Translations under genes and position numbers: made by a program
The notes under the pieces: generated by a model
Told to the model about the DNA's origin: nothing
Seen by the model: the letters and a program-made list of their open reading frames with translations, nothing else
Database searches by the model: none
In this document: positions 1 to 64,000 of the stretch, one piece after another
Layout: each line of letters starts with the position of its first letter
How positions within the stretch are numbered: the first letter of the stretch is position 1
From: Lignipirellula cremea
GTDB taxonomy: Bacteria; Planctomycetota; Planctomycetia; Pirellulales; Pirellulaceae
Direction of reading: 5' to 3'
DNA length: 64,000 nucleotides
Assembly (NCBI RefSeq): GCF_007751035.1
Contig: NZ_CP036433.1
Location: 3,515,001-3,579,000, forward strand

Positions 1-895
1 CGAACGACCGTTCCACCCCCAGCCAGTAGCGATCCACGTTGCCAAACTGCACGCCGCCGGGACCGCCGACAAAGCTGCCATTGGCGAAGTTCTGGGAGAC
101 AAAGTAAAACCGATCGTCGGTCATCGCCTTGTTATGCTGCGAGATACCGACTCGCTGGCTCAGGCCGCCGGGTGCAACATCCAAGGCGAACGTGTCATTG
201 ATCACTGCACGACTGGAGGTAAACGTCCCGCCGCCAAACACCTCGGGTAACGTGGCGAAATGGGGCCGGCTGCCAAGCGCATTCCAGAAAGACGTTTTCC
301 ACGCTCCCAGGGAAGCGGGCGGGCCGTTCTGCAGCGGATCCTGGTACGTCGGGTCGACGCCATCGGGAATTGGGGACGCCCCTTTATCGGTAGGACGCAG
401 GTTGGCCGCATTGAACGATTCGCTGTCGGATTCGTAAAGACTATCGCCATCGGGCTCCGCGATGTCGGGCGAGGTCAAGCTCGATTCGTCCGGCCGGGCG
501 TTGGAGAAGCCTTCCTCGGGACCGTACTCGCTGTACGAAGATTCGCCAGGCAGACCGGCGGTCCGCACGCTGCTCGACGCCGAAGCGGAGCCTTGGGTGC
601 GATAGGGATTGGGAATATCCTGCCAGTCGCGATTGGGCGCGGAGTTGACGTTTCCTGGCGAGTCGCCCAGGCTGTGCTGCGCGGCCGGACTGGCGGACGA
701 ACTTGCCGGCTGGGCGGGAAAGGACTGACGCGGCGCCGGAGTCGGTGTCGCCAGCCGGGTATCCGGCAGCGCAAGTTTTTTCGGGTCGAACCCCGGGCGC
801 AGATTGGCATTGCCATCGGCCGCGGTGAGTACGGAAGCCAGACAAATCCAAACGACAAAGCTGTTTTGTGCGAAGAAGAGAAAGGTTCGGATCAT
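1..895 (-). CDS. Exported hypothetical protein, C-terminus cut off by the window edge
   Basis: This minus-strand frame stays open from an ATG at 895 to the window edge, about 298 residues, so the 3' end is missing. The N-terminus reads MIRTFLFFAQNSFVVWICLA and looks like a signal peptide with cleavage after about residue 25. Residues about 45-190 are rich in Pro, Ser and Ala and become acidic. From about residue 200 the sequence is folded-looking and aromatic-rich (DRFYFVSQNFANGSF, then DRYWLGVERSF). I read that alternation as resembling planctomycete outer-membrane barrel-like proteins, but this is an impression and not a family assignment. Codon usage is GC-rich at third positions along the frame. 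Function is unknown. Confidence 0.7.
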   Translation of the reverse strand, partial: MIRTFLFFAQNSFVVWICLASVLTAADGNANLRPGFDPKKLALPDTRLATPTPAPRQSFPAQPASSSASPAAQHSLGDSPGNVNSAPNRDWQDIPNPYRTQGSASASSSVRTAGLPGESSYSEYGPEEGFSNARPDESSLTSPDIAEPDGDSLYESDSESFNAANLRPTDKGASPIPDGVDPTYQDPLQNGPPASLGAWKTSFWNALGSRPHFATLPEVFGGGTFTSSRAVINDTFALDVAPGGLSQRVGISQHNKAMTDDRFYFVSQNFANGSFVGGPGGVQFGNVDRYWLGVERSF

Positions 896-1167
896 AATGG
901 TTCCACGCCTGGTAACCTCACGCCGCAGCGCAGCAGGCCCTCCGTCAGTTGGGGCAGTGAACGCCGGTTCCCCAGCATCGTCCCTGCCAGCAAGGCCAGC
1001 AGCGCTCGGCGCCAGGCGGGGGATTAAACGAGAAACGGCGCCCTGCAGTCAAGGGCAATCCGTTCATCCCGAGAGGGGAATACTACAGCCCCGACTTCCT
1101 CTCGACGTCTGATCATCAAGGCAGGGTGCAAGCCGTCGATGGTTGCCCTTGCATCCGTTCGGGGGTC

Positions 1168-2115
1168 TTACGAGCCAACTTCCAGGCTATCCAGTGCCTG
1201 GCGAATGACCTGTGCGCTGGCGTTTAACAAGCGCGATTCCCCTTCGCTGAGCGGCAAGGGGAACGTTTCGATCACGCCCTGGCCGCCAACCAGTCGGGGC
1301 AGGGAAAGCGTGACATCGTGCACGCCCTGTACTTCTGCCGTCGGTGCGCAGACCGTCAGAATGGAACGCTGGTCGTGCAGAATCACATTCACCAGACGGG
1401 CCAGGGCGCTGCCAATGCCATAGTATGTGGCCCCTTTCCCCTGGATGATCGAGTAGGCCGCCCGGCGCACCCGGGGATCGATCTGTTGTCGCAATTTATC
1501 CGGGTCTGCGATTCCTCGTAACGTTTCGAACGAACGAAGAGGCATGCCGCCGATGGTCGCCAGCGACCAGGTGAGCACCTCGGAATCGCCGTGCTCTCCG
1601 ATCACATACGCATGAACGTGACGCGAATCGACACCGCAGTAATCGGCGATCAGGCTGCGGAAACGGGCCGTATCCAGCATCGTCCCCGATCCCAGAATGC
1701 GAGTCGCGGGAACGCCGCACTCGCCAGCAATCTGGGCGGCAAGATGCGTCATCACATCCACGGGATTGGTTGCCACCACCAGCACTGCTTCGGGCGCGTA
1801 CTGGAGTACGGCCGGAATGACCTCACGGAAGACTGATGCGTTCCGCTGCAGAAGCTGCAATCGGGTTTCGTCAGGCTTCTGGTTGACGCCGGCGCACACG
1901 ATCACCACGCGACTCCCGACCAGGTCCTGGTAGCCGCCTGCTTTGACTTCGAGCGGATGCGTAAAAGGCACCGCGTGGCGGATGTCATCCGCCTCGGCTA
2001 CCGCTCGGTCCGCGTTCTTGTCCACCAGCATCAACTCGCGACCGACGCCCTGCATGACCATCGCATAGCCTGCGGTGGCTCCCACAAATCCGCTGCCGAC
2101 AATTCCAACTTTCAC
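1168..2115 (-). CDS. ldh: L-lactate dehydrogenase
   Basis: NAD-dependent interconversion of pyruvate and L-lactate in the cytoplasm. The 315-residue product has the N-terminal Rossmann motif GSGFVG (residues 7-12) and an Asp at residue 32 that selects NAD. The substrate loop reads NQKPDETRL: Gln at the specificity position is typical of lactate dehydrogenase, whereas malate dehydrogenase has Arg there. The catalytic region GEHGDSE carries the active-site His, and [10 protein letters not shown] carries the Asp and substrate-binding Arg. I chose the GTG at 2115 because a strong ribosome binding site (GGAGGAAG, 2121-2128) lies five bases upstream and the resulting length matches the family. An upstream in-frame ATG at 2220 would add an unconserved extension. 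Neighbours give no pathway context. Confidence 0.93.
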
Positions 2116-2513
2116 TTTACCTTCCTCCGTGTTATTCGTTTCGCCAGGAGCATGAAGCAGTCGCCGCGGTTCCGCAAGGCTGTACGGCAGGGGGTCGATG
2201 GCGACTGGATCCGTCTTCAAATGTGGGCAGAACGTCCTTCGGTTTTACGCCGGCGCCGATCGACCGGTGAGATGGAGCTGCGAAGGGGCCAACCAGACTT
2301 CGGATCCGACGCCAGTCCGTCAGTCTTGTTCCCCACGAGCCGTTGTCTGCGATGAATCAATGCCCCGGGCTTTACCCGGCAATGCTTGTGCAAAAACGGG
2401 GTGATGGCCAACATCGCAGCCGAGAGCCATGCCGTCAACGACGATAGGTCGAGAGCCTTTTTGCGGGATCGTCATCTTGCTGTTCGTATCACGTTTGACA
2501 AAACCAGGGCAGG
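2116..2513. other. Intergenic region, no gene seen
   Basis: About 400 bases between the lactate dehydrogenase start and the end of the prenyltransferase-fold gene. It holds the lactate dehydrogenase ribosome binding site (2121-2128). I see no convincing coding frame, RNA gene or strong hairpin followed by a T-run. It probably contains the ldh promoter, but no clear -35/-10 pair stands out. Confidence 0.5.
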
Positions 2514-3461
2514 TTACTCTTCCTCGTCGGGAGTCTGAGCCAGCGTCAGCAGGGCTCGGGCGCCGATGCCGTAGAAGCCGTATTCGACGTCGTGGGATTC
2601 GTCGAGGGCGGCGGCGCGGAAGCCGCCGTTGGGGAGGGCCATCGCGTCCACGTATTTGGCCACTTCGGGCAGTTCCACTTCGTCCAGACCGCCCAGGTCG
2701 TGGAGGGTGGCGATCACGGTGAAGGTGCTGAGCAGATCGGCGAACGGGATGCGGGAGTTGGCGCGGAAGCCGCCTTCGTCGGTCTGCATGTCGCATAGAA
2801 AGTCGAGCGTGTCCTCGCGGATGTCTTCGTCGATCCGGTCCAGCATGCGAAGCACGCCGATGGCGGCGGCCGTGGGATTGGCGCCGGCCCGTTTGCCGAC
2901 GCGGATCTCAAGAAAGCCGCCGTCGGGGCGACGTCGCTGGCGGATGAAGTCGACGATCGCTTCCGGATTGGGCGTGGGGCGTTCGATCAGCTCGCGGCAG
3001 AGCAGCACCAGGAACGTATGGTAGGTGCTGCTGACGCTGCCTTCATTTCCCTTGGCGTAGCCGCCGTCTTCCCGCCGCAGAGTTTCCAGAAAGTCGGAGA
3101 TGGACGTTCGCCAGTCATGCTGCAGATCGGCGAAAACGTCGATCCCGCCGGCCGCTTCGACCAGGGCGGCGCCGTAAATCAGGGAGAGCAGATCGATCAC
3201 CGATTCGCGTCCGGTGAGTTTGCCTCGCAAAAACGCGGCGCAGCGCTCGGCCGTTTCGCCGTACAGTTCGCCCAGGATGGCCAGCGCCCTGAGACCAAAG
3301 CCGGTGTAATACAGATCGCTGCCGCCTTCGCGACCGGCGAACCCGCCGTCGGGCTGCTGGAGCGACAGGAAGTAATCGATGTGGCTGCTGCGGACGTCGT
3401 CGGGCAGTAAACCTGCACCGGCGGCCAGGCGGACGGTCAGTTCTTCAAGGTAAGCGGGCAT
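2514..3461 (-). CDS. Prenyltransferase/terpene-cyclase fold repeat protein
   Basis: The 315-residue protein is built from about six alpha-hairpin repeats with the QxxDGGF signature of the squalene-cyclase and protein-prenyltransferase beta-subunit fold: QQPDGGF, REDGGYAKG, RRPDGGF, QTDEGGF and a final LPNGGF. It has no signal peptide, so it is probably cytoplasmic. The length fits the geranylgeranyl transferase II beta subunit. However, the position where those enzymes place a zinc-ligand Cys reads DVEYGFYGIG, with no Cys. Catalytic prenyl transfer is therefore doubtful and a binding or scaffold role is possible. The fold is clear; the substrate is not known. The start is the ATG at 3461, with no obvious ribosome binding site. 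Confidence 0.72.
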   Translation of the reverse strand: MPAYLEELTVRLAAGAGLLPDDVRSSHIDYFLSLQQPDGGFAGREGGSDLYYTGFGLRALAILGELYGETAERCAAFLRGKLTGRESVIDLLSLIYGAALVEAAGGIDVFADLQHDWRTSISDFLETLRREDGGYAKGNEGSVSSTYHTFLVLLCRELIERPTPNPEAIVDFIRQRRRPDGGFLEIRVGKRAGANPTAAAIGVLRMLDRIDEDIREDTLDFLCDMQTDEGGFRANSRIPFADLLSTFTVIATLHDLGGLDEVELPEVAKYVDAMALPNGGFRAAALDESHDVEYGFYGIGARALLTLAQTPDEEE

Positions 3462-3676
3462 GCCGTTAGTATAGTCAACCGAAACGCAAGGGAAACGGCG
3501 CCAGCGTTAGCTTTGCTGGCAGACGGGCATGGAGGGATTCGCCCTACAACCGGGAGGACCAGGATCTTCGCCAATATCGTTAAAATCCTCATGCGAGGAT
3601 CGAGCGGCAGTCGATAAGCAGGATAACGCCATTAACGAATAGCGCCCCCTTATCTTGTGGTCGAGGACGAATCTCC

Positions 3677-5191
3677 ATGCTCGTCATTATTAGCGATTTG
3701 CACTTAACCGACGGCACCAGCGGAGCCACGTTGCACCCCGGCGCGTTTCACATTTTCGCCGAGCGACTTCACGATATGGCGCAGCGGGCTTCCTGGCGGT
3801 CCGACGGTCGGTATCGACCCGTCGAACGGATCGACCTGGTGCTGCTGGGCGACGTACTCGACATCACCCGATCCAACCATTGGCTGACGCGGAACACGCG
3901 TCCCTGGCAGGACGCACAGTCAAAAGCGGTCGTCGACACCGTCGCGACCATCACCGACGATATCCTGTGGCAGAACAGCGACGGCCTGAAAGTGCTCCGC
4001 TCGCTGGCCGCCGAAGGCGCCGTGAGTGTTGCTCCGACCACGCAGAACGGCGAGCCGGCCTATAACGCCCAGCCGCAGCCGGTGCCGATCCGCACCCACT
4101 ATATGGTGGGCAACCACGACTGGCAGCTGCATCTGCGGGGCGAGAACTACGACATGCTGCGGCAGAAGGTGGCCCATCACCTGGGTCTGGCCAATCGCCA
4201 CAACGCCCCGTTCCCGCACGATCCGTTTGAATCGGAAGAGCTGCTGGAAGCGCTCCGCCGGCATCGCGTGTTCGCCCGGCATGGCGATATCTTTGATCCG
4301 ATCAACTTCACCGAAGATCGCGACGCCAGCAGCCTGGGCGACGGCATTGTGATCGAACTGGTCAATCGCTTCGTGCTGGAAGTCGAGCAGACCATGGGCG
4401 AAGATCTGCCTGACAGCCTGGTCGCCGGCCTGCAGGAAATTGATAGCGTCCGTCCGCTGCTGCTGATTCCGGTCTGGCTGGAAGGGATGCTCTCGCGCAG
4501 CTGCCCCATGCCGGGCGTTCGCAAGCATGTGAAGAAAATCTGGGATCGCCTGGTCGACGAATTCCTGGAACTGGAAATGGTCCGTGACCGCGACACCTGG
4601 AGCCCGTTCGACGTGGTCGACGGTCTGCAGCTGGCGCTCAAGTTCAGCAAACGCTTGTCGATCGGCTGGGCCGGCAAAACGACCGCCTGGATGCACAGCC
4701 TTCGCGGCGCCAAGAGCGAATCGTATTACGAGCATGCCTTGTCGGAACAGGACTTCCGCAATCGGCGGGCCCGGCATATTGTGTATGGTCATACCCATAA
4801 CCCGGAAACGATCGCGCTCGATGCGAGCTATGCCGACGGCTATGTGCTGAACCAGAGTTACTTTAACAGCGGCACCTGGCGTCGGATCCATCGTCCGGCT
4901 GCGTTTGCCCCCGGCGATCACGAGTTTGTGCCGTCGGACGCCATGACCTACATTGCGTTCTTCCAGGGAGACGAACGGGGCGGTCGCCCTTACGAAACCT
5001 GGTCGGGAGCGCTCGGGGTCAGCACGGTCATGCCGCAGCGACCGATGGCGGCCCGCCAGGGCGTTTCCGTCCCGCAGTCGGCAGTCGCCCATGCCAGCAC
5101 GCAACCACTTCCGCCCTCAGGTCCTCCGCTCCAGCGCCCCCACTTTAGCACCGCGCCTGGTTCGTATCAGCGAAACCCCGCCCGAGGCTAA
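3677..5191 (+). CDS. Calcineurin-like metallophosphoesterase
   Basis: A 504-residue two-metal phosphoesterase. The motifs appear in order: SDLHL at the N-terminus, LGDVLD, GNHDW, RHGDIFD and YGHTHN near residue 375. All metal ligands of the superfamily are therefore present and the enzyme is probably active. There is no signal peptide. The central segment (about residues 210-340) is longer than in minimal phosphoesterases and appears helical. The last 60 residues are Pro/Gln/Ser-rich and probably disordered. The substrate cannot be told from sequence. The gene lies directly upstream of an alpha/beta hydrolase gene on the same strand, with a 22-base gap, so the two are probably co-transcribed. 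Confidence 0.85.
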   Translation: MLVIISDLHLTDGTSGATLHPGAFHIFAERLHDMAQRASWRSDGRYRPVERIDLVLLGDVLDITRSNHWLTRNTRPWQDAQSKAVVDTVATITDDILWQNSDGLKVLRSLAAEGAVSVAPTTQNGEPAYNAQPQPVPIRTHYMVGNHDWQLHLRGENYDMLRQKVAHHLGLANRHNAPFPHDPFESEELLEALRRHRVFARHGDIFDPINFTEDRDASSLGDGIVIELVNRFVLEVEQTMGEDLPDSLVAGLQEIDSVRPLLLIPVWLEGMLSRSCPMPGVRKHVKKIWDRLVDEFLELEMVRDRDTWSPFDVVDGLQLALKFSKRLSIGWAGKTTAWMHSLRGAKSESYYEHALSEQDFRNRRARHIVYGHTHNPETIALDASYADGYVLNQSYFNSGTWRRIHRPAAFAPGDHEFVPSDAMTYIAFFQGDERGGRPYETWSGALGVSTVMPQRPMAARQGVSVPQSAVAHASTQPLPPSGPPLQRPHFSTAPGSYQRNPARG

Positions 5192-5213
5192 TTCAGACAC
5201 GTATCAGCAGCGG

Positions 5214-6296
5214 ATGCAGGCGGTAGGCGACGCTTACCGCCGGGCAGGCGTCGCTGCGATCTATCTGATCCATGGCACCTTTGTGGGCCATGATGCGTGG
5301 GGCGTGATCCGGCGGGTCAGTCTGGTTTCGCCCGCCTGGAGCGAATCGCTGCGGCGGTTCGCCAAAGGGGCGATCGACCGGGTGATCCGCGACAGCGGCA
5401 ACTATACCGAAGCCTACGCCCAGGCGCTGGAAGACAGTATCAATCGGCCGGGCGAGCGCCATCTGCCGGTAAGGTTGTTCCACTGGTCGAGCGAGAACCA
5501 CCATCTGGGACGGGCCGACGGCGCGGTCCGTTTGCTGCACGAACTGGCGAGCGCCCATCCCCAGGGCGGACGGCTGCTGTTCTGGTCGCACAGCCACGGC
5601 GGCAATCTTCTGGCCCTGGTGACCAACCTGCTGGCCGCCGAAGCAAACTCGCTGCGTCGCTTCTTCTGGGCCAGCCGTTCGCATTACCGCTGGCCCTTGC
5701 TGGGCCGCATTGACCTGCCGATCTGGCCGCAAGTGCGCGAGCTGCTGATCGACCCGGACTCGCCGCTGCACAAGCTGCAGCTGGATATCGCCACCTTCGG
5801 CACGCCGATCCGGTATGGCTGGGACAGTGACGGGTACGCCAGCCTGGCGCATCTGATCTTTCACCGGGAACTGCCGGAGACGCCCGCTTACCTGACGCGG
5901 TTTCCGCGTTCGCTGGAAGAAGTGCTGCAGGCGGCGAACGGCGACTACGTGCAACAGCTGGGCATCGGCGGCACGAACTGGGGGCCGAATCCGCTCGCCT
6001 TTCGAGCGAAGGTCGCCAATCGTCGGCTGGCGCAGCTGCTGCAGGGTCGCTTGTCCCGCCGCCAGGTGCTGGACAACATCCGGCTAGGCGTACGCTGCCC
6101 CGACGAAGGCGATACGCTGCTGATCGATTACGGCCCGCTGCAGGAGACATTTGCCGAACACCTCGCCGGCCATGCCGTTTACACACGGCTGAAATGGCTC
6201 CTCTTCCACGCCGAAACCATCGCCGAGCTGTTCTACGGCGGAACGAGGTATCGCGAGGCAACGCGATCTAACTCACTAGCACCGCCGCCGGAGTGA
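5214..6296 (+). CDS. Alpha/beta-hydrolase-fold protein
   Basis: About 360 residues. The oxyanion-region motif IHGTFVGHDAWG lies near the N-terminus and the nucleophile elbow reads FWSHSHGGN, where the usual first Gly of GxSxG is replaced by Ser. It looks like a lipase- or PGAP1-like serine hydrolase acting on an unknown ester. No signal peptide is seen. I chose the ATG at 5214, which follows the upstream gene's stop codon at 5191. An in-frame ATG at 5091 is possible but would overlap that gene by about 100 bases, and neither has a clear ribosome binding site. The conserved co-location with a metallophosphoesterase suggests a shared substrate class, but this is inference. Confidence 0.7.
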   Translation: MQAVGDAYRRAGVAAIYLIHGTFVGHDAWGVIRRVSLVSPAWSESLRRFAKGAIDRVIRDSGNYTEAYAQALEDSINRPGERHLPVRLFHWSSENHHLGRADGAVRLLHELASAHPQGGRLLFWSHSHGGNLLALVTNLLAAEANSLRRFFWASRSHYRWPLLGRIDLPIWPQVRELLIDPDSPLHKLQLDIATFGTPIRYGWDSDGYASLAHLIFHRELPETPAYLTRFPRSLEEVLQAANGDYVQQLGIGGTNWGPNPLAFRAKVANRRLAQLLQGRLSRRQVLDNIRLGVRCPDEGDTLLIDYGPLQETFAEHLAGHAVYTRLKWLLFHAETIAELFYGGTRYREATRSNSLAPPPE

Positions 6297-6328
6297 ATGC
6301 TGTTGGGCATTCGTTAAGCCTGCAGGGC

Positions 6329-7798
6329 TCAGTCCGGCAGCTTGCGCTGGTCCAACCGTTCGCCGAGGGGCGGGCGGAGGGGAAGGTCGAGCCCGCGGCT
6401 TTCGGCCAGCTCAGCGAAGAGCTGCTGGCGGAGCTTTTCGGCGATCGGAGCCAGGGCAGGGACGTCGATCAGGTTGTGGCGTTCAATTGGATCGGTCTGC
6501 AGGTCGAACAGGGCGTCGCTATCCCACACGCCGTAATGGTACACGTACTTGTAACGCTCCGTGCGAATCGCCAGCAGTGTCGGCGTGGCGGGGAAGTTCC
6601 ATTCCCAGTGGTACTCGTACAGCAGGTGATCACGCCAGGCAATCTTTTTCCCCTGGAGCAGCGGCCAGAACGAGGCTCCGTCAAAACGGGTCGCGGCCGG
6701 CGGTTCAACTCCGGCGGCCTGCAGGAGCGTGGGGGCGATGTCGATGTTCTGCACCATCGCCTCGAGCGTGGTTCCCGGCGCCAGGCGGCCCGGCGCCCAG
6801 GCCAGCAGCGGCACGCGGATGGAGGTTTCATAGGCGTCCCGTTTGTCGTAGAAGCCGTGCTCGCCCAGGTGGAAGCCGTTGTCGCCCATGTAAAAGACGA
6901 TCGTCTTTTCCGCCAGTCCCTGCTCGCGCAGATGCGCCATCACCCGGCCGACATTCTCGTCCAGGCTATGGACCGTCTCGCAATAGCTGCGATAGAAATC
7001 GTCAAAGTCGGGAACCGGATCGTTATCAAACGGCGTGGTCTGCATATGGTCGACGCCATGGATCGAGTACCGCCGTGCCTTGACCCAGCGCGGCTGCGTG
7101 CGATAGTTGCGCTCGGTGTTGGCCATCGTTTCCGGGTAAGGGATCTTTTTGTCCGCATACCGGCCCCGATGCCGCGGGGCCGGCTGGAACGGGTAGTGGA
7201 CCGCTTTGAACGACAGGTACAGCAGGAACGGCTGATCGCTTTGACGCTGCTTCAGCCATTCGATCGCCAGGTCAGTCAACACATCGGCGTTGTAGCCGGG
7301 AATCTCTCGCCGGTCGCCGTTGACGTTGATCGTGGGGTTGAAATAAACGCCTTGCCCTTTGAAACTGGCCCAGTAATCAAAGCCAGGGCGGCGTTCGTCG
7401 GAATCATGGCCCATGTGCCACTTCCCCACAAAGGCCGTTTCGTAGCCCGCCTGCTGCAGGTGCTGGGGAAAGAAGGAAACGCCCTCCCGGACCGGCCGCT
7501 GGTTATCCACCACCTGGTGATGGTGCATATACAGCCCCGTCAGGATCGAAGCCCTGCTGGGCGAACACAGCGACGTACTGACAAACGCATTGCGCAGGTG
7601 GACGCCTTCCTTCGCCAACTGATCCAGATGCGGCGTTTCCAGGAAGTCGGGCGCCTGGGGATGAAAGCCGAGAAAATCGTGACGATGATCGTCGCTCAGC
7701 AGGAACACAATATTCGGGCGTTCGGCCGCGGGCAGCATTCTCAGGCAAGGCGCCGCGAGCAGCAGAAACAGGAACATCAGCAAAGAACGGATCATCAC
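6329..7798 (-). CDS. Exported formylglycine-dependent sulfatase
   Basis: Hydrolyses sulfate esters, probably on polysaccharides, outside the cytoplasm. The 489-residue protein begins with a signal peptide (about residues 1-25) followed by NIVFLLSDDHRHD, the first metal-binding motif. The formylglycine signature CSPSR starts at Cys78, the residue that an anaerobic or aerobic maturase converts to formylglycine. GYETAFVGKWHMG supplies further active-site residues, and the C-terminal half has the DNGFHLGEHGFYDK segment common to arylsulfatases. Many marine planctomycete genomes carry large sulfatase sets. A maturase is not in this window. No regulator is adjacent. Confidence 0.92.
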   Translation of the reverse strand: MMIRSLLMFLFLLLAAPCLRMLPAAERPNIVFLLSDDHRHDFLGFHPQAPDFLETPHLDQLAKEGVHLRNAFVSTSLCSPSRASILTGLYMHHHQVVDNQRPVREGVSFFPQHLQQAGYETAFVGKWHMGHDSDERRPGFDYWASFKGQGVYFNPTINVNGDRREIPGYNADVLTDLAIEWLKQRQSDQPFLLYLSFKAVHYPFQPAPRHRGRYADKKIPYPETMANTERNYRTQPRWVKARRYSIHGVDHMQTTPFDNDPVPDFDDFYRSYCETVHSLDENVGRVMAHLREQGLAEKTIVFYMGDNGFHLGEHGFYDKRDAYETSIRVPLLAWAPGRLAPGTTLEAMVQNIDIAPTLLQAAGVEPPAATRFDGASFWPLLQGKKIAWRDHLLYEYHWEWNFPATPTLLAIRTERYKYVYHYGVWDSDALFDLQTDPIERHNLIDVPALAPIAEKLRQQLFAELAESRGLDLPLRPPLGERLDQRKLPD

Positions 7799-8085
7799 GG
7801 GTCACGCCTCAAAAACAGGAGCCGGGCAGTGAGCCTATCGTAATTCGTCCGCCGTCCCATCCCAAGCGATGAAAGAAGATTCTTGTCGCAGGAATTCGCC
7901 AGACCGCGGCGTGCAGAATGCCGCGACGCGAAAGGGCGAAAGCGAGGCGCCGGCCGCTATCGAAAGCACGGCTTCCCGATCGATGGAGGGGCCGTACTCG
8001 ATGCAGGCGGGCGGAGTCGCCTCGCCTGGAGGGCGCGCGTCGTGATCGACGCGAGCGTGAAAAGTGAGGATTGCGAGACGCCTGT

Positions 8086-9468
8086 TTAGAACAGTTCGTC
8101 GATCGCTTTCCCTTGGGGCAGGACCGGGTGGGGGCGACCGGACGAATCCACGTACTGCTGGGTCGCATCGACGCCCAGGTGACGATAGATCGTGGCGAGT
8201 ACGTCGTGCGGCAGTTTCGGGTTATCTTTCGGCACGCCGCCCTGGCGATCCGAAGAACCGACCACGCGTCCGCCCTGGACGCCGCCGCCGGCAAAGGCTG
8301 CCGAGAACACATACGGCCAATGGTCGCGGCCCGCGTTGGCGTTGATGCGCGGCGTGCGGCCGATCTCGCCCCAGGCGACGACCAGCGTTTTCTCCAGCAG
8401 GCCGTGCTGTTCCAGGTCCTCGATCAGGGCCGTGTAAGCCTGATCGAACCGCGGCAAAAACCCGCGACGCTGCGAGTCGAAACCTTCTTTATGGAAGTCC
8501 CACCAGCGCAGATCGACCGTAACCAGGCGGACGCCCGCTTCGACCAGGCGGCGGGAAAGCAGCATTCGCTGGGCCCAGTTGGGAGAGCCGCAACGCTGCG
8601 GGTCGCCCGGGTCGAACGCCGGCATGAAGCCGTAACGCTCACGCACCGAACGTGGTTCCGCATCAAGATCAAACGCCTGACGGGCGGCGCCCGAGGTGAC
8701 GATATCGAGGGCTTTGTCCTGGAACTTGTCGGCGGCCGCCATCTGCACATCGCTCAGCGAGGAGCGGTTCAGGCTGGAAAGCAGTTGCTGCCGCTGGCGG
8801 ATGCGATCCGGGCTGAGGCCGGTCGCCATCTCAAAGTTGGGAACCTTGAACGGGCCGTCGGCGGCCGGGTCTGCGATCGTTTCAAAGGCCCCATAAGCAG
8901 GACCAAACCAGGCTGATCCCGTGCCCGGCACATGGCGGGGCACCATCACATAGGCCGGCATCGACGGGTTCATATGCTGCTGCTGGCGGGCCACATGCGA
9001 GCCCACGCTGGGCATCACGTTGACATCGGACGAAGGGCCGGCTGGGTAGCCGGTGAAGCAGATCTGGTCGCCGTTGGAGTGGCCGACGTTACCGTCTTCT
9101 TTACGGTGGTGCAGGCTGCGGACGATCGACCATTTGTCCATAATGGCCGCGCACTTCGGCTGCATCTCGCTGATCTGGATGCCGGGAACCGAGGTGGAGA
9201 TCGGCGCAAACTCGCCGCGGATTTCAACGGGCGCGTCCGGTTTGGGATCCCACTGATCGTGCTGGCTGGGACCGCCTCGCATCCACAAAATAATGACCGA
9301 ACGTTCACGGTCCGGGATGCGGCCCGCCTGGGCGGAGCGCTCGTCGAACTGCAGCAATTGCGAAAGCGTCAGGCCGCCCGCTCCCAGCATGCCCAGTCGC
9401 AACAAAGCGCGACGATCCTGATCGACTGTTTGGCGGAATTCCTGGCAAACGCGAGATTTGTTTGACAT
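8086..9468 (-). CDS. DUF1501 family exported protein
   Basis: The 460-residue protein belongs to DUF1501, a planctomycete-abundant family with an alkaline-phosphatase/sulfatase-like fold. The N-terminus has a twin-arginine-like segment (DRRALLRLGMLGAGGL), consistent with Tat export. Internal family hallmarks include ILWMRGGPSQHDQWDPKP, VRSLHHRKEDG, GHSNGDQICFTGY, VVAWGEIGRTPRIN and GRDHW. Family members usually sit next to a DUF1549/DUF1553 cytochrome-like gene. Here the neighbour is a sulfatase on the same strand and that partner is absent. The biochemical role of DUF1501 proteins is not established. Confidence 0.88.
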   Translation of the reverse strand: MSNKSRVCQEFRQTVDQDRRALLRLGMLGAGGLTLSQLLQFDERSAQAGRIPDRERSVIILWMRGGPSQHDQWDPKPDAPVEIRGEFAPISTSVPGIQISEMQPKCAAIMDKWSIVRSLHHRKEDGNVGHSNGDQICFTGYPAGPSSDVNVMPSVGSHVARQQQHMNPSMPAYVMVPRHVPGTGSAWFGPAYGAFETIADPAADGPFKVPNFEMATGLSPDRIRQRQQLLSSLNRSSLSDVQMAAADKFQDKALDIVTSGAARQAFDLDAEPRSVRERYGFMPAFDPGDPQRCGSPNWAQRMLLSRRLVEAGVRLVTVDLRWWDFHKEGFDSQRRGFLPRFDQAYTALIEDLEQHGLLEKTLVVAWGEIGRTPRINANAGRDHWPYVFSAAFAGGGVQGGRVVGSSDRQGGVPKDNPKLPHDVLATIYRHLGVDATQQYVDSSGRPHPVLPQGKAIDELF

Positions 9469-9742
9469 AGGTGACGTTCGCTATGGGATCGAAGGTGGTT
9501 GTCGGCGGGATGGCTGGCGTGACGCCCGAGGAATTAAGGGGCAGGCAGCACGGTGGGTAAGGATCCTACGTGAAGAAGGGGGCCCTTAGCAACCATTTTT
9601 ACCTTTTCGCACCCAAAGATCAACATCCTTTAATCAAACAGGACGTTTGGCAGCGACCTGGCAAGATATTCGGGCAGTCCCAAAAAACAGGCGATCTGGG
9701 GAAACCAGGCTGTCGAAACCTGGCTGGGGAGCAACGGGCCGG

Positions 9743-10831
9743 TCAAACCTGCAGCGGTTCTCGCTCCTGTACCATGGCGGCGGCGGTTTCGCACAGGCGG
9801 TCCCCCTGCTTTTCCTCCCATTCGGCTTTCCAGGCCTGGGCGGCCGCGTAGCCTTCGTCCCAGTAGCCGATCGCTAGCGCTCGGTCCCGCCAGGCGGCGA
9901 ACCGGGGCATCCAGCGAAGAAATGCCAGGGCCGCATCGTAGCTGCGGAAGCGATCCGCGATCCGCAAACCAGCGATATCCAGGCTGGCCGTCCAGTCGCC
10001 TGCCGTCGGTTGACGCTGCAGCAACTTCTGCGCGGTCGCCAGCAGAAAGCCGGCCAGGTCGCGGCGATCGGCCTGTTCCACCTGGAGCCAGAAATCGCCC
10101 AGCACCTGCAGCTGGGCCGCGCCAAGCCCGCGCATCGCGTCGCAGCGGGTGACGTGCCGCTTCTTCTGCTCCAATTGGATCCAGTGCTGGGCCAGTCGCG
10201 ACTGCAGGCATTCCAGCAGATACACGCCCGGCGGCGAGAACCAGACCGCCCAGCGCAGCGGCTTTTCCTGGCCGTGGCGGGGAGCATCGTCGTCGTTTGG
10301 TTCGTCGTTTTCGAACAGATCGGCGAACTGACCAGGAAACGCCAGTCGACATAAGGCGTGTTGCTGCACTGCTTGCTGCCGGCGCAAGGCGTCGCCGACG
10401 GCCGTTTCCTGGAACGCTTCCATCGCCAGGAACAGGAGCAGTTCGTCCCCGCTTTGCGGCGTTCCACTCGGTCGCCAGCGCCACTGGGCGTCGCCCAGGT
10501 TCCCGCCGGTCAACGCCATGAGCAGTTGCAATGAGTAGCCGGAAAAAGCAAGGCCCAGGTTCTGCGGCGGCTGGCATTCCCAGATCCGGCCCGTTTGGAC
10601 TTTGTCGCCGCGCAATCGTTTCTCCTTTCGCCAGCCGCCGGTGTGCGCCAGCAGACGCACGACTCCTTTATTGAGCGTGTCGGAAAGCAGGTCGATCGCC
10701 TCTCGCGATAAGCCGGCCGGAGTCGGACAGGAACGCAGCAGCAACGGCAGCACGGTATCGACCGGCGCTCGCTGCAGCACGGCGTGCGTGATATGCATCA
10801 GGTTCGCTTCGAAGCGAGTCAGCGAGAGCAT
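9743..10831 (-). CDS. Uncharacterised protein downstream of a radical-SAM activase-like gene
   Basis: I do not recognise a family for this 362-residue protein. It has no signal peptide, no membrane segment and no obvious catalytic motif. It is rich in Trp, Gln, Leu and Ala and appears mostly helical, for example in the segments WECQPPQNLGLAFSGYSLQL and FRSYDAALAFLRWMPRF. The start is taken at the ATG at 10831, which begins MLSLTRFEANLMH and lies 49 bases after the stop of the radical-SAM gene on the same strand. The two genes are probably co-transcribed. A possible reading is an accessory or substrate protein of the activase, but that rests on proximity only. Confidence 0.6.
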   Translation of the reverse strand: MLSLTRFEANLMHITHAVLQRAPVDTVLPLLLRSCPTPAGLSREAIDLLSDTLNKGVVRLLAHTGGWRKEKRLRGDKVQTGRIWECQPPQNLGLAFSGYSLQLLMALTGGNLGDAQWRWRPSGTPQSGDELLLFLAMEAFQETAVGDALRRQQAVQQHALCRLAFPGQFADLFENDEPNDDDAPRHGQEKPLRWAVWFSPPGVYLLECLQSRLAQHWIQLEQKKRHVTRCDAMRGLGAAQLQVLGDFWLQVEQADRRDLAGFLLATAQKLLQRQPTAGDWTASLDIAGLRIADRFRSYDAALAFLRWMPRFAAWRDRALAIGYWDEGYAAAQAWKAEWEEKQGDRLCETAAAMVQEREPLQV

Positions 10832-10880
10832 CGACCGGATCCGGGAAGAGGGACAAACTGCCAGGGACGATTGGTCCGAC

Positions 10881-11537
10881 TCATGGCGTACGATCCGGGG
10901 TCGAACGATGGACCGGCAGACGCTTCCACATGCCGACCGCCTGGGCGGCGGGAAAACCATTCACCGTGACTTCTGATCCCTGCAGGCGAATCTCCAGCGT
11001 GTTCGGCTGTCGCCACTGCGGATCGTCGGGTTGGTAGCGATCGCTGAGAAAGTGGATGCGCTGGTTCGCAGAGCCGATCCACCGCCGTGACGATTCCGGC
11101 AGCTCTTTTTCATAGGGGCCGTCGACCAGCAGGTCGGTATGCGCCAGCAGCAACTGCGTGTGCGGATCCGGGCTCGCCTGCAGCTCTTCGAACTGATAGC
11201 CGCTGAAAATCATCAGCGTCAGACCGCGCTGGCGGACGGCGACCGCCAAAGGCGCCGCGGCTTCCGCATGGGCGAACGGTTCGCCGCCCAGCAGCGTGAC
11301 GCCTTCGACATGGTCCCGCTCGACCGCCGCGTCCAATTGTTTCAGTAACGCATGCAGCCGCATCGGCTGGCCGCCAGTAAACGGCAACATCTCCGGATTG
11401 CAACATCCGGGGCAACGCAAAGGGCAGCCCTGCAGCCAGAGGGCAAAGCGGATGCCGGGTCCTTCGGCCGCGGTTGCTGGCGCCAGCTGCGCAACGGGCA
11501 ACAGGGGATCGTCAGGTAGAAGCGGCGGTGTGGTCAT
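10881..11537 (-). CDS. Single-cluster radical SAM protein, NrdG-like activase
   Basis: A 218-residue protein with the radical-SAM cluster motif CX3CX2C, seen as CPLRCPGC at about residues 41-48. It is followed by the GGEPF motif that binds the amino group of S-adenosylmethionine. Size and layout match the small activating proteins typified by NrdG (anaerobic ribonucleotide reductase activase) and QueE-like proteins. No glycyl-radical enzyme such as NrdD is next to it, so the NrdG role is not supported here. The start ATG at 11537 gives MTTPPLLPDDP. It lies upstream of an unknown gene on the same strand, which may be its partner. Confidence 0.72.
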   Translation of the reverse strand: MTTPPLLPDDPLLPVAQLAPATAAEGPGIRFALWLQGCPLRCPGCCNPEMLPFTGGQPMRLHALLKQLDAAVERDHVEGVTLLGGEPFAHAEAAAPLAVAVRQRGLTLMIFSGYQFEELQASPDPHTQLLLAHTDLLVDGPYEKELPESSRRWIGSANQRIHFLSDRYQPDDPQWRQPNTLEIRLQGSEVTVNGFPAAQAVGMWKRLPVHRSTPDRTP

Positions 11538-11829
11538 GATTTCATTATGGAGGACGATTGGCGCCGTCGATACCGAGAAGGGTCGATACCTGCGATTATA
11601 GGCGAATGTCCTGGGCCAGGGCAGCTTTTCCAGCGAGATGGCCGGCTGATGCGGATTGTGGGCCGACATTGCAGCTGCACAGTCAGCTTGGCTTTTTGCC
11701 GCAATCTCTCTCCGGAATCCGGCACTGCAATCGGTTGCGATTGGATTGTCGGCCGAAATGGTCGATAATGGAAAGAAGGCAGCCCGGCACTCGCCGGACG
11801 GCTACCTGGCCACAGCGGAAGGCAGAGCC

Positions 11830-12747
11830 ATGAGTTCAGAAACGGCGTTACTGCAGGCGGTGCTAGCTCATCCGCTCGACGGCGATGTTCGCTGCATCTA
11901 CGCCGACTGGCTGGAAGATCGCGGCGATCCGCGGGGCGAATTCCTGCGGGTGCAGTCCGCCCTGGCCCATCCACCAGAAAACTACGAAGCGCGGGTGGCC
12001 CTGCACATTCGGGATCGCCAGCTGCGCGAGACGATCGAGCTCGCCTGGATCCGGCAACTTGGTTACGCCGATACGCCGACGCCGCTGGTCGATCTGCAGG
12101 TGCCGCGGCGCGTGATCGATCTGTTGTCGGTGCTGGCGGCCGTGAATCACCAGGCGACGCCCCTGCTGCAGCGCGGCGAAGAACTGGTGGTCGCGCTGGC
12201 GGAGCCCAGCGCCGGCGCAGTGCGCGAGTTGCGGCAGGAAACGGGCTGCCGGATCACGACAACTCCGGTCTGGGAGAACGAAGCGGCCGATGCTGCGGCG
12301 GCCTATTATGCCGCCTGGCCGCCGGGCGGGGGCGGCGCGCCGGTGGTCGTCGCCGCGGCGGTGGAAACGTCGGAAGCTCTGCGGACCTCGACGCTGGCCA
12401 GTGAATGGCTCCGCACGCTGCTGCGCGAAGCCCTCCGGCAGGGGGCTGATCTGATTAGCCTGGAACCGCTGGACCGGGCGTTTCGCATTCGCTTCCAGTG
12501 CCAGGGCGTGTGGCGTGAATTTGATACGCCGCCGCCGCAGATCGGCTACAACCTGACGGCCGAGGTCAAGCGTCTGGCGAACCTCGAAGTCGACGACAGC
12601 AGCACGCCGCACAGGGGAGAAATCGAGATGCTGCTCGACAAACGGCCGTTGCGGATGCAGGTTGAGACGCTGCCCACCGCCGGAGGTGAGCGCGTGCGGA
12701 TTCATCCCACCAGGACGCGACTGCTCAACGAAGCGGAGCAGGCGTAA
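11830..12747 (+). CDS. TIGR02996 domain fused to MshEN and the N-terminal part of a GspE/PilB protein, no ATPase core
   Basis: A 305-residue protein in three parts. Residues about 1-50 match the repeat-companion domain TIGR02996 (IYADWLEDRGDPRGEFLRVQ). Residues about 78-160 match an MshEN/GspE-N module (VVALAEPSAGAVRELRQETG). Residues about 185-300 match the N-terminal domain of type II/IV secretion ATPases (GADLISLEPLDRAFRIRFQ, then a segment resembling the usual RV-LPT-GER pattern, QVETLPTAGGERVRI). The protein ends exactly where the Walker A ATPase core should begin, so it cannot be a motor. It may be a nucleotide-sensing or pilus-associated adaptor. The start has a good ribosome binding site (GGAAGG, ending at 11822). 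Confidence 0.72.
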   Translation: MSSETALLQAVLAHPLDGDVRCIYADWLEDRGDPRGEFLRVQSALAHPPENYEARVALHIRDRQLRETIELAWIRQLGYADTPTPLVDLQVPRRVIDLLSVLAAVNHQATPLLQRGEELVVALAEPSAGAVRELRQETGCRITTTPVWENEAADAAAAYYAAWPPGGGGAPVVVAAAVETSEALRTSTLASEWLRTLLREALRQGADLISLEPLDRAFRIRFQCQGVWREFDTPPPQIGYNLTAEVKRLANLEVDDSSTPHRGEIEMLLDKRPLRMQVETLPTAGGERVRIHPTRTRLLNEAEQA

Positions 12748-12856
12748 AAGGCGACCGGGGAATCGCTGGCGACTGGAGATGCGTTGCCGGCAGAGAAGAG
12801 AGAACCGCAGCCACAGGAGCCAGCCAACAGAGACGACTCCTCGACCACCGACTGCT

Positions 12857-13177
12857 TTATTCTTCGATGATCTCTTCTTTGATCTTCTGCACAAAGTGCG
12901 GCGACTTGCCCGCCTTGTTGAGCTCTTCCGCTTTTTTCATGGCGTGCTTCTTCTGATTGAAGTCAAAACGCGCCACAAGCTTCAGCGACTGGTTAAACAC
13001 GCCCCAGTACAACCGCTTGGGAATGTCGACCTGCGTTTTCGAGCGAGATTTCCGCTTGGCGGCCTTTTTTTTCTTTTTCGGCGTTACCGTCGTGTCTTGC
13101 TCTTTGGCAGCTTCCGCCGCTTCGGCAGCATCGTTCTCTGCACGTAACGCGATACGGCTTATTACTTTACGACCCAT
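12857..13177 (-). CDS. Small Lys-rich conserved-looking protein
   Basis: A 106-residue basic protein. Residues about 32-50 are a Lys/Arg-rich tract (PKKKKKAAKRKSRSKTQ) that could bind nucleic acid or ribosomes. The C-terminal half (KRLYWGVFNQSLKLVARFDF and then a Lys/Glu-rich helix) looks folded. No cysteine pairs, signal peptide or membrane segment are visible. I do not recognise the family with confidence. The gene is convergent with the secretion-ATPase-like gene, about 110 bases away. The start ATG at 13177 has only a weak ribosome binding site. Confidence 0.65.
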   Translation of the reverse strand: MGRKVISRIALRAENDAAEAAEAAKEQDTTVTPKKKKKAAKRKSRSKTQVDIPKRLYWGVFNQSLKLVARFDFNQKKHAMKKAEELNKAGKSPHFVQKIKEEIIEE

Positions 13178-13566
13178 AAGATTCCGTGGGGTGAAAGATG
13201 AGCGAAAACCGCCAATTTGCCTTTCAAACTCTCGATCGCTTCACGCTCCAAAACGGAAATTGTAGCCGATTTCTCCCAAGGGCGCCAGTTGCCCCCCGCA
13301 GGACCTTTTGATGCCCGATCCCAAGCCGTAGAGACCGACTCCCTGCGCGGGCAAGGCGTCGATCAGGAAATTCGTCAAACGAAGCGAGGGGAAACGCAGC
13401 AAAATGAGTTGTCGCATGCCGGTGCAGGCATTAATTTGGGGGGATACTTTCGGGCAAGGGCAGAGCCGGAACGACGGAACAGCAGGCGTCCTGGCGCAGG
13501 CCGCCGAGAATTTCTGCGAGTGCGTGTGTTTTTGTCGATTTCAGGTTGCAGGAGCTTTGCTTTCTG

Positions 13567-14472
13567 ATGAGTAATTCCCTTTCTTGCCCGCGCTGCCATA
13601 TTCCGATCGCCCAGCTACCCTTGACGAAGCCGGTGGTTTGCCCCCAGTGCAAGCAGACGTACGTCGCCAACTCCCAGGCCCCGCCTCAGGGCAAACCCCA
13701 GTCCCGGCCGCCTGCACCGCAGAAGCCGGCGCCGCAGCCAGCGTACCAGGGACCGCCTTCTCCGACGACTTACCCGGGACCGCCGTCGACTCCTTCGGCC
13801 TTCCCGGATCCGCTGTCGTCCGCTTCGGCCTACCAGGGACCGCAGTCGTATGGCCACTCGAGCCCCCGATCGGCAGCCAGGAGCTCGACGAATCCCCTGG
13901 ACCTGTTTGACTTTTCGTTCAAACGCTATCTTACGCCCTGGATCGTGAAAGTGCTCTGGGTGCTGGCGCTCCTCGGCACCGCATTCTGGATCGTGATGAT
14001 CTGCCTGATGGCGGTGGGAGTGGGGCTGCCCGCGCTGCTGAGCGCCCTACCGGGCGTACCCAACATTGGCGCGGAGCGGGCGCTTGTCCGTTCGAGCGAA
14101 CGACTGAACAAAGTCCTGACGCAAACCGTTCCCCGCGCCGCGTGGACTGGCGCGGCGGCGAACCGGCCGGCGCCTGAATCCATGCTCGCATGGCAGACGA
14201 GATCCCCTTTTGACTCACATCGGCCCAGTTCGCCCTTCCAATCGCCTTTCCCGAATCCAACCAGATCGCCATTCATCGATTCGCCGAAGTCGACGTCGAC
14301 AGGCGGGGGCATCCTCGCCGCCATTGTCATGGTGATTTGGGTCGGCCTGATGATTGCCGTCGCGTTTATTTACCTGCTGATGATTCGCATGTTTTTGGAA
14401 ACGCTGACGGTCGTGTTCAACATCGCCAATACATTGACCTCCATCGAGCAGAACCTTCGCAACCGCATGTAA
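13567..14472 (+). CDS. Zinc-ribbon membrane protein with DUF4282 domain
   Basis: A 301-residue protein. The N-terminus is a zinc ribbon with two CxxC pairs (CPRC and CPQC). A Pro/Gln/Tyr-rich linker follows (residues about 40-115) with repeated YQGP/YPGP units. The core matches DUF4282: LFDFSFKRYLTPWIVKVLW leads into a first membrane segment, and a second membrane segment lies near residues 245-275, ending in FNIANTLTSIEQNLRN. A long Ser/Pro-rich loop separates the two membrane helices, longer than is usual for the family. The DUF4282 role is unknown. The start ATG at 13567 begins MSNSLSCPRC; an in-frame ATG 21 bases upstream is less likely. Confidence 0.78.
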   Translation: MSNSLSCPRCHIPIAQLPLTKPVVCPQCKQTYVANSQAPPQGKPQSRPPAPQKPAPQPAYQGPPSPTTYPGPPSTPSAFPDPLSSASAYQGPQSYGHSSPRSAARSSTNPLDLFDFSFKRYLTPWIVKVLWVLALLGTAFWIVMICLMAVGVGLPALLSALPGVPNIGAERALVRSSERLNKVLTQTVPRAAWTGAAANRPAPESMLAWQTRSPFDSHRPSSPFQSPFPNPTRSPFIDSPKSTSTGGGILAAIVMVIWVGLMIAVAFIYLLMIRMFLETLTVVFNIANTLTSIEQNLRNRM

Positions 14473-14512
14473 GGATCGCCGCGCCCCCTTGCAAAAATTG
14501 GATGCCCCAACG

Positions 14513-15508
14513 ATGTACCGCGAACTGGTCGAAATCGCGTCGGGTTTGCCTGAGATCGAGCCGTTCGATCCGACCGACCAGGATGCGATCGGCGAGGCAA
14601 GGGCGTTGCTCGAACGTATCTATCCTGTCCTGGAGGCGACCCGAAAAATCGCGTTTCCAAAATGCGCCGTGCCGGTCGAGTACCGGCCGGATTTCTTTGC
14701 CGACCACATGGAGGACAACCGGCGCCTGCGGAACCTGGCCCGGGCGTTGGTGTTTGCTGCGGATGTGGCTGCCCTCCAGGGCGAATACTCATACGTGGCT
14801 CAATTTGGGATCGCCCTGCTGGACCTGGCGAACGCGGTTCGCCGCGGCGGTCTGGTCGTGGATCACCTGGTGGCGAACGCCATTTTGGGGTGCGGCGTGG
14901 GCTGCCTGCGGTCGGTGCGCACGCACTTCGGGGAACCGGTCCGTCGTGATTTGTTGGCGGCGCTCGGTCGCCAGGAAGAAGAACGCGAACCGCTGGCCGG
15001 GATCGCGGCGCGCGACGCGAAATGGGAAGCCGAGTCGGGCTACGAGGAGGAGGGCAGGAAGCTGTCCGAAGAGGACTGGCTCGACCCCGACAGTGATTTG
15101 CCGATCGAGGATCAGCAGGCCCTGCTGCAGCTGGTCAATGACTTCGGCAAGCAGCCTGAATCGGCAAGGCTCGCCCTGCACGCGGAACAGGAGCGGCATG
15201 CCTTAGCCCTTCCCCGTCTCCTGGCGATCGACCTGGCGATCCGCTGCTGGAAGGATCGCCACGGCCAGTATCCCGGCGCGCTCGCGGACCTCGCCCCCGA
15301 CGTCCTGCCGGCAGTTCCCCTCGATCCGTTCACCAGCGCCGAATTCCTGTATCGTCCGTCAGACGCTTCCTTCGCGCTTTACAGCCCCGGCCCCGACCAG
15401 ACGGACAGCGGCGGAAATTTCGGCCCCTGGCCCGCCGTTTCCGCCGGCGGCTACGACCTGGGCCTTGATGCTGAGGATTACAGGTCGGCCTGGCGCGCCG
15501 TTCCCTGA
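14513..15508 (+). CDS. Uncharacterised protein with a C-terminal pilin/GspG-like cap motif
   Basis: About 331 residues, unrecognised. The body is helical and acidic with no signal peptide. The last 90 residues (RHGQYPGALADLAP, then a PLDPFTSAEFLYR segment and LYSPGPDQTDSGG) resemble the C-terminal portion found in many planctomycete proteins and in GspG-type pseudopilins, where the D-P-F segment binds calcium. The usual N-terminal prepilin helix is missing. It follows the DUF4282 gene on the same strand by 40 bases and may share its transcript. A TTG at 14489 would extend the protein by eight residues. Confidence 0.68.
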   Translation: MYRELVEIASGLPEIEPFDPTDQDAIGEARALLERIYPVLEATRKIAFPKCAVPVEYRPDFFADHMEDNRRLRNLARALVFAADVAALQGEYSYVAQFGIALLDLANAVRRGGLVVDHLVANAILGCGVGCLRSVRTHFGEPVRRDLLAALGRQEEEREPLAGIAARDAKWEAESGYEEEGRKLSEEDWLDPDSDLPIEDQQALLQLVNDFGKQPESARLALHAEQERHALALPRLLAIDLAIRCWKDRHGQYPGALADLAPDVLPAVPLDPFTSAEFLYRPSDASFALYSPGPDQTDSGGNFGPWPAVSAGGYDLGLDAEDYRSAWRAVP

Positions 15509-15876
15509 ACGCCCTGGCCCGCTACTCGGGCTTGGGTCAGGTCTTTGGTTGCGACTTCGGTTCTGGCGGCGTGAAGCTGCCAGCCTCGATGACGCGACCG
15601 AACGATGGCCTGCAAAAGAGTCTGGCTGGACGTCGGCTTCCCCGCCGTGAGCCGACTCGCCTGACGGGCAGGCTGGCGTGGGGCGGATAGCCGACATCGG
15701 TTAAACGTCAGCTGCTGGATGGGACACGCGGCGGGCAGTGATGCAGCCTGAATGAAAATGGATGAACCTGGTTTGACCCCTGTAAACTACAGCTTTGCAG
15801 CCTGACACGCACAGTTTACGGCGGGCCGCCTGGGCGACCCGCCGCTGGGGAAACCGCGACGACTTGCCGCGCCGCG
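15509..15876. other. Intergenic region between convergent genes, no gene seen
   Basis: About 370 bases separating the 3' ends of two convergent genes. I see a weak inverted repeat (GTAAACT at 15782-15788 and AGTTTAC at 15813-15819, with a 24-base loop) but no T-run, so I do not call it a terminator. There is no supported coding frame. Confidence 0.45.
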
Positions 15877-17178
15877 TTACTTGCCGATGCAGTACAGCAT
15901 GGTTGTGGTGCGGATGAAGAGTTGTTCCTGCGAGGCGATGATCGAGGAACGCACGCTGCCCTGGGTCGGCTTGTCGAGGGCGTTCACCTGCAGCAGCTTG
16001 CCGGTGCCGGCGTCGAATACGGCTGCTTCGCCGTCGAAGTTGAGCGCGTAGATTTTCCCGTCGCCGGCCAGCGGGGATGCTTCGTATTTGGCGCGGCCGG
16101 GCGTGTCGACGGTCCACTTCACCTTGCCCGTACGGGCTTCCACGCGGGACAGGGATTTGGAAACGTCGCTCAGGACGAAGAAGTCGCCGTCGTAAAAGGC
16201 GGGCGTCGGCACGTCGGAAGAGATCGGCCGCTCCCCTTCACTGTCCCACAGGATCGCGTCATCGTTCAGCAGGCCCGACTTGTCAACCGGCAGGGCGAAG
16301 ATCGGCTCTTTCTTGGGAGCGCAGGCCAGCACCACGCCGTCGCCAGCGATCGGCGAGGGAACCAGGCGCCAGTGGCCGATCCGCTGCGGATTCCAGGTGC
16401 CCCAGCGCCACAGCTCTTCGCCCGTTTCCGGATTGTGGCCGGTCAGGGCGTCGCCGCCGGCGATGAGAATCTGTTTGCGGCCGTTGTATTCGTACGGCAT
16501 CGGCGTGTTGAACGCTTCCAGTGATTCGGCCTGCGCCTTGCTGGGGCGAAGGACCCGCCACAGTTCGTCGCCCGTTTTGGGCTCCAGGGCCAGCAGGTAC
16601 GACGGGTTCTCTTTGCCTCCGCGACCGTTGACGGGCGTGTCCCGCTGCAGCACCTGCAGATAGAGTTTGCCGTCGTACAGCACGGGGCTGGTGCTGAACG
16701 TCCACTGGAAAGCGAACGGGCCGACGTTCTTCGACCAGAGTTCTTTCCCGTCGAAATCGAACGCCAGCATCTGGCCGTTGCCGTAGAAGAAGATGACCGT
16801 TTCTCCGTCGGTCGCAGGCGAAGGCGCCGCGTAGTTGCTGCGCGTATCGTGGGCGATGCCCTGGCCGATCGTCCGCTCCCACAGCAGCTGGCCCGACTTG
16901 CGATCCAGGCAGTACGCCTTGAGGGTCTCATTTTCCAGATCGGCGCTGCTGACAAAAACGCGATCGTCCCAGACCACCGGCGTGCCGGCGCTGGGACCCG
17001 GCAGCGGGAACTTCCAGGCGACATTCTGATCCACGCCGAACTCAGTCGGCAGGTTCTTTTCCGTGCTCGAGCCGTCAAAACGCGGGCCGCGCCATTGTCC
17101 CCAGTTCTCCGCCTGAACGACGTCCACGGCGCCAAAAACGGCGACAGTCGCCAGTGTCAGAAGCATGTTCCATTTCAT
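15877..17178 (-). CDS. PQQ-like beta-propeller repeat protein, exported
   Basis: A 433-residue protein with a signal peptide (MKWNMLLTLATVAVFGAV and on to about residue 23) followed by NWGQWRGPRFDGSS, the usual opening of planctomycete PQQ-like (WD40-like) propellers. Blade motifs recur: LDRKSGQLLWERT, FDFDGKELWSKNV, LEPKTGDELWRVL, HNPETGEELWRWG, VEARTGKVKWTVD and FDAGTGKLLQVN. There is no evidence of a quinone-binding dehydrogenase active site, so a binding or scaffolding role outside the cytoplasm is more likely than dehydrogenase activity. The ATG at 17178 is preferred because GGGGAG lies nine bases upstream; in-frame upstream sequence would spoil the signal peptide. Confidence 0.87.
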   Translation of the reverse strand: MKWNMLLTLATVAVFGAVDVVQAENWGQWRGPRFDGSSTEKNLPTEFGVDQNVAWKFPLPGPSAGTPVVWDDRVFVSSADLENETLKAYCLDRKSGQLLWERTIGQGIAHDTRSNYAAPSPATDGETVIFFYGNGQMLAFDFDGKELWSKNVGPFAFQWTFSTSPVLYDGKLYLQVLQRDTPVNGRGGKENPSYLLALEPKTGDELWRVLRPSKAQAESLEAFNTPMPYEYNGRKQILIAGGDALTGHNPETGEELWRWGTWNPQRIGHWRLVPSPIAGDGVVLACAPKKEPIFALPVDKSGLLNDDAILWDSEGERPISSDVPTPAFYDGDFFVLSDVSKSLSRVEARTGKVKWTVDTPGRAKYEASPLAGDGKIYALNFDGEAAVFDAGTGKLLQVNALDKPTQGSVRSSIIASQEQLFIRTTTMLYCIGK

Positions 17179-17471
17179 CTCGGCAAACTCCCCAGCCAGA
17201 AAACCAAAGCACAAAGAGGCGATCCTCAATCGCCCTAGTTTAATAGATGGCCGGCCCTGTCGCCATGATCGGCAAACGTGGCGGCCCGATCTTTACCCGG
17301 GCCGACGGCGACGGGGCAGGTAAATCGCTTCTTCGCAATGGCGGGCCTTTTTCGCTTTGCCAGAGCCCGCTGGTCCTGATAAGGTTGCGCTGCCCGTCGT
17401 CTTGATGCTGGCGAGGCAAGCGTCTGCGGTCGGACCGACGCCTGAATCGATTGGAATGAGGAGAAGCGAAC

Positions 17472-18230
17472 TTGGCAGAGAACGAATCGGAAACGCGACG
17501 TCTGACTTTCCGTCCCGGGATTGTCAAAGGGCTGGCTGGACTTGTCCTGTTGATCGGGGGCGCCTGGGTATTGTCACTCTCCTTGGCGACGGCCAGAACC
17601 GAACTGACGAAATGGTTCCTGATCGCCGAGGATCTCGGTAGTTCCCTGCCGGCCGGAGCCGTCGCGCTCAACGAAGCAGCCATGGCGACCAGTTACTGGC
17701 CGATCGTGGTTTTTGCGATTGCGGGCTGCTTATCCTTGATCGTCGTGCTGCGGGGAAAGACCAATGCGGTCTTTTTTGCCTGGTGCGGAATCGTGTTGCT
17801 GGTCGTCGCGGGTGTTTTCGGTTTCGCTGTCTGGCAGCTGCAGAGGCTCGATCCGTGGCTGGCAGGAGAGATGGAAGTCTCGCTGCCGCTGACGGTCGAA
17901 CGTGCGCCTGAAAGTCTCGCGGTGTTCCTTTCAGAGGAACAGCCGAGAGCCGACCGCATCCAGGCCGCACGAACGCTGCGGACGATTGGCCTGAAGCACG
18001 CCGCCGGCCTGCTTCGCGTCGACAGCACCGTGACGCGACCGCTCATTGAATTGGCGGCCGATGAGTCTGCCGATGCGGAAATGCGGTTCTTCGCGGCGTT
18101 TGCCTTGACTCGCTTTGACCACGCCAGCGACTCCGCGCGGCAAGCAATCCACAGCGCAAATCAGGCCGCGTTGCAAAGTGAAGACAGCGAATTGCGTGCG
18201 CTGGTGCGCCCCGATCCAACACTCCCGTAG
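17472..18230 (+). CDS. Membrane protein with C-terminal helical repeat region, TTG start
   Basis: A 252-residue protein with three likely membrane helices: about residues 15-38, 72-92 and 98-120. A soluble C-terminal half follows whose segments RIQAARTLRTIGLKHAAGLL and MRFFAAFALTRFDHA look like two HEAT-like repeats. The family is unknown. The first codon is TTG at 17472; a strong ribosome binding site (GAGGAGAAG) stands about five bases upstream and there is no nearby ATG, so the rare start is well supported. It is transcribed divergently from the PQQ-like gene. Confidence 0.72.
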   Translation: MAENESETRRLTFRPGIVKGLAGLVLLIGGAWVLSLSLATARTELTKWFLIAEDLGSSLPAGAVALNEAAMATSYWPIVVFAIAGCLSLIVVLRGKTNAVFFAWCGIVLLVVAGVFGFAVWQLQRLDPWLAGEMEVSLPLTVERAPESLAVFLSEEQPRADRIQAARTLRTIGLKHAAGLLRVDSTVTRPLIELAADESADAEMRFFAAFALTRFDHASDSARQAIHSANQAALQSEDSELRALVRPDPTLP

Positions 18231-18384
18231 CGCTCATTGACGACACCGCCAATCCAGGCCTGCTTTATCAGCATTCTGTTGTCTTGGCGACTTGAAGTGA
18301 GCGAATTCATCGCTATGGGGTTCTTCTCCGAGTGCCAGGTTCCGAGCAACGCCCGTCATCATCACCGCCATACGATCAAACGCA

Positions 18385-18415
18385 ATCAGCCGCAGGGCGA
18401 TAGCCCCCGGTTCCC
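18385..18415 (+). repeat. Left 31-bp inverted repeat, REP-like
   Basis: Starts ATCAGCCGCAGGGCGATAGC and runs 31 bases. It matches the right repeat (18995-19025) base for base on the opposite strand and stops matching immediately outside and inside those limits. The internal GGGC/GCCC stem has loop GATA. Confidence 0.9.
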
Positions 18416-18465
18416 TGGCATTCCCGCACGCAAACAGTAACGGCGGCGGTGAACGCCCGCCGTGT

Positions 18466-18954
18466 CTACTCAACGTCGAATTCCTTCCGGTCTTGAGCCT
18501 CCCGCACGTAGAGGCAAACAGCATCCAGGTCGGCATCGGTGTTCACGCATCGCCAATCGCCGCCGCTCGTCCAGACGGGTCGATCTCGAAACAGGGCGGC
18601 ATGTTCGCGAACGGCGCGAGTGGCGTTTGCTTTTAACTGATCTCGAACCGTGGTCCCTGCGTAGCCGGTCGCCGTGACGACCAGATGCAGGTGATTCGAG
18701 CGGACGTTGATCTCCCAGAGTTTCCAATCCCGACGGCGGCAATGTTGGTGACACGATTCGGTCACAGCGGTTCGATCGGCGGGCGAGAGCAGCACGATCT
18801 CATGTTTCAATCGCTCGGCGCGCCATCGCTGCAATCGCGGCTGGGGATTCTGTTGGCCGCGACTGCGGCGCCGCCAGCCGTCGCTGTCGCCTTGCAGGTG
18901 CGTTCCGTAAACAGTCCAGGTGATGAAGTACGCAAGGGGATCGTCGTAGTTCAC
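18466..18954 (-). CDS. Y1-type (IS200-like, RAYT family) transposase
   Basis: A 162-residue single-strand transposase of the HUH superfamily. The metal-binding HUH motif reads SNHLHLVV and the catalytic Tyr is probably in DAVCLYVREAQD near the C-terminus. The N-terminal YFITWTVYGTHLQGD is characteristic of planctomycete members. Such proteins are thought to recognise REP hairpins and often act as domesticated or self-limited elements. I took the GTG at 18954 as the start because the coding similarity begins there (NYDDPLAYF); no good ATG precedes it outside the repeat. It ends 50 bases from the left repeat and starts 40 bases from the right one. Confidence 0.8.
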   Translation of the reverse strand: MNYDDPLAYFITWTVYGTHLQGDSDGWRRRSRGQQNPQPRLQRWRAERLKHEIVLLSPADRTAVTESCHQHCRRRDWKLWEINVRSNHLHLVVTATGYAGTTVRDQLKANATRAVREHAALFRDRPVWTSGGDWRCVNTDADLDAVCLYVREAQDRKEFDVE

Positions 18955-18994
18955 TGCTGTCGGGTGTGGGTGAGAAAGTTGTGGGTGAAAGGTG

Positions 18995-19025
18995 GGGAAC
19001 CGGGGGCTATCGCCCTGCGGCTGAT
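18995..19025 (-). repeat. Right 31-bp inverted repeat, REP-like
   Basis: Exact reverse complement of 18385-18415, reading GGGAACCGGGGGCTATCGCC at its start on the plus strand. It lies 40 bases upstream of the transposase start. Confidence 0.9.
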
Positions 19026-19193
19026 GGGCTACCTGCGGGTCGATCCATTTTCGGGTGTTCAAAGGGGGCTTGCAAGCCAGCTTGCGTTGTCGTGTTGTGC
19101 CAACGCATGGCGGCGGCAGTTGCCTGGTTAGGGTCCGGCAGGCGGCGTTGCGGGAAACAAGGCCGCCTGCCTGAGGGTTGTTGTTGCGGCGTG

Positions 19194-22100
19194 TTAGCGG
19201 GACGCCGGGTCGGCGTCCGGTTCGACGACGCGGATCTGGAAGGCGCCGCTGTGGCCGCGGACGGTGGTCTCGTACATCAGCTCGGCCTTGGCTGGGGCCA
19301 GGGCGTACTGGCCGGCGAGTTCGGCGTGCAGCACGCACTGGCTGGTGAAGGTTCGGCCGGTGGACTCCACATGCCAGGCGACGCCGGCCGTTTTGTCTTC
19401 GCGAAACACGCCGCCGGGGGTCGTTTGCGCGGCGGCGAAGCGGGCGTCCTCCACCGGGACGATCTCGCCGCAGGAGAGCTTCGGGTTCTCGACCAGCAGA
19501 TACGTCAGATCGTCAGGCGTTTCCCGCTGCACCTGGACCACGCTCTGCAGCCACGATCCGCGGGGGACGGCGTCGCCGGACTCCAGGCGCCGCACCCGTT
19601 TGCCGGTCGGGTCCAGCAGGTAGAACGCACGCGTCACGTTCAGGCCATGCTGGTGCGGCTCGACCGCATCGCCGCGGCTCCAGTAACGCAGCACGGCGCG
19701 GAACAGGGCGCCGGGCGCCTTGCCGGTGAAGCGGATGCGATTGTCGCCGGGCTGCAGCACGGTCCCGGCGAACGTGAAGTTCTCCGTTTTCCCCGGTTCG
19801 ATCATGACGGCCTGCGCGGCATGCTGCTGCACCTGAAAGCCGATTTCGGCCGGGTCGCCCGGACGATGGTCCTGGCTGGCCAGGTAATCGCAGCAGGCGT
19901 AAATGATCATGGCGGTGGCCTTGGTCGAGTTCCAGCGGTCCCCTCGTTTCTGCACGGCGAAGTAGTTCAGCACCTCGGGGATGAGCGGATCGTCGGAGTC
20001 GAAAGCGACCAGCGACTTCAGGGCGGCGGCGCTGATTTCCAGCGGGTCGTCTCCCCAGCGAGAGAAGCCGGCCGTTCGCCACTGGGCCGTGCCGTTGCTA
20101 CGGACGGCGCGGCTGCGGAGTTTGCGGGCCAGCCTGCCTGCCAGGGCGGTCTGCTTTTGCCGGGCCGCCATTTCGAGCGCCATTGCCAGCGCGTAATCGC
20201 TCAGCTGGTCGGCCGCCAGTCGGCCTTCGATGTACGTCCACCAGGAAGCGTCGGGCGCCTGGCGATGCGACAGCACATACATGCAGAACAGGGCGTCGGC
20301 CGTGGCGCCGGCGGCGGTGTTCGGTTGCTCGCTGGTCGTCGTCGCGATCAGTTCGTTGACAAAACGCTGCAGCCGATTCACGCCGCTGAGCACGGCTTGT
20401 TCGTTGTACAGCGGGTAGTCGGCCTGCTCGGCCAGCAGCAGTCCGTACAGAGCGTACGGGGTCATCATTTCATGCGTGGCTCCGCCAGCTTGCCAGCCCC
20501 AGCCGCCGTCGGGCTGCTGCAGCTGCAGCAGACGCTTGACGCCCGCTTCGACCACGCCGGGCAGTTTCGCTTCCAGCTCGGCGTTCTCGATGCCGGCGCG
20601 CTGGAGCGTTTGCGCCACGCGGAGGGCGGGCAGGAAGCGGCTCATCGTTTGTTCCACACAGCCGTGCGGGTAACTGACCAGGTAGTCGAGCGACTGCACC
20701 AGGTCGTCGGCCAGCGACGGAACCAGGGTGACTTCGAGCGTCGCCTGGGTCAGGTCGATCGAATCGGGCACATGCAGGACGGCCTGACCGCGGGCGAAAC
20801 CGCTGACGGAGATTGTCTGCTCCGCCGCCATCGGGGCGACCGGCAAGCGTTTCAGCGAAGCGTCGGAACCGGCCGGGCAGCGGGCCGTCATCAGCAGCTG
20901 CGTGTAGCCTGCCTTGCCGGGCAGGAACGTCCAGTAGACGGGCGCATTTCCCAGGGCCGGCACGAGGACGCGCTGCGTGGCGAGGCCGGGCACACGGCCG
21001 TTTTCGGCGGTCAGCGAGACTTCCATCTCCTGGTCGGTTTCGGTCCGGTTATGCACGCTGGCGTAGAGCTTGACCTGATCCCCTTCGGTGAAGGTCCGTG
21101 GGATCATCGGCCAGACCATGACGGGCTTGAGCGTGCGAAAGCTGGCCTTCTGCTGGCCGACATGCATGTCGCGACTGACGGCCGTCACCACCACCTGCCA
21201 GTTGGTCAGGGAGTCCGGCAGTTTGACCGGGAAGCTGGCTTTCCCCTGGGCGTCGGTGCGGAGGGTTCCGCTCCAGAAGGCGAGATCGGAGAAGTCCCGG
21301 CGAACGGTCACGCCGGAGGCGTCCAGCACGGGGGCCGACTCGCCCGACATCGGGACATGCGACAGGAACGACTGCCCCGACGCGGCAAAGTCGCTGGTCG
21401 AATACATGGCGTTGGCGCTCACCGAAAAATGTGCGTCGCCGCGGGCTCGTCCCAGGCCGTATCCCCGGTACTGCAGCAGCTGCTGGTTGCCGTACTGGTG
21501 CTGGAACCGCTCGCGAAACTGCGGATTCGACGAGGTCTCCCACATGTGCAGCCGCTCGCCTGTGTAGGACCACTCCAGGGAAAAGGTGTTGCGGACGGTG
21601 AGCAGCGCGTCGATCACGCGGACGCCTTTGCGCACCGCAGGATCGGAGTTGACGTTGTAATGCCAGTTGTGGCCAAAGTAGTAGTAAAGCCCCAAGTCCG
21701 TTTCCACCGGGATGCCGGCCAGTTCCAGCAAGGCGGCGACCTGGTAGCCATGCAGGTAGTTTTGGCGATAGCTGGCGACGGCCTGGCGCCGGAGCTGGTC
21801 GAGCGGCCCCTCGTTCGCGACGGGCTGGGACTTCATCGCCAACTCGGCCTTCTCGATCAGCGCTTCCAGCTTGAGATCGCCGAGGGACCGCCGCAGACGA
21901 TCCTGCGCGGCCAGCGTGCGGGCCCGTTCGTCGGCGAGGTAGAAGTTGCGGATATCAACGGCGCGGTCGGCGGAGACGCCGAGCAGCGACTGGTCAAACA
22001 CCGAGACGACCAGGTCGACCTCCTGCTGACGGCCGACCTCGATGCCGATCGTCGCCGTGGCGCCCGGTTCGTAGGTTTGCTCGGTTTGAATCTCGATGTT

Positions 22101-24092
22101 CAGCAGGCGATCGGTCGGATTGACGCGCAAAAACTGGTGGGCCGTGCGCAGGTCCCCCTGGTTGTCGACATACTGGGCCTCGACCACGCAGCCGTATCGC
22201 AAGCCTGGCGGCAGGTTTTCTGCGAAACGAAAAGCTCCTTCGCCGGAGTTGAATGCTTTGCAAAAACGGACGCCTGAGCTGTCGCGCAGGGTGAGCAGCA
22301 ACGGGGCCTGGCGATGACGACAGTGGAGTTCACCGACCAGCTTGCCGCCTGCCGTGACGACGCTTTCCGCCAGATCAAGGCTGATGGCCGGCAGGTCGTC
22401 GGGCTCCACGACCAGACACCCTATCTCGTTCTGCAGCTCCCTTCCATCGGCCAGCCGGGCGACGCAGACGAGCTTGTATGGGCCTGCTTCTTCCAGCTGC
22501 AGCTCGGCCCGGTTCTCGGTCGCCACGACCGCGGTCGCCATGTCGCGCTGGGCCGCTTTGCCAGTGGCCGCGGCGCCGAAGCGTCCTGCCGGGGAGCGTC
22601 CGTAGGCGTGATGCCGGTAGTTGTGAAGGGGATAATAGTTCAGCTGCAAATGGTTGTAGAAACCGTAGCCGCCGTAGGCAGGTTGCGGTTCGGCTGCCGG
22701 GGAGAGTTTCATGGCGACGACGGTTGCTTTGGCGGCGACCGGCTGACCGTTGGCCTGGGGCTGGATCTCGACCTGGAACTTTTCGCCGACGACGAACTTC
22801 CGTTTGGGCAGCGATAAATGCAGATCGCAGGCGCGGGTTTTGCCGCCGAGCGAAAGGGTGCGCGAAGCTCGCTGTTCGCGGCCGTTGTAGTCGACGAGTA
22901 CGCCGTCGACCGCCACGCGGTAGGCCCCTTCGGTCCAGGATTTCTGCAGCGTCAGGCGATGCTCACCGGCGCCGGACGTGTTGAGGGGAACGTCGGCTTC
23001 CACGACCGAAACAACCCGCTCGCCGGAGCCGCCGGTCGAGGGAACGGGAAAGCCCGCTTCCCGCAACAGTCGGCGATCGTCGTCGGGGTTGTCGGCCGTC
23101 GCGTCGGCTGAAGTATGTCCATTCCAGTAGACGTACTGCTTGCTGTCGAGCGGCAGGTCGGTTGTCTGGTCGTCGGTCTGCAGGATCCGAGCCTGGAAAT
23201 GTAGCTGCGAGCCGGGGACGGGATTCTCCAGAAAGTCGACGGCCTGGAACTTGAGTGTCAGTTCGCGATCGACGATCTGGCTGTCGATCTTCAGACGCAC
23301 TTTGGCTTTGCGGAACTCGGCCAGTCGCACCTGGGCCTGGCCGCGGTAGCCTTCGATCGCCATGGTGTAGTCGTCGAGAGCGTCGGCCGACTGGAACAGG
23401 TATTCGCCTGAGATGCGGCCCCAGGCGTCGCTGGTCAGTTCCAGCACGGCCGCCTGGGTGTTCTTTTGTTTGGAGGTTAGCACGACCTTGACCGCTGTGT
23501 CAGGAATCGGCTGAAAGTCGCCCTGGTCGTCGAGGGAGCGGAGAAAGGCGGCGAACTTGAGCTTCTGCAGCGGCCGGTAAACGGTCCGATCGACGACGAA
23601 GAAGGCCGACGGCTCCTGCGGCGTAGGCGGCGTCAGCTGGACGGTCGCGGCGAGCGTTTCGTTCAGCTGGAAACGGACCGTTTGCGTGGCGGTCGCCTGG
23701 TATGGCCAGGTGAACAGGTTGCCTTGCTGCAGAATGAGCTCGGCGGCCTGGCGTTCGCCGTTGATGGTCACCTGGATCGGCTGGCCTGCAAAGTCGGTTC
23801 CGCCGGCGACCCATCCCAGCACCTGGCGGTGGTCGCAGTGCAGCACGAGTCGCGGCTCTGCAGCGTAAGGCTGCGTCGGTCCCAGCACGTTGATGAGCGG
23901 CTGGGTCTCCCCTGCCTGGCCGAACACGACCGGCGTCTGACGGACTGCCTGGCCCTGTTCTTCGTCGGCGGCGGTCGAAAGCTGACCCAGACTGCCGGCG
24001 ATGATCCCACCGAAGAGGATTAGGCCGAGCGTCGCCAGGGCGATCTTCGCTGGTCTGTCTTGCTGCAGGAATCCTGGTTTGGCCGCGCGCAT
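19194..24092 (-). CDS. Alpha-2-macroglobulin family protein
   Basis: A 1632-residue exported protease-trap protein. An N-terminal hydrophobic segment (IALATLGLILFGGIIAG) is a signal anchor or signal peptide without a lipobox. The MG2 region has VVDRTVYRPLQKLKF, matching the usual D-R-x-x-Y-R-P motif. The A2M core shows PVMVWPMIPRTFTEGDQV. The thioester motif is CVEQ (Cys1145-Gln1148) within YPHGCVEQTMSRFLP, so thioester chemistry is probably retained. A helical toroid repeat LQLQQPDGGWGW follows. Bacterial homologues often sit beside the penicillin-binding protein PBP1C gene, which is absent here. Length is normal for the family. It likely protects the envelope from foreign proteases. Confidence 0.9.
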   Translation of the reverse strand: MRAAKPGFLQQDRPAKIALATLGLILFGGIIAGSLGQLSTAADEEQGQAVRQTPVVFGQAGETQPLINVLGPTQPYAAEPRLVLHCDHRQVLGWVAGGTDFAGQPIQVTINGERQAAELILQQGNLFTWPYQATATQTVRFQLNETLAATVQLTPPTPQEPSAFFVVDRTVYRPLQKLKFAAFLRSLDDQGDFQPIPDTAVKVVLTSKQKNTQAAVLELTSDAWGRISGEYLFQSADALDDYTMAIEGYRGQAQVRLAEFRKAKVRLKIDSQIVDRELTLKFQAVDFLENPVPGSQLHFQARILQTDDQTTDLPLDSKQYVYWNGHTSADATADNPDDDRRLLREAGFPVPSTGGSGERVVSVVEADVPLNTSGAGEHRLTLQKSWTEGAYRVAVDGVLVDYNGREQRASRTLSLGGKTRACDLHLSLPKRKFVVGEKFQVEIQPQANGQPVAAKATVVAMKLSPAAEPQPAYGGYGFYNHLQLNYYPLHNYRHHAYGRSPAGRFGAAATGKAAQRDMATAVVATENRAELQLEEAGPYKLVCVARLADGRELQNEIGCLVVEPDDLPAISLDLAESVVTAGGKLVGELHCRHRQAPLLLTLRDSSGVRFCKAFNSGEGAFRFAENLPPGLRYGCVVEAQYVDNQGDLRTAHQFLRVNPTDRLLNIEIQTEQTYEPGATATIGIEVGRQQEVDLVVSVFDQSLLGVSADRAVDIRNFYLADERARTLAAQDRLRRSLGDLKLEALIEKAELAMKSQPVANEGPLDQLRRQAVASYRQNYLHGYQVAALLELAGIPVETDLGLYYYFGHNWHYNVNSDPAVRKGVRVIDALLTVRNTFSLEWSYTGERLHMWETSSNPQFRERFQHQYGNQQLLQYRGYGLGRARGDAHFSVSANAMYSTSDFAASGQSFLSHVPMSGESAPVLDASGVTVRRDFSDLAFWSGTLRTDAQGKASFPVKLPDSLTNWQVVVTAVSRDMHVGQQKASFRTLKPVMVWPMIPRTFTEGDQVKLYASVHNRTETDQEMEVSLTAENGRVPGLATQRVLVPALGNAPVYWTFLPGKAGYTQLLMTARCPAGSDASLKRLPVAPMAAEQTISVSGFARGQAVLHVPDSIDLTQATLEVTLVPSLADDLVQSLDYLVSYPHGCVEQTMSRFLPALRVAQTLQRAGIENAELEAKLPGVVEAGVKRLLQLQQPDGGWGWQAGGATHEMMTPYALYGLLLAEQADYPLYNEQAVLSGVNRLQRFVNELIATTTSEQPNTAAGATADALFCMYVLSHRQAPDASWWTYIEGRLAADQLSDYALAMALEMAARQKQTALAGRLARKLRSRAVRSNGTAQWRTAGFSRWGDDPLEISAAALKSLVAFDSDDPLIPEVLNYFAVQKRGDRWNSTKATAMIIYACCDYLASQDHRPGDPAEIGFQVQQHAAQAVMIEPGKTENFTFAGTVLQPGDNRIRFTGKAPGALFRAVLRYWSRGDAVEPHQHGLNVTRAFYLLDPTGKRVRRLESGDAVPRGSWLQSVVQVQRETPDDLTYLLVENPKLSCGEIVPVEDARFAAAQTTPGGVFREDKTAGVAWHVESTGRTFTSQCVLHAELAGQYALAPAKAELMYETTVRGHSGAFQIRVVEPDADPASR

Positions 24093-24224
24093 GGTTCGTT
24101 CCTTGATTCAAGACTCAAGAGACTGAGGGAAGTGCTATGCCCTCACCATAACGGATGTAACCGTCAGGAAGCGTAACAGGCTGGTAACGAGTGGAGCGAC
24201 CGGGCGGCGGCATTCTTGCCGTGG

Positions 24225-24261
24225 GTCAAGAAAAGAAAAACGCCACATGGCTGCGGCGTTT
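24225..24261 (-). terminator. Rho-independent terminator of the YhaN-like gene
   Basis: On the minus strand, AAACGCC (24261-24255) pairs with GGCGTTT (24244-24238) around a ten-base loop. A T-rich tract (TTTTTCTTTTCTT) follows. It begins 26 bases after the stop codon of the upstream gene. Confidence 0.75.
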
Positions 24262-24286
24262 CGGGAGGTTTCTCGCGGAGGGACTA

Positions 24287-27200
24287 TCAGGCGGCGTCGC
24301 CGTCGTCCCACCACATTTCGTCGACCTCGGGCGGGTGCGTGACCGGCTCGGCGATCGTTTCGATGATCGTTTCGACGTACGGTTCGGGCTCTTCGTACGG
24401 CTCCTCTTCGACCTCTTCTTCAGGTTCTTCGGCGGCGTACTCTTCCGCGTATTCTTCGATGATCGGGTCGGCGATCGTTTCGACGATCACGGGTTTTTTG
24501 GCGACGACCGGTTCGGGCTCCGGCTCCGGTTCTGGTTCGTCCAGATACTGGGCCAACAACTCTTCGGCGGTGAAGCGGACTTTTTTGCTCGCCTTGGCGG
24601 CAGGCGCCAGGGTGTAGTCATAGTCGGGCGCCGGCGGCTCGACGAAGAAGGTTTCTTCGACTTCGGGCTCCGGTTCTTCGACGGCGACGGGTTCTTCCCA
24701 GGCTTCTTCTTCAGCTTCGTCCGCCGCGGCGTCGAGGGCGTCGTTAGCGTCTTCCAGCAGCTCTTCGGCCGGCTCTTCTTCTTCGATCGGTCCGTAGACC
24801 TGGACGATCTCCTCTTCCTGTTCAATCTCTTCTTCTTCTTCGATCGCTTCGAAGTAGGCGGCCGGTTCGGAGGAAACGGAAATTGCTTCCCCGGTCAGCC
24901 TGTTTGGCAGGCGGCGAGTTTCAACATGGATCCGATTGAACGCATTGACGATATGTTCATGACAGGTGAACAGCAGCACCTGGCGACCGTCGGTGGCGAA
25001 TTCCGACAGCACCTTGGCGGCCAGCATCATGCGATCGCCGTCGAGGTTGACCATCACGTCGTCGAGGACCATCGGCAGGGTCGCTCCCCGCTGGGCGTAA
25101 GCGTCGACCAGGGCCAGGCGAATGGCGAGGAAAACGGCTTCCCGCGTGCCCTGGCTCAGAACGTCCAGCGGCAGGCTTTGCCCCAGGGCGTCGTCGACCT
25201 GCAGGACGTCTTTTCCTAGGGGAGTCCAGACGCGTTTGTACTGGCCGCCGGTCAGTTTGCGCAGATACCGGGTGGCGGCGCTGAGCGTTTCCGGTTGCCG
25301 TTCGGTTTCGTAAATTTCGCGGATCGACTCCAGCACCAGCGTGGCGGCGGCCAGCACCTGCCAGCGGGCGATGGCCTGCTCCAGGCGGCGTTCCACGCAG
25401 CTGAGATCCAGTTTGGCTTCCGCCAGGCGGCGGTCTTCGGCCAGGGATTTCATTTCCTGGGAGTACTCGCCGCGTTTTTCGTGCAGGGAGGCGACTTGCT
25501 GTTCGGCCTGTTTGAGCTCCGTCTGGAGTTGCTCGTGGCGGCGATCCAGGTGGAAGGCGCCCCGGCCTTTGAACTCAGGGGCGACGTCGTCTTCACTGAC
25601 CTGGGCGCCGAGCCGTTCGCGGATTTCGCTGGTGAGCTCTTCCAGTTCGGTCTGCAGGGCCCGCAGCTGATCGTGCTGGCCGGAGACGCGACGGAAGGCC
25701 GTTTCGTTATCGACGCCGACCTCGGCCAGCAAGGCGTAACGGCGCCGTTCGACGCTTTCGTAACTTCGCTGGCCGCGGGAGAGGTCTTTCAGCAGGGTTC
25801 GCAGTTTTCGCCGCAAAGCCGAGCGTTTGTTCAGGTGTTCCTGCTGATCGGCCTGGGCCTGGAGCAGAACCTTGAGTTGCTCCTGCGGAGTGCTATTGGC
25901 TGACTTCAGGCCGCAGTCTTCCATCAACACCTGAAGGCGTTCCAGCACGGTGCTTAATTCGCGTTCGCGCTGGGTCAGTTCTTCCCGACGCGAGTCGCGG
26001 CGATGCTGCAGCTGGGAGACCTGGTCGTAACGCTCCGACAGCTGCTTGACGTGCTTGGGCGACAGGGTCGGCGACAGGTTCACGCGGCGCAGCGCGGCAC
26101 GCCATTTTTCGCGGCTGTCTTTGACGGCTTCTTCGGTCTGGTCGACCCGCTCCTTGGCGATTTCAAACCGCTGCCAGGCGGTCTGACGATCGTTTTCCAG
26201 CGGCAGCAGTTCTTCCAGGCGGGCCAGTTCGTGCTCGGCTTCCGAAAGACGGACATCGAGCGTGCCGCCGCCGGTGGGCAGCAGGTTGTCGATCATGTCG
26301 CGTTCTTCTTTCAGCGTGCGCACCTGTTTGCTGACCAGTTCCAGCTGACGGGTGCAGTCATCCAGTTCCCGGGCGGAAGAGCGTTCGAGCAGCCATTTGT
26401 AGCCGATCATCAGCCCCAGCGCGGCCAGGCCGAGCAGGGCGATTGGCAGCCCCATGCCGCTGGCGAAGGTAACCGACCAGATTGTGCCCGACATGAACAG
26501 CACGACGCCAAAAATGAAAACCACGCCAATCAGGGCGACCTGCTGGAACGGCAGGACCTGCTCTTCCAGTAGCTCCTGGCTTTCTTCCTGCAGCTGCTCG
26601 CGATCCCGGTTCAGGCGTTCCAGGCGTTCTTCCAGCTGGATCCGGCGTCGCAGGCGGGTGACGCGGCCGCCCGTTTCTTCCAGGGATCCGGCCAGATCGG
26701 CTTTGCCGCGTTCGGCGAGGAGCGATTCGATTTCCAGCGCTAGTTCTTCCGCTTCCCGGCGACAGCGATCCATGTCGGCTTTGGCGTTGGTGTGGCGGCC
26801 GGATTCTTCCCGCATGGCGCGGGCCGGGCTGCGGAGGATGCCCATGGTGCGGCTGGAGATTTCCGGCACGCCCATGGCGGCGACTTCGCGGGCGGTGGAG
26901 GCCTCGGACAGGCCGAGTTCGCCGGCGTAGGACTTCAGCTCCAGGTCGAGCATCGTCGCTTCGCCTTCGAGCGTTTCAATTTGATGCTGCAGTGAGGAGA
27001 TCCAGTGCGAATGCTCAGCCAGGGCGTCGATCCGGGAGGCGTTCTCCCACAGGCGACGATTGATCGGCAGGGCCTCTGTCTCGTCGCGGACGGTCTGAGC
27101 GTGGCGCTTCAGCAGCTCGATTTTTTCCCGGCGGGTCGACAGCCGCAGGTTGTAAGATTCGAGCCTTTCGATGCCGCGTTCCGGCATGGCCGGCAGTCGC

Positions 27201-28000
27201 GGCAGGGCGGCGATCTGCTGGCGAATGCTGTCGCGCAGCTCCCATTTGTCGTGGACGCGTTGGGCGATTTCGACCAGCCGGACCTGTTGCTCGAGAGCTT
27301 CGATTTTCTTGTCCAGTTCGGCGACTTCGCTTTCCAGCACCACACGCTGGGAAGCGATGCGGGACCAGCGCTGGCCGCGGGAGGTGTGTTCGTCGATCTC
27401 CCGGCGCAACTCGTCGTGGCGGCGAAGCAGGTCGATGACCTGCGAGCGTTCGTCGGAATTGGAGATAATGTGGTTGCGGGACCGCTCCAGCTCCCGCATG
27501 ACGTCGACCAGCGAAACACGATCGAGGCCGCTGGTCAGTTTGTACAACTGATCGGCCGCTTCGGTGCTGTCGAGCGTGCCCAGTTCCTGGATTTCGCGGA
27601 GGCCGACGGCAAAGACGTTGTTAAAGATCGATTCGTCGATACCGCCCAGCATGGAGCTAAGGAAGTGACCGCCCTGGACGGCGCCGTCGGCGGCCGTGAC
27701 GAGGCTTTCGCCCAGCGATTCGACTGGATCGGTGACTTTGGTTTTGCGACGGACGGAGAAACTGCCCTCGCCGTGGGAAACGCCCAGAGCGCCGCCGGGT
27801 TTACCGCCGCGCAGGGGCGGCAGGTAGCGGGTGCGGCGTTCGGCGGAGAAGCCGTACAGCACCGTCCTTACAAATTGCATCAGCGTGGTTTTTCCGGCTT
27901 CGTTACGGCCGTAAAAAACGGTCATGCGGTCGTTAAGGTTTTCGATCGACAGCTTGGTCCAAACCCCAAAACCGTCGACTTGAAGATCCGTTATCTTCAT
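24287..28000 (-). CDS. YhaN-like AAA ATPase (SbcC/Rad50-type) with acidic C-terminal tail
   Basis: A 1237-residue SMC/Rad50-like ATPase. Walker A is GRNEAGKTT (residues 31-39). Long coiled coils flank two membrane-type hydrophobic stretches at about residues 483-535, a known feature of YhaN proteins. The ABC signature lies in LSQGTREAVFLAIRLAL (about 947-963), Walker B in LPMVLDDVMVNLD, and a switch His in FTCHEH. Residues about 1040-1237 form an unusual Glu-rich tail with Pro-Glu repeats that is not part of the ATPase fold. The gene has a strong ribosome binding site (AGGAGGA, eight bases upstream) and follows an SbcD-like gene by 84 bases, so both are likely one operon acting on DNA ends. 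Confidence 0.88.
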   Translation of the reverse strand: MKITDLQVDGFGVWTKLSIENLNDRMTVFYGRNEAGKTTLMQFVRTVLYGFSAERRTRYLPPLRGGKPGGALGVSHGEGSFSVRRKTKVTDPVESLGESLVTAADGAVQGGHFLSSMLGGIDESIFNNVFAVGLREIQELGTLDSTEAADQLYKLTSGLDRVSLVDVMRELERSRNHIISNSDERSQVIDLLRRHDELRREIDEHTSRGQRWSRIASQRVVLESEVAELDKKIEALEQQVRLVEIAQRVHDKWELRDSIRQQIAALPRLPAMPERGIERLESYNLRLSTRREKIELLKRHAQTVRDETEALPINRRLWENASRIDALAEHSHWISSLQHQIETLEGEATMLDLELKSYAGELGLSEASTAREVAAMGVPEISSRTMGILRSPARAMREESGRHTNAKADMDRCRREAEELALEIESLLAERGKADLAGSLEETGGRVTRLRRRIQLEERLERLNRDREQLQEESQELLEEQVLPFQQVALIGVVFIFGVVLFMSGTIWSVTFASGMGLPIALLGLAALGLMIGYKWLLERSSARELDDCTRQLELVSKQVRTLKEERDMIDNLLPTGGGTLDVRLSEAEHELARLEELLPLENDRQTAWQRFEIAKERVDQTEEAVKDSREKWRAALRRVNLSPTLSPKHVKQLSERYDQVSQLQHRRDSRREELTQRERELSTVLERLQVLMEDCGLKSANSTPQEQLKVLLQAQADQQEHLNKRSALRRKLRTLLKDLSRGQRSYESVERRRYALLAEVGVDNETAFRRVSGQHDQLRALQTELEELTSEIRERLGAQVSEDDVAPEFKGRGAFHLDRRHEQLQTELKQAEQQVASLHEKRGEYSQEMKSLAEDRRLAEAKLDLSCVERRLEQAIARWQVLAAATLVLESIREIYETERQPETLSAATRYLRKLTGGQYKRVWTPLGKDVLQVDDALGQSLPLDVLSQGTREAVFLAIRLALVDAYAQRGATLPMVLDDVMVNLDGDRMMLAAKVLSEFATDGRQVLLFTCHEHIVNAFNRIHVETRRLPNRLTGEAISVSSEPAAYFEAIEEEEEIEQEEEIVQVYGPIEEEEPAEELLEDANDALDAAADEAEEEAWEEPVAVEEPEPEVEETFFVEPPAPDYDYTLAPAAKASKKVRFTAEELLAQYLDEPEPEPEPEPVVAKKPVIVETIADPIIEEYAEEYAAEEPEEEVEEEPYEEPEPYVETIIETIAEPVTHPPEVDEMWWDDGDAA

Positions 28001-28084
28001 GCCGCCATCCTCCTGACTGAACGAGTCGTATCCGGACCAGGGCCCGCCTTAATGGAGCGGGGCCACAGGGCGTGGTGTTGAGAT

Positions 28085-29329
28085 TTACGAACTGGCTGAC
28101 GTTTCTTCTTCGCGGGAGCCGCCCCCGAGCATTTCCACCGCCAGGGCGGCCGCTTCCCGCAGGATGCGCTGCTGGGTGGCGGCGTCGGTCACCATGACGG
28201 CGGAGGTCAGGGCGGCCGCTTCGCCTTCCATGTCGAGCAGCGATTCCAGCTCCGGCATTTCCGCACCGGGCTGCTGCAGCTCGTGCACGGCGCGGAGGAA
28301 GTCGCCCATGATGGTGTCTTCTTCGTACCAGGCCGACGGGAAGCCGGCGGGCGCCGCCATTTCCACCGCGACGGTCCAGGCGGCCGGCGAGCGATGGCCG
28401 TATTCGCTGCGTAGTTCCGCAACCAACTGATCGACGGTGGATCCTTCCCGGGCCTGGGAACCCAGCCAGGCGCCGCCTTCTAGTTCAAAACAGAACAGAT
28501 GGGCGGCCCCGCCGGCGTCGGAAAGTACGCTCTGCAGGCGCTGGCGGATCAGTCGCCGGGCGTCGGCCAGGTTGGCCCGCGGATCGAGGGTGATTTTTTC
28601 GATACGCCAACGGATCACATCGACCGGAATGTTTTTGATGCGGATCTGTCCCGTCCGGTCGGTCTGCACCAGCAGGCAGCCGTGGGGGCCGTCTTCGGCG
28701 GGAGAACGACCCTGGTGCGTGCCAGGATAGTAAGCGGTGCGGGGGGCGATCGCCAGTTTTTTCCGGTCGTGCCTGCCGCCCAGAGCCCAGTAATGGATGG
28801 GCATTTTGGACAAGCCATCGGTTTCGGCCCGGCCGTAATAGGCGACAATGTTGAACAGGTTGGGGTGTTCCGGTTTGAAATCTGTTGGCCGGAACTTGCG
28901 ATCGGCGTGCCAGCTTTGGCCCGAGATCGAAGCGGCCGGTTCTTCGCCGCGGTAGTGCACCAGTTCTTCGACTTCGTGGGAGGAGAACAGGTGGACGTTT
29001 GGCGGCAAGGCGATGGCCGACGGCCAGCGGTCAGGTGCATCGACCTGCCCGCCTACCCAGTATACGGAGATCCCGGCTTCGTTCAGGCGGGAGAATTGCT
29101 CGATCAGAAAGGAGATGGCCCGGGGACCCGCGCCTTCGACATGGACGATATCTCCGGAGAGGATAATAAAGTCTACGTTTTCGGTCATCGCTGCTTCAAA
29201 AGCGGCGGCAGCGGCCCGATAGGGGGCGTCGACTAACAGCTCGCGCAGATGGTCTGGCGCTTCGGCCATTCCATACAGCGGTTGTTCGAGATGAAAATCC
29301 GACGCATGTATGAAGCGAAGATCGAGCAT
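28085..29329 (-). CDS. SbcD/YhaO-like metallophosphoesterase with degenerate motifs
   Basis: A 414-residue partner of the YhaN-like ATPase, resembling Mre11/SbcD/YhaO exonucleases. Motif I (IHASDFHL) and motif II (LSGDIVH) are intact. The position of motif III (GNHD) instead reads VGGQVDAPDRW, losing the Asn-His pair, and the final GHxH reads ALGGRHDRK. Nuclease activity is therefore uncertain. The segment after it (YYPGTHQGRSPAEDGPHGC) is typical of YhaO. The start is the ATG at 29329 with GGAGGAC just upstream. It is the first gene of the pair and lies 84 bases ahead of the ATPase gene. Confidence 0.84.
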   Translation of the reverse strand: MLDLRFIHASDFHLEQPLYGMAEAPDHLRELLVDAPYRAAAAAFEAAMTENVDFIILSGDIVHVEGAGPRAISFLIEQFSRLNEAGISVYWVGGQVDAPDRWPSAIALPPNVHLFSSHEVEELVHYRGEEPAASISGQSWHADRKFRPTDFKPEHPNLFNIVAYYGRAETDGLSKMPIHYWALGGRHDRKKLAIAPRTAYYPGTHQGRSPAEDGPHGCLLVQTDRTGQIRIKNIPVDVIRWRIEKITLDPRANLADARRLIRQRLQSVLSDAGGAAHLFCFELEGGAWLGSQAREGSTVDQLVAELRSEYGHRSPAAWTVAVEMAAPAGFPSAWYEEDTIMGDFLRAVHELQQPGAEMPELESLLDMEGEAAALTSAVMVTDAATQQRILREAAALAVEMLGGGSREEETSASS

Positions 29330-30020
29330 CGGCGTCCTCCGTGCGCTGGAGAGTTTGCTGGTTGACCGAACGGGCGGCGAACGCAAACCCAAACCATCCT
29401 TGGGGGTGTCTTTGTCGGGGCGCCAGGCCACAATAGGAACTCAGTGCCAAATTTAATAAATCCGTCTGGCGTGCGAACTCCTTCACGGAGGGTTCGTTTT
29501 CCAGGCCGATTTTTTCGATTTTGCGCTCGGTCCTTTATCCGTTCCAAGGGGGTCGGTGGGAACGGATTCGTGTTCTGGGCTGGCAGGCGGAACCACTTTG
29601 GGACCGCACTGTTTGAAAATTTTACCCTATCGAGGAGCCCCTGACTACGCCAATCTGCAGCAGTCGCAGCGCCAGCGAGAAGTCAGCGAAAGCAGCTGGC
29701 GCCGAAATTTGCCAGCTACCATTCAGGGGGCGTTTTCCCCTGTGGTCGTCACGAGTCGAGTGAGCATCCCGACTGGCGAGTTCTTTTCGGGTTTTTCTCG
29801 GCGAGAATTTCGTATCAGCGAATTCGCCCTTCGTCGCCACGGCCCGACGAGAAACCGAGTAAAAGTGCAGGATGCGAAGTCATCTCCCTGGCGGCGGATC
29901 GCCGGCCAGGTCAACCTGTCGGGCTCGTCCGGCACTTTCCGCCCCTCTATGGGAAACCTATAATCAATGGCATTGAATGGGGTCGCTCTTTACCAGGCGT
30001 TGCATTCCACCTGTAGGGCC
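29330..30020. other. Intergenic region between divergent genes, no gene seen
   Basis: About 690 bases between the SbcD-like gene and the NfeD operon, which diverge. It should carry promoters for both. A TATAAT hexamer sits at 29959-29964, but no good -35 lies 16-18 bases upstream, so it is noted as suggestive only. No coding frame in the stretch is supported by composition or similarity. Confidence 0.4.
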
Positions 30021-32342
30021 ATGAATTTTCCAGCGGTTGCCCGTTGCCGGTTTTCGCAGGGCCGACGCCGAGCGTCGCGTTGGGGTTCGCTGCTTATCGC
30101 CGCGGCTGCCTTGCTGTTGCTGGCCGCCGACGATGGCGAAAAACCTCGACGCGGTAAATTGCCGCTCACCAAAAAGTCGCCTGCACTGGACGCTGACGCG
30201 TTGGCGCAGGATGCCGAGCCACGGGTGGAAGCTCCGACTGAGGAGCCCGTCGCACAAGGGGCCAATCCCAAGGCCGACGCCCGAACGGCCTATCTGGTCA
30301 CCGCCCCGCTGCCCATTTCGGGCTCGGTCGATACGCAGATCAAACGCCGGATCCACCAGGTGCTGGAGTCCCTGCCCGAAACGGGCGAGCGGCCGATTCT
30401 GGTGATCGAGTTCCAGGCGGCGGCCGGCGATGCGGGCGAAGGCAGCGAGTTTGAAAGGGCCTTTTCTCTGGCCCGTTATCTTTCCAGTCCTGAGCTTAGC
30501 AAAGTCCGGACGGTGGCGTTTTTGCCGCAGTCCGTCCGCGGCCACGCCGTTCTTCCGATCCTGGCCTGTGAAGAGATCGTGATGGGGCCCGAGGCCGAAC
30601 TGGGCCCAGCAGGCCAGGGGGAAGAGTTCGTCGACAGCACGCTGGCGGGCGCCTATTCCGACATTGCCAAACGCCGCCAGGTCATTCCGCCGGCGATGGC
30701 CCTGGCGATGCTCGACCGGAAGCTGAAGGTCGTCAAGGTGGAAACGACCTCCGGCGATCGGTACGTCGTGGAGGCCGACCTGGCGAAGATTCCCCAGGCG
30801 GACATCATCGCGATTGAAACCATCTCGCCCTCGGGAGAGATCGCCAGTTTTTCGGCCAGCGAATTGCGCGTGAAGTACGGCTGGGTCAGCCATCTGGCCG
30901 AGGACCAAAGGCGCCTGGCCCTGGAACTGCAGCTGGATCCGAATGCGCTGCGCAGCGACTTGTCGCTGGGTGGCGACTGGAAGGCGGTGCAGATTAAACT
31001 GAAGGGGCCCGTGCAGGGGGCCGACATGCGCTGGATGCAGCAGTCGCTGGAAAAATTGATCGCCGCCAAAGACGCGAATTTTGTTCTGGTCTGGATCGAT
31101 AGCCCCGGCGGCTCCCTGGAAGACAGCATGCAGCTGGCCAATTTTCTGGCCGACTTCAACCCCAGCGAGGTCCGCACGGTCGCCTATGTTCCCGAGGAAG
31201 CGCTGGCCGACGCCACCCTGGTGGCGCTGGCGTGCGACATGCTGGTGATGGGGCCGAGGGCTCGCCTGGGAGGCCCGGGCGAACTGCAGTGGTCCGAACG
31301 GGATCGGGTTAATTTCCGGCTGGCGGTGCGTTCCCTGGCGGAGTCCAAAAGCCGCGACTGGTCCATGCTGGCCGCGCTGGTCGATCCGGAGCAGACGCTG
31401 CACCAGTACGTGCATCGCACCACCCGGGCCCGCCGCTTCCTGACCGAGGAAGAATACGAAGCGGACCCGCAACGTGATCGCTGGACCAAAGGTCGCGAAG
31501 TCAACACGCAGAATGGTTTGTCGGGCGAACAGGCCGTGGAGATGGGGCTGGCCCGCCACCTGGCCGAGAACTACGGCGAGTTCAAGATTTTGAATCAGCT
31601 GGAGCAGGACCCGACGACGATGGAGCCGAACTGGGTGTATGGCTTTGTTGAAAGCCTGTCTCAGCAATGGATTGCCCGCTTGCTGCTGTTTATTGGGATA
31701 TCCTGTTTGCTGACCGAGCTTTCCCAGCCGGGGCTGAGCGCGCCGGGATTTATTTCGTTCGTCTGCTTTTTGCTCTTCTTCTGGAGCCAATTCCTGCATG
31801 GCACGGCCGACGCGTTGGAGATTCTGTTGTTTGTGGCCGGATTGATCTGCCTGATTCTGGAGATGTTTGTCGTGCCGGGCGTCGGCGTTTTTGGCGTCGG
31901 TGGGCTGTTCATGATGGTGCTTTCCATCGTGCTGGTTAGCCAGACTTTTGTCATTCCCCAGAACAGCTACCAGCTGGAGCAACTGGCCCAGTCGGTGACG
32001 ATCGCGATGGCCGGCATGGCGGGGGCGGGCGTTACCCTGTACGCCATCCGGCGATTTTTGCCGCATCTGCCGTTCTTCAGTCATCTGATGCTGAAGCCGG
32101 CCGAAGGAGAAGAGCTGGCCGAACGGAATCGACGGGAAGAATACATTTCGTGGGAACATCTGCTGGGAAAACGCGGCGTAACCGTCTCCCGACTGGCTCC
32201 GTCGGGCAAGGCCCAGTTTGGAGATGATGTGATCAGCGTGATTAGCGACAGCGAATTGATTCCCGCCGGCGTGGCCGTCACGGTAATGGAAGTTTCCGGC
32301 AGCCGCGTGCTGGTCGCGCCGGTCGAAACGGCCAGCGGTTGA
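30021..32342 (+). CDS. NfeD-like membrane protein with tandem Clp/SppA-like domains
   Basis: A 773-residue protein. After a signal peptide (about residues 1-35) come two ClpP/SppA-type domains, then four to five membrane helices (from about residue 545) and a C-terminal NfeD OB-fold domain (LGKRGVTVSRLAPSGKAQFG). In active NfeD/SppA proteases the nucleophile lies in an A-S-A-G type motif. Here the equivalent sites read VRGHAVLPILACEE (domain 1) and ALADATLVALACD (domain 2), so both lack Ser. It is probably a pseudoprotease scaffold. It heads an operon with a short NfeD protein and FloA. An upstream ATG at 29967 is possible, but a -10-like hexamer overlaps that region and the ATG at 30021 gives a cleaner signal peptide. 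Confidence 0.85.
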   Translation: MNFPAVARCRFSQGRRRASRWGSLLIAAAALLLLAADDGEKPRRGKLPLTKKSPALDADALAQDAEPRVEAPTEEPVAQGANPKADARTAYLVTAPLPISGSVDTQIKRRIHQVLESLPETGERPILVIEFQAAAGDAGEGSEFERAFSLARYLSSPELSKVRTVAFLPQSVRGHAVLPILACEEIVMGPEAELGPAGQGEEFVDSTLAGAYSDIAKRRQVIPPAMALAMLDRKLKVVKVETTSGDRYVVEADLAKIPQADIIAIETISPSGEIASFSASELRVKYGWVSHLAEDQRRLALELQLDPNALRSDLSLGGDWKAVQIKLKGPVQGADMRWMQQSLEKLIAAKDANFVLVWIDSPGGSLEDSMQLANFLADFNPSEVRTVAYVPEEALADATLVALACDMLVMGPRARLGGPGELQWSERDRVNFRLAVRSLAESKSRDWSMLAALVDPEQTLHQYVHRTTRARRFLTEEEYEADPQRDRWTKGREVNTQNGLSGEQAVEMGLARHLAENYGEFKILNQLEQDPTTMEPNWVYGFVESLSQQWIARLLLFIGISCLLTELSQPGLSAPGFISFVCFLLFFWSQFLHGTADALEILLFVAGLICLILEMFVVPGVGVFGVGGLFMMVLSIVLVSQTFVIPQNSYQLEQLAQSVTIAMAGMAGAGVTLYAIRRFLPHLPFFSHLMLKPAEGEELAERNRREEYISWEHLLGKRGVTVSRLAPSGKAQFGDDVISVISDSELIPAGVAVTVMEVSGSRVLVAPVETASG

Positions 32343-32455
32343 CCCTCCAGGAACAAAGGGGCGGCGACTGGGATAAGCAAGTGTCGCTGCGAACCAACGG
32401 TCGAGGACTACTGCCGAGGTTGAACGTTACGGGAAGGGTTGTCGGTCGATAGCTT

Positions 32456-33061
32456 ATGGATACTTATTTAGTCTGGGCGGTACTGCTGGTCTTTCTGGGG
32501 CTTTTTCTGCTGGTGGCGGAGTTCTTTATTCCGTCGGCGGGCTCGATTAGCATCCTGGCGCTGCTGGCGTTTCTGGCGGCCGTATTTTTTGGATTCCGCG
32601 TGAGTGCGGTCGCAGGACTTTTGATTCTAATCTTTGAATCGCTGGCGGCGCCGTTTCTGTTTTACATCGGCGTGCGGATCTGGCCGTCGTCCCCGATGGG
32701 ACGGTTGATGTTGATCCCGCGCCCCGTGCATCCCGACGCCATGCTGCCGCAAAGCGAAGCGTATCACCGGCGGGACCTGGTTGGTAAACTAGGGATCGCC
32801 AAAACGAAGATGCTGCCCAGCGGCTCGATCCTGGTCGAAGGCCGCACCTATGACGCTAGCGCTCAGGGAGTCGCCATTGAGGCCGGTCAGGCCGTCCGGG
32901 TAACGGCGGTAAACGGGAATCGACTGCAGGTGCGGCCGAGCGACGAACGGCCGGAGTCGCCCGCTCCGGCGCCGCTGGGCCCCGAGGCTTCGGAGGAAGA
33001 GATTTTGTCGCAGCCGCTGGAAAACCTTGACCTGGAAGCACTCGACGACCCGTTGGCTTGA
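32456..33061 (+). CDS. Short NfeD family protein
   Basis: A 201-residue protein with three N-terminal membrane helices (about residues 5-28, 30-50 and 52-78) and a C-terminal OB-fold NfeD domain (LVGKLGIAKTKMLPSGSILVEG). It ends with an acidic tail. It is the protease-free class of NfeD that pairs with flotillins. It lies between the long NfeD gene (112 bases upstream) and floA (99 bases downstream) on the same strand. This order matches the yqeZ-yqfB/floA type of cluster in other bacteria. Confidence 0.85.
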   Translation: MDTYLVWAVLLVFLGLFLLVAEFFIPSAGSISILALLAFLAAVFFGFRVSAVAGLLILIFESLAAPFLFYIGVRIWPSSPMGRLMLIPRPVHPDAMLPQSEAYHRRDLVGKLGIAKTKMLPSGSILVEGRTYDASAQGVAIEAGQAVRVTAVNGNRLQVRPSDERPESPAPAPLGPEASEEEILSQPLENLDLEALDDPLA

Positions 33062-33160
33062 CAACCGCCAGAGGGTGGGATAAACCACTCTTGCACCAAA
33101 CACTGCCGCGCCTCCTTTGAAAAAGAATCTCGGCGCCTCCCTTCTTAATGTGGGCCGACA

Positions 33161-34177
33161 ATGGACAACGAAATCGTCGTCGTAGGAATCCTGATGGCCG
33201 GCTTTGTCGGCCTGTTAGTCGGTTTGATCGTGCTGGGCGTCATCGCCAGCTACTTCCGACTGTGGGTTCGCTCTTATTTAACGGGCGCAGGGATTGGGAT
33301 TTTTGACCTGATCGGCATGTCGTTTCGTAAGGTCCGGGCGTCGCAAATTGTGCAAAGCAAAATCATGGCGGTGCAGGCCGGCCTGACCGATCCTGACATT
33401 ACGACCAAAGCGCTCGAGGCCCATTACCTGTCGCAAGGGAACGTGCCGCTGGTGATTCGGGCGTTGATCGCCGCCAACAAAGCGAAGATCATCAATCTCA
33501 CCTTCCGCGAAGCGACTGCCATCGACCTCGCCGGCCGTAACGTGCTGGAAGCGGTGCAGACCAGCGTTTATCCCAAAGTCATCGACTGCCCCGGCAGGGC
33601 CTCTGGTCGTGAGTCGCTGGACGCCGTCGCGAAAGACGGTATCCAACTCAAGGTGAAGGCCCGCGTCACCGTGCGAGCGAACCTGCAGCAGTTGATCGGC
33701 GGCGCCACCGAGGAAACAATCGTCGCCCGCGTGGGCGAAGGCATCGTGAGTGCCATCGGTTCCGCCGATTCGCACAGCCAGGTTCTGGAAAACCCGGACA
33801 TGATCTCCCGCGCCGTGCTCTCTCGCCGGCTGGATTCGCAAACGGCGTTTGAAATCGTTTCGATCGACATCGCCGATATCGACGTGGGCGAGAACATCGG
33901 CGCCCGACTGCAGGCCGACCAGGCCGAAGCCGACCTTCGCGTCGCCCGCGCCGCTGCTGAAGGCCGCCGAGCCCGGGCCGTAGCGACGGAACAGGAACGG
34001 GTCGCCGAGATTGAAGCCAGCCGCGCCATGCTGGTCGAGGCCGAAGCCGAAGTGCCGAAAGCGATGGCCGAAGCGTTCGAGACGGGCAAGCTGGGAATTC
34101 TCGACTACTACAAAATGCGGAACATCCAGGCTGACACCGACATGCGGAAGACGATCGCCACGTCGGGAGGCCGCTAA
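33161..34177 (+). CDS. floA: Flotillin-like protein FloA
   Basis: A 338-residue membrane-microdomain scaffold (UPF0365 family). A single N-terminal membrane hairpin ([20 protein letters not shown]) is followed by the FloA core: [13 protein letters not shown], then [17 protein letters not shown]. The SPFH/band-7 region reads [21 protein letters not shown]. The C-terminal Ala/Glu-rich coiled coil ([20 protein letters not shown]) mediates oligomerisation. Length is normal. FloA assembles lipid-raft-like domains and works with NfeD proteins, both of which are encoded immediately upstream. Its stop codon overlaps the start codon of the next gene by one base. Confidence 0.95.
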
Positions 34178-34644
34178 TGTCGTCCGACGAGATTGCCGAT
34201 TTTATCCGCCGCGCCGCAGCGCGACGCCAGCAACAGCAGCAAGGGCGACCCGCGCCGGCTCCTCCGCCGCCCGCTCCCGCGCCGCCGCAACAGCAGCGTC
34301 CGCCATCGCGCCGTCCTGCTGCGCCGATGGAACCGGAGATTGTCGAAGTCCAGCTGGTCGAAAATCAGGGAGGCCTGTCGCACCGCGACGCCCATCTGGC
34401 CGATGATATCGAACAAACCGACGAGCGGATGGAGGCCCATCTGCACACGGCGTTTGATCATCAACTGGGATCGTTGGATTCATCGACCGAGGTTGCTTCC
34501 ATCAAGGAGTTTTCCTACGACGACAAGCCGGTCGAAAAGAAGGGATTGGCCCACGACCTGCTGGCTATGTTCCGTTCCAAGACCGACGTGCGCAAGGCCA
34601 TTCTGATGTCGGAAATCTTCCAGAGGCCCGAGCAGCGCTGGTAG
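34177..34644 (+). CDS. Uncharacterised protein coupled to floA
   Basis: A 155-residue soluble protein. The N-terminus (SSDEIADFIRRAAARRQ) is followed by a Pro/Gln/Arg-rich linker (residues about 16-50). A C-terminal part follows with EIVEVQLVENQGGLSHRDAH and a final helix LAHDLLAMFRSKTDVRKAILMSEI. I do not recognise a known domain. Its ATG overlaps the floA TAA (TAATG), so translation is coupled. This makes it a likely partner of the flotillin scaffold. There is no membrane segment. Confidence 0.75.
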   Translation: MSSDEIADFIRRAAARRQQQQQGRPAPAPPPPAPAPPQQQRPPSRRPAAPMEPEIVEVQLVENQGGLSHRDAHLADDIEQTDERMEAHLHTAFDHQLGSLDSSTEVASIKEFSYDDKPVEKKGLAHDLLAMFRSKTDVRKAILMSEIFQRPEQRW

Positions 34645-34661
34645 GGCAGGTGGCCACCGTC

Positions 34662-34684
34662 GGCGTCTGATTGAGTCAGGCGCC
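34662..34684 (+). terminator. Possible terminator of the NfeD-FloA operon
   Basis: GGCGTCTGA (34662-34670) can pair with TCAGGCGCC (34676-34684) around loop TTGAG, with one G-T wobble. It begins 18 bases after the last stop codon. The following sequence is only moderately T-rich, so the call is tentative. Confidence 0.4.
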
Positions 34685-34774
34685 GCGCAGGGCTTTCTCT
34701 TTCCGATCGCAAAAGGACGCATTGTTTGTCGCCTTTCCCCTTGCGAAAGTCGACCTTCGAACTCGGCCCGCTGC

Positions 34775-35104
34775 TTAATTCCGCCAGGTCGGTTTCTTCT
34801 TGCGCGAATTGGGATGCCGGGTGGAAGTGAGCGGACCCAGCCGGGCGCCGGGAAACTTATCGATCAGTTCGACCTTCTCGGCCCTTTGCTCTTTTTTCAG
34901 CTGGGCTTCGGTAGGGTCTTCACCGCGAATCCGCTGGCTGGGCATCACCAGATCGAACCGGACGCACTGTCCCGGCGGAATCTTCGGCGGAGGGCCTTCC
35001 AGGCCGAGCGTCGATACGTGGAAGAAGATATCGGGTCCACGTTCCGGTTTGATAAAGCCGAAGCCTTTGTCGGGAAAGAATTGGATTACCGTTCCATACT
35101 GCAT
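34775..35104 (-). CDS. Cold-shock-domain protein
   Basis: A 109-residue protein. Residues 1-65 form a cold-shock domain: YGTVIQFFPDKGFGFIKPE carries the RNP1-like motif (KGFGFI) and DIFFHVSTL is RNP2-like, so it should bind single-stranded nucleic acid. The C-terminal 40 residues are charged (TEAQLKKEQRAEKVELID) and end in a basic RKKKPTWRN tail, which is longer than in a minimal CspA. The ATG at 35104 (MQYGTVIQFF) matches the usual domain start; longer in-frame starts upstream look non-homologous. Confidence 0.85.
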   Translation of the reverse strand: MQYGTVIQFFPDKGFGFIKPERGPDIFFHVSTLGLEGPPPKIPPGQCVRFDLVMPSQRIRGEDPTEAQLKKEQRAEKVELIDKFPGARLGPLTSTRHPNSRKKKPTWRN

Positions 35105-35420
35105 CGGGTTTTGAACTCTGCGAACGAACGAAGAAGTGGCGACTTTCGACGAACCAGGCAATTGTCACCCTGGAGTCGCCCTGGAGTCGCCTGGAAATGG
35201 CGGGCGCTGCCAGCAAAGCAGAGCCGCCGCGTCTTTTCAATGTACCGCAGGCGAGCCGTTTTAGGAATTGCCTGGCCAGCGGGACGCAGATTTCGCCAGG
35301 ACGAGAAATCGGCGAGCGCCGGGCCATTTTTTGCGAGGAAAGGTTTCAATTCGGTCCGCGGGCGGTCTATGATGACCGGACATCGATGCCAAGAATTCCG
35401 TTCCGGTTGGGGAGGTGTGC

Positions 35421-36797
35421 GTGGTTATTCGTCTTGTGATTGCTTGCTGGGTCGGTCTGTTGTGGGTTCCCGCGCTGGCTGCGGCCGATACCTGGCGCAG
35501 TGGTGTCGCTAAAGCGGTGATCACTCCGGCCAAACCGATGTACATGGCCGGGTACGCCGGACGCGACCATCCCGCGGAAGGTAAGTTGACCGAACTATGG
35601 GCCAAAGCGCTCGCCATCAGCGCGGGCGACGAACCAGCCGCCCTGCTGGTGACGCTGGACCTGGTCGGCATCGATCGCGAACTGGCTCTGGGCATTCGCA
35701 CCCGTCTGCAGGAGAAGCATCGCCTGCCGCTGGCGAACATTGTGCTGTGCACGTCGCACACGCATACGGGGCCGATCGTGGCGAAAAACCTGCGGCCGAT
35801 GCATTATCTGCTCCTCGACAAACATCAGCAGAAACAGGTCGACGATTATGCCGACTTCCTGGCGGATACCGTGGTGCGGATCGGCGGCGAAGCGCTCGCG
35901 AACCTGGCGCCAGCCGAACTGGCCTGGGGAGAAGGAAGGGCGGACTTTGCGGTCAACCGGCGGAACAATCCGGCGGCAGAGGTGCCGACGTTACGGGCGG
36001 AGGGCCGCCTGCGCGGTCCCTTCGATCATGCAGTCCCTGTGCTGACGGTGCGGAACGACCAGGGCGACATGCAGGCGATCGTGTTCGGCTATGCGTGCCA
36101 TGCCACGGTGCTCAACAGTTATCGCTGGTCGGGCGACTATCCGGGCTTTGCCCAGATCGACCTGGAGAAGAACCATCCCGGTTGCCAGGCGATGTTCTGG
36201 GCTGGCTGCGGGGCCGATCAGAATCCCTTGCCCCGCCGCACCACGGAGCTTGCCGAGCAATACGGCAAGGCTCTGGCCGTTGCGGTCGAGTCGGTGATCG
36301 ACGGGAAACTGCAGCCGCTGCCGGCCCGTTTTTCCAGTCGCTACCGCGAGGAGCCGCTGGCACTGGCGAAACTGCCCACGCGTGAAGAGCTGATCGAGGC
36401 GGCCGCTTCCAAGGATCGCTTCGTTGCTTCCCGGGCTCGCGCCCATCTGCAGCAACTGGACGACGGCAAAAGCCTGCTGGCGAAGTACCCCTACCCGATC
36501 CAGTCCTGGCGACTGGGCGACAAGCTGCAGTGGGTTTTCCTGGGAGGCGAGGTGGTGGTCGACTTTGCGCTGCGGATCCGCTCGGAATCGGCGGGGCCCG
36601 TCTGGATCGCCGCGTACAGCAACGATGTGATGGCTTATATCCCTTCGTTACGGGTGCTGCGTGAAGGCGGCTATGAAGGCGCCAGCGCGATGATTTATTA
36701 TGGACTGCCTGGCGTATGGGCGGAGACGGTCGAAGAAACGATTGTGAAAGAAGTCGCCCGCCAGTCGGCCGACCTGCAGCCAGCCGTCTCCCCGTGA
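35421..36797 (+). CDS. Exported neutral/alkaline ceramidase-like protein
   Basis: A 458-residue protein with a signal peptide (VIRLVIACWVGLLWVPALA). It matches the neutral/alkaline non-lysosomal ceramidase family: VAKAVITPAKPMYMAGYAGR, then CTSHTHTGP with the zinc-binding His pair, and GYACHATVL further on. WAGCGADQNP is another conserved segment. Members of this family in planctomycetes are numerous and their true substrate is often unknown. I chose the GTG at 35421 because GGGGAGG lies about five bases upstream; a GTG two codons earlier is also possible. It lies 22 bases ahead of the JAB gene on the same strand, so it may share that transcript. Confidence 0.85.
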   Translation: MVIRLVIACWVGLLWVPALAAADTWRSGVAKAVITPAKPMYMAGYAGRDHPAEGKLTELWAKALAISAGDEPAALLVTLDLVGIDRELALGIRTRLQEKHRLPLANIVLCTSHTHTGPIVAKNLRPMHYLLLDKHQQKQVDDYADFLADTVVRIGGEALANLAPAELAWGEGRADFAVNRRNNPAAEVPTLRAEGRLRGPFDHAVPVLTVRNDQGDMQAIVFGYACHATVLNSYRWSGDYPGFAQIDLEKNHPGCQAMFWAGCGADQNPLPRRTTELAEQYGKALAVAVESVIDGKLQPLPARFSSRYREEPLALAKLPTREELIEAAASKDRFVASRARAHLQQLDDGKSLLAKYPYPIQSWRLGDKLQWVFLGGEVVVDFALRIRSESAGPVWIAAYSNDVMAYIPSLRVLREGGYEGASAMIYYGLPGVWAETVEETIVKEVARQSADLQPAVSP

Positions 36798-36819
36798 TGA
36801 AATTCCGTTGAGCGACTCC

Positions 36820-38256
36820 ATGGATGACGACATCCAGTTTGGCGAGATTGAAGAAAGCTCGCCCGGGCAGCACCTTCGTCCCGACCGCAACAAGCATTTT
36901 GCGGTCGTCGGGTATGAAGAGCCGCGCGAAGGCGAGCTGCCGATCTTTGTCGATCTCGACGTGATGCGCGATATGGAAACCCACGCCCAGAGCGACACCA
37001 GCGTCGAGCTGGGCGGCGTGCTGCTGGGCGGCCAGTATGAGGACGAAGATGGTCAGCCCTTTGTGATGATCACCGACAGCTTGCGGGCCGAACATTACGA
37101 AGCGACCAAAGGCAGTTTCAAATTCACCCACGACACGTGGGAGCAGATCACGCGGGAACGGGAAGATTTTCCGCCCGAGCTGCAGATGGTTGGCTGGTAC
37201 CACACGCACCCGGACTGGGGCGTGTTCTTGTCGGGGATGGATATGTTCATCTGCGACAATTTCTTTAATCGCCCGCTCGATGTCGCCCTGGTGATTGACC
37301 CGTGCCGCGGGGATCGGGGGATGTTCCAGTGGACGGGCGACCCGCGGGAGCGGGTGCGCAGGACACGTGGATTTTATTTGATCAGCTCGCGATTTCGCCG
37401 CGAGGAACTGGAAGAGTTTGCCCAACTCCTCGAGGGAAAAATCAACATGGCTGCTGAATCTCGCTCCCGCAGCGGATCTGGTTTCTCGTCGTCGAACGCT
37501 CCGGTGGTGCATATCACGCAGCCTTCCAGCGGGCCGCAGTACCTGGCCGTGCTCGCCCTGATGACGGTGCAGTTTGCTGTGCTGGCATTGCTCGCCTGGC
37601 AGTTGCTCAAGGCGCCCGCCGGGGCTCCAGAGACCGCACAGGAGAAGCAGATTGCCGCCTGGAACGAGCGGCTGGATCAATTGGAGAGCCGGCGGGCCGA
37701 GGCCGAAAAAATCGAAACCCAGCTGCAGGTCTTGCGTCAGGTAATGGACAATCTGTCCGACGAACCGGCCCTGGTGCAATCGCTGGAGAGGCTGCGCCAG
37801 GAGAACGCGCGGCTGGAAAGCCAGTCGTTTGATCGGGTGGCGGCCGAACGACAGAACCGGTCGGATCAGGAGCGTCTGGCGGTGTCGCTTGAAACGGCCC
37901 GGACCGATATCGCGCGATTAAACGGCCGGCTCAAAGATAAAAGCGATGACATCGCGGCAGGGGAGGCCAAACGGGTGAAACTGCTCGGCGAAATGGCCGT
38001 CATGAAGAAGGAACTGGCCCAGAAGAAAGCCGACGAAACGGGCTTCAGCCAGACGTTCTGGTGGATCCTGGGGGGGGTGGTGCTGCTGTTCTTCGGCGTC
38101 CTGGGCGTCATGGTATGGATGCGGCCCGATGACAGCGAACCGGACAAAAAAGATCCGGCGACCGGCAAGGAATCGTCCCCGCCAGCGAATAACTCCCGAG
38201 AAGGCGAATCCCCTGCCGACGAAACGTCGTCGGGTGATCGTCCGTCGCCGGAATAG
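36820..38256 (+). CDS. Membrane-anchored JAB/MPN (JAMM) metallopeptidase
   Basis: A 478-residue protein. The N-terminal JAB domain has a complete JAMM motif: a Glu in VELGGVLLGG, then HTHPDWGVFLSGMD, which fits HxHx7SxxD exactly, so zinc-dependent isopeptidase activity is plausible. A first membrane helix lies at about residues 245-268 (LAVLALMTVQFAVLALLAW). A coiled coil of about 150 residues follows, then a second membrane helix (WWILGGVVLLFFGVLGVMVW) and an acidic Pro/Ser tail. It is the first gene of a cluster with an E2-like and a RING gene. A TTG four codons upstream (36808) is an alternative start. JAMM enzymes remove ubiquitin-like modifiers or cut peptides; the substrate here is unknown. 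Confidence 0.88.
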   Translation: MDDDIQFGEIEESSPGQHLRPDRNKHFAVVGYEEPREGELPIFVDLDVMRDMETHAQSDTSVELGGVLLGGQYEDEDGQPFVMITDSLRAEHYEATKGSFKFTHDTWEQITREREDFPPELQMVGWYHTHPDWGVFLSGMDMFICDNFFNRPLDVALVIDPCRGDRGMFQWTGDPRERVRRTRGFYLISSRFRREELEEFAQLLEGKINMAAESRSRSGSGFSSSNAPVVHITQPSSGPQYLAVLALMTVQFAVLALLAWQLLKAPAGAPETAQEKQIAAWNERLDQLESRRAEAEKIETQLQVLRQVMDNLSDEPALVQSLERLRQENARLESQSFDRVAAERQNRSDQERLAVSLETARTDIARLNGRLKDKSDDIAAGEAKRVKLLGEMAVMKKELAQKKADETGFSQTFWWILGGVVLLFFGVLGVMVWMRPDDSEPDKKDPATGKESSPPANNSREGESPADETSSGDRPSPE

Positions 38257-38332
38257 TCGGTAGACCATTTCGTGCCGCGGGGAAGTGGATGCTGCCATCC
38301 CAATGGCGAAGCGCCTGATGGAGAGATAAACG

Positions 38333-39217
38333 ATGGAAACGACTGCACGGAACGATCGCCTGACGAGCGACCTGGCGGCCGTGCGGAAGCTGCACCGCAT
38401 GAGCAGCCTGTTCGAATTTGAAACGGCCGGCTCGCCTCCGGACCGGTATGCGATCACCTTCCGGGGGAAGGGCGTGCGTCCGGCCAGCGGTTCACGCACC
38501 GCTGGCGAACTGGCCGATCTGCACCGGGTGGATGTGCGGTTGCCGCAAAGCTATCCCGATCGGCCGCCCGATATCCGCTGGATCACTCCGCTGTTTCACC
38601 CCAACGTTTCCTTCGGCGGTTTCCTGGATCTGCAGCATGCAGGCTTGCCATGGGAAGCGGATTTAACACTGGATATTGTGGTGGAGCGGTTGTGGGATGT
38701 GCTGCGCCTGGCGTATTTTGACCTGGATCTGGCAACCAACTTTACCGCCCGGCAGTGGTATCTGGATGGCTGTGCGTTGCGGTTGCCGACCGACCTGCGT
38801 CCCTTGCGGGACAAGGCGCCTGTCGTGAGCGAGAACATTATTCGTTACGACCGGAAAGGGAGCGAGCCGCGGCAAGGGCCCGTTTCCCGCGCTACGATCG
38901 AGATCGACGAAAGCACGCCGCTGGCCCCGCCTGTCGTCCCTCTTCCTCCGCGACCCGAGCTATTTTACATCGGCGACGAGCCGCCCGAAGCGGCGTCTGC
39001 TTCTGGTATGCAGATGGACTCGATGGTGGAGGTGAACCAGGTCCGCGCCGCGCGACCAGAAATTGACCTGGACCCGGCGCCCGAGGCGACGGCCCCAGCC
39101 GCCGATGAAACGACGAGCGCAACGCGTTCCGTAGATTCCCCAGCAGCGGAGTCCGGCCCCCCGGCCGGTAGTTCAAGCGACAACGACGACGATATTCTTT
39201 ATATTGGATGGGATTGA
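38333..39217 (+). CDS. E2 (ubiquitin-conjugating)-like fold protein lacking the usual active-site Cys
   Basis: A 294-residue protein. Residues about 20-130 match an E2/UBC core: SYPDRPPDIRW (73-83) is the YPxxPP segment, HPN (89-91) is the hallmark turn, and PWEADLTLDIVVERLWDVL is the post-active-site helix. The active-site Cys normally found six to ten residues after HPN is missing; the site reads SFGGFLDLQ. The only Cys in the protein is Cys147. The C-terminal 110 residues are Pro- and acid-rich and contain two copies of a short motif, ELFYIGDE and DILYIGWD, the second at the extreme C-terminus. It has a good ribosome binding site (GGAGAG). The placement between JAB and RING genes supports the E2 reading. 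Confidence 0.75.
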   Translation: METTARNDRLTSDLAAVRKLHRMSSLFEFETAGSPPDRYAITFRGKGVRPASGSRTAGELADLHRVDVRLPQSYPDRPPDIRWITPLFHPNVSFGGFLDLQHAGLPWEADLTLDIVVERLWDVLRLAYFDLDLATNFTARQWYLDGCALRLPTDLRPLRDKAPVVSENIIRYDRKGSEPRQGPVSRATIEIDESTPLAPPVVPLPPRPELFYIGDEPPEAASASGMQMDSMVEVNQVRAARPEIDLDPAPEATAPAADETTSATRSVDSPAAESGPPAGSSSDNDDDILYIGWD

Positions 39218-39284
39218 AGCCCGTGCCCGGAGCGCGGGTCGCTCTTCCTTTTTCAACGGCGAATCGGTCGCCAAGGCGTTGGCA

Positions 39285-40106
39285 GTGGAATGCCTTTTTG
39301 TATTTTTCCTGTTCCTCGTGGTGCTGGCGGTGATAGCCGCCTATGGAGCCGTTTCGCAATCCAAAGCGGACCGCATCAATAGCATCTATCGCAACCTGGC
39401 GGTGCGGTTTCGGGGGCATCATACTTCGCCGGGCTGGTTCCGCCGGCCTTCGGTGCGCTTTCGCTATGGTTCCACGCATGTGATGCTCTCGACCGTTTCC
39501 CCCTACGGCAAACGCGGGCCCGAGTATACCCAGGCGATGATCAGCTGGCCCGACCATTCGCTGCAGGCGGAGATCTTTCCCAGCCGCATGTCGCCATTCC
39601 AGCCGCAGCAGATTTCCGACGAATTTGCCTGCGGCTCGCAGCAATTCGCCAGTGATTACGTTGTCAGGGCGAACGACCATCCCGCGATGGAAAGGTTCCT
39701 GAGCGAAGGGGTGCAGTGGCAAATTAATCGCCTGCGCCGGATCGAGCACTCCGACGAAGTCCACCTGCACCTGTATCGTGGCCGGCTGATCGTTCGCAAA
39801 ATGGCGAAACTTGCGCAGTACAACCAGCTGGAAGACTTTCTCTCCATGTGCCTGGAGCTGTACGATCAGGCGATGCTCACCCGCGTCGTCGGCATTTCCT
39901 TTATTGAGCCGACGCCTTCTTCCGACATTCCCGAGCCGGAATGCCAGGTGTGCGGCGACGCCATTTGTACGGACATGGTTTTTTGCCGTCGCTGCCAGAC
40001 GCCGCATCACCTGGAATGCTGGCAGTATTTCGGCGAGTGCTCCGTTTACGGCTGCGGAGAAAAACGCTGCGTCGCGCCGAATGTTGTTGGCCCGACGAAA
40101 CCTTAG
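39285..40106 (+). CDS. Membrane-anchored prokaryotic RING-type zinc finger protein
   Basis: About 273 residues from a GTG at 39285. An N-terminal membrane helix (CLFVFFLFLVVLAVIAAYG) leads to a central domain of about 190 residues that I do not recognise. A C-terminal RING-like finger (DNA 39942-40070) has CQVC, FCRRC, HHLEC, and CSVYGC then KRC. This matches the prokaryotic RING family 1 layout, which is predicted to act like an E3 ligase or a binding module. A TTG at 39204 gives a longer version that overlaps the E2-like gene by 14 bases; I favour GTG because AAGG lies eight bases upstream. The gene follows the E2-like gene directly. Confidence 0.78.
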   Translation: MECLFVFFLFLVVLAVIAAYGAVSQSKADRINSIYRNLAVRFRGHHTSPGWFRRPSVRFRYGSTHVMLSTVSPYGKRGPEYTQAMISWPDHSLQAEIFPSRMSPFQPQQISDEFACGSQQFASDYVVRANDHPAMERFLSEGVQWQINRLRRIEHSDEVHLHLYRGRLIVRKMAKLAQYNQLEDFLSMCLELYDQAMLTRVVGISFIEPTPSSDIPEPECQVCGDAICTDMVFCRRCQTPHHLECWQYFGECSVYGCGEKRCVAPNVVGPTKP

Positions 40107-40152
40107 CGAACACCATGGCAGTTCCTGCCGGCTTTATTTCGCAAGGGGTCGT

Positions 40153-41070
40153 TTATGGCGAGGCGGGGCCGCGCCAGGCATAACGCTGGGTGCAGGCGAT
40201 TGTGGCTGCGTGGATCTCGACGATGTCGCTGATATCGGGCGCGTATCCGCCCGCCATCACGACGGCGACGGCGATATTCTGCGCGGCCAGCGCGGTCAGC
40301 ACCCGGCGGTCCCGCTCCCGCAGTCCGTCCCGGGTCAGGGACATGCGGCCATAGCGATCCGTGGCGAAGGGGTCGGCGCCGGACACGTAAACCGCCAGAT
40401 CGAAAGGCCCGGCGGCCAGCACCTGGGGCAATGCCGCATCCAGGGCGCCAAGGTAGTCGTCGTCGCCAGTGCCATCGGGCAAAGGCACGTCGAGATCGCT
40501 GGGCGACTTTCTCAGCGGGAAGTTTTTCGCCCCGTGCATGGAAAAGGTGAACACGCTCGAATCGTGCTCGAAAATGGCGGCCGTACCGTTTCCCTGGTGG
40601 ACGTCGCAATCGATCACCACGGCCCGCTCGATGCTTCCCTCTTGCTGCAGCACGCGGATCGCAACGGCGGCGTCGTTGAACACGCAGAAGCCTTCACCGC
40701 AGTCGGGCTGGGCATGATGGGTCCCGCCGGCCAGGTTCACGGCGGCTCCTTCGACCAGGGCTGTACGCGCCGCCTCGACGGTGGCTCCTACGGAACGGCG
40801 GGAGCGTTCGATCAGTTCGAGCGACCAGGGAAATCCGATCCGCCGGATCTCCGCCGACGTAAGCTGGCCGGTGGTCGCTCTGCGAACGTAGTCGGCGTGA
40901 TGGGCCAGGGTCAGCTGGTCGTCGCTGGCGGCCTGGGGGATCAGCAGTTGATAGCCGTACTCAGCGGCCTGGGCCTGGACCCGTTCCCGCAGCAGGCGGT
41001 ACTTGGCCATGGGGAAGCGGTGCTTGTCGGGCAGCGGCAATTCAAACAGATCGGTGGAGTAAAGTCGCAT
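40153..41070 (-). CDS. Histone-deacetylase-fold amidohydrolase
   Basis: A 305-residue class of zinc deacetylase. The catalytic His pair lies in GGTHHAQPDCGEGFCVFND, the zinc ligands are DCDVHQGNGT and SGADPFATD, and AGGYAPD supplies the loop with the transition-state residue position. Bacterial members act on acetylated small molecules or proteins. Length is normal. The ATG at 41070 is chosen because GGAGAAGG lies a few bases upstream. It is convergent with the RING gene, and lies downstream of RNase E/G on the same strand with a terminator between them. Confidence 0.92.
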   Translation of the reverse strand: MRLYSTDLFELPLPDKHRFPMAKYRLLRERVQAQAAEYGYQLLIPQAASDDQLTLAHHADYVRRATTGQLTSAEIRRIGFPWSLELIERSRRSVGATVEAARTALVEGAAVNLAGGTHHAQPDCGEGFCVFNDAAVAIRVLQQEGSIERAVVIDCDVHQGNGTAAIFEHDSSVFTFSMHGAKNFPLRKSPSDLDVPLPDGTGDDDYLGALDAALPQVLAAGPFDLAVYVSGADPFATDRYGRMSLTRDGLRERDRRVLTALAAQNIAVAVVMAGGYAPDISDIVEIHAATIACTQRYAWRGPASP

Positions 41071-41134
41071 GCGCCTTCTCCGCTGCGGTTGCGGGCCATG
41101 TCGCTGGGGCAAAAGTCGCTGGCGTTAAACAGAA

Positions 41135-41166
41135 AGCCCCGAGTAACGCAGGCGTTGCTCGGGGCT
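41135..41166 (-). terminator. Terminator downstream of RNase E/G
   Basis: A near-perfect 15-base stem: AGCCCCGAGTAACGC (41135-41149) pairs with GCGTTGCTCGGGGCT (41152-41166), with one G-T wobble and a very small loop. On the minus strand it is followed by TTCTGTTTAA. It starts about 45 bases after the RNase E/G stop codon and ends before the deacetylase start. Confidence 0.65.
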
Positions 41167-41210
41167 TCTGGAAATATCAGCGGCCAGGCCGCCCTGGTCG
41201 TACAGGGCGA

Positions 41211-42782
41211 CTACTGGGGCAGGGTGATTTCGCGGCCGTCAACGTCGCGGCAGTCGATTTCCAGATGCTCAGGGTACAGCGCTTCGCTGCCGAGAATCTG
41301 AATGTTCACGCCGCCTTCGTCTTCGAGGGCCATGATCTCTTTACGTTTTTTGTTGTTGAGGTACGACGCGACTTCATCGTTTACGCGGACCGTCACCCGT
41401 TTGCATTTAGGCTGCTGGCTGGCGACCATCAGCATGCGGACGACTTCGATCGCCATGCTTTCGGCCGTTTTCACCACGCCGCGTCCTGCGCAGCAGGGGC
41501 AATCGGTATAGACACTGCGTTTCAGGCTGGGCCGGACCCTTTGACGGGTCATTTCAATCAGGCCGAAGGGACTGGTGCGCAGGATCTTGGTGCGGGCCCG
41601 GTCGCGTTTCATCGAATCGCGCAGGGCCTTTTCGAGTCCACGGCGGTGCCGCTCTTTCCGCATGTCGATAAAGTCGTTGACGATGACGCCGCCCAGGTCT
41701 CGAAGTCGCAGCTGGCGGGCGATCTCTTTGGCGGCCGACATGTTGAGCCGGAAGGCGCTTTCTTCGGCCGAGTCGTCGATGCGGAAGCTGCCGCTGTTGA
41801 CGTCGATCGCAACCAGCGCTTCGGTCTGGTCAATCACGATCGAACCGCCGCCGTTCAGGGGCACTTCCCGCTTGTGGATCCGGCAGATTTCTTCTTCCAG
41901 CTTGTACTTGTGGAACAGCGGCTCTTTCCCTTCATACTGGTGCAGGCGGCTCACGTGCCGCGGCATGACCAGCTGCAGGAATTCTTTCGCCCGCTTGAAT
42001 GCGTCGTCCTCGTCGACGTAGATGGCATCGATGTCGGCCGTCACGATATCGCGAATCGTGCGGATGATCATGTCGCTTTCTTCGTAGATCGTGCTGGGCG
42101 ACGGCTGCTTCTTGATCCGCCGGACAATCACTTTCCAAAGACGCAGCAGGTAGGCCAGGTCGCGCGACAGTTCTTTCTTGGACCGCTCCTGGCCGGCCGT
42201 GCGGACAATGAATCCGACGCCTTTGGGCGGGTTGAGCTCCAGCATGCTCTCGCGCAGGCGACGACGGGCTTCTTCATCTTCGATTTTGCGGGAAACGCCG
42301 ACGCGTCCCAGGGCCGGCATCAGCACCAGGTAACGACCGGGGATGCTGATGTAGGTGGACAGGGTCGGGCCTTTGGCTCCGATGCCTTCTTTGATGACCT
42401 GGACCACGACTTCGTCGCCGCGGCGGAAGATCTCCTGGATCGGCGGTTTCACGCGGGGACGGCCGCCGCGGTTGCGGTTTTTGGGCCGATCCTCGTCGTC
42501 ATCGTCGCCTTCGCCGCCGGAAAGGGGATCAAACCCCCCCTGGCGAAAGTACTGCGGCTCAACATCGCTTACATGGAGGAACCCGTTGCGGCCGACGCCG
42601 AAGTCGACAAAGACCGCCTGGATACTGGGTTCAAGATTAACGATCTTTCCTTTGTAGATGTTGCCAACGTAGTTGTCCTGGCTGGCGCGTTCGATGTAAA
42701 GCTCTTCGAGTAATCCGTCTTCAATGATGGCAATCCGGCACTCTTCCGGTTGCGACACATTGACGAGCATTTCCTTTTTCAT
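41211..42782 (-). CDS. rng: Ribonuclease E/G family endoribonuclease
   Basis: A 523-residue RNA-processing enzyme of the Rne/Rng family. An S1 RNA-binding domain begins at YVGNIYKGKIVNLEPSIQAVFVDFG but is interrupted by an insertion of about 30 acidic and basic residues (GGEGDDDDEDRPKNRNRGGR). Catalytic Asp residues lie in ALVAIDVNSGSF and NDFIDM. The zinc-link reads CPCCAGRG, matching the CPxCxG tetramer-forming motif. There is no long C-terminal degradosome scaffold, so it is RNase G-like in length. The start ATG at 42782 (MKKEMLVNVSQ) is chosen, with an alternative ATG four codons in. Confidence 0.92.
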   Translation of the reverse strand: MKKEMLVNVSQPEECRIAIIEDGLLEELYIERASQDNYVGNIYKGKIVNLEPSIQAVFVDFGVGRNGFLHVSDVEPQYFRQGGFDPLSGGEGDDDDEDRPKNRNRGGRPRVKPPIQEIFRRGDEVVVQVIKEGIGAKGPTLSTYISIPGRYLVLMPALGRVGVSRKIEDEEARRRLRESMLELNPPKGVGFIVRTAGQERSKKELSRDLAYLLRLWKVIVRRIKKQPSPSTIYEESDMIIRTIRDIVTADIDAIYVDEDDAFKRAKEFLQLVMPRHVSRLHQYEGKEPLFHKYKLEEEICRIHKREVPLNGGGSIVIDQTEALVAIDVNSGSFRIDDSAEESAFRLNMSAAKEIARQLRLRDLGGVIVNDFIDMRKERHRRGLEKALRDSMKRDRARTKILRTSPFGLIEMTRQRVRPSLKRSVYTDCPCCAGRGVVKTAESMAIEVVRMLMVASQQPKCKRVTVRVNDEVASYLNNKKRKEIMALEDEGGVNIQILGSEALYPEHLEIDCRDVDGREITLPQ

Positions 42783-42896
42783 GGGAATGTGTTCTCTCGG
42801 GGTGGGAGACAATTCGCATGAGAGGGCGAGCGAGCGACCAGAAAGCAAGCATGATGACGCGGTCTCCACCGAGATTCGTTTGAGATTGCGGCCTTG

Positions 42897-43470
42897 CTAT
42901 TCCAGGTTGCCCAGGCCTTGCGCGGCGAGATCGTCGCGGGGCCCGGCCGAAGGGCCATCGATCGTTTGAAACTGCAGGTAAACGGTTCTTCCCTTGTATG
43001 CCCAGGGGTTCCTGGGCGACCCGTCTGGCGATCGATTGCGAGGTCCCTTCACTACTTGCGACTCTGGCGAAAGCGGCGTGGCATTCGCCGCGGCGACCGG
43101 TGCTAAACGGCTGCCTGGGGTCGAGAGATTCCAAGTAGTGCAGGCGACCCGCAACGGGAAACGCAGGGGGCGGGTCGACATCGGCGACGACCTTGCCCTG
43201 GGGCGGTTGCAGGGGAAAAGTTTCCAGTAGTTCTTCGGCGGACAATGGTTCGGTCAGTTCGATTTCGGCGACCTCATCGGCGTCTTCCAGCTTTCGCCCA
43301 GAAACGGCTGCAGATTGCATTCGTAGTTCCGGTAAAAAGCTGTCAGTCATACGCAGTTGGAATCTGGTGCGGCGGAACAACCGTTCATACGCCCGTACCG
43401 GATCCCAATGGCCGATCAATCGGAGATCGCCCTCCTTGCGAAAACGAATACTTACACGGTATCGATTCAT
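42897..43470 (-). pseudogene. Frameshifted TIGR03936/DUF2344-type gene
   Basis: The first 100 residues clearly match the radical-SAM-associated DUF2344 family: RVSIRFRKEGDLRLIGHWDP then EIELTEPLSAEELLE. The family reads on in the same frame to about 43020. The C-terminal family pattern (YKGRTVYLQFQ, then PRDDLAAQGLGNLE and a stop at 42897) lies in a different frame. The two frames meet near 42994-43020. The likely explanations are a disabling frameshift, a sequencing error, or an unusual programmed shift. The gene usually accompanies a large radical SAM protein, often with RNase E/G, as here. It is 115 bases ahead of RNase E/G. Confidence 0.55.
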
Positions 43471-43703
43471 GGGCCGTCAGCCCCTGAGACAGGGCTGCAA
43501 GCTTCTCTTTATCTTGGGTCTGTTGCTTGCTAACGGTCGTTCGCAAGCGTTTGTTCACAAACTCTCGTGTTTGCGAAAGGATTCTTAGGGGACCTGGCTT
43601 CGTTGTTGTCTTGAATTTTTTGATTTGATGAGCGGAGTGTCCGGCATAAAGACGGCGCGTTTCGCGCGGGCAGCCAGCCGAACTTGCACCAGTGTAGCGA
43701 AAG

Positions 43704-45506
43704 CTACTCAAGTTGTGGGGCCTCTGCTGCGCTATCCTCCGTCGTTATTCTCCCCATTTCTACGGTGAGCGCCAACTCGGGGGAGATCGCATAAAGTGTT
43801 TCTTGGGCGAATTTTTCCACTTCCGAGGCGGAATCGAGCATTAATGCCTGTTCTGCCATCTCGCGGCATTGCGCCAGGCTGACACTGCGAATGACCTCTT
43901 TGACCTGCGGGATCGATCCCGGCGGTACGCTGAATCCGCGCAAACCCAGTCCCAGCAACAACATGGTGTGAGTGGGGTGGGCGCTCATCTGGCCGCAAAG
44001 CGTGGCGGGAACCCCCGCGGCGTCGGCGGCATCGATGGTGCTCTTGATCAGTCGTAAAACGGCGGGATCCGTGGCCCGATAGAGATCCGCGACCGCCGGA
44101 TTGGAACGATCCACCGCCAGCGCGTATTGGATCAGGTCGTTGGTGCCGATGCTGATAAAGTCGACATGCGGCAGGAAACGATCTATCATCACCACCGCCG
44201 ACGGCGCTTCGACCATCATGCCGACCGCCAGCGTTTCATCAAATGGCACCCCTTCGGCTTTCAGTTCGTCCATCGCGTCGCGCAGCAGTTTCTTCGCCAG
44301 TTTCAGTTCCGGCAACGTGGCGATGAGGGGAAACATCACACGTACGTCCCCCAGCGCGCTGGCCCGCAAAATGGCCCGCAACTGCACCCGGAATTGATCG
44401 GGGTGTTTTAGCGACAGCCGAATCGATCGCAGGCCAAGGAACGGATTCCGCTCCAGTTCCACCTTGGTGTTCCGGCCCAGTTTATCGGCGCCCAGGTCGA
44501 GCGTACGCATGACCACGGGCTTGCCTTCCATCGCCTGGGCGACATCGGCATAGGCCGTAAAATGCTCTTCCTCGGAAGGCTCGTGATCGACGCCCAGGTA
44601 GAGGAATTCGGTGCGATACAGCCCCACGCCGTCGGCGCCGCGGAGGTGGCTGGCGGTCGCTTCGGCCGGGAATTCGATATTCACGCCGAGGAAAATGTCG
44701 ACGCCGTCGAGGGTGCGGGCCGGCAGATCACGGAGGCTTTCGTATTCGACATCCCGCGTGCGGCGATGTTCCACCACCAGCCGGGAGCGGCTGAGGGCCT
44801 CCTCGCTTGGGTCGAGAATGACAACACCCTGGTTGCCGTCGACAATCACCCGGTCGCCGCCGGACACTTCGTGCAGGAAATGCCCGACGCCCACAATGGC
44901 AGGAATGCCGAGAGCTTCGGCCACGATCGCCGTATGGCCGCCCCGGGCGCCCGTCTCGGTGACAAAACCTTTGACGAATTCAGGATCGAGCTTGGCCGTT
45001 TCGCTGGGAGTGAGGTCGTGGGCCAGGACAATCACGGGGGTAGTCAGTTGCGAGAGCTCTTCGCGGCCTCGGCCCAGCAAGTGTCGGAGCAGGCGTCGCT
45101 CGATATCGTAAATATCGGCGGCCCGTTCGGCGAACACGCCGTCCTGCATGGAGCGGAAGACTTTGGCATAGCTCCGCAGGGTGCGGCTGACGGCGTACTC
45201 GGGCGAATAGTGCCTTTCGCTGATGAATTTTTCGACTTCGCCGAGGAACTTCCGGTCGCGGAGCATCTGCTGGTGGGCCGCGAAAATGGCCGCGTACTGC
45301 TCGCCCAGCTGGGCCGCGACCTGCTGGCGGTTCTCGTCGAGCTCGGCCACGGCGGCGTCGACCGCGCAGCGCAAACGGGCCGCCTCCTCATCCACCTTTT
45401 CGCGTTCGACAAAGTGGCGAGGGATGCGAAAACCCTCAAAATCAATGACTAACGCTTCGCCTATGGCAACGCCGTGCGAAACGCCAATCCCTTGGAAAAC
45501 CTGCAT
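43704..45506 (-). CDS. ptsI: Phosphoenolpyruvate-protein phosphotransferase (PTS enzyme I)
   Basis: A 600-residue enzyme I. The phosphorylated residue is His191 in GARGGHTAIVAEALGIPAIVG, matching the usual GGxTSH motif except for the residues just before His. The C-terminal PEP-binding barrel shows DGVGLYRTEFLYL, RTLDLGADK, ISIGTNDLIQYALAVDR and the catalytic Cys in TLCGQMSAHP, where most homologues have CGEM. The protein passes phosphate from PEP to HPr in the cytoplasm. No HPr, HPr kinase or sugar permease gene is in the window, so it may serve nitrogen- or regulation-type signalling. The start is the ATG at 45506. Confidence 0.93.
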   Translation of the reverse strand: MQVFQGIGVSHGVAIGEALVIDFEGFRIPRHFVEREKVDEEAARLRCAVDAAVAELDENRQQVAAQLGEQYAAIFAAHQQMLRDRKFLGEVEKFISERHYSPEYAVSRTLRSYAKVFRSMQDGVFAERAADIYDIERRLLRHLLGRGREELSQLTTPVIVLAHDLTPSETAKLDPEFVKGFVTETGARGGHTAIVAEALGIPAIVGVGHFLHEVSGGDRVIVDGNQGVVILDPSEEALSRSRLVVEHRRTRDVEYESLRDLPARTLDGVDIFLGVNIEFPAEATASHLRGADGVGLYRTEFLYLGVDHEPSEEEHFTAYADVAQAMEGKPVVMRTLDLGADKLGRNTKVELERNPFLGLRSIRLSLKHPDQFRVQLRAILRASALGDVRVMFPLIATLPELKLAKKLLRDAMDELKAEGVPFDETLAVGMMVEAPSAVVMIDRFLPHVDFISIGTNDLIQYALAVDRSNPAVADLYRATDPAVLRLIKSTIDAADAAGVPATLCGQMSAHPTHTMLLLGLGLRGFSVPPGSIPQVKEVIRSVSLAQCREMAEQALMLDSASEVEKFAQETLYAISPELALTVEMGRITTEDSAAEAPQLE

Positions 45507-46231
45507 GTAAATAAGTCCAGGGAAGAGCTTCCATGACTTCGAACTGTTCGAATTCTAACCGTTTCACGGTGCGTCTTGAACGAGGAAACGGCTTTCGCGG
45601 GAAATTTTTGTTGCAAGCCGCATGCCGCCTGTTTTTCCGGGAACCGCTTTTTTGGGGAGGGAATTCGTCCCTTCCGGCCTGCAGTTGCGGCCTGTACGCG
45701 ATTTTTAGTACATCCTAGGGGGGACGCGGGGCTGTGAGCATTTTTCTATTGCGGCAAAAGGGGGGATCCTTGTCGGTTTTCCGGGCGGGATCGCTCCGGC
45801 CGAATGCGCGCTTCGCAGGTAACAGGCGGGTGGCGACGAACGGACCCCTGCGGCAGGACGGAAACCGTCTGGAATTACGGACTTGAATCGTTGGCTTTGC
45901 TTGACGCTGTTTTGGCCAGGCTCTACGATCAATGAAGAAAGTGCGATGGAACAAAGTCGATCTTCGGATTGACATCCCCGGAACAGAAGTCGCACCGATT
46001 TTCCTAATGGCGACGCCTCCGATCCCTGTGCGGCCTGGTTCGATCACAGGGCGACCTTTTCTGCCTGATTCCCTGGCGAATTTCCGGAGGCGGGTCGGAT
46101 CGTTACAATTGTCCTCGCGTAATCGCCCTCGGCGTTTGCGTCTTGGAATGCATGATGTACGATTCGCCGTAGGCGCTGTTGCGCCTGCAGTTCCAAAAGG
46201 GAGCACTCGGATCGCGATCAGGAAGGCGCCC
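45507..46231. other. Intergenic region between divergent genes with a candidate promoter
   Basis: About 725 bases between ptsI and the envelope operon. It contains a consensus-like sigma-70 promoter (45901-45929) directed at the envelope operon. That promoter implies a leader of about 295 bases. I see no supported coding frame on either strand, no tRNA and no recognisable riboswitch. The region upstream of ptsI (45507-45560) is AT-richer than average. Confidence 0.45.
45901..45929 (+). promoter_or_regulatory. Candidate sigma-70 promoter for the envelope operon
   Basis: TTGACG (45901-45906) and TACGAT (45924-45929) are separated by 17 bases, the optimum spacing. Transcription would begin near 45936, which leaves the in-frame ATG at 45932 outside the transcript and supports the start at 46232. 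Confidence 0.5.
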
Positions 46232-47350
46232 ATGCAGGTTCGCAGCTTATTCGTACTGACGGTCACCCTGACCCTGGGGATCCTTGCATCTGCTGCGCAG
46301 GCGGCCGACTCGATTATCCTGCGTCCTGATTTTAGAAAGATCACGGATCGCACCGTGACTTCGTTCGACCCTGACGGCGTGAAGCTCGACGACGGGACGG
46401 TCCTCGCCTGGGACAAAATTCAAAAGGCGACACTCGGCCCTCCTCGCCAGGCCAGCTTTGATGAACTGCTGAACAAGCTCGAAAAGCCGCTGGGTCGTTT
46501 GGATGTGGGCCTCAAGGCGGGCGATTATCAGGGTCTGCTGGAATCGGCCGAAGAGCTTTATCCGATCTATCAGGAACGGAACAGTCGTACGGCCTATCTG
46601 GTCTTCCAGTCACTCATGTGGGGCAGACTGGCGCACGGACAACGGGCCCAGGCCGTGGCTCCCTATCTGCGGTGTTACAACTATTTGATGCTGCATCCCG
46701 ATGAGAAGAATCTCCTGCCGGGCCGACGAACACTGCAGTTTGATCCAAAAACGGGTTTGTGCAGCGACTTGCCGCCGGTCTGGTTCAGTGCGGAAGAAGC
46801 GAAAGCCGCCCTGCCCGAAGTGGTCGCAGCCGTACAACAAATGAAGGCGAACCGGCCCGACGGCGTTTACCTCTATTACGCCTCGCTGCTGACCTCCGCG
46901 GGCGACGCCGCCCAGGCGGATCGCTTTTTGAAAGCCGTTCGCGGTCCGTTCCCCATCTCCCTGCAGTTGCGAACGATCGTCCAGGCTCAGGCCGAAGCGA
47001 TCTCTGGCAAGCGGGGCGTCAGTCTGGGAGCTCTCGAAGGATCCGTCGACAGCATGTTGCCGGAAACACGTCCCCTGGGTTTGTACTGGCTGGGGATCGC
47101 GAAGCTTTCTTCGGACGACCCCAAGATCCAGCGCCAGGGCGTGCTGCAGTTGCTTTACCTGCCGGCTTTGTATGGCGAGCAGTACCCCGAACTGGCGGCC
47201 GCATCCCTGTACGCAGGAATGACGACGCTCGCTGAGATGAAAGACTTGAACAGCAGTCTGGCTTTGCGCCGTGAAATTCAAAAGACCTATCCCCAGACCT
47301 GGCATGCCCAGCAGCTAAAGCGAGACGCAGCCAAACCCGACGCGCCCTAG
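46232..47350 (+). CDS. Exported uncharacterised repeat protein, first gene of an envelope operon
   Basis: A 372-residue protein with a signal peptide (MQVRSLFVLTVTLTLGILA through to the AQA-AD site). The mature N-terminus (ITDRTVTSFDPDGVKLDDGT) looks like a small beta domain. The rest is helical in a TPR-like way (AYLVFQSLMWGRLAHGQRAQ, then LYYASLLTSAGDAAQ). The family is unknown. The ATG at 46232 is chosen because AGGAAGG lies about five bases upstream and it gives a clean signal peptide. It lies 82 bases ahead of the ExbB gene, so it probably serves the same periplasmic system. Confidence 0.75.
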   Translation: MQVRSLFVLTVTLTLGILASAAQAADSIILRPDFRKITDRTVTSFDPDGVKLDDGTVLAWDKIQKATLGPPRQASFDELLNKLEKPLGRLDVGLKAGDYQGLLESAEELYPIYQERNSRTAYLVFQSLMWGRLAHGQRAQAVAPYLRCYNYLMLHPDEKNLLPGRRTLQFDPKTGLCSDLPPVWFSAEEAKAALPEVVAAVQQMKANRPDGVYLYYASLLTSAGDAAQADRFLKAVRGPFPISLQLRTIVQAQAEAISGKRGVSLGALEGSVDSMLPETRPLGLYWLGIAKLSSDDPKIQRQGVLQLLYLPALYGEQYPELAAASLYAGMTTLAEMKDLNSSLALRREIQKTYPQTWHAQQLKRDAAKPDAP

Positions 47351-47432
47351 ACGTCGGTTTGCAATAAACGCCAGGCCGCATCCGTTTTACGCTTGAATCC
47401 TCCTACCGCTATTGAAACCTGGACCGACGCCC

Positions 47433-48278
47433 ATGTGGAAACTTGAGAATCTCGCGTTATGGCGTCGTGTCGCCGCTCCCCTGTTCGCCGCGGTGGCGCT
47501 CTGTACGTTCCTGCAGATGGCCGGCCATCAGGCGCTGTTCGCCCAGCCGGCAGTCGACGAAACACTCGACGTCGAGTCGGGCGATCCGGCGGCAGCGCCT
47601 GTTACGGCGCCGCCCGCGGCCGCTCCGGCAAGTGAAGGGAACAAGTCGTTCCTGGAAGCGCTACTCGATGCGGGCGTGGCGTGGGTGCTGATCTTTTTCG
47701 GCCTGTCGCTGCTGGCGGTGTACTTCATTGTGGAGCACGCACTCACCATTCGTCGCGAAAAGCTGATGCCGGAGTACGTGCTGGGCGAGCTGGAAATTTT
47801 GATCGAAGCGGGACAGATCAACGAGGCGATCGAGTTCTGCCTGGCGCCGCAAAACCACTGCATGGCCAGCGAAGTCGTGCTGGCCGGTCTGGAGCGGTAC
47901 CAGGGCAGCGATTTTGGTTTCGCCGAGTATAAAACGGCGGTCGAAGAAGAAGGGGAAAACCAGACGAGCCGCCTTTATCGCCGGACCGAAGTGCTGGGGG
48001 TGATCGGCGCCATTTCCCCCATGCTGGGTCTGACCGGTACGGTGCTGGGTATGATCACGGCCTTTAATGTCATCGCCTCGACCAAAGGCGCCGCCAAGCC
48101 GGAAGAGTTGGCCGGCGGCATCGGCCAGGCCCTGGTGACGACCTTGCTGGGGCTGATGGTCGCCATTCCCTGTATGGTGTCGTACAGCTGGTTTCGTAAC
48201 CTGATCGACTCCATTGTGGCCGAAGCAGGCAAACGGATTGAACGCATCCTGTCGCCTTTGGGCCGGCAGCGTAAATAA
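47433..48278 (+). CDS. MotA/TolQ/ExbB proton-channel protein
   Basis: A 281-residue inner-membrane proton-channel subunit. The N-terminus carries an extra hydrophobic segment (VAAPLFAAVALCTFLQMAG) that looks like a signal peptide, then an Ala/Pro-rich linker (about residues 45-78). This extension is not typical of Escherichia coli ExbB. The channel core has helix one at VAWVLIFFGLSLLAVYFIV and the family motif EVLGVIGAISPMLGLTGTVLGM followed by ALVTTLLGLMVAIPCMVSY. The TTG at 47412 is an alternative start. Two ExbD genes follow, as in Tol- and Exb-type motors. Confidence 0.9.
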   Translation: MWKLENLALWRRVAAPLFAAVALCTFLQMAGHQALFAQPAVDETLDVESGDPAAAPVTAPPAAAPASEGNKSFLEALLDAGVAWVLIFFGLSLLAVYFIVEHALTIRREKLMPEYVLGELEILIEAGQINEAIEFCLAPQNHCMASEVVLAGLERYQGSDFGFAEYKTAVEEEGENQTSRLYRRTEVLGVIGAISPMLGLTGTVLGMITAFNVIASTKGAAKPEELAGGIGQALVTTLLGLMVAIPCMVSYSWFRNLIDSIVAEAGKRIERILSPLGRQRK

Positions 48279-48290
48279 GCGAGGCGCCTG

Positions 48291-48704
48291 ATGCATCTGA
48301 GTAAACACAAACGGCAGATGAATGCCAAGATGAACATGACGCCGATGATCGACATCGTGTTCTTGTTGATCATCTTCTTTATGACGGTCACACAGGTCTC
48401 CAAGGTCAACAGTGAGAAGCTGGATCTGCCCCAGCAGAAAGGCTTCGACCAGCAAGAGTCCGACGTGATCATTAATATCATGCAAAACGGCGAGATCATT
48501 ATCTTCGGCCAGCCGCAGAGCCCGCTGGGGCTGGTGGAAGCGCTGGAGAAAGAAGTCCAGCGCCAAGGCGGAAACCCCGATCGCGTCAAAGTCACCGTCC
48601 GGAATGACCAGGCCGGGACCGCCGGAACCTTTAATGAAGTGTGCAGTCTATTGAACAAGCTGGGACTAAAACGCGTCACGATCGCCACCCAGAATCCAGG
48701 ATAA
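48291..48704 (+). CDS. ExbD/TolR family protein, first copy
   Basis: A 137-residue protein with one membrane helix (IDIVFLLIIFFMTVTQV) starting just after Asp21, the conserved residue that carries protons. The periplasmic domain ends in KLGLKRVTIATQ, a typical ExbD ending. It starts 12 bases after the ExbB stop. Together with the ExbB protein it should harness proton motive force. Length is normal. Confidence 0.93.
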   Translation: MHLSKHKRQMNAKMNMTPMIDIVFLLIIFFMTVTQVSKVNSEKLDLPQQKGFDQQESDVIINIMQNGEIIIFGQPQSPLGLVEALEKEVQRQGGNPDRVKVTVRNDQAGTAGTFNEVCSLLNKLGLKRVTIATQNPG

Positions 48705-48707
48705 GCC

Positions 48708-49127
48708 ATGCGTTTGTCGAGCCGAAAATCCAGCCGCCAGACGGAAATCGAACTGTCGATGACCAGTATGATCGACGTCGTTTTCCTGTTGCTGATCTTC
48801 TTTATGACGACCGCCAGCTTTGTCAAAACAGAACGCGATCTGGATTCGGCCATCAAGGTGCAAAGCCAGAGCAAACGCCCCAGCGACCTGGAGCCGACGG
48901 TCGTAAAAATTGCGCGAGGAAGCGGCGGGCAGTATGCCTTTCTGGTGGGCGCCCATGAATTGACAACGCAGGTGGAACTGACGGATCTGGTCACCCAACT
49001 GGGCAACAAGGACGCGGGCGCCTTTGTGCAGGCCGGAGACGGCGCTCCCTTTCACATGGTCGCGGCCGCCATCCAGGCGTGCAAGGACGCCGGTTATCGT
49101 CCCGTTTCCTACACGCCAATCCCGTAA
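48708..49127 (+). CDS. ExbD/TolR family protein, second copy
   Basis: A 139-residue homologue of the preceding gene but clearly diverged. The membrane helix is MIDVVFLLLIFFMTTASF with the proton-carrying Asp23. The periplasmic part reads VELTDLVTQLGNKDAGAF and ends ACKDAGYRPVSYTPIP. It starts three bases after the first ExbD stop, with AGGA just upstream. Two different ExbD proteins in one operon are common in planctomycetes and suggest a heteromeric motor. Confidence 0.93.
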   Translation: MRLSSRKSSRQTEIELSMTSMIDVVFLLLIFFMTTASFVKTERDLDSAIKVQSQSKRPSDLEPTVVKIARGSGGQYAFLVGAHELTTQVELTDLVTQLGNKDAGAFVQAGDGAPFHMVAAAIQACKDAGYRPVSYTPIP

Positions 49128-49192
49128 TCCATAAACCGCCCTCTCCCGCGGAACGGGTCCGCCCCGTTCCGCCAGCCAGCAGGCGAGTGTCG

Positions 49193-51820
49193 ATGATCTC
49201 CATTTTTCCCACAGCACACCGGCAAGCGGCCCCGACGATTCGCCTGGCGATCGCTTTGTCGCTATCGCTGGCCGCGGTGCTCGGACCGGCTCCGCAAGCT
49301 CGTCTGCAGGCGCAGCAACCCGGCGCCCCGGCGAACGAATCGCAAAAGGTCGAGCAGTTCCTGTCCGCGCTGGGCCTGGTCGACCTGCAGATCCTGCACC
49401 TGGAGAACCAGCTGGAAAAAGCGGCGGGCGCCCCGAAAGATGCACTCGCCAAGCGTCTGGCCGATCTGTACGCCGAGAGGCTCATGTCGGCGTCGTCGGA
49501 TCCGGCGACCTACGCCCGGGTAGAGCAGCAGATCCGACCTTTGCTGGAACGCTTTCCCGAGGCCAATACGACCAGCCTGCAGGTGATGTTGCTGCAGGCT
49601 GATTTTACGCGGGCCGAAACGCGTTTGCATGAATGGCTTGTGGATCGCTCCAAGCAGGACGCCTTCGACGACGCTCGGTCGATCCTGCAGCGGATTGCCC
49701 CGGCGCTCAATCGTCACCAGCAGGAACTCAATGCGTCGTACGACGAGCTGCGCAAGAAGGTCAACAACGAAACCGACGAGGAAAAAATCCAGGCGCTAGA
49801 GCAGGACGCCGTGCGCCGGGCCGCAGTCACCGGCAGGGCCACGTTCTTCGCCGGTTGGGCCAACTACTACCAGGGACTGACCGAAAAAGGGGACGCCTCC
49901 GCGGACGCCTTGAAGATCGCCCGTAGCGCCTTCCGCAGGCTGCTGGATATCGACCCAAAAACGGCCTATGCCGATCTCACTGCGGACGACCTGGGTCTGG
50001 AGTCCATCTGGCGATCCCGGGCGCTCGTTGGTCTCGCTCAGACCGAAACGGCCCTGGGGAACATGGCGGACTCGGCCCGGCTCTTCTCTTTCCTGGAAGA
50101 TGTCTCCGTCCCGCTGGCCATCCGCGATCTCAGTGCGTCGTATCGTCTGCAGGCAATGCTCTACGTGGGCAAACTCGACGACGCTCTGGTATTTGCGCGG
50201 CAGCAGGCTGGCAGTCTGGGAGGGCATGCCACGCAAGGGAAGATCAGCTTCTGCGTGGCCTTGCTGGGCGCCGGCTTTGAAACGTCCTCCCCCAACGAGC
50301 AGACCAAAGAACTGGGCGAACTGGGCGTCAGGGCGCTTGCCCGGCTGGGGCGAGTTGACTATCTCAAAACCTATCTTCGGGAAAAGAATATCCAGGCGCC
50401 CGATGATCCGGGTTTTTATCTGCAGTGGCTTCGCGGCGAGCAGCAGTTTGATCTGGCTTCCGCCAGCAAAGCGAATGAAGACTACAGCACGGCCCTGGCT
50501 ACCTTCAAGGCGGCGCTGAAATCGCCGGAAGCCAAGACCGATGTTCTCGCTGCCGGCGAATGTCGGTACAAGGCGGCGTTATGCCTGTACCATCTGGGCG
50601 AACTGCAGCAAGCGGCGGTCGAGTTTGAGCAAGCGATTCCCGTGCTGAAAGCGTCGCCAGGCGATTCGGCGCTGAACGCTGCCTGGAGCGCGTTCGTGGC
50701 TTATTATCGCCTGGCCGCCGGCGGCGATCCCCGGCACGCGTCGTCGGCGATCGCCATGCTGGAGCGGATCAAAACGGACTTCCCACGCAGCGACAAGGCG
50801 AAGCAGGCGGATACCTATATCGCCCGGTTGAAACAGGCGGCCGGTTCGACGGCCGACTCCATCGCCAACTGGTCGCGCGTTGCTCCCACCGATCCCAACT
50901 ATACGACCGCGCTGTATGAAATCGCTCGCCTGCAGCAGCAAGGCTGGAAGGAAGCTGCCGAACGCGGCGCCGGCCAGTCCACTGCGGCCCGTCAGGCGTT
51001 TGACGCGATTGCAAAATACCTCCAGGCCAAAGGAGCCGAGGGGGGCCGCAAGCTCGAATTGCTCTTGCTGGGATATGAAATCGCGGTCGGGGAAAAAGAT
51101 ACAGACGCCGCCGGCGCCTACCTCGCCCAGGCGGCGCAGCAGGCCGCCGGCCTGGGACCAGAAGTCTCGGCCATGCCCCGGTTCCATTACCTGGCCCTGA
51201 AAGAAGCCCAGTCCAAGGGGAGCCAGGCCGCCGTGGAAACGCACTCTAACTGGCTGATGGAGAACGCCCCCGGCTCGCCCTATGAAGGGCTGGCGGTAAT
51301 CCTCACGGCGCAGAAGATTGATCGCGATATCAAAGCCAAACTGGCCGCGTCGCAGCCTGTTGACTATGAACAGGCGTACCAGGTCTACAAGCGACTGGCG
51401 CAAGTGACGGGCGAATCTGCCGAAGCGATGCAGAGTCAGAAAAACGCCCGAGTCGCCAACTCGCGGCTGGCGACTTACGAGATGGAAACGGGCCGCAGCC
51501 AACAGGCGGCGCGTCGCCTGGAGCGGTTGCTGCAGACCGACCCGACCAACAAGGATTATCTGCTGCGAACGGCCGAAGCGGCCCACGCGGCCGGCGAATA
51601 CGCCCAATCGCTGGAAGTTGCCCGCACCCTGCAGCAAGGCCTGCCGAAGAACACGGCCGAGTGGTATCAGGCGAAATGGCTGCAGATCGACAGCTTGCGC
51701 CAGGTTGATGCGGCCAATGCAAAGATCGTACTTCGCCAGTTTCGCGTGCTTTACCCCAAGGTCCCGTTTGCTCCGTGGGAGGAAAAATTCAAGCAGCTGG
51801 ACCAGCAACTGGGAGGTTAG
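49193..51820 (+). CDS. Large exported TPR-type protein
   Basis: An 875-residue protein with a signal peptide (TIRLAIALSLSLAAVLG, cleaved near AQA/QQ). The remainder is almost entirely alpha-helical with TPR-like repeats, for example CRYKAALCLYHLGELQQAAV and LLRTAEAAHAAGEYAQSLEV. It lies 65 bases behind the second ExbD gene on the same strand. It is probably a periplasmic scaffold that couples the proton-driven motor to envelope or outer-membrane components. The precise role is unknown. No catalytic motif is visible. Confidence 0.8.
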   Translation: MISIFPTAHRQAAPTIRLAIALSLSLAAVLGPAPQARLQAQQPGAPANESQKVEQFLSALGLVDLQILHLENQLEKAAGAPKDALAKRLADLYAERLMSASSDPATYARVEQQIRPLLERFPEANTTSLQVMLLQADFTRAETRLHEWLVDRSKQDAFDDARSILQRIAPALNRHQQELNASYDELRKKVNNETDEEKIQALEQDAVRRAAVTGRATFFAGWANYYQGLTEKGDASADALKIARSAFRRLLDIDPKTAYADLTADDLGLESIWRSRALVGLAQTETALGNMADSARLFSFLEDVSVPLAIRDLSASYRLQAMLYVGKLDDALVFARQQAGSLGGHATQGKISFCVALLGAGFETSSPNEQTKELGELGVRALARLGRVDYLKTYLREKNIQAPDDPGFYLQWLRGEQQFDLASASKANEDYSTALATFKAALKSPEAKTDVLAAGECRYKAALCLYHLGELQQAAVEFEQAIPVLKASPGDSALNAAWSAFVAYYRLAAGGDPRHASSAIAMLERIKTDFPRSDKAKQADTYIARLKQAAGSTADSIANWSRVAPTDPNYTTALYEIARLQQQGWKEAAERGAGQSTAARQAFDAIAKYLQAKGAEGGRKLELLLLGYEIAVGEKDTDAAGAYLAQAAQQAAGLGPEVSAMPRFHYLALKEAQSKGSQAAVETHSNWLMENAPGSPYEGLAVILTAQKIDRDIKAKLAASQPVDYEQAYQVYKRLAQVTGESAEAMQSQKNARVANSRLATYEMETGRSQQAARRLERLLQTDPTNKDYLLRTAEAAHAAGEYAQSLEVARTLQQGLPKNTAEWYQAKWLQIDSLRQVDAANAKIVLRQFRVLYPKVPFAPWEEKFKQLDQQLGG

Positions 51821-51972
51821 CCGGCCCGCAGTTTGTATAATTCATCAAAGAACGGAAGTTGTGCCCGGCTGAAACGGGGACGTGAATTTCGACGGGCTGC
51901 CGTCCCGCCGCACGACGTCGCCCCAACAGAACGCAGACCACAATCGCCTGCGTTGCAGGGAAAACAGATAGC

Positions 51973-54912
51973 ATGACCAAACGCGACCCGATGGCTGGTT
52001 CTACGCCGCCGCCCCCACCGGCGGGCGTTCCTGCTGCGCCGCCCGGCGGCGCTAACATGCCTGGCAATGTGGTTTCTGCAGGCAACGTTGTCCCGCCGTC
52101 CCCTGGCGATGCGCCGCCTGCAGCTTCGTCTCCAGGCGCTCCTCCCGCATCCGACATCCCGGCCGACGAGCCGACGCTCCTGGAGCAGTTTCTGCAGCGG
52201 GCCGGCTCCATCATTGCAATGGAGCGTGGGATCAACGCCCGTAGCCGGATCAAGCTGCAGGTGATTGCCCGCGACATGGGCTTGCCGCCGGAAGAGTTTG
52301 AAGCGGCCATGCAGTCCCTGCAGTCAGGCGGGGACAAGAAAGAGCCAAACGCTGAACAGATCCAGGCCTTTCGGTTGACGGTGCTCAAGCAGTTGGAGAA
52401 GCTTCCCCGGGCTGTGCTGACGCCGGACCTGGAAACCAAAGCGGCCCAGTTTGGCGTGGATCGCTACCAGTTGACGCTGGAGCAGGCGCAGAAGGTCGTC
52501 CGCGAGGCAGCGGCCGAGAAAAAGATTCAGCGAATCACGCCGGCAGAGGCGGAGCGTTATGTGGGCGACCTGATCGCTAAAAAGCTCAGCGGCAACACCT
52601 GGATCGACCTGGAATCGGCCGATCGCATCCGTTCGGCCGGCCAGCAGTGGGGACTCAAAGCCGAGCAGGTCGACGACCTGATCCGTTTACATACGGAAGC
52701 GAACTTCAAGCGGCACCAGTCGAAGCGACAGTTCGCCACCTACGCCATCGCCGGCGGGGGCGGGCTCGTGGTGCTGCTGCTCTGCGCCATTGGCTACTTT
52801 GTCCTGCTAGGCGATTCGTCGTCGGGCGCCTTGCCTGAAGAAGGTCCGGCTCCTGTCGCACCGCCTCCGGTCGTTAAAGTGGAACGGAACACCTGGTGGT
52901 CGCACGAGCTGTCAGGCGACGCAGGCGTGCTGAACCGGACCGCCGGTTTCAAGCCGATCTTCCAGCAAATCTCCGCCGCCGATCCGAATCTGCGGGCGAC
53001 CGGTTACGAGGCGATGTTTACTTTTCTGCTTCAGCAGAAAGTCGACGCATCGGTCCGGCATTACGCCCAGAAAGTGATCGGCGGCTGCCTGGCCGCGGAA
53101 CCTGATCCCGAGGCTGCTACGGCGCTGGTGACCAGCCTGCTCGATCGTCTGCTGATCGACCGGACCCAGCCGCCGACCACCGGGGCGGCCTATGACCAGG
53201 CGTACTGGACGCTGCAGACGGCGCTCACCATTCTGCAGCAAGGCACGCTACCGGCGGAACGCGCGCAACAATTGGCCGAAGGGCTGCAGTCACGACTGTC
53301 GGTGGCTCTGGATCCGGCAGACATCACGACGGAAGCCCGCGACGCCTGCTTCAAGTCGCTGTCGACCCAGTTGTATCAGCAGCTGGTCAATGCGGCTTCT
53401 AACGGGGCCGATGTCGGCAGCCTGCAGCAATCACTGGCCCGGTTCGCCGCCCGCGGCATCAGCGTGGAGCAACTGCAGCAGTTCAATGCGCAGTTCCTGT
53501 CCTCGGTGCTGTCCCGGCCGGGCGTCGCCTGGCGGAAGTACGAGCCCTTGTTGGCGGAGACCGTCAAATCGAACGATCGCCTGGTCGCCGCCCAGTTGCT
53601 CGATATTTACGAACGCACCCAGGACACGTCGCTGGAAGAGTTCCTGGACGACAAACTGATGCTGGCCGCAGGCGCCGTTCCGAACTCCGACGACAAAGAA
53701 GGGATCAGCAAGGCCGTCCGGCAAGCACTGGGACTGGAAGCCCGCCCGACCCTGCAGACGGCCGAACAGCGCTGGGGGAAGATCCGCGCCGACGCTCGCG
53801 AGGCAGTCATCAAACAGGCGATCTTCTCTCCCGATCCGGTCGCCCTGCTGCAGGACACGGTCGACGCCGCCCGGCTGGCGACGCTGGCGTGCGCCCTGGC
53901 TCAGCAGGAACCAGGCTACCCGCTGTTCGATGAACTCCTGGCAAAGGAACCGCTCACGCTCAATAGCTCGCCTGCAACGGCAGCCGCCGAGCCGGAAGAT
54001 TTCCGGCCAACTGTTTCGCGATCCACCAATCCGGCAGCCCAGGCCGCCGCGGAGGAGGATCTGCAGGAGCAGCTCGATATCCTAAAGTTTTTCGGCAGTC
54101 ATCATTTTTCCAAGCGAATTTCGGCCATGATGGGAATCAGCCGGGTGGCCCCGAAAATCCAGGAACTGCGGCCGGAACAGGCCGCCATCATCGCCAACTA
54201 CCTGCTGACCGACGACAAAAAATCGACCGGGGAATTTGACAACGTGGCGACGCCCGTCAGCCAGATCCGCCAATGGCGCCAGTTGCGCATGGCGATCGCC
54301 GATAACGTGATCCGTGCGTCGCAGACCGACAAAGTCCTGCAGACGATCGTGAACACTTTGTTGCGCAGTTCCAGCGATTTTGAACCGGGCCGGGCTGGTC
54401 GCCTGAAGATGCGAGAAATGCTATTGCGCAGCGTGCTGGAAGAACTGTCCAATGAACGACCGGATGTCGCCGTGGCGGGCAATGCGGCCGTGTACGATGC
54501 GGCCGGCGCTGAAATGCTAGAGCAGTACCGCTCCCGGGCGCAACTGCTGGGGGCTTCGCCCACCGACTACCGCAGCCTGCAGACCATGTCGCAGGCGTTG
54601 CGTTTGTTGATCTCGCTGACAGCCTCGAAAGCCCAGCCTCAGCAGGCCGGCGACAAGGCGTTTGTCGCCAGCTTGGCGCAACAGCTCCAGGCAGTCGATT
54701 ATGTGGCCGCCGGCAACGAACTGCGGCGGGCCGTCATGCTGCAGCGCATCTGGCTGCGGCTGTTGGCGCTCCAGCCGACCGCTCTGGAGTCGGACAAGTC
54801 GCGGACGATCATCGACAAAGTGGTCGGCCGGGACGTGGCGGCGACCAACTTGCTGCATCAACTGAAAGACGGAGAGACGTCGATCCTGCAGATGTACATG
54901 CTGCACGACTAA
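51973..54912 (+). CDS. Large single-pass membrane protein of the envelope operon
   Basis: A 979-residue protein. Residues 1-65 are Pro/Ala-rich and probably disordered. Residues about 70-250 form a helical cytoplasmic part (LLEQFLQRAGSIIAMERG, and EAERYVGDLIAKKLSG). One membrane helix lies at about residues 257-280 (YAIAGGGGLVVLLLCAIGYF). A helical region of about 690 residues follows and should be periplasmic. I recognise no catalytic domain. Its large soluble halves on either side of the membrane would suit a link between cytoplasm and periplasm. It is the sixth gene of the operon. Confidence 0.78.
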   Translation: MTKRDPMAGSTPPPPPAGVPAAPPGGANMPGNVVSAGNVVPPSPGDAPPAASSPGAPPASDIPADEPTLLEQFLQRAGSIIAMERGINARSRIKLQVIARDMGLPPEEFEAAMQSLQSGGDKKEPNAEQIQAFRLTVLKQLEKLPRAVLTPDLETKAAQFGVDRYQLTLEQAQKVVREAAAEKKIQRITPAEAERYVGDLIAKKLSGNTWIDLESADRIRSAGQQWGLKAEQVDDLIRLHTEANFKRHQSKRQFATYAIAGGGGLVVLLLCAIGYFVLLGDSSSGALPEEGPAPVAPPPVVKVERNTWWSHELSGDAGVLNRTAGFKPIFQQISAADPNLRATGYEAMFTFLLQQKVDASVRHYAQKVIGGCLAAEPDPEAATALVTSLLDRLLIDRTQPPTTGAAYDQAYWTLQTALTILQQGTLPAERAQQLAEGLQSRLSVALDPADITTEARDACFKSLSTQLYQQLVNAASNGADVGSLQQSLARFAARGISVEQLQQFNAQFLSSVLSRPGVAWRKYEPLLAETVKSNDRLVAAQLLDIYERTQDTSLEEFLDDKLMLAAGAVPNSDDKEGISKAVRQALGLEARPTLQTAEQRWGKIRADAREAVIKQAIFSPDPVALLQDTVDAARLATLACALAQQEPGYPLFDELLAKEPLTLNSSPATAAAEPEDFRPTVSRSTNPAAQAAAEEDLQEQLDILKFFGSHHFSKRISAMMGISRVAPKIQELRPEQAAIIANYLLTDDKKSTGEFDNVATPVSQIRQWRQLRMAIADNVIRASQTDKVLQTIVNTLLRSSSDFEPGRAGRLKMREMLLRSVLEELSNERPDVAVAGNAAVYDAAGAEMLEQYRSRAQLLGASPTDYRSLQTMSQALRLLISLTASKAQPQQAGDKAFVASLAQQLQAVDYVAAGNELRRAVMLQRIWLRLLALQPTALESDKSRTIIDKVVGRDVAATNLLHQLKDGETSILQMYMLHD

Positions 54913-54936
54913 CCCGCGTTGCCAGGGAATTTCGCC

Positions 54937-55872
54937 ATGCGTTACCCGCTGACTTTATTGCTGCTTGTCGTTCTGTTCTGGGGGACCGTTCTGTCGGCGC
55001 CTGCCGCGGCGGTGGTGGTGTTTCTCAAGAACGCCCCTGAGCCGGTAATGGGAACGCTGCTGCGCGAGGATGCGGCGAACATTATGATCGAAGAGCATCT
55101 GGGCGACGGCAAAAAACGGACTCGCAGTCTGTCGCGCAGCGACATTGAGGATATCGTCTATACGGTCGACAAAGACCGACTGCAGGAACTCAAGGCGGCC
55201 GATCCTTCCGCCTATCGCGACTACGCCGAAGAACTGGCCGTGAAAAAGCAGGACCCGGAAGCTCGGGAAACGGCCTTGCGGTTGTACCTGATTGCGGCCA
55301 GCCTGGATCGCAGCGGGCTGGGCCGCAGCTCGCTGCTGGGGATGATCAACCTGGCCCGCGGGGCGAGCGAAGAACGCCGCTTCCGCGCGCTGGCGTACCT
55401 GATCGATCCAGCGCACGATACGAGCGTGCTGACCACCACGAACGAGGTCAAAACCGAGACGCCTGCCGGCGGGCCCGATGGGCGACTGAAGCTGGTGGCC
55501 GCATTGCGGAATCTTCGCCAGGGCGAAAAAGCCGCCGCCAGCCAATTGCTCGGCGAAGCCGGAGTTCAGGCCGAGTTTGCCAAATATGAGCAGTTCCTGT
55601 CGCAAGCCGAGCTGACCCGGATGCTGCAGCTTTCGGGTAATGAGCTGACTCCCGAGCAGTTGCGAAAAGTACTGGCGCTGGAGATTGCGCTCGATACTAC
55701 GCTTGGCGCCAAATCGACCGATCTGGCCGCCCCCTTGGACCAGGCCGTGTCGTGGAGCACAATTGTAGTCTCCCAGGGTGTCGAACCGGTTTCCGGCCTG
55801 CAGTTGGAAACGATCACGGAGTTCGATCCGCAAAAAAGCCAATTCGACGGTCGCAACTGGGTGGAACCGTAG
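54937..55872 (+). CDS. Exported uncharacterised protein
   Basis: A 311-residue protein with a signal peptide (LTLLLLVVLFWGTVLSAPA). The mature start, VVFLKNAPEPVMGTLLREDA then ANIMIEE, reads like a small beta domain similar in style to the first gene of the operon, followed by helical repeats (ETALRLYLIAASLDRSGLG). The family is unknown. It has an AGGGA ribosome binding site and starts 24 bases after the preceding stop, so it belongs to the same transcript. A TTG six codons upstream is an alternative start. Confidence 0.75.
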   Translation: MRYPLTLLLLVVLFWGTVLSAPAAAVVVFLKNAPEPVMGTLLREDAANIMIEEHLGDGKKRTRSLSRSDIEDIVYTVDKDRLQELKAADPSAYRDYAEELAVKKQDPEARETALRLYLIAASLDRSGLGRSSLLGMINLARGASEERRFRALAYLIDPAHDTSVLTTTNEVKTETPAGGPDGRLKLVAALRNLRQGEKAAASQLLGEAGVQAEFAKYEQFLSQAELTRMLQLSGNELTPEQLRKVLALEIALDTTLGAKSTDLAAPLDQAVSWSTIVVSQGVEPVSGLQLETITEFDPQKSQFDGRNWVEP

Positions 55873-55912
55873 TCGCTCCCGCCCGGCCTTCTTCCCGCGA
55901 ACTGAGGAACTT

Positions 55913-56119
55913 ATGGCAAATGATCGCAACCAACTGATCATCAGCGCGATTATGTTTGGCCTGCTGGTCTGGGGCGCCCTGCTGGCGATTGGCGCCTATA
56001 AGTTTGACCTGGACCCGCGCAAGGGTTTTATCGTTTTCGGTTTTACCATTGCCTTTCTGTTGTTCTGGGCCGTCATGCTTTCCGTTCGCCGTCGCCGCGA
56101 GGAAAAAGACAAGCCGTAA
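55913..56119 (+). CDS. Small two-helix membrane protein
   Basis: A 68-residue protein with two membrane helices: IISAIMFGLLVWGALLAIG and FIVFGFTIAFLLFWAVML. It has a charged cytoplasmic tail (RRRREEKDKP). GAGGA lies about five bases before the ATG. It is the last gene of the envelope operon, 40 bases after the previous stop, and may be a small accessory subunit. The family is not recognised. Confidence 0.72.
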   Translation: MANDRNQLIISAIMFGLLVWGALLAIGAYKFDLDPRKGFIVFGFTIAFLLFWAVMLSVRRRREEKDKP

Positions 56120-56520
56120 TGCTTGTCAGCCGCCAAACGACCGCAAATCGACCGGCGATTCCCTTGGGCGAAAGTGGATATTCTGCGCGATACTCTCCAC
56201 CCGCATTGTCGCGCTCCTAGTGGTGCGTCAAGTTTCCATTTTAGGTTTGGCCATGTTCGCGCGAGCCGCTGTTCCTTTTCGTTAACCGTGGCTATCGCCA
56301 AAACGGCTAATTGGAAGAATCCGAACTCTTTGCCTTGACGCAGCACTAGTGAACATATAGTGATCAATTCTCCGCGGCGCGCTCGGTTTGTTGTGCGCGT
56401 GCCCAACTTTCCCCCTCCTTTGCCGCCGCAGCAGGCATGATTGGCCCGGCGTTTGCTCCCCCTACCTGGTTCCATTAAATCGATGCCGGAACTAATAACA
56501 ATAACAAAGGGGGCGCACGT
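56120..56520. other. Intergenic region, no gene seen
   Basis: About 400 bases between the envelope operon and the four-helix-bundle gene. It becomes AT-richer towards 56300-56520 and contains a possible promoter at 56335-56361 and the ribosome binding site AAGGGGG about ten bases before the next gene. I see no supported coding frame. Confidence 0.45.
56335..56361 (+). promoter_or_regulatory. Possible promoter of the four-helix-bundle gene
   Basis: TTGACG (56335-56340) and TATAGT (56356-56361) are separated by 15 bases, shorter than the 17-base optimum, so this is tentative. It lies about 160 bases upstream of the gene at 56521. Confidence 0.3.
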
Positions 56521-56994
56521 ATGGCGACTTCATCCAGCTCCACTATCAAAGAGAAAGTCATCCATCAGGTGCAGCGGCTGATCCGCGCCAACATTGATTC
56601 CCACGACCGATATCAGCAGTGCGCGGCAGCCAGCGAGGATTCTCAGATCCGACAGATCCTGCTCCAGCTGGCCAACGAGCGCGCTGGCCTGGCGAATGAT
56701 CTGAAGAACTACGTTTCCTGGAATGGACAAGAGCCCGTCGAGGAAGGGACTTTTGGCGCCCGGGTGCATCGCGCCTGGATCCGGTTGCGGAGCAGACTTA
56801 ACGGCAGCGACCTGCATGTGATCCTGGCTGAGGCGGATCGGGGCGATGCTGCCATCCAGAAGACCTATCGGAAAGCTCTGGAACTGACCGAAGGCGACGG
56901 GCTGCAGGCTGTGCTCCTGTCGCAAGTATCTTGCATCCAGTCCGGCCGTAGCCAGCTTCACGAGGTCTGGCGGGCCCTGCGCGATCGCGGATAG
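56521..56994 (+). CDS. PA2169-type four-helix-bundle protein (DUF2383)
   Basis: A 157-residue protein predicted to form a ferritin-like four-helix bundle. It matches the PA2169/DUF2383 family in order and spacing: RANIDSHDRYQQCAAASEDS, then LANERAGLANDLKNYV, then a Gly/Ala HRAWIRLRSRLNG segment and LAEADRGDAAIQKTYRKAL. The function of the family is not well established; metal storage and stress roles have been suggested. It stands alone with a strong ribosome binding site (AAGGGGG), in keeping with high expression. Confidence 0.85.
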   Translation: MATSSSSTIKEKVIHQVQRLIRANIDSHDRYQQCAAASEDSQIRQILLQLANERAGLANDLKNYVSWNGQEPVEEGTFGARVHRAWIRLRSRLNGSDLHVILAEADRGDAAIQKTYRKALELTEGDGLQAVLLSQVSCIQSGRSQLHEVWRALRDRG

Positions 56995-57083
56995 TTTCCT
57001 CGCCTGTCATCATGCCATGACAGGCCCGTTTGGCCCTTTCCTGGTTTCGCGAAAACTCATTCATCCCTGGGAAAAGCTTCTGT

Positions 57084-58286
57084 ATGGACCTGACTTCGGA
57101 ACACCCTTTCTGGTTAGTGAAGAATGGCCTGTTGACCTCGTATCCTCCGCTAATGCAGGACGAATCATGCGACGTCGCCGTGATTGGAGCCGGGATTACA
57201 GGCGCCATGCTGGCGGAACGTCTTTCACGGATTGGCATGTCCGTCGCTGTCGTCGACCGCCGCGATGTCTGCCAGGGCAGCACCTCGGCAAGCACGGCGC
57301 TACTGCAGTACGAGATCGATTTGCCGCTGGTTGAGATGGCGAAAAAGATTGGTCGAGCCGCCGCCGAACGGGCCTATCGCTTGTCATACGCTTCCATCGA
57401 CTCCCTGGAATCGCTCGCTCAGCGACTGCCCGTCGACTGCGGATTTGAGCGGAAACTGAGCCTGTACCGGGCCAGCGATCCGCCCCAGGCGAGACTGCTG
57501 GCCGAGGAGGCGGAAGCCCGTCTGGCGTGCGATATCCCCGTCGAGTTTCTGGGCCCCGATGAACTTCGTGAAAAGTATCACCTGCCCGGCACGGCGGCCC
57601 TGCTGTCGCACCAGGCGGCCGCCTGCGATCCGTACCGCTTTGCCCACCTGCTGCTGGCGGAGTCGCAGCGACAGGGAGCCCGAATCTACGACCGCACTTG
57701 TGTGACACGTTACGATTGTTCCGGCCAGGGCGTACGTCTGGAAACCGATCGCGGCTTTTCGATCTCCACGGGGCAGGTCGTGGTCGCCACGGGCTATGAA
57801 GCCCAGCAAATGTTGAGTGAGAAGGTAGTTGATCTCCAGAGCACCTATGCGATCGTTTCGCAACCATTGCGGTCCCTATCCCCCTGGAATAACCGATGGA
57901 TGATGTGGGAGGCGAATGATCCTTATCTATATTTGCGGATAACCCCGGATAATCGTTTACTGGCAGGCGGCGAGGATGATCCTTTCCGCAATCCCGCGGC
58001 CCGCGACGCCAGTCTGCCGGCCAAAGCAGAACGCATCGCCCAGAAAGTGCGGGAGCTATTGCCCAGCCTGGAATGGGAGACCGAATTCTCCTGGGCGGGA
58101 ACCTTTGGCAAAACAAGCGACGGTCTGGCGTACATTGGCCCGACCGACGAATATCCCCACTGTTACTTTGCCCTGGGTTACGGCGGCAATGGCATTACCT
58201 TTAGCGCTATTGCCGTGGATCTGCTGAGTGATTTACTGCAGGGCAGGCCCAATGCGGACGCGTCGCTGTTCCGCTTTGGACGCTGA
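57084..58286 (+). CDS. FAD-dependent oxidoreductase (DAO family)
   Basis: A 400-residue flavoprotein. The dinucleotide-binding motif is VAVIGAGITGAMLAERLS at about residues 30-47, with an acidic residue ending the second strand (VVDRRD). It follows the DAO/glycine oxidase-like pattern, with CDPYRFAHLLLAESQRQGA and a C-terminal GYGGNGITFSAIAVDLL closing the FAD site. It probably oxidises an amine or amino acid derivative; the substrate is unknown. There is no Rieske domain at the C-terminus, unlike some relatives. The start is the ATG at 57084; a TTG at 57030 is less likely. It is convergent with the YciI gene, 12 bases apart. Confidence 0.88.
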   Translation: MDLTSEHPFWLVKNGLLTSYPPLMQDESCDVAVIGAGITGAMLAERLSRIGMSVAVVDRRDVCQGSTSASTALLQYEIDLPLVEMAKKIGRAAAERAYRLSYASIDSLESLAQRLPVDCGFERKLSLYRASDPPQARLLAEEAEARLACDIPVEFLGPDELREKYHLPGTAALLSHQAAACDPYRFAHLLLAESQRQGARIYDRTCVTRYDCSGQGVRLETDRGFSISTGQVVVATGYEAQQMLSEKVVDLQSTYAIVSQPLRSLSPWNNRWMMWEANDPYLYLRITPDNRLLAGGEDDPFRNPAARDASLPAKAERIAQKVRELLPSLEWETEFSWAGTFGKTSDGLAYIGPTDEYPHCYFALGYGGNGITFSAIAVDLLSDLLQGRPNADASLFRFGR

Positions 58287-58298
58287 GCCGGTCGTCTG

Positions 58299-59177
58299 TC
58301 AGGCCTGAAGCGGAATCCAGATTTCGACGCCGCCTTCGCCCGTTTCAGGAACAAAGTCATCGGTGTAGCGTTCGAAGAACGGCGCTTTGGCGGCCTGGTG
58401 GGACGAGTTCGGCAGCCACTTTTTCCAGATGGCGTCGAGCGTCTGGGCCAGACCGGAAACATGCCCGGGATGGGTAAACACCGCGTAACGCTGCGCTGGC
58501 AGTCGGACGTGGCTAGTCCCTTCGGGCAGGCTGTCTGCATTTGACACTTCCACGCCGGACAGGTACTCAAATCCGCAAGTCGGGTCGTCGCTCCAGCAAA
58601 CGCCGTACGCTTCCGTCCCCTGCCGGCCGGGCAGCAGGGGGGTAAAGCGTTCCCATTGGGCCGGGATCTGCGAGCGAGTGTCCTGGGTGTAGCTGTTCTG
58701 TTCGCCGGCGATCAGGAGTTCGCGGCCATTCTCAAACCGGGGCGGCTCCAGCTGGTATCGGGCGACCTCGTCGAGCATTTCCTGTTCGGCCGCGCGAATC
58801 TCACCCGACGGATCCATTTCGGCGAAGTCCTCCATCGCAAAGACCTGTCGGATCTCAATGTCCGAGTCGACCAGCATCGGGTTGGGGCAGCGTTTGACCC
58901 ACTCGATGGCGTCTTCCATCGACTTCACCTGCCAGAGCCAGTAGCCGGCGATCAATTCGTTGGTTTCGGTAAACGGGCCCTGTGTGACCGTCCGGTTCTT
59001 GCCGGAGAAGCGGACCCGATACCCACGCGACGTGGGGTGAAGTCCTTCGCCAGCCAGCATGATGCCAGCCTGGACCAGCTCCTGGTTGTATTGTCCCATC
59101 TCGGCAAGCAGCTCTTGGCTGGGCAAGTTGCCTGCTTCCGAGTCTGGGGTGGCTTTGACGATTACCATTACTTTCAT
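58299..59177 (-). CDS. YciI-type domain fused to a GyrI-like effector-binding domain
   Basis: A 292-residue fusion. Residues about 1-115 are a YCII/DGPF-type domain (KVMVIVKATPDSEAGN, then TVTQGPFTETNELIAGYWLW). Residues about 130-292 resemble a GyrI-like/AraC effector-binding domain (YGVCWSDDPTCGFEYLSGV, AVFTHPGHVSGLAQTLDAIW, and ENE-like VEIWIPL at the end). The combination suggests a small-molecule sensor or a SOUL-like binding protein without a DNA-binding domain. No helix-turn-helix is present. It lies 60 bases downstream of a second YciI gene on the same strand, probably in one operon. Confidence 0.85.
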   Translation of the reverse strand: MKVMVIVKATPDSEAGNLPSQELLAEMGQYNQELVQAGIMLAGEGLHPTSRGYRVRFSGKNRTVTQGPFTETNELIAGYWLWQVKSMEDAIEWVKRCPNPMLVDSDIEIRQVFAMEDFAEMDPSGEIRAAEQEMLDEVARYQLEPPRFENGRELLIAGEQNSYTQDTRSQIPAQWERFTPLLPGRQGTEAYGVCWSDDPTCGFEYLSGVEVSNADSLPEGTSHVRLPAQRYAVFTHPGHVSGLAQTLDAIWKKWLPNSSHQAAKAPFFERYTDDFVPETGEGGVEIWIPLQA

Positions 59178-59237
59178 GGCAGTTGCTCCTGGTTGTCTGG
59201 TCGTTCTCGTTTGCGGGTTTGGCCGGCAGGATATGGG

Positions 59238-59597
59238 TTACGCCTGTTCGGGCATGCCGGTCAGCTCTACCACCGGCCGCACTTCGACGGTTCCTTTTTT
59301 GGCGGCGGGGATGCGCTCGGCGATGCAGATCGCGGCGTCGAGATCCTCGGCCTCGATCAGAAAGAAGCCGCCCAGCTGTTCGCGGGTTTCGGCAAAGGGG
59401 CCGTCGGTGACCATCCGCTTGCCGTCGCGTACGCGGATGCTGGTCGCGGTCGCCACGGGCTGCAGCGGCGACGCGCCCAGGTAGCAGCCTTGCTGGTTCA
59501 GTTCGTGCGTTAACTGGGTGGACTCGGCAAAGCATCGCTCCCGCTCGGGTTCGGTCCAGGAGTTCTCTTCGCTGTAAATCAGCAGCATGTATTTCAT
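59238..59597 (-). CDS. YciI family protein
   Basis: A 119-residue YCII/DGPF family member: KYMLLIYSEENSW at the start, then MVTDGPFAETREQLGGFFLI and a C-terminal GTVEVRPVVEL. The family has a ferredoxin-like fold and is often linked to sigma factors of the ECF type or to dehydrogenase-like reactions; no sigma gene is in this window. The gene sits between the DUF1579 gene (46 bases upstream) and the fused YciI-GyrI gene on the same strand, forming a three-gene cluster. Confidence 0.9.
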   Translation of the reverse strand: MKYMLLIYSEENSWTEPERERCFAESTQLTHELNQQGCYLGASPLQPVATATSIRVRDGKRMVTDGPFAETREQLGGFFLIEAEDLDAAICIAERIPAAKKGTVEVRPVVELTGMPEQA

Positions 59598-59643
59598 CGT
59601 GAAGGTTCCAGAATTTGGGTATTCAGCCGGCGGTCGCTTGCGC

Positions 59644-60123
59644 TCAGGCCGTACGGTAGTAATGGGCCGTCATGAAGGGTTGCCATACCCCCTCTTTATC
59701 GAGGATCTGCGAAGACAACGTGCGGTGATCATCGCTGATGAACTCGATAATATCCTGGTACTGGGCCATGCCGTCCTGCTCAAAATTGGGGCCGGTCGTA
59801 TCCAGGACGAGCTTCTGCCTGGCGGCGTCGAGCGAGCCGACATAGATCCATATCTCGTGCATCATGGAACCAAGGAAGGTTCCCACATAACGGCCCTGCC
59901 GGCCGTCGTAGCCCAGCGACATGATCGTCTGGGTCGGGTCGCCGCCGGGCATCTGACCAGTGCCTTCGCCGATAAACCAGACGCCGCCGACGGAACGGAA
60001 GCTTTCGGTTCCCTCCAGTTTGATGGGCGGTTCATTGGGGCCCATCTGGGCGGACGCTTCGGATCTCCACGATCCGACCAGTCGATTCAACCACTGATGT
60101 TCGGGCAATGGTTCTGCGTGCAT
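59644..60123 (-). CDS. DUF1579 family protein
   Basis: A 159-residue protein matching DUF1579: EHQWLNRLVGSWRSEASAQM at the start, the GGVWFIGEGTGQMPGG segment and YDGRQGRYVGTFLGSMM. Members appear to be small beta-barrel proteins and their function is not established. The ATG at 60123 is chosen because it begins MHAEPLPEHQWL, the usual start of the family; a longer in-frame version is possible. It is the first gene of a cluster with two YciI genes. Confidence 0.86.
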   Translation of the reverse strand: MHAEPLPEHQWLNRLVGSWRSEASAQMGPNEPPIKLEGTESFRSVGGVWFIGEGTGQMPGGDPTQTIMSLGYDGRQGRYVGTFLGSMMHEIWIYVGSLDAARQKLVLDTTGPNFEQDGMAQYQDIIEFISDDHRTLSSQILDKEGVWQPFMTAHYYRTA

Positions 60124-60622
60124 CGGTCTTTCTCTCTTGGTTGCGAACTTGCGGGGGTCTGAACTTGACATGCCAGGGGCGGAAAATTTCGCTCTCTACC
60201 AGGTAGTCGAAGCGGGCGGACGGCAATCGACCATTCGCAAAAAAAAATTTTGCGGCGGGCGCCTCGGCCGTTTCCCAGGACTCCAATTTTCGTCGACTGC
60301 TTGCATCAACGCGATGGGCGATGGCTGTGAATTCCGTTGGCGGACTGCCCGCAGGCAGGCAGGGGACGTGCGTGCGCGGCCAGGCAAGATCTTCTGGAAG
60401 CTCACTTTTTTACGTCGGTACGTTCTATTTGCGTTGCAGGGAAATAACATCGCCAATTGCTGGGGGAGGGGCGAATGTCCCCCGAACCGATGGGTGGTCC
60501 GCTTCCCTTGACCGGCCCGTTCACGATATATTTCAGCGATTCCCGCCAGCCGGGAATGCGGCGCCGGAAGGGTTTTTCCCGACGCTGCAACATTATTTTC
60601 CTTCTGGGCGATTAGGTGATTC
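60124..60622. other. Intergenic region between divergent genes, no gene seen
   Basis: About 500 bases between the DUF1579 gene and prfB. A short A/T-rich hairpin (CGCAAAA at 60236-60242 with TTTTGCG at 60248-60254) is present but has no T-run in either direction, so I do not call it a terminator. The region should contain promoters for the two divergent transcripts. No coding frame is supported. Confidence 0.45.
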
Positions 60623-61724
60623 ATGGATTCCGAGCTCGTCGACCGTAGTGAAGCGATTCAGCAGCGTTTGGTCCAGCTACGAGACTCTCTTTGACTACGA
60701 TATCAAACGAGAGGAAACGACACGTATTGAAGCCCGCATGGCGTCGCCCGGTTTCTGGGACAATCAGGAAAAGGCCCAGGAATTTGTCGGCCAGCTGAAA
60801 ACGCTGCGCGCGATCGTCGCACCGCTGGAGAAATCGCTGGCCGAGGGCGCCGACCTCCAGGCGATGCTGGAGATGGCCGAAGAGGACGACTCCTTTGCCG
60901 GCGAAGTCCGCAGCGAGATTGAGCGGCTGGAAGACGCCCTGGAAGACCTGGAGCTGAAAGCGCTGCTCAATGGCCCGCACGACGCGGCCGGCGCGATCAT
61001 GAGCTTTCATGCCCGCGACGGCGGCACCGACGCCAACGACTGGGCCGAAATGCTGATGCGGATGTATTCGCAATGGGCCCAGAAAAACGATTACAGCGTG
61101 GATCTGCTCGACCGGCTGGATAACGACGAAGGCGGTATCCGCTGGGCGACGATCGCCGTGCATGGTCCCATGGCGTACGGCTACCTCAAGGGCGAGCACG
61201 GCATCCATCGGCTGGTGCGGATCAGCCCTTATAACTCGGAAGGGAAACGGCAAACCAGTTTTGCGGCGGTAAAAGTCACGCCGGAAATCGCCGACAACTT
61301 CAAAGTGGAAATCAACGAAGAAGACGTTCGCACCGACACGTTCCGAGCCAGTGGGGCCGGCGGCCAGCACGTGAACAAGACCGACTCCGCCATTCGCCTG
61401 ACGCACATCCCGACCAACACCGTGGTGCAGTGCCAGAACGAACGCAGCCAGCACAAGAACCGGGCGACCGCCTGGAAAATGCTGCGGGCAGAACTGGCCC
61501 GGCAGGAAGACGAGCGTCGGGAAGAAGAGCAGTACAAACAGTACCAGACGCAGGCCAAAACGGGCTTCGGGGCGCAGATTCGCAACTATTTTCTGCACCC
61601 GGACCAACGCGTGAAAGACTCCCGCACCGGCGAGAGCGCCGGCAACTTTCACACCGTGCTTGATGGCGACATCCAGAACTTTCTCGACGCGTACCTTCGC
61701 TGGCGCGTGAAGAAAGAAGGCTAA
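60623..61724 (+). CDS. prfB: Peptide chain release factor 2, programmed +1 frameshift
   Basis: The 366-residue product joins 60623-60691 and 60693-61724. Translation reads 23 codons to CTT then meets the in-frame TGA at 60692-60694; a +1 shift continues as GAC (CTTTGAC), the classic autoregulatory site of RF2. The GGQ motif needed for peptide release reads GAGGQHVNKTDSAIRLTHIP. The stop-codon recognition segment reads ISPYNSEGKRQTSF, with SPY where most RF2 proteins have SPF. The factor recognises UGA and UAA. The frameshift regulates its own level by UGA readthrough failure. It is followed by a strong hairpin. Confidence 0.95.
60681..60695 (+). promoter_or_regulatory. prfB: prfB programmed +1 frameshift site
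   Basis: The slippery sequence CTT TGA C spans 60689-60695. The Shine-Dalgarno-like element that helps the shift in other bacteria is weak here: GAGAC lies just upstream at 60681-60685 and there is no AGGGGG. Confidence 0.88.
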
Positions 61725-61751
61725 GCCGCTTGCAGAGGGCACACGCGGAAC

Positions 61752-61784
61752 GCACGATCGGTCTTCGTCGCCGATCGTGCCCGG
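61752..61784 (+). terminator. Hairpin terminator after prfB
   Basis: Perfect ten-base stem GCACGATCGG (61752-61761) and CCGATCGTGC (61771-61780) with a nine-base loop, 27 bases after the prfB stop codon. The downstream T-run is short (TTTT at about 61793-61796) and separated by a few bases, so efficiency is uncertain. Confidence 0.55.
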
Positions 61785-61870
61785 CCGTGCATTTTGGGTT
61801 AGCATAGAGGGCGACTGCTGACGGCCCACTGCCGATTCTACTTTTCCTCCGCTAACCAGGATTGCTCGCC

Positions 61871-62749
61871 ATGTTGTGTTGTCGAAATCTGCTTGCCGCC
61901 GGAGCGGCGTTGCTGATCGGTCTGGGAGGGTCGTTCGCCGCGGCTGCCCGGCCCGACAAAGCCGACATTGTGTTCGCCCAGGCGTCGGATCAGGATCTGG
62001 CGCTTGACCTGTACTTGCCCGCAGGCGTGGAACGGCCGCCGCTGGTGATGTTTATCCATGGCGGCGGCTGGCAGTCGGGCAGTCGCAAGAAATGTCCTGT
62101 CGCCTTTCTGACCGAGTCCGGCTATGCGGTCGCCAGCGTTAGCTATCGGCTGAGCGACACGGCCGTTTTCCCCGCCCAGATCCACGACTGCAAAGCGGCC
62201 CTCCGCTGGCTCCGGGCGCATGCTGATGAGTACGGGTACGACGCTTCCCGCGTCGCTGTGGCCGGGACTTCGGCCGGCGGGCACCTGGCGACTCTGCTGG
62301 GCGTAACGGCCGACGTGGCCGCACTGGAAGGCACGGTCGGCGGCAACGCCGATCAGAGCAGTCGCGTGCAGGCGATCGTCGATTACTACGGTCCTTCCGA
62401 CTTTGTCCTGAGGGCGCGCACCCAGCCCGCCCGCGGCGAGGTGGTCGGCTCGCCTGTCTATAAGCTGCTGGGAGAACATCCCAGCGGGAACACGGCGCTG
62501 GCCAGGTTGGCGAGCCCGGCCTTTCATGTCACGGCCGACGACCCGCCGCTGCTGGTGCTGCATGGCTCCAAGGATCCGAAAGTGCTGCTCGACCAGCCGG
62601 AGCGGATTGTGGACGTCTATCAAAAACAAAAGCTCGACGTCAAATACGACCTGATCGACGGCGCCGGGCATGGCGGACCCGAGTTCACCTCGCCCGAGCG
62701 CCGCCAGGAAGTCATCGAGTTCCTGGGCAAGCATCTGCGTCGCCAATAA
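61871..62749 (+). CDS. Exported alpha/beta-hydrolase esterase
   Basis: A 292-residue esterase with a signal peptide (LLAAGAALLIGLGGSFAA, cleaved near residue 23). The oxyanion-hole motif is FIHGGGWQSG and the nucleophile elbow is GTSAGGH (GxSxG). The catalytic Asp is likely in GSKDPKVLL and the His in DGAGHGGPEF. It resembles BD-FAE/acetyl-esterase-type enzymes, with an unknown carbohydrate or lipid ester as substrate. The ATG at 61871 is chosen because CAGGA lies nine bases upstream. It is transcribed with folP, 24 bases downstream. Confidence 0.87.
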   Translation: MLCCRNLLAAGAALLIGLGGSFAAAARPDKADIVFAQASDQDLALDLYLPAGVERPPLVMFIHGGGWQSGSRKKCPVAFLTESGYAVASVSYRLSDTAVFPAQIHDCKAALRWLRAHADEYGYDASRVAVAGTSAGGHLATLLGVTADVAALEGTVGGNADQSSRVQAIVDYYGPSDFVLRARTQPARGEVVGSPVYKLLGEHPSGNTALARLASPAFHVTADDPPLLVLHGSKDPKVLLDQPERIVDVYQKQKLDVKYDLIDGAGHGGPEFTSPERRQEVIEFLGKHLRRQ

Positions 62750-62773
62750 AGTTGTCGCGGAAAGAGTCGCAGC

Positions 62774-63661
62774 ATGAGCAAGATGCACCCACGCCCGCCG
62801 GCGCCCGCCCGTCCGCAGCCGGCCCCGTTCTGGCAACTGCGCAGCCGGTCGCTGGAGTTCGGCCGTTTGCCGGTGTTGATGGGCATTGTGAACGTCACCC
62901 CTGACAGCTTCTCCGACGGCGGCAAGTTTTACGATAGCTCGGCCGCGGTCGACCAGGCGCTGCAACTGGCGGCAGACGGCGCGCTAATAGTCGATATCGG
63001 CGGCGAAAGCACGAGGCCCTACGCCGAGCCTGTCCCGCTGGACGAAGAACTGCGGCGGGTGATTCCTGTCGTCGAGGCCGTCTGCCAGCAGGCGTCGGTG
63101 ATCGTTTCGATCGACACCCTCAAGCCGGAAGTCGCCCGCCAGGCGATGCTGGCCGGGGCCGAAATCATTAACGACGTTTCCGGTCTGCGGGATCCGGCGA
63201 TGGTAGCGGTCGCTCTGGAAACGGGGGCCGGCGTTTGTGTGATGCACATGCAAGGCACGCCGGCGACGATGCAGGATAATCCCCAGTACGACGACGTCGT
63301 CGCCGAGGTCGGCTCCTGGCTGGCTGCCCGACGGGGGGAGTTGATCGAAGCCGGCCTGCAGGCCGAACGGATCTGTCTCGATCCGGGCATCGGCTTTGGC
63401 AAAACGAACCCGCAGAGCATCGCCCTGCTGAACTCCTGCGGGGAGTTCCATGCGGCCGGTGCGCCGCTGCTGGTCGGCCACTCCCGGAAAGGCTTTATCG
63501 GCCAGGCGATTGGCGACAAGACGGTCGACCGCACCCCCGGCGTGATTGGCGTCGCCCTGGCCCTGGCCCGACGAGGCGTGCAGGTGCTGCGGGTGCATGA
63601 TCCCGCCCCGTTACAGCAGGCGTTACTGTTGTTCGACATCGCTGGCGGGCTGGACGATTAG
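62774..63661 (+). CDS. folP: Dihydropteroate synthase
   Basis: Condenses 4-aminobenzoate with the pterin pyrophosphate in folate synthesis. The 295-residue protein has all family motifs: MGIVNVTPDSFSDGG, VDIGGESTRP, VSIDTLKPEVA, NDVSGL, LDPGIGFGKT and GHSRKGFIG. The first 30 residues are Pro-rich (HPRPPAPARPQPAPF) and are an extension relative to the usual enzyme. It follows the esterase gene by 24 bases. Cytoplasmic. No other folate gene is in the window. Confidence 0.95.
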   Translation: MSKMHPRPPAPARPQPAPFWQLRSRSLEFGRLPVLMGIVNVTPDSFSDGGKFYDSSAAVDQALQLAADGALIVDIGGESTRPYAEPVPLDEELRRVIPVVEAVCQQASVIVSIDTLKPEVARQAMLAGAEIINDVSGLRDPAMVAVALETGAGVCVMHMQGTPATMQDNPQYDDVVAEVGSWLAARRGELIEAGLQAERICLDPGIGFGKTNPQSIALLNSCGEFHAAGAPLLVGHSRKGFIGQAIGDKTVDRTPGVIGVALALARRGVQVLRVHDPAPLQQALLLFDIAGGLDD

Positions 63662-63683
63662 CGGGGGGCGTTTGTCGACTCTT

Positions 63684-64000
63684 TTACCGCAGCCGTAAAC
63701 CGTCGCCGCACCAGCGTTCGAGGTTGTTCAGGCACCGATCAAACCAGGCGTCGTAGTCGTTGCCGACCCGCTCTTCTTTGATCTCGCACAGTTCATTCGC
63801 CCTGGCGACGGCGTTTTCGAACCGCGTTTGTACGTCATCAGGGGCCGGTGCAAAGCCGCCGCCTTCGCGCAGCTCTTCGTCGATTTCCGCGTCCCAGGCG
63901 TCGAAGACCAGGTCGTACTGCAGGTTGTCGGCCTGCTCGTCGTACTCTTCCAGGTCCGCATCGCTGGGCTCGCGTCCGCCAAAATCTGGAACGGGCGAGC
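63684..64000 (-). CDS. Uncharacterised acidic protein, 5' end outside the window
   Basis: The minus-strand frame is open from the window edge to a TAA at 63684-63686, giving about 105 C-terminal residues. The sequence is acidic and looks real: DADLEEYDEQADNLQ, then AEIDEELREGGGF and a final WFDRCLNNLERWCGDGLRLR. The family is not recognised. The gene is convergent with folP, 22 bases apart. The N-terminus lies beyond the window. Confidence 0.6.
   Translation of the reverse strand, partial: SPVPDFGGREPSDADLEEYDEQADNLQYDLVFDAWDAEIDEELREGGGFAPAPDDVQTRFENAVARANELCEIKEERVGNDYDAWFDRCLNNLERWCGDGLRLR

Follow-up and report, generated by a model that had tools for sequence, protein, structure and literature searches.

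Three consecutive plus-strand genes of Lignipirellula cremea encode a JAB-type metallopeptidase, an E2-like protein and a RING protein in a stretch of DNA (64,000 nucleotides, NZ_CP036433.1; hereafter the window) that contains neither an E1 nor a ubiquitin-like modifier (Ubl), and the locus raises the question whether these parts make up a module of their own or belong to a pathway encoded elsewhere. The trio is, in our judgement, probably a membrane arm that was relocated away from an otherwise complete Ubl conjugation pathway of planctomycete type, the core of which is located at 6.10 Mb of the same chromosome. The observations used are gene content, gene order, conservation or loss of active-site residues and zinc ligands, protein folds, and the co-occurrence of the cysteine-less E2 (pseudo-E2) with a soluble JAB.

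The trio and the core cluster

All three open reading frames proposed in the first-pass annotation were found on the plus strand. The first starts at a TTG (36808) or an ATG (36820) and ends at 38256; it encodes a membrane JAMM/JAB peptidase (Pfam JAB, 2.1e-9) with, as claimed, a complete active site (E..GG and HTHP-x6-S-x2-D). The second (38333 to 39217; Pfam UQ_con, 8e-9) carries the E2 hallmarks YPDRPP and HPN and encodes the UEV-like pseudo-E2. The third (39285 to 40106; Pfam Prok-RING_1, 1e-8, in agreement with the proposed RING identity) encodes a single-pass membrane protein; its reading frame extends to a TTG at 39204, and judging from the sequence the GTG at 39285 is the more likely start, since the resulting MECLFVFF matches the MEC start of several relatives. 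The first and third proteins were expected to be membrane-anchored, which is reflected in hydropathy peaks (JAB) and one N-terminal hydrophobic helix (RING), and the derivation of the trio from ubiquitin-type parts was borne out.

The membrane JAB comprises an N-terminal JAB domain, a hydrophobic helix at about residues 246-264, a coiled-coil-like stretch (weak matches to SMC-type models) and a helix at about residues 420-438; two hydropathy peaks are present in 38 of 46 membrane JAB copies. The JAMM motifs E..GG and HTHP-x6-S-x2-D are retained in all 46 membrane JABs and in all 28 soluble JABs, and pairwise identity among membrane JABs is 37-62% (12-system set).

A neutral ceramidase-like gene located 5' of the trio (35415 to 36797, plus strand; Pfam Ceramidase_alk, 2.8e-14) possibly shares its transcript; it was rejected as a member of the module, as no match at E<=1e-3 was found in the cluster regions of the 11 relatives tested. 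Promoter-like matches in the trio region were at chance level (2 versus 1.3 expected; terminator-like, 9 versus 5.7 expected), and the scan was therefore not used as evidence.

The first-pass annotation had seen no E1 and no modifier, which holds for the window: none of the genome's eight ThiF and two YukD matches falls inside. It does not hold for the chromosome, however, since the genome-wide search placed the cognate genes about 2.5 Mb away. There, the Ubl (Pfam YukD, 2e-16), a cysteine-bearing E2 (L042:8026-8688; UQ_con, 1.3e-11), a soluble JAB and the E1 (L042:9305-10474; ThiF, 6.7e-55) are encoded together (G000:C1:6099694-6102473). The Ubl, E2 and E1 are conserved in sequence, and the genome encodes an E1 together with an E2 that carries its catalytic cysteine.

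A transglutaminase-like gene is located 5' of this core, with an equivalent gene in 7 of 11 relatives; on account of this common neighbour, it was probably the trio that changed place while the core stayed. The cluster of one other genome (G103; L132 and L133) is also split, at another breakpoint.

The pseudo-E2 and its co-occurrence with the soluble JAB

The proposal that the E2 is altered was confirmed: the window protein reads HPNVSFGGFLD where the active paralogue reads HPNISGSGVVC, with Asp in place of the catalytic Cys that follows HPN in active E2s. This Cys is found in none of the 33 pseudo-E2 family copies (Asn in 13, Asp in six, Arg and Ser in three each, Ala, Gly and Lys in two each, Glu and His in one each) and in all 46 sister E2s. 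A substitute catalytic Cys was considered and rejected, since the sole Cys of the E2-like core is at +58 from HPN and none is therefore near the active site; the Cys at +28 of most relatives is missing from the window protein.

The likeness to E2s was not refuted by structure prediction. The E2 fold spans residues 1 to about 150, the AF2 model is confident (pLDDT averages of 91-98 in ten-residue blocks of residues 1-140), and it aligns to E2s by Foldseek and VIA-align (VIA-align Z about 13-14), so that the protein combines an E2 fold with the loss of the catalytic Cys, as UEVs do. When the pseudo-E2 profile was searched against the PDB, Ubc13 ranked first, with the Asn column of the profile facing a mutated position, which we take to be the catalytic one.

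Sequences were sorted into E2s and pseudo-E2s by the best-scoring HMM, and since the pseudo-E2 HMM was trained on Cys-less copies, independent support comes from the tree, in which the 33 pseudo-E2s form one clade (support 100/99) beside their own active E2s. A protein of another family that was labelled pseudo-E2 (L122) does not join these 33 in the tree but is placed among diverged E2s.

The core is followed by an acidic tail, of low confidence in the model and probably disordered, with two hydrophobic-acidic motifs (ELFYIG and DILYIG). This tail motif was found in 45 of 46 E2s (500 shuffles: mean 1.4, maximum 8) and in 30 of 33 pseudo-E2s (500 shuffles: mean 0.6, maximum 3), by a pattern written post hoc from the same sequences, so that the shuffle test is not blind. 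At the N-terminus of the E1, the strict pattern matched in only 2 of 45 sequences, and the E1 motif is hence a loose resemblance only.

The presence of the pseudo-E2 follows that of the soluble JAB in 41 of 42 systems (28 with both, 13 with neither and one with the pseudo-E2 alone); six genomes (G060, G055, G014, G040, G009 and G072) were omitted from this count, as their clusters were partly hidden by a contig end. The 13 systems with neither have one E2 homologue and one JAB in the whole genome. On the E1 tree, co-loss amounts to about eight changes versus 11.4 with shuffled labels (5 of 500 shuffles as low); the deep nodes of this tree are weak and just three changes are forced by well-supported branches, and the system with a pseudo-E2 alone (L142) was placed in the group with both.

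Such co-occurrence would be expected if the pseudo-E2 were a reader rather than an adaptor, binding Ubl already attached to membrane proteins and recruiting the soluble JAB to them; non-catalytic ubiquitin binding by a UEV fold is known from Tsg101. The pseudo-E2 gene is nevertheless positioned between those for the membrane JAB and the RING protein, away from the soluble JAB gene, and we regard a reader role as possible but doubtful.

The RING protein, the modifier and the proposed pathway

The RING protein is composed of an N-terminal transmembrane helix, a middle domain of TtfA/CCDC47 fold and a C-terminal RING (AF2 mean pLDDT 91.8). All eight zinc ligands are kept, in RING order, in the window protein; seven Cys and a His are invariant in 15 of 15 copies, and in a set of 49 RING proteins the fifth ligand is either His or Cys, with no change in the seven Cys. 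By VIA-align, matches to RING and U-box domains reached a Z of 6.1.

The middle domain matched TtfA (Z 14.7, rmsd 3.1 over 155) and, more weakly, translocon chains that we read as CCDC47 (Z 9.3-11.2; 7tm3_4, Z 11.2 over 191, model residues 1-201; Foldseek E 0.036). Next after CCDC47 came chaperones of type III secretion, whose fold is similar (Z 7.6 and below), and the fold may thus be a generic one. Pfam gave neither the TtfA nor the CCDC47 family, the PDB profile search listed neither, and identity to the window protein is 7-9%.

CCDC47 has an N-terminal transmembrane anchor, and the same fold behind such an anchor is found in the RING protein: an N-terminal anchor and a domain of this fold, probably cytoplasmic in the RING protein, are common to all three. 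The C-terminus is a RING in the window protein and a cytosolic coiled coil in CCDC47, according to the excerpted description (PMC7505659). As summarized in PMC6593404 and PMC9630114, TtfA is a mycobacterial MmpL3 accessory protein and CCDC47 is part of the PAT complex of the multipass translocon, and both work with multi-pass membrane proteins.

The modifier is a beta-grasp Ubl with a C-terminal Gly that can be exposed. The terminus of the Ubl core is AG, not GG: every one of the 44 family Ubls contains [IM]VAG, and 28 of them stop exactly at AG, and the precursor of the own genome has AAL after ...VAG. With the Ubl as sole query, a PDB sequence search gave nothing below E 0.08. Bacillus YukD is described as not conjugated in the excerpt of PMC1779556.

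For the pathway as a whole, we infer the biochemical steps, the topology and the continued joint working of the separated halves as follows. A JAB would cut the short tail (AAL) off the Ubl precursor, exposing ...VAG; the Ubl would be adenylated by the E1, and the cysteine E2 then charged. The membrane-anchored RING protein would recruit the charged E2, and its TtfA/CCDC47-fold domain may bring substrates at the cytoplasmic membrane face. The pseudo-E2, with no thioester at the usual place, may act as a UEV-like adaptor that holds the Ubl (as donor or as acceptor), the active E2 or both, binding probably via the acidic-hydrophobic motifs of its tail. Removal of the modifier would fall to the two JABs, membrane-bound and soluble.

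A more specific but rather unlikely reading would be a bacterial ERAD-like pathway in which single-pass RING E3s attach a YukD-type Ubl to multi-pass membrane proteins, the CCDC47/TtfA-fold domain serves as substrate domain, the dead E2 is a dedicated UEV paired with the soluble JAMM, and a SUMO-interaction-like motif (in both E2 tails, in the pre-RING linker and loosely at the E1 N-terminus) ties Ubl, E1, E2, UEV and E3 together.

Gene order, distribution and related systems

An E2 match was found in 62 of 149 family genomes; the other 87 are without any, some of these being incomplete, so that the pathway is accessory. Locus comparisons covered 48 of the 62 genomes with a match (own included), the relatives being mostly fragmented assemblies. 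Mean pairwise identity (12-system set) is highest for the Ubl (85%), followed by the E1 (67%) and the remaining parts (32-58%). A tblastn search of plasmids gave one E2, on a Crinalium plasmid (28% identity).

This patchy presence (62 of 149) could point to anti-phage defence of the Bil/CBASS kind, in which the whole pathway would tag phage or membrane targets upon infection, and the part list is common with bacterial Ubl-type defence operons: BilABCD and CBASS Cap2/Cap3 also represent bacterial Ubl-pathway enzymes (E1, E2 and JAB), and PADLOC JAB and E1-E2 models match the JABs and the E1 (best 1.5e-20). These matches are limited to generic E1/JAB cores, plus weak coiled-coil ones, with the E1-E2 models covering just a fragment of the present E1; the Ubl, E2, pseudo-E2 and RING protein gave no PADLOC match at E<=1. 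Furthermore, the present system has its E1 and E2 as two distinct proteins, along with a RING protein and a pseudo-E2. Defence loci generally turn over fast, whereas both the order of the genes and the sequence of the Ubl are highly stable here, and we consider a defence role rather improbable.

In relatives, the parts of the conjugation pathway form a single cluster, in contrast to the two sites in the own genome. In 47 of 47 relatives compared, the E1 gene is followed, on the same contig and strand, by that of the membrane JAB, at a gap of <=240 bases in 46 and of 779 bases in one (L130, where the gap contains open frames, the longest of 219 aa). The fullest order is Ubl–E2–JAB–E1–membrane JAB–E2-like–RING. 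In 31 of the 32 relatives that carry a pseudo-E2, its gene is found within 335 bases past the membrane JAB, and the trio thus passed the neighbourhood check to which the first-pass annotation had exposed it. A RING gene usually, not universally, comes next; in five loci (L045, L046, L087, L134 and L136) the pseudo-E2 gene has no called RING gene next to it, so that the RING partner is not always a neighbour.

An independent membrane module, in which JAB, E2-like and RING proteins would serve as protease and scaffold without E1 or conjugated modifier, would fit a window without E1 or Ubl, an E2-like protein without catalytic Cys and a trio isolated in its own genome. The constant position of the membrane JAB gene after that of the E1, and the retention of conserved Ubl, E1 and E2 in the own genome, argue against it; with the ThiF/YukD searches and the neighbourhood comparison, the orphan module was rejected as very improbable. 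A decaying remnant, left behind after the cluster broke, is still harder to credit: the trio is detached from its partners, has a single RING copy (two to three in several relatives) and lacks the +28 Cys, but its three reading frames are full-length and open, the JAMM motif and eight RING ligands are intact, the end branch of the E2-like protein (0.6) is inside the range of its clade, and identity to the other copies is ordinary for the pseudo-E2 (44.7%; set mean 48.9%) and the membrane JAB (46.9%; set mean 46.4%).

The relocated-arm reading can be set beside known systems. Ubl-E1-E2-JAB-RING operons with a YukD-like Ubl were reportedly described in Planctomycetes, Actinobacteria and Acidobacteria by Burroughs, Iyer and Aravind in 2011. 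Going by short descriptions, those operons have the five part types, a planctomycete host and the clustering seen in relatives in common with the present system; the latter differs in its split over about 2.5 Mb, its second, cysteine-less E2, its two JABs (one membrane-anchored) and its membrane RING protein with a TtfA/CCDC47-fold domain. Related planctomycete Ubl operons are thus already in print, as excerpts of PMC4197634 indicate; the excerpts of PMC7203096 and PMC12355090 hold nothing on planctomycete systems.

The ubiquitylation cascade of Caldiarchaeum subterraneum, biochemically reconstituted according to the excerpt of PMC5654768, likewise has a tailed Ubl precursor, an E1, an E2, a small RING and an Rpn11-like JAMM; its Ubl ends in diGly rather than AG, and neither a pseudo-E2 nor membrane anchoring of the RING or JAB is mentioned in that excerpt.

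UEVs (Mms2/Uev1, Tsg101) have the fold of an E2 but no catalytic Cys, and an active E2 is encoded in addition to them. The pseudo-E2 is like them in these respects; the planctomycete pseudo-E2s differ in forming a separate clade and in their long acidic tail.

The core at 6.10 Mb resolves the apparent orphan status of the trio. If the reading is correct, planctomycetes would possess a multi-component Ubl pathway with traits usually deemed eukaryotic, namely a modifier whose conservation far exceeds that of its enzymes, a dead E2 paralogue retained next to an active E2, as many as three RINGs per cluster in relatives, and a membrane-anchored writer and eraser. The system would then be a tractable setting for the origin of UEVs and for bacterial tagging at the membrane, with the split copy of L. 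cremea as a natural test of a membrane arm acting in trans.

The window genes and the cluster to which they belong

The window, taken from a single contig of 9.565 Mb (positions 3515001-3579000), contains three consecutive plus-strand genes, a first-pass observation confirmed by open reading frames and Pfam: a membrane JAB peptidase (36808-38256; JAB, 2.1e-9), an E2-like protein (38333-39217; UQ_con, 8e-9) and a RING protein (39204 or 39285 to 40106; Prok-RING_1, 1e-8). The JAMM residues of the JAB are intact, and its coiled-coil-like stretch is flanked by two hydrophobic segments; the RING protein has a single, N-terminal hydrophobic segment, and the E2-like protein has none. Also located in the window are a histone-deacetylase-family gene convergent with the RING gene (40153-41112, minus strand; Pfam, 3.5e-53) and, some 2.6 kb ahead of the trio, an NfeD-like (by eye) and FloA flotillin-like tandem (32456-34177, plus strand; FloA, 9.6e-144).

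The E2-like query matched 62 of 149 family genomes, and in many of these a pair of E2 homologues is separated by about 4 kb. Loci were taken from 48 of the 62, own genome included and the other 14 left out, and mapped with HMMs built from the first 12 systems and with tblastn; the soluble JABs of loci L047 and L050 were found by tblastn and alignment. The fullest gene order is ubiquitin-like modifier (Ubl), E2, soluble JAB, activating enzyme (E1), membrane JAB, E2-like protein and RING (1-3 copies). In the first batch, the genes from Ubl through E2-like follow this order on a single strand in 11 of 11 relatives, with RINGs downstream in nine. The E1 is followed by the membrane JAB on the same strand in 47 of 47 relatives, with a gap of at most 240 bases in 46 and of 779 bases, containing open frames, in L130; a contig end truncates the E1 in L128, L134 and L137 and the membrane JAB gene in L090. 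The E2-like gene, where present, lies at most 335 bases past the membrane JAB (31 of 32 relatives).

In the own genome, the Ubl, E2, soluble JAB and E1 genes stand alone at 6.0997-6.1025 Mb, and the last three cluster genes are the window trio; the E1 and modifier missing in the initial reading are explained by the split cluster. A transglutaminase-like gene precedes the Ubl in this core and in 7 of 11 relatives, and since the core keeps this neighbor, it was probably the trio that relocated. The gene (L042:5726-7312; identified by eye) has a lipobox-like start. An apparent second, different split is seen in the fragmented assembly G103, with pseudo-E2 and RING on one contig and the remaining genes inside another (L132, L133). 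Clusters of family f80 (L105-L107) comprise E1-Ubl-E2-JAB; each has a single JAB, and no RING gene was called in the vicinity. Locus L108 is ordered RING-Ubl-E2-E1-membrane JAB.

A dead E2 and its association with the soluble JAB

The second window protein, first described as E2-like but altered, is a dead E2 (pseudo-E2). AlphaFold2 modeled its first 140 residues with ten-residue block means of 91-98 pLDDT, and the model matched E2s in Foldseek (best Ubc13, 3.9e-7) and VIA-align (Z about 13-14); the sequence profile against the PDB also gave Ubc13 as best match (7.5e-11), with a variable pseudo-E2 column opposite the mutated active-site position of the Ubc13 entry. A cysteine occupies the catalytic place in 0 of 33 pseudo-E2s versus 46 of 46 paralogous E2s, as sorted by best-scoring HMM, the pseudo-E2 HMM being trained on Cys-less copies; the replacing residues are N13, D6, R3, S3, A2, G2, K2, E1 and H1. 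This sorting is backed independently by a tree in which the 33 pseudo-E2s form one clade (100/99) adjoining the 46 E2s; the tree has four long branches, and its bootstrap had not settled. The E2 fold and HPN are retained in nearly all pseudo-E2s although the cysteine is gone, as a role like that of UEVs (E2 variants without catalytic Cys) predicts. No related E1 was found at E<=1e-60 in three genomes with an E2-like protein (G172, G284, G341), of which only G172 (L122) was seen to have Tyr at the catalytic position.

In a hand-compiled list of 42 systems whose loci were sufficiently visible, 28 have both pseudo-E2 and soluble JAB and 13 have neither; the one exception (G007) has a pseudo-E2 but no second JAB (Fisher 5e-10, uncorrected for kinship). 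Traced on an E1 tree, this state shows about 8 changes (7-9 across bootstrap trees) versus 11.4 for shuffled labels, and well-supported branches force 3 of them. Genome-wide profile searches found one E2 homologue and one JAB in each of the 13 'neither' genomes, and two JABs in two control genomes with both genes. Since the single clade suggests one origin, the absences of both genes are most simply read as joint losses, which points to a common task.

In both E2 types, the low-confidence tail contains, once or twice, a hydrophobic motif with acidic flanks (DILFIE, DVLYIG) that resembles a SUMO-interacting motif. By patterns written after the sequences were seen, it occurs in 45 of 46 E2s (500 shuffles: mean 1.4, max 8) and 30 of 33 pseudo-E2s (mean 0.6, max 3), and a similar stretch, G[IL]x[FI], stands ahead of the RING in 41 of 49 (0.7 on average and at most 5 after shuffling), though it could belong to the fold. 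A C-terminal carboxylate signal was ruled out because the motif is also internal in pseudo-E2s; the E1 N-terminus, with 2 of 45 matching the strict pattern, does not qualify.

The modifier, related systems and distribution

The own-genome Ubl matches Pfam YukD (2e-16); conjugation of YukD-like Ubls was reportedly proposed by Burroughs and coworkers in 2011. The Ubl is the most conserved component, its pairwise identity across 12 systems averaging 85% (E1 67, E2 58, soluble JAB 56, pseudo-E2 49, membrane JAB 46; RING 32 in 10 systems). All 44 Ubls retain [IM]VAG; 28 stop exactly there, and the others, including that of the own genome, carry a tail beyond it that could be removed by a JAB. In the reconstituted archaeal Caldiarchaeum cascade, JAMM trimming of the Ubl tail is included (PMC5654768). 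With this cascade and the related operons in Planctomycetes, Actinobacteria and Acidobacteria (PMC4197634, citing Burroughs et al. 2011), the kind of system is already known. In the literature searched, available in part, no description was found of the dead E2 and its link to a second JAB, of a RING protein with the TtfA/CCDC47 fold or of the split cluster, an absence that is weak evidence.

In a phylum sample of 392 genomes, the pseudo-E2 profile matched 35 (active E2s counted too) and the E1 profile 29 at E<=1e-60. In the species genome collection, 19 loci were found, every one in a record titled as a metagenome-assembled genome; 17 carry planctomycete-type names and two are named just 'bacterium'. 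The own genome also contains a second, diverged Ubl system, likewise in pieces: a YukD-like Ubl ending ...PEITAG at 8.1528 Mb (L171:6759-7028), directly upstream of a gene resembling flhA by eye, an E1 plus JAB at 1.534 Mb (L143:7425-9598), and a RING plus cysteine E2 at 1.097 Mb (L054:8135-9745). In seven loci of other planctomycetes (L117-L121, L123, L124), related Ubl, E1, JAB and E2 genes lie within about 5-11 kb, with a RING called in most. An annotated ubiquitin-conjugating enzyme E2 on the cyanobacterial plasmid NC_019754.1 (Crinalium epipsammum PCC 9333) aligns with 48% of the query at 28% identity.

The RING protein and the membrane

Across 50 RING homologues, K and R residues total 19 in the ten positions preceding the hydrophobic segment and 166 in the fifteen that follow; by the positive-inside rule, this distribution favors a cytoplasmic RING domain. 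The model (mean pLDDT 91.8) begins at the N terminus with a long helix, continues with an alpha/beta domain (about 45-202) and ends in the C-terminal RING. Its top VIA-align match is TtfA (Z 14.7, 3.1 A over 155), followed by the ribosome-translocon chains 7tm3_4 (Z 11.2 over 191), 6w6l_7 (Z 9.5) and 9i78_4 (Z 9.3), which are not named in the match table and which we take, from the entries and papers on them, to be CCDC47. Type III secretion chaperones come after these (Z 7.6 and below). TtfA is described as a membrane protein, its TM at the N terminus and its C terminus in the cytoplasm, and as a partner of the transporter MmpL3 (PMC6593404). CCDC47, which has a large globular domain in the cytosol, is a factor of the translocon that serves multipass proteins (PMC7505659, PMC9630114). 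The RING protein may handle membrane proteins; a shared fold alone shows no function. RING genes occur in tandem, 1-3 per cluster, in L043, L049 (one broken), L050 and others, and RING is the fastest-diverging component (32% mean identity); fast divergence and tandem copies look as if the copies might serve different substrates. In the best single reading, which we consider likely, the trio forms the membrane arm of a pathway for Ubl conjugation, in which the dead E2 plays a UEV-like part.
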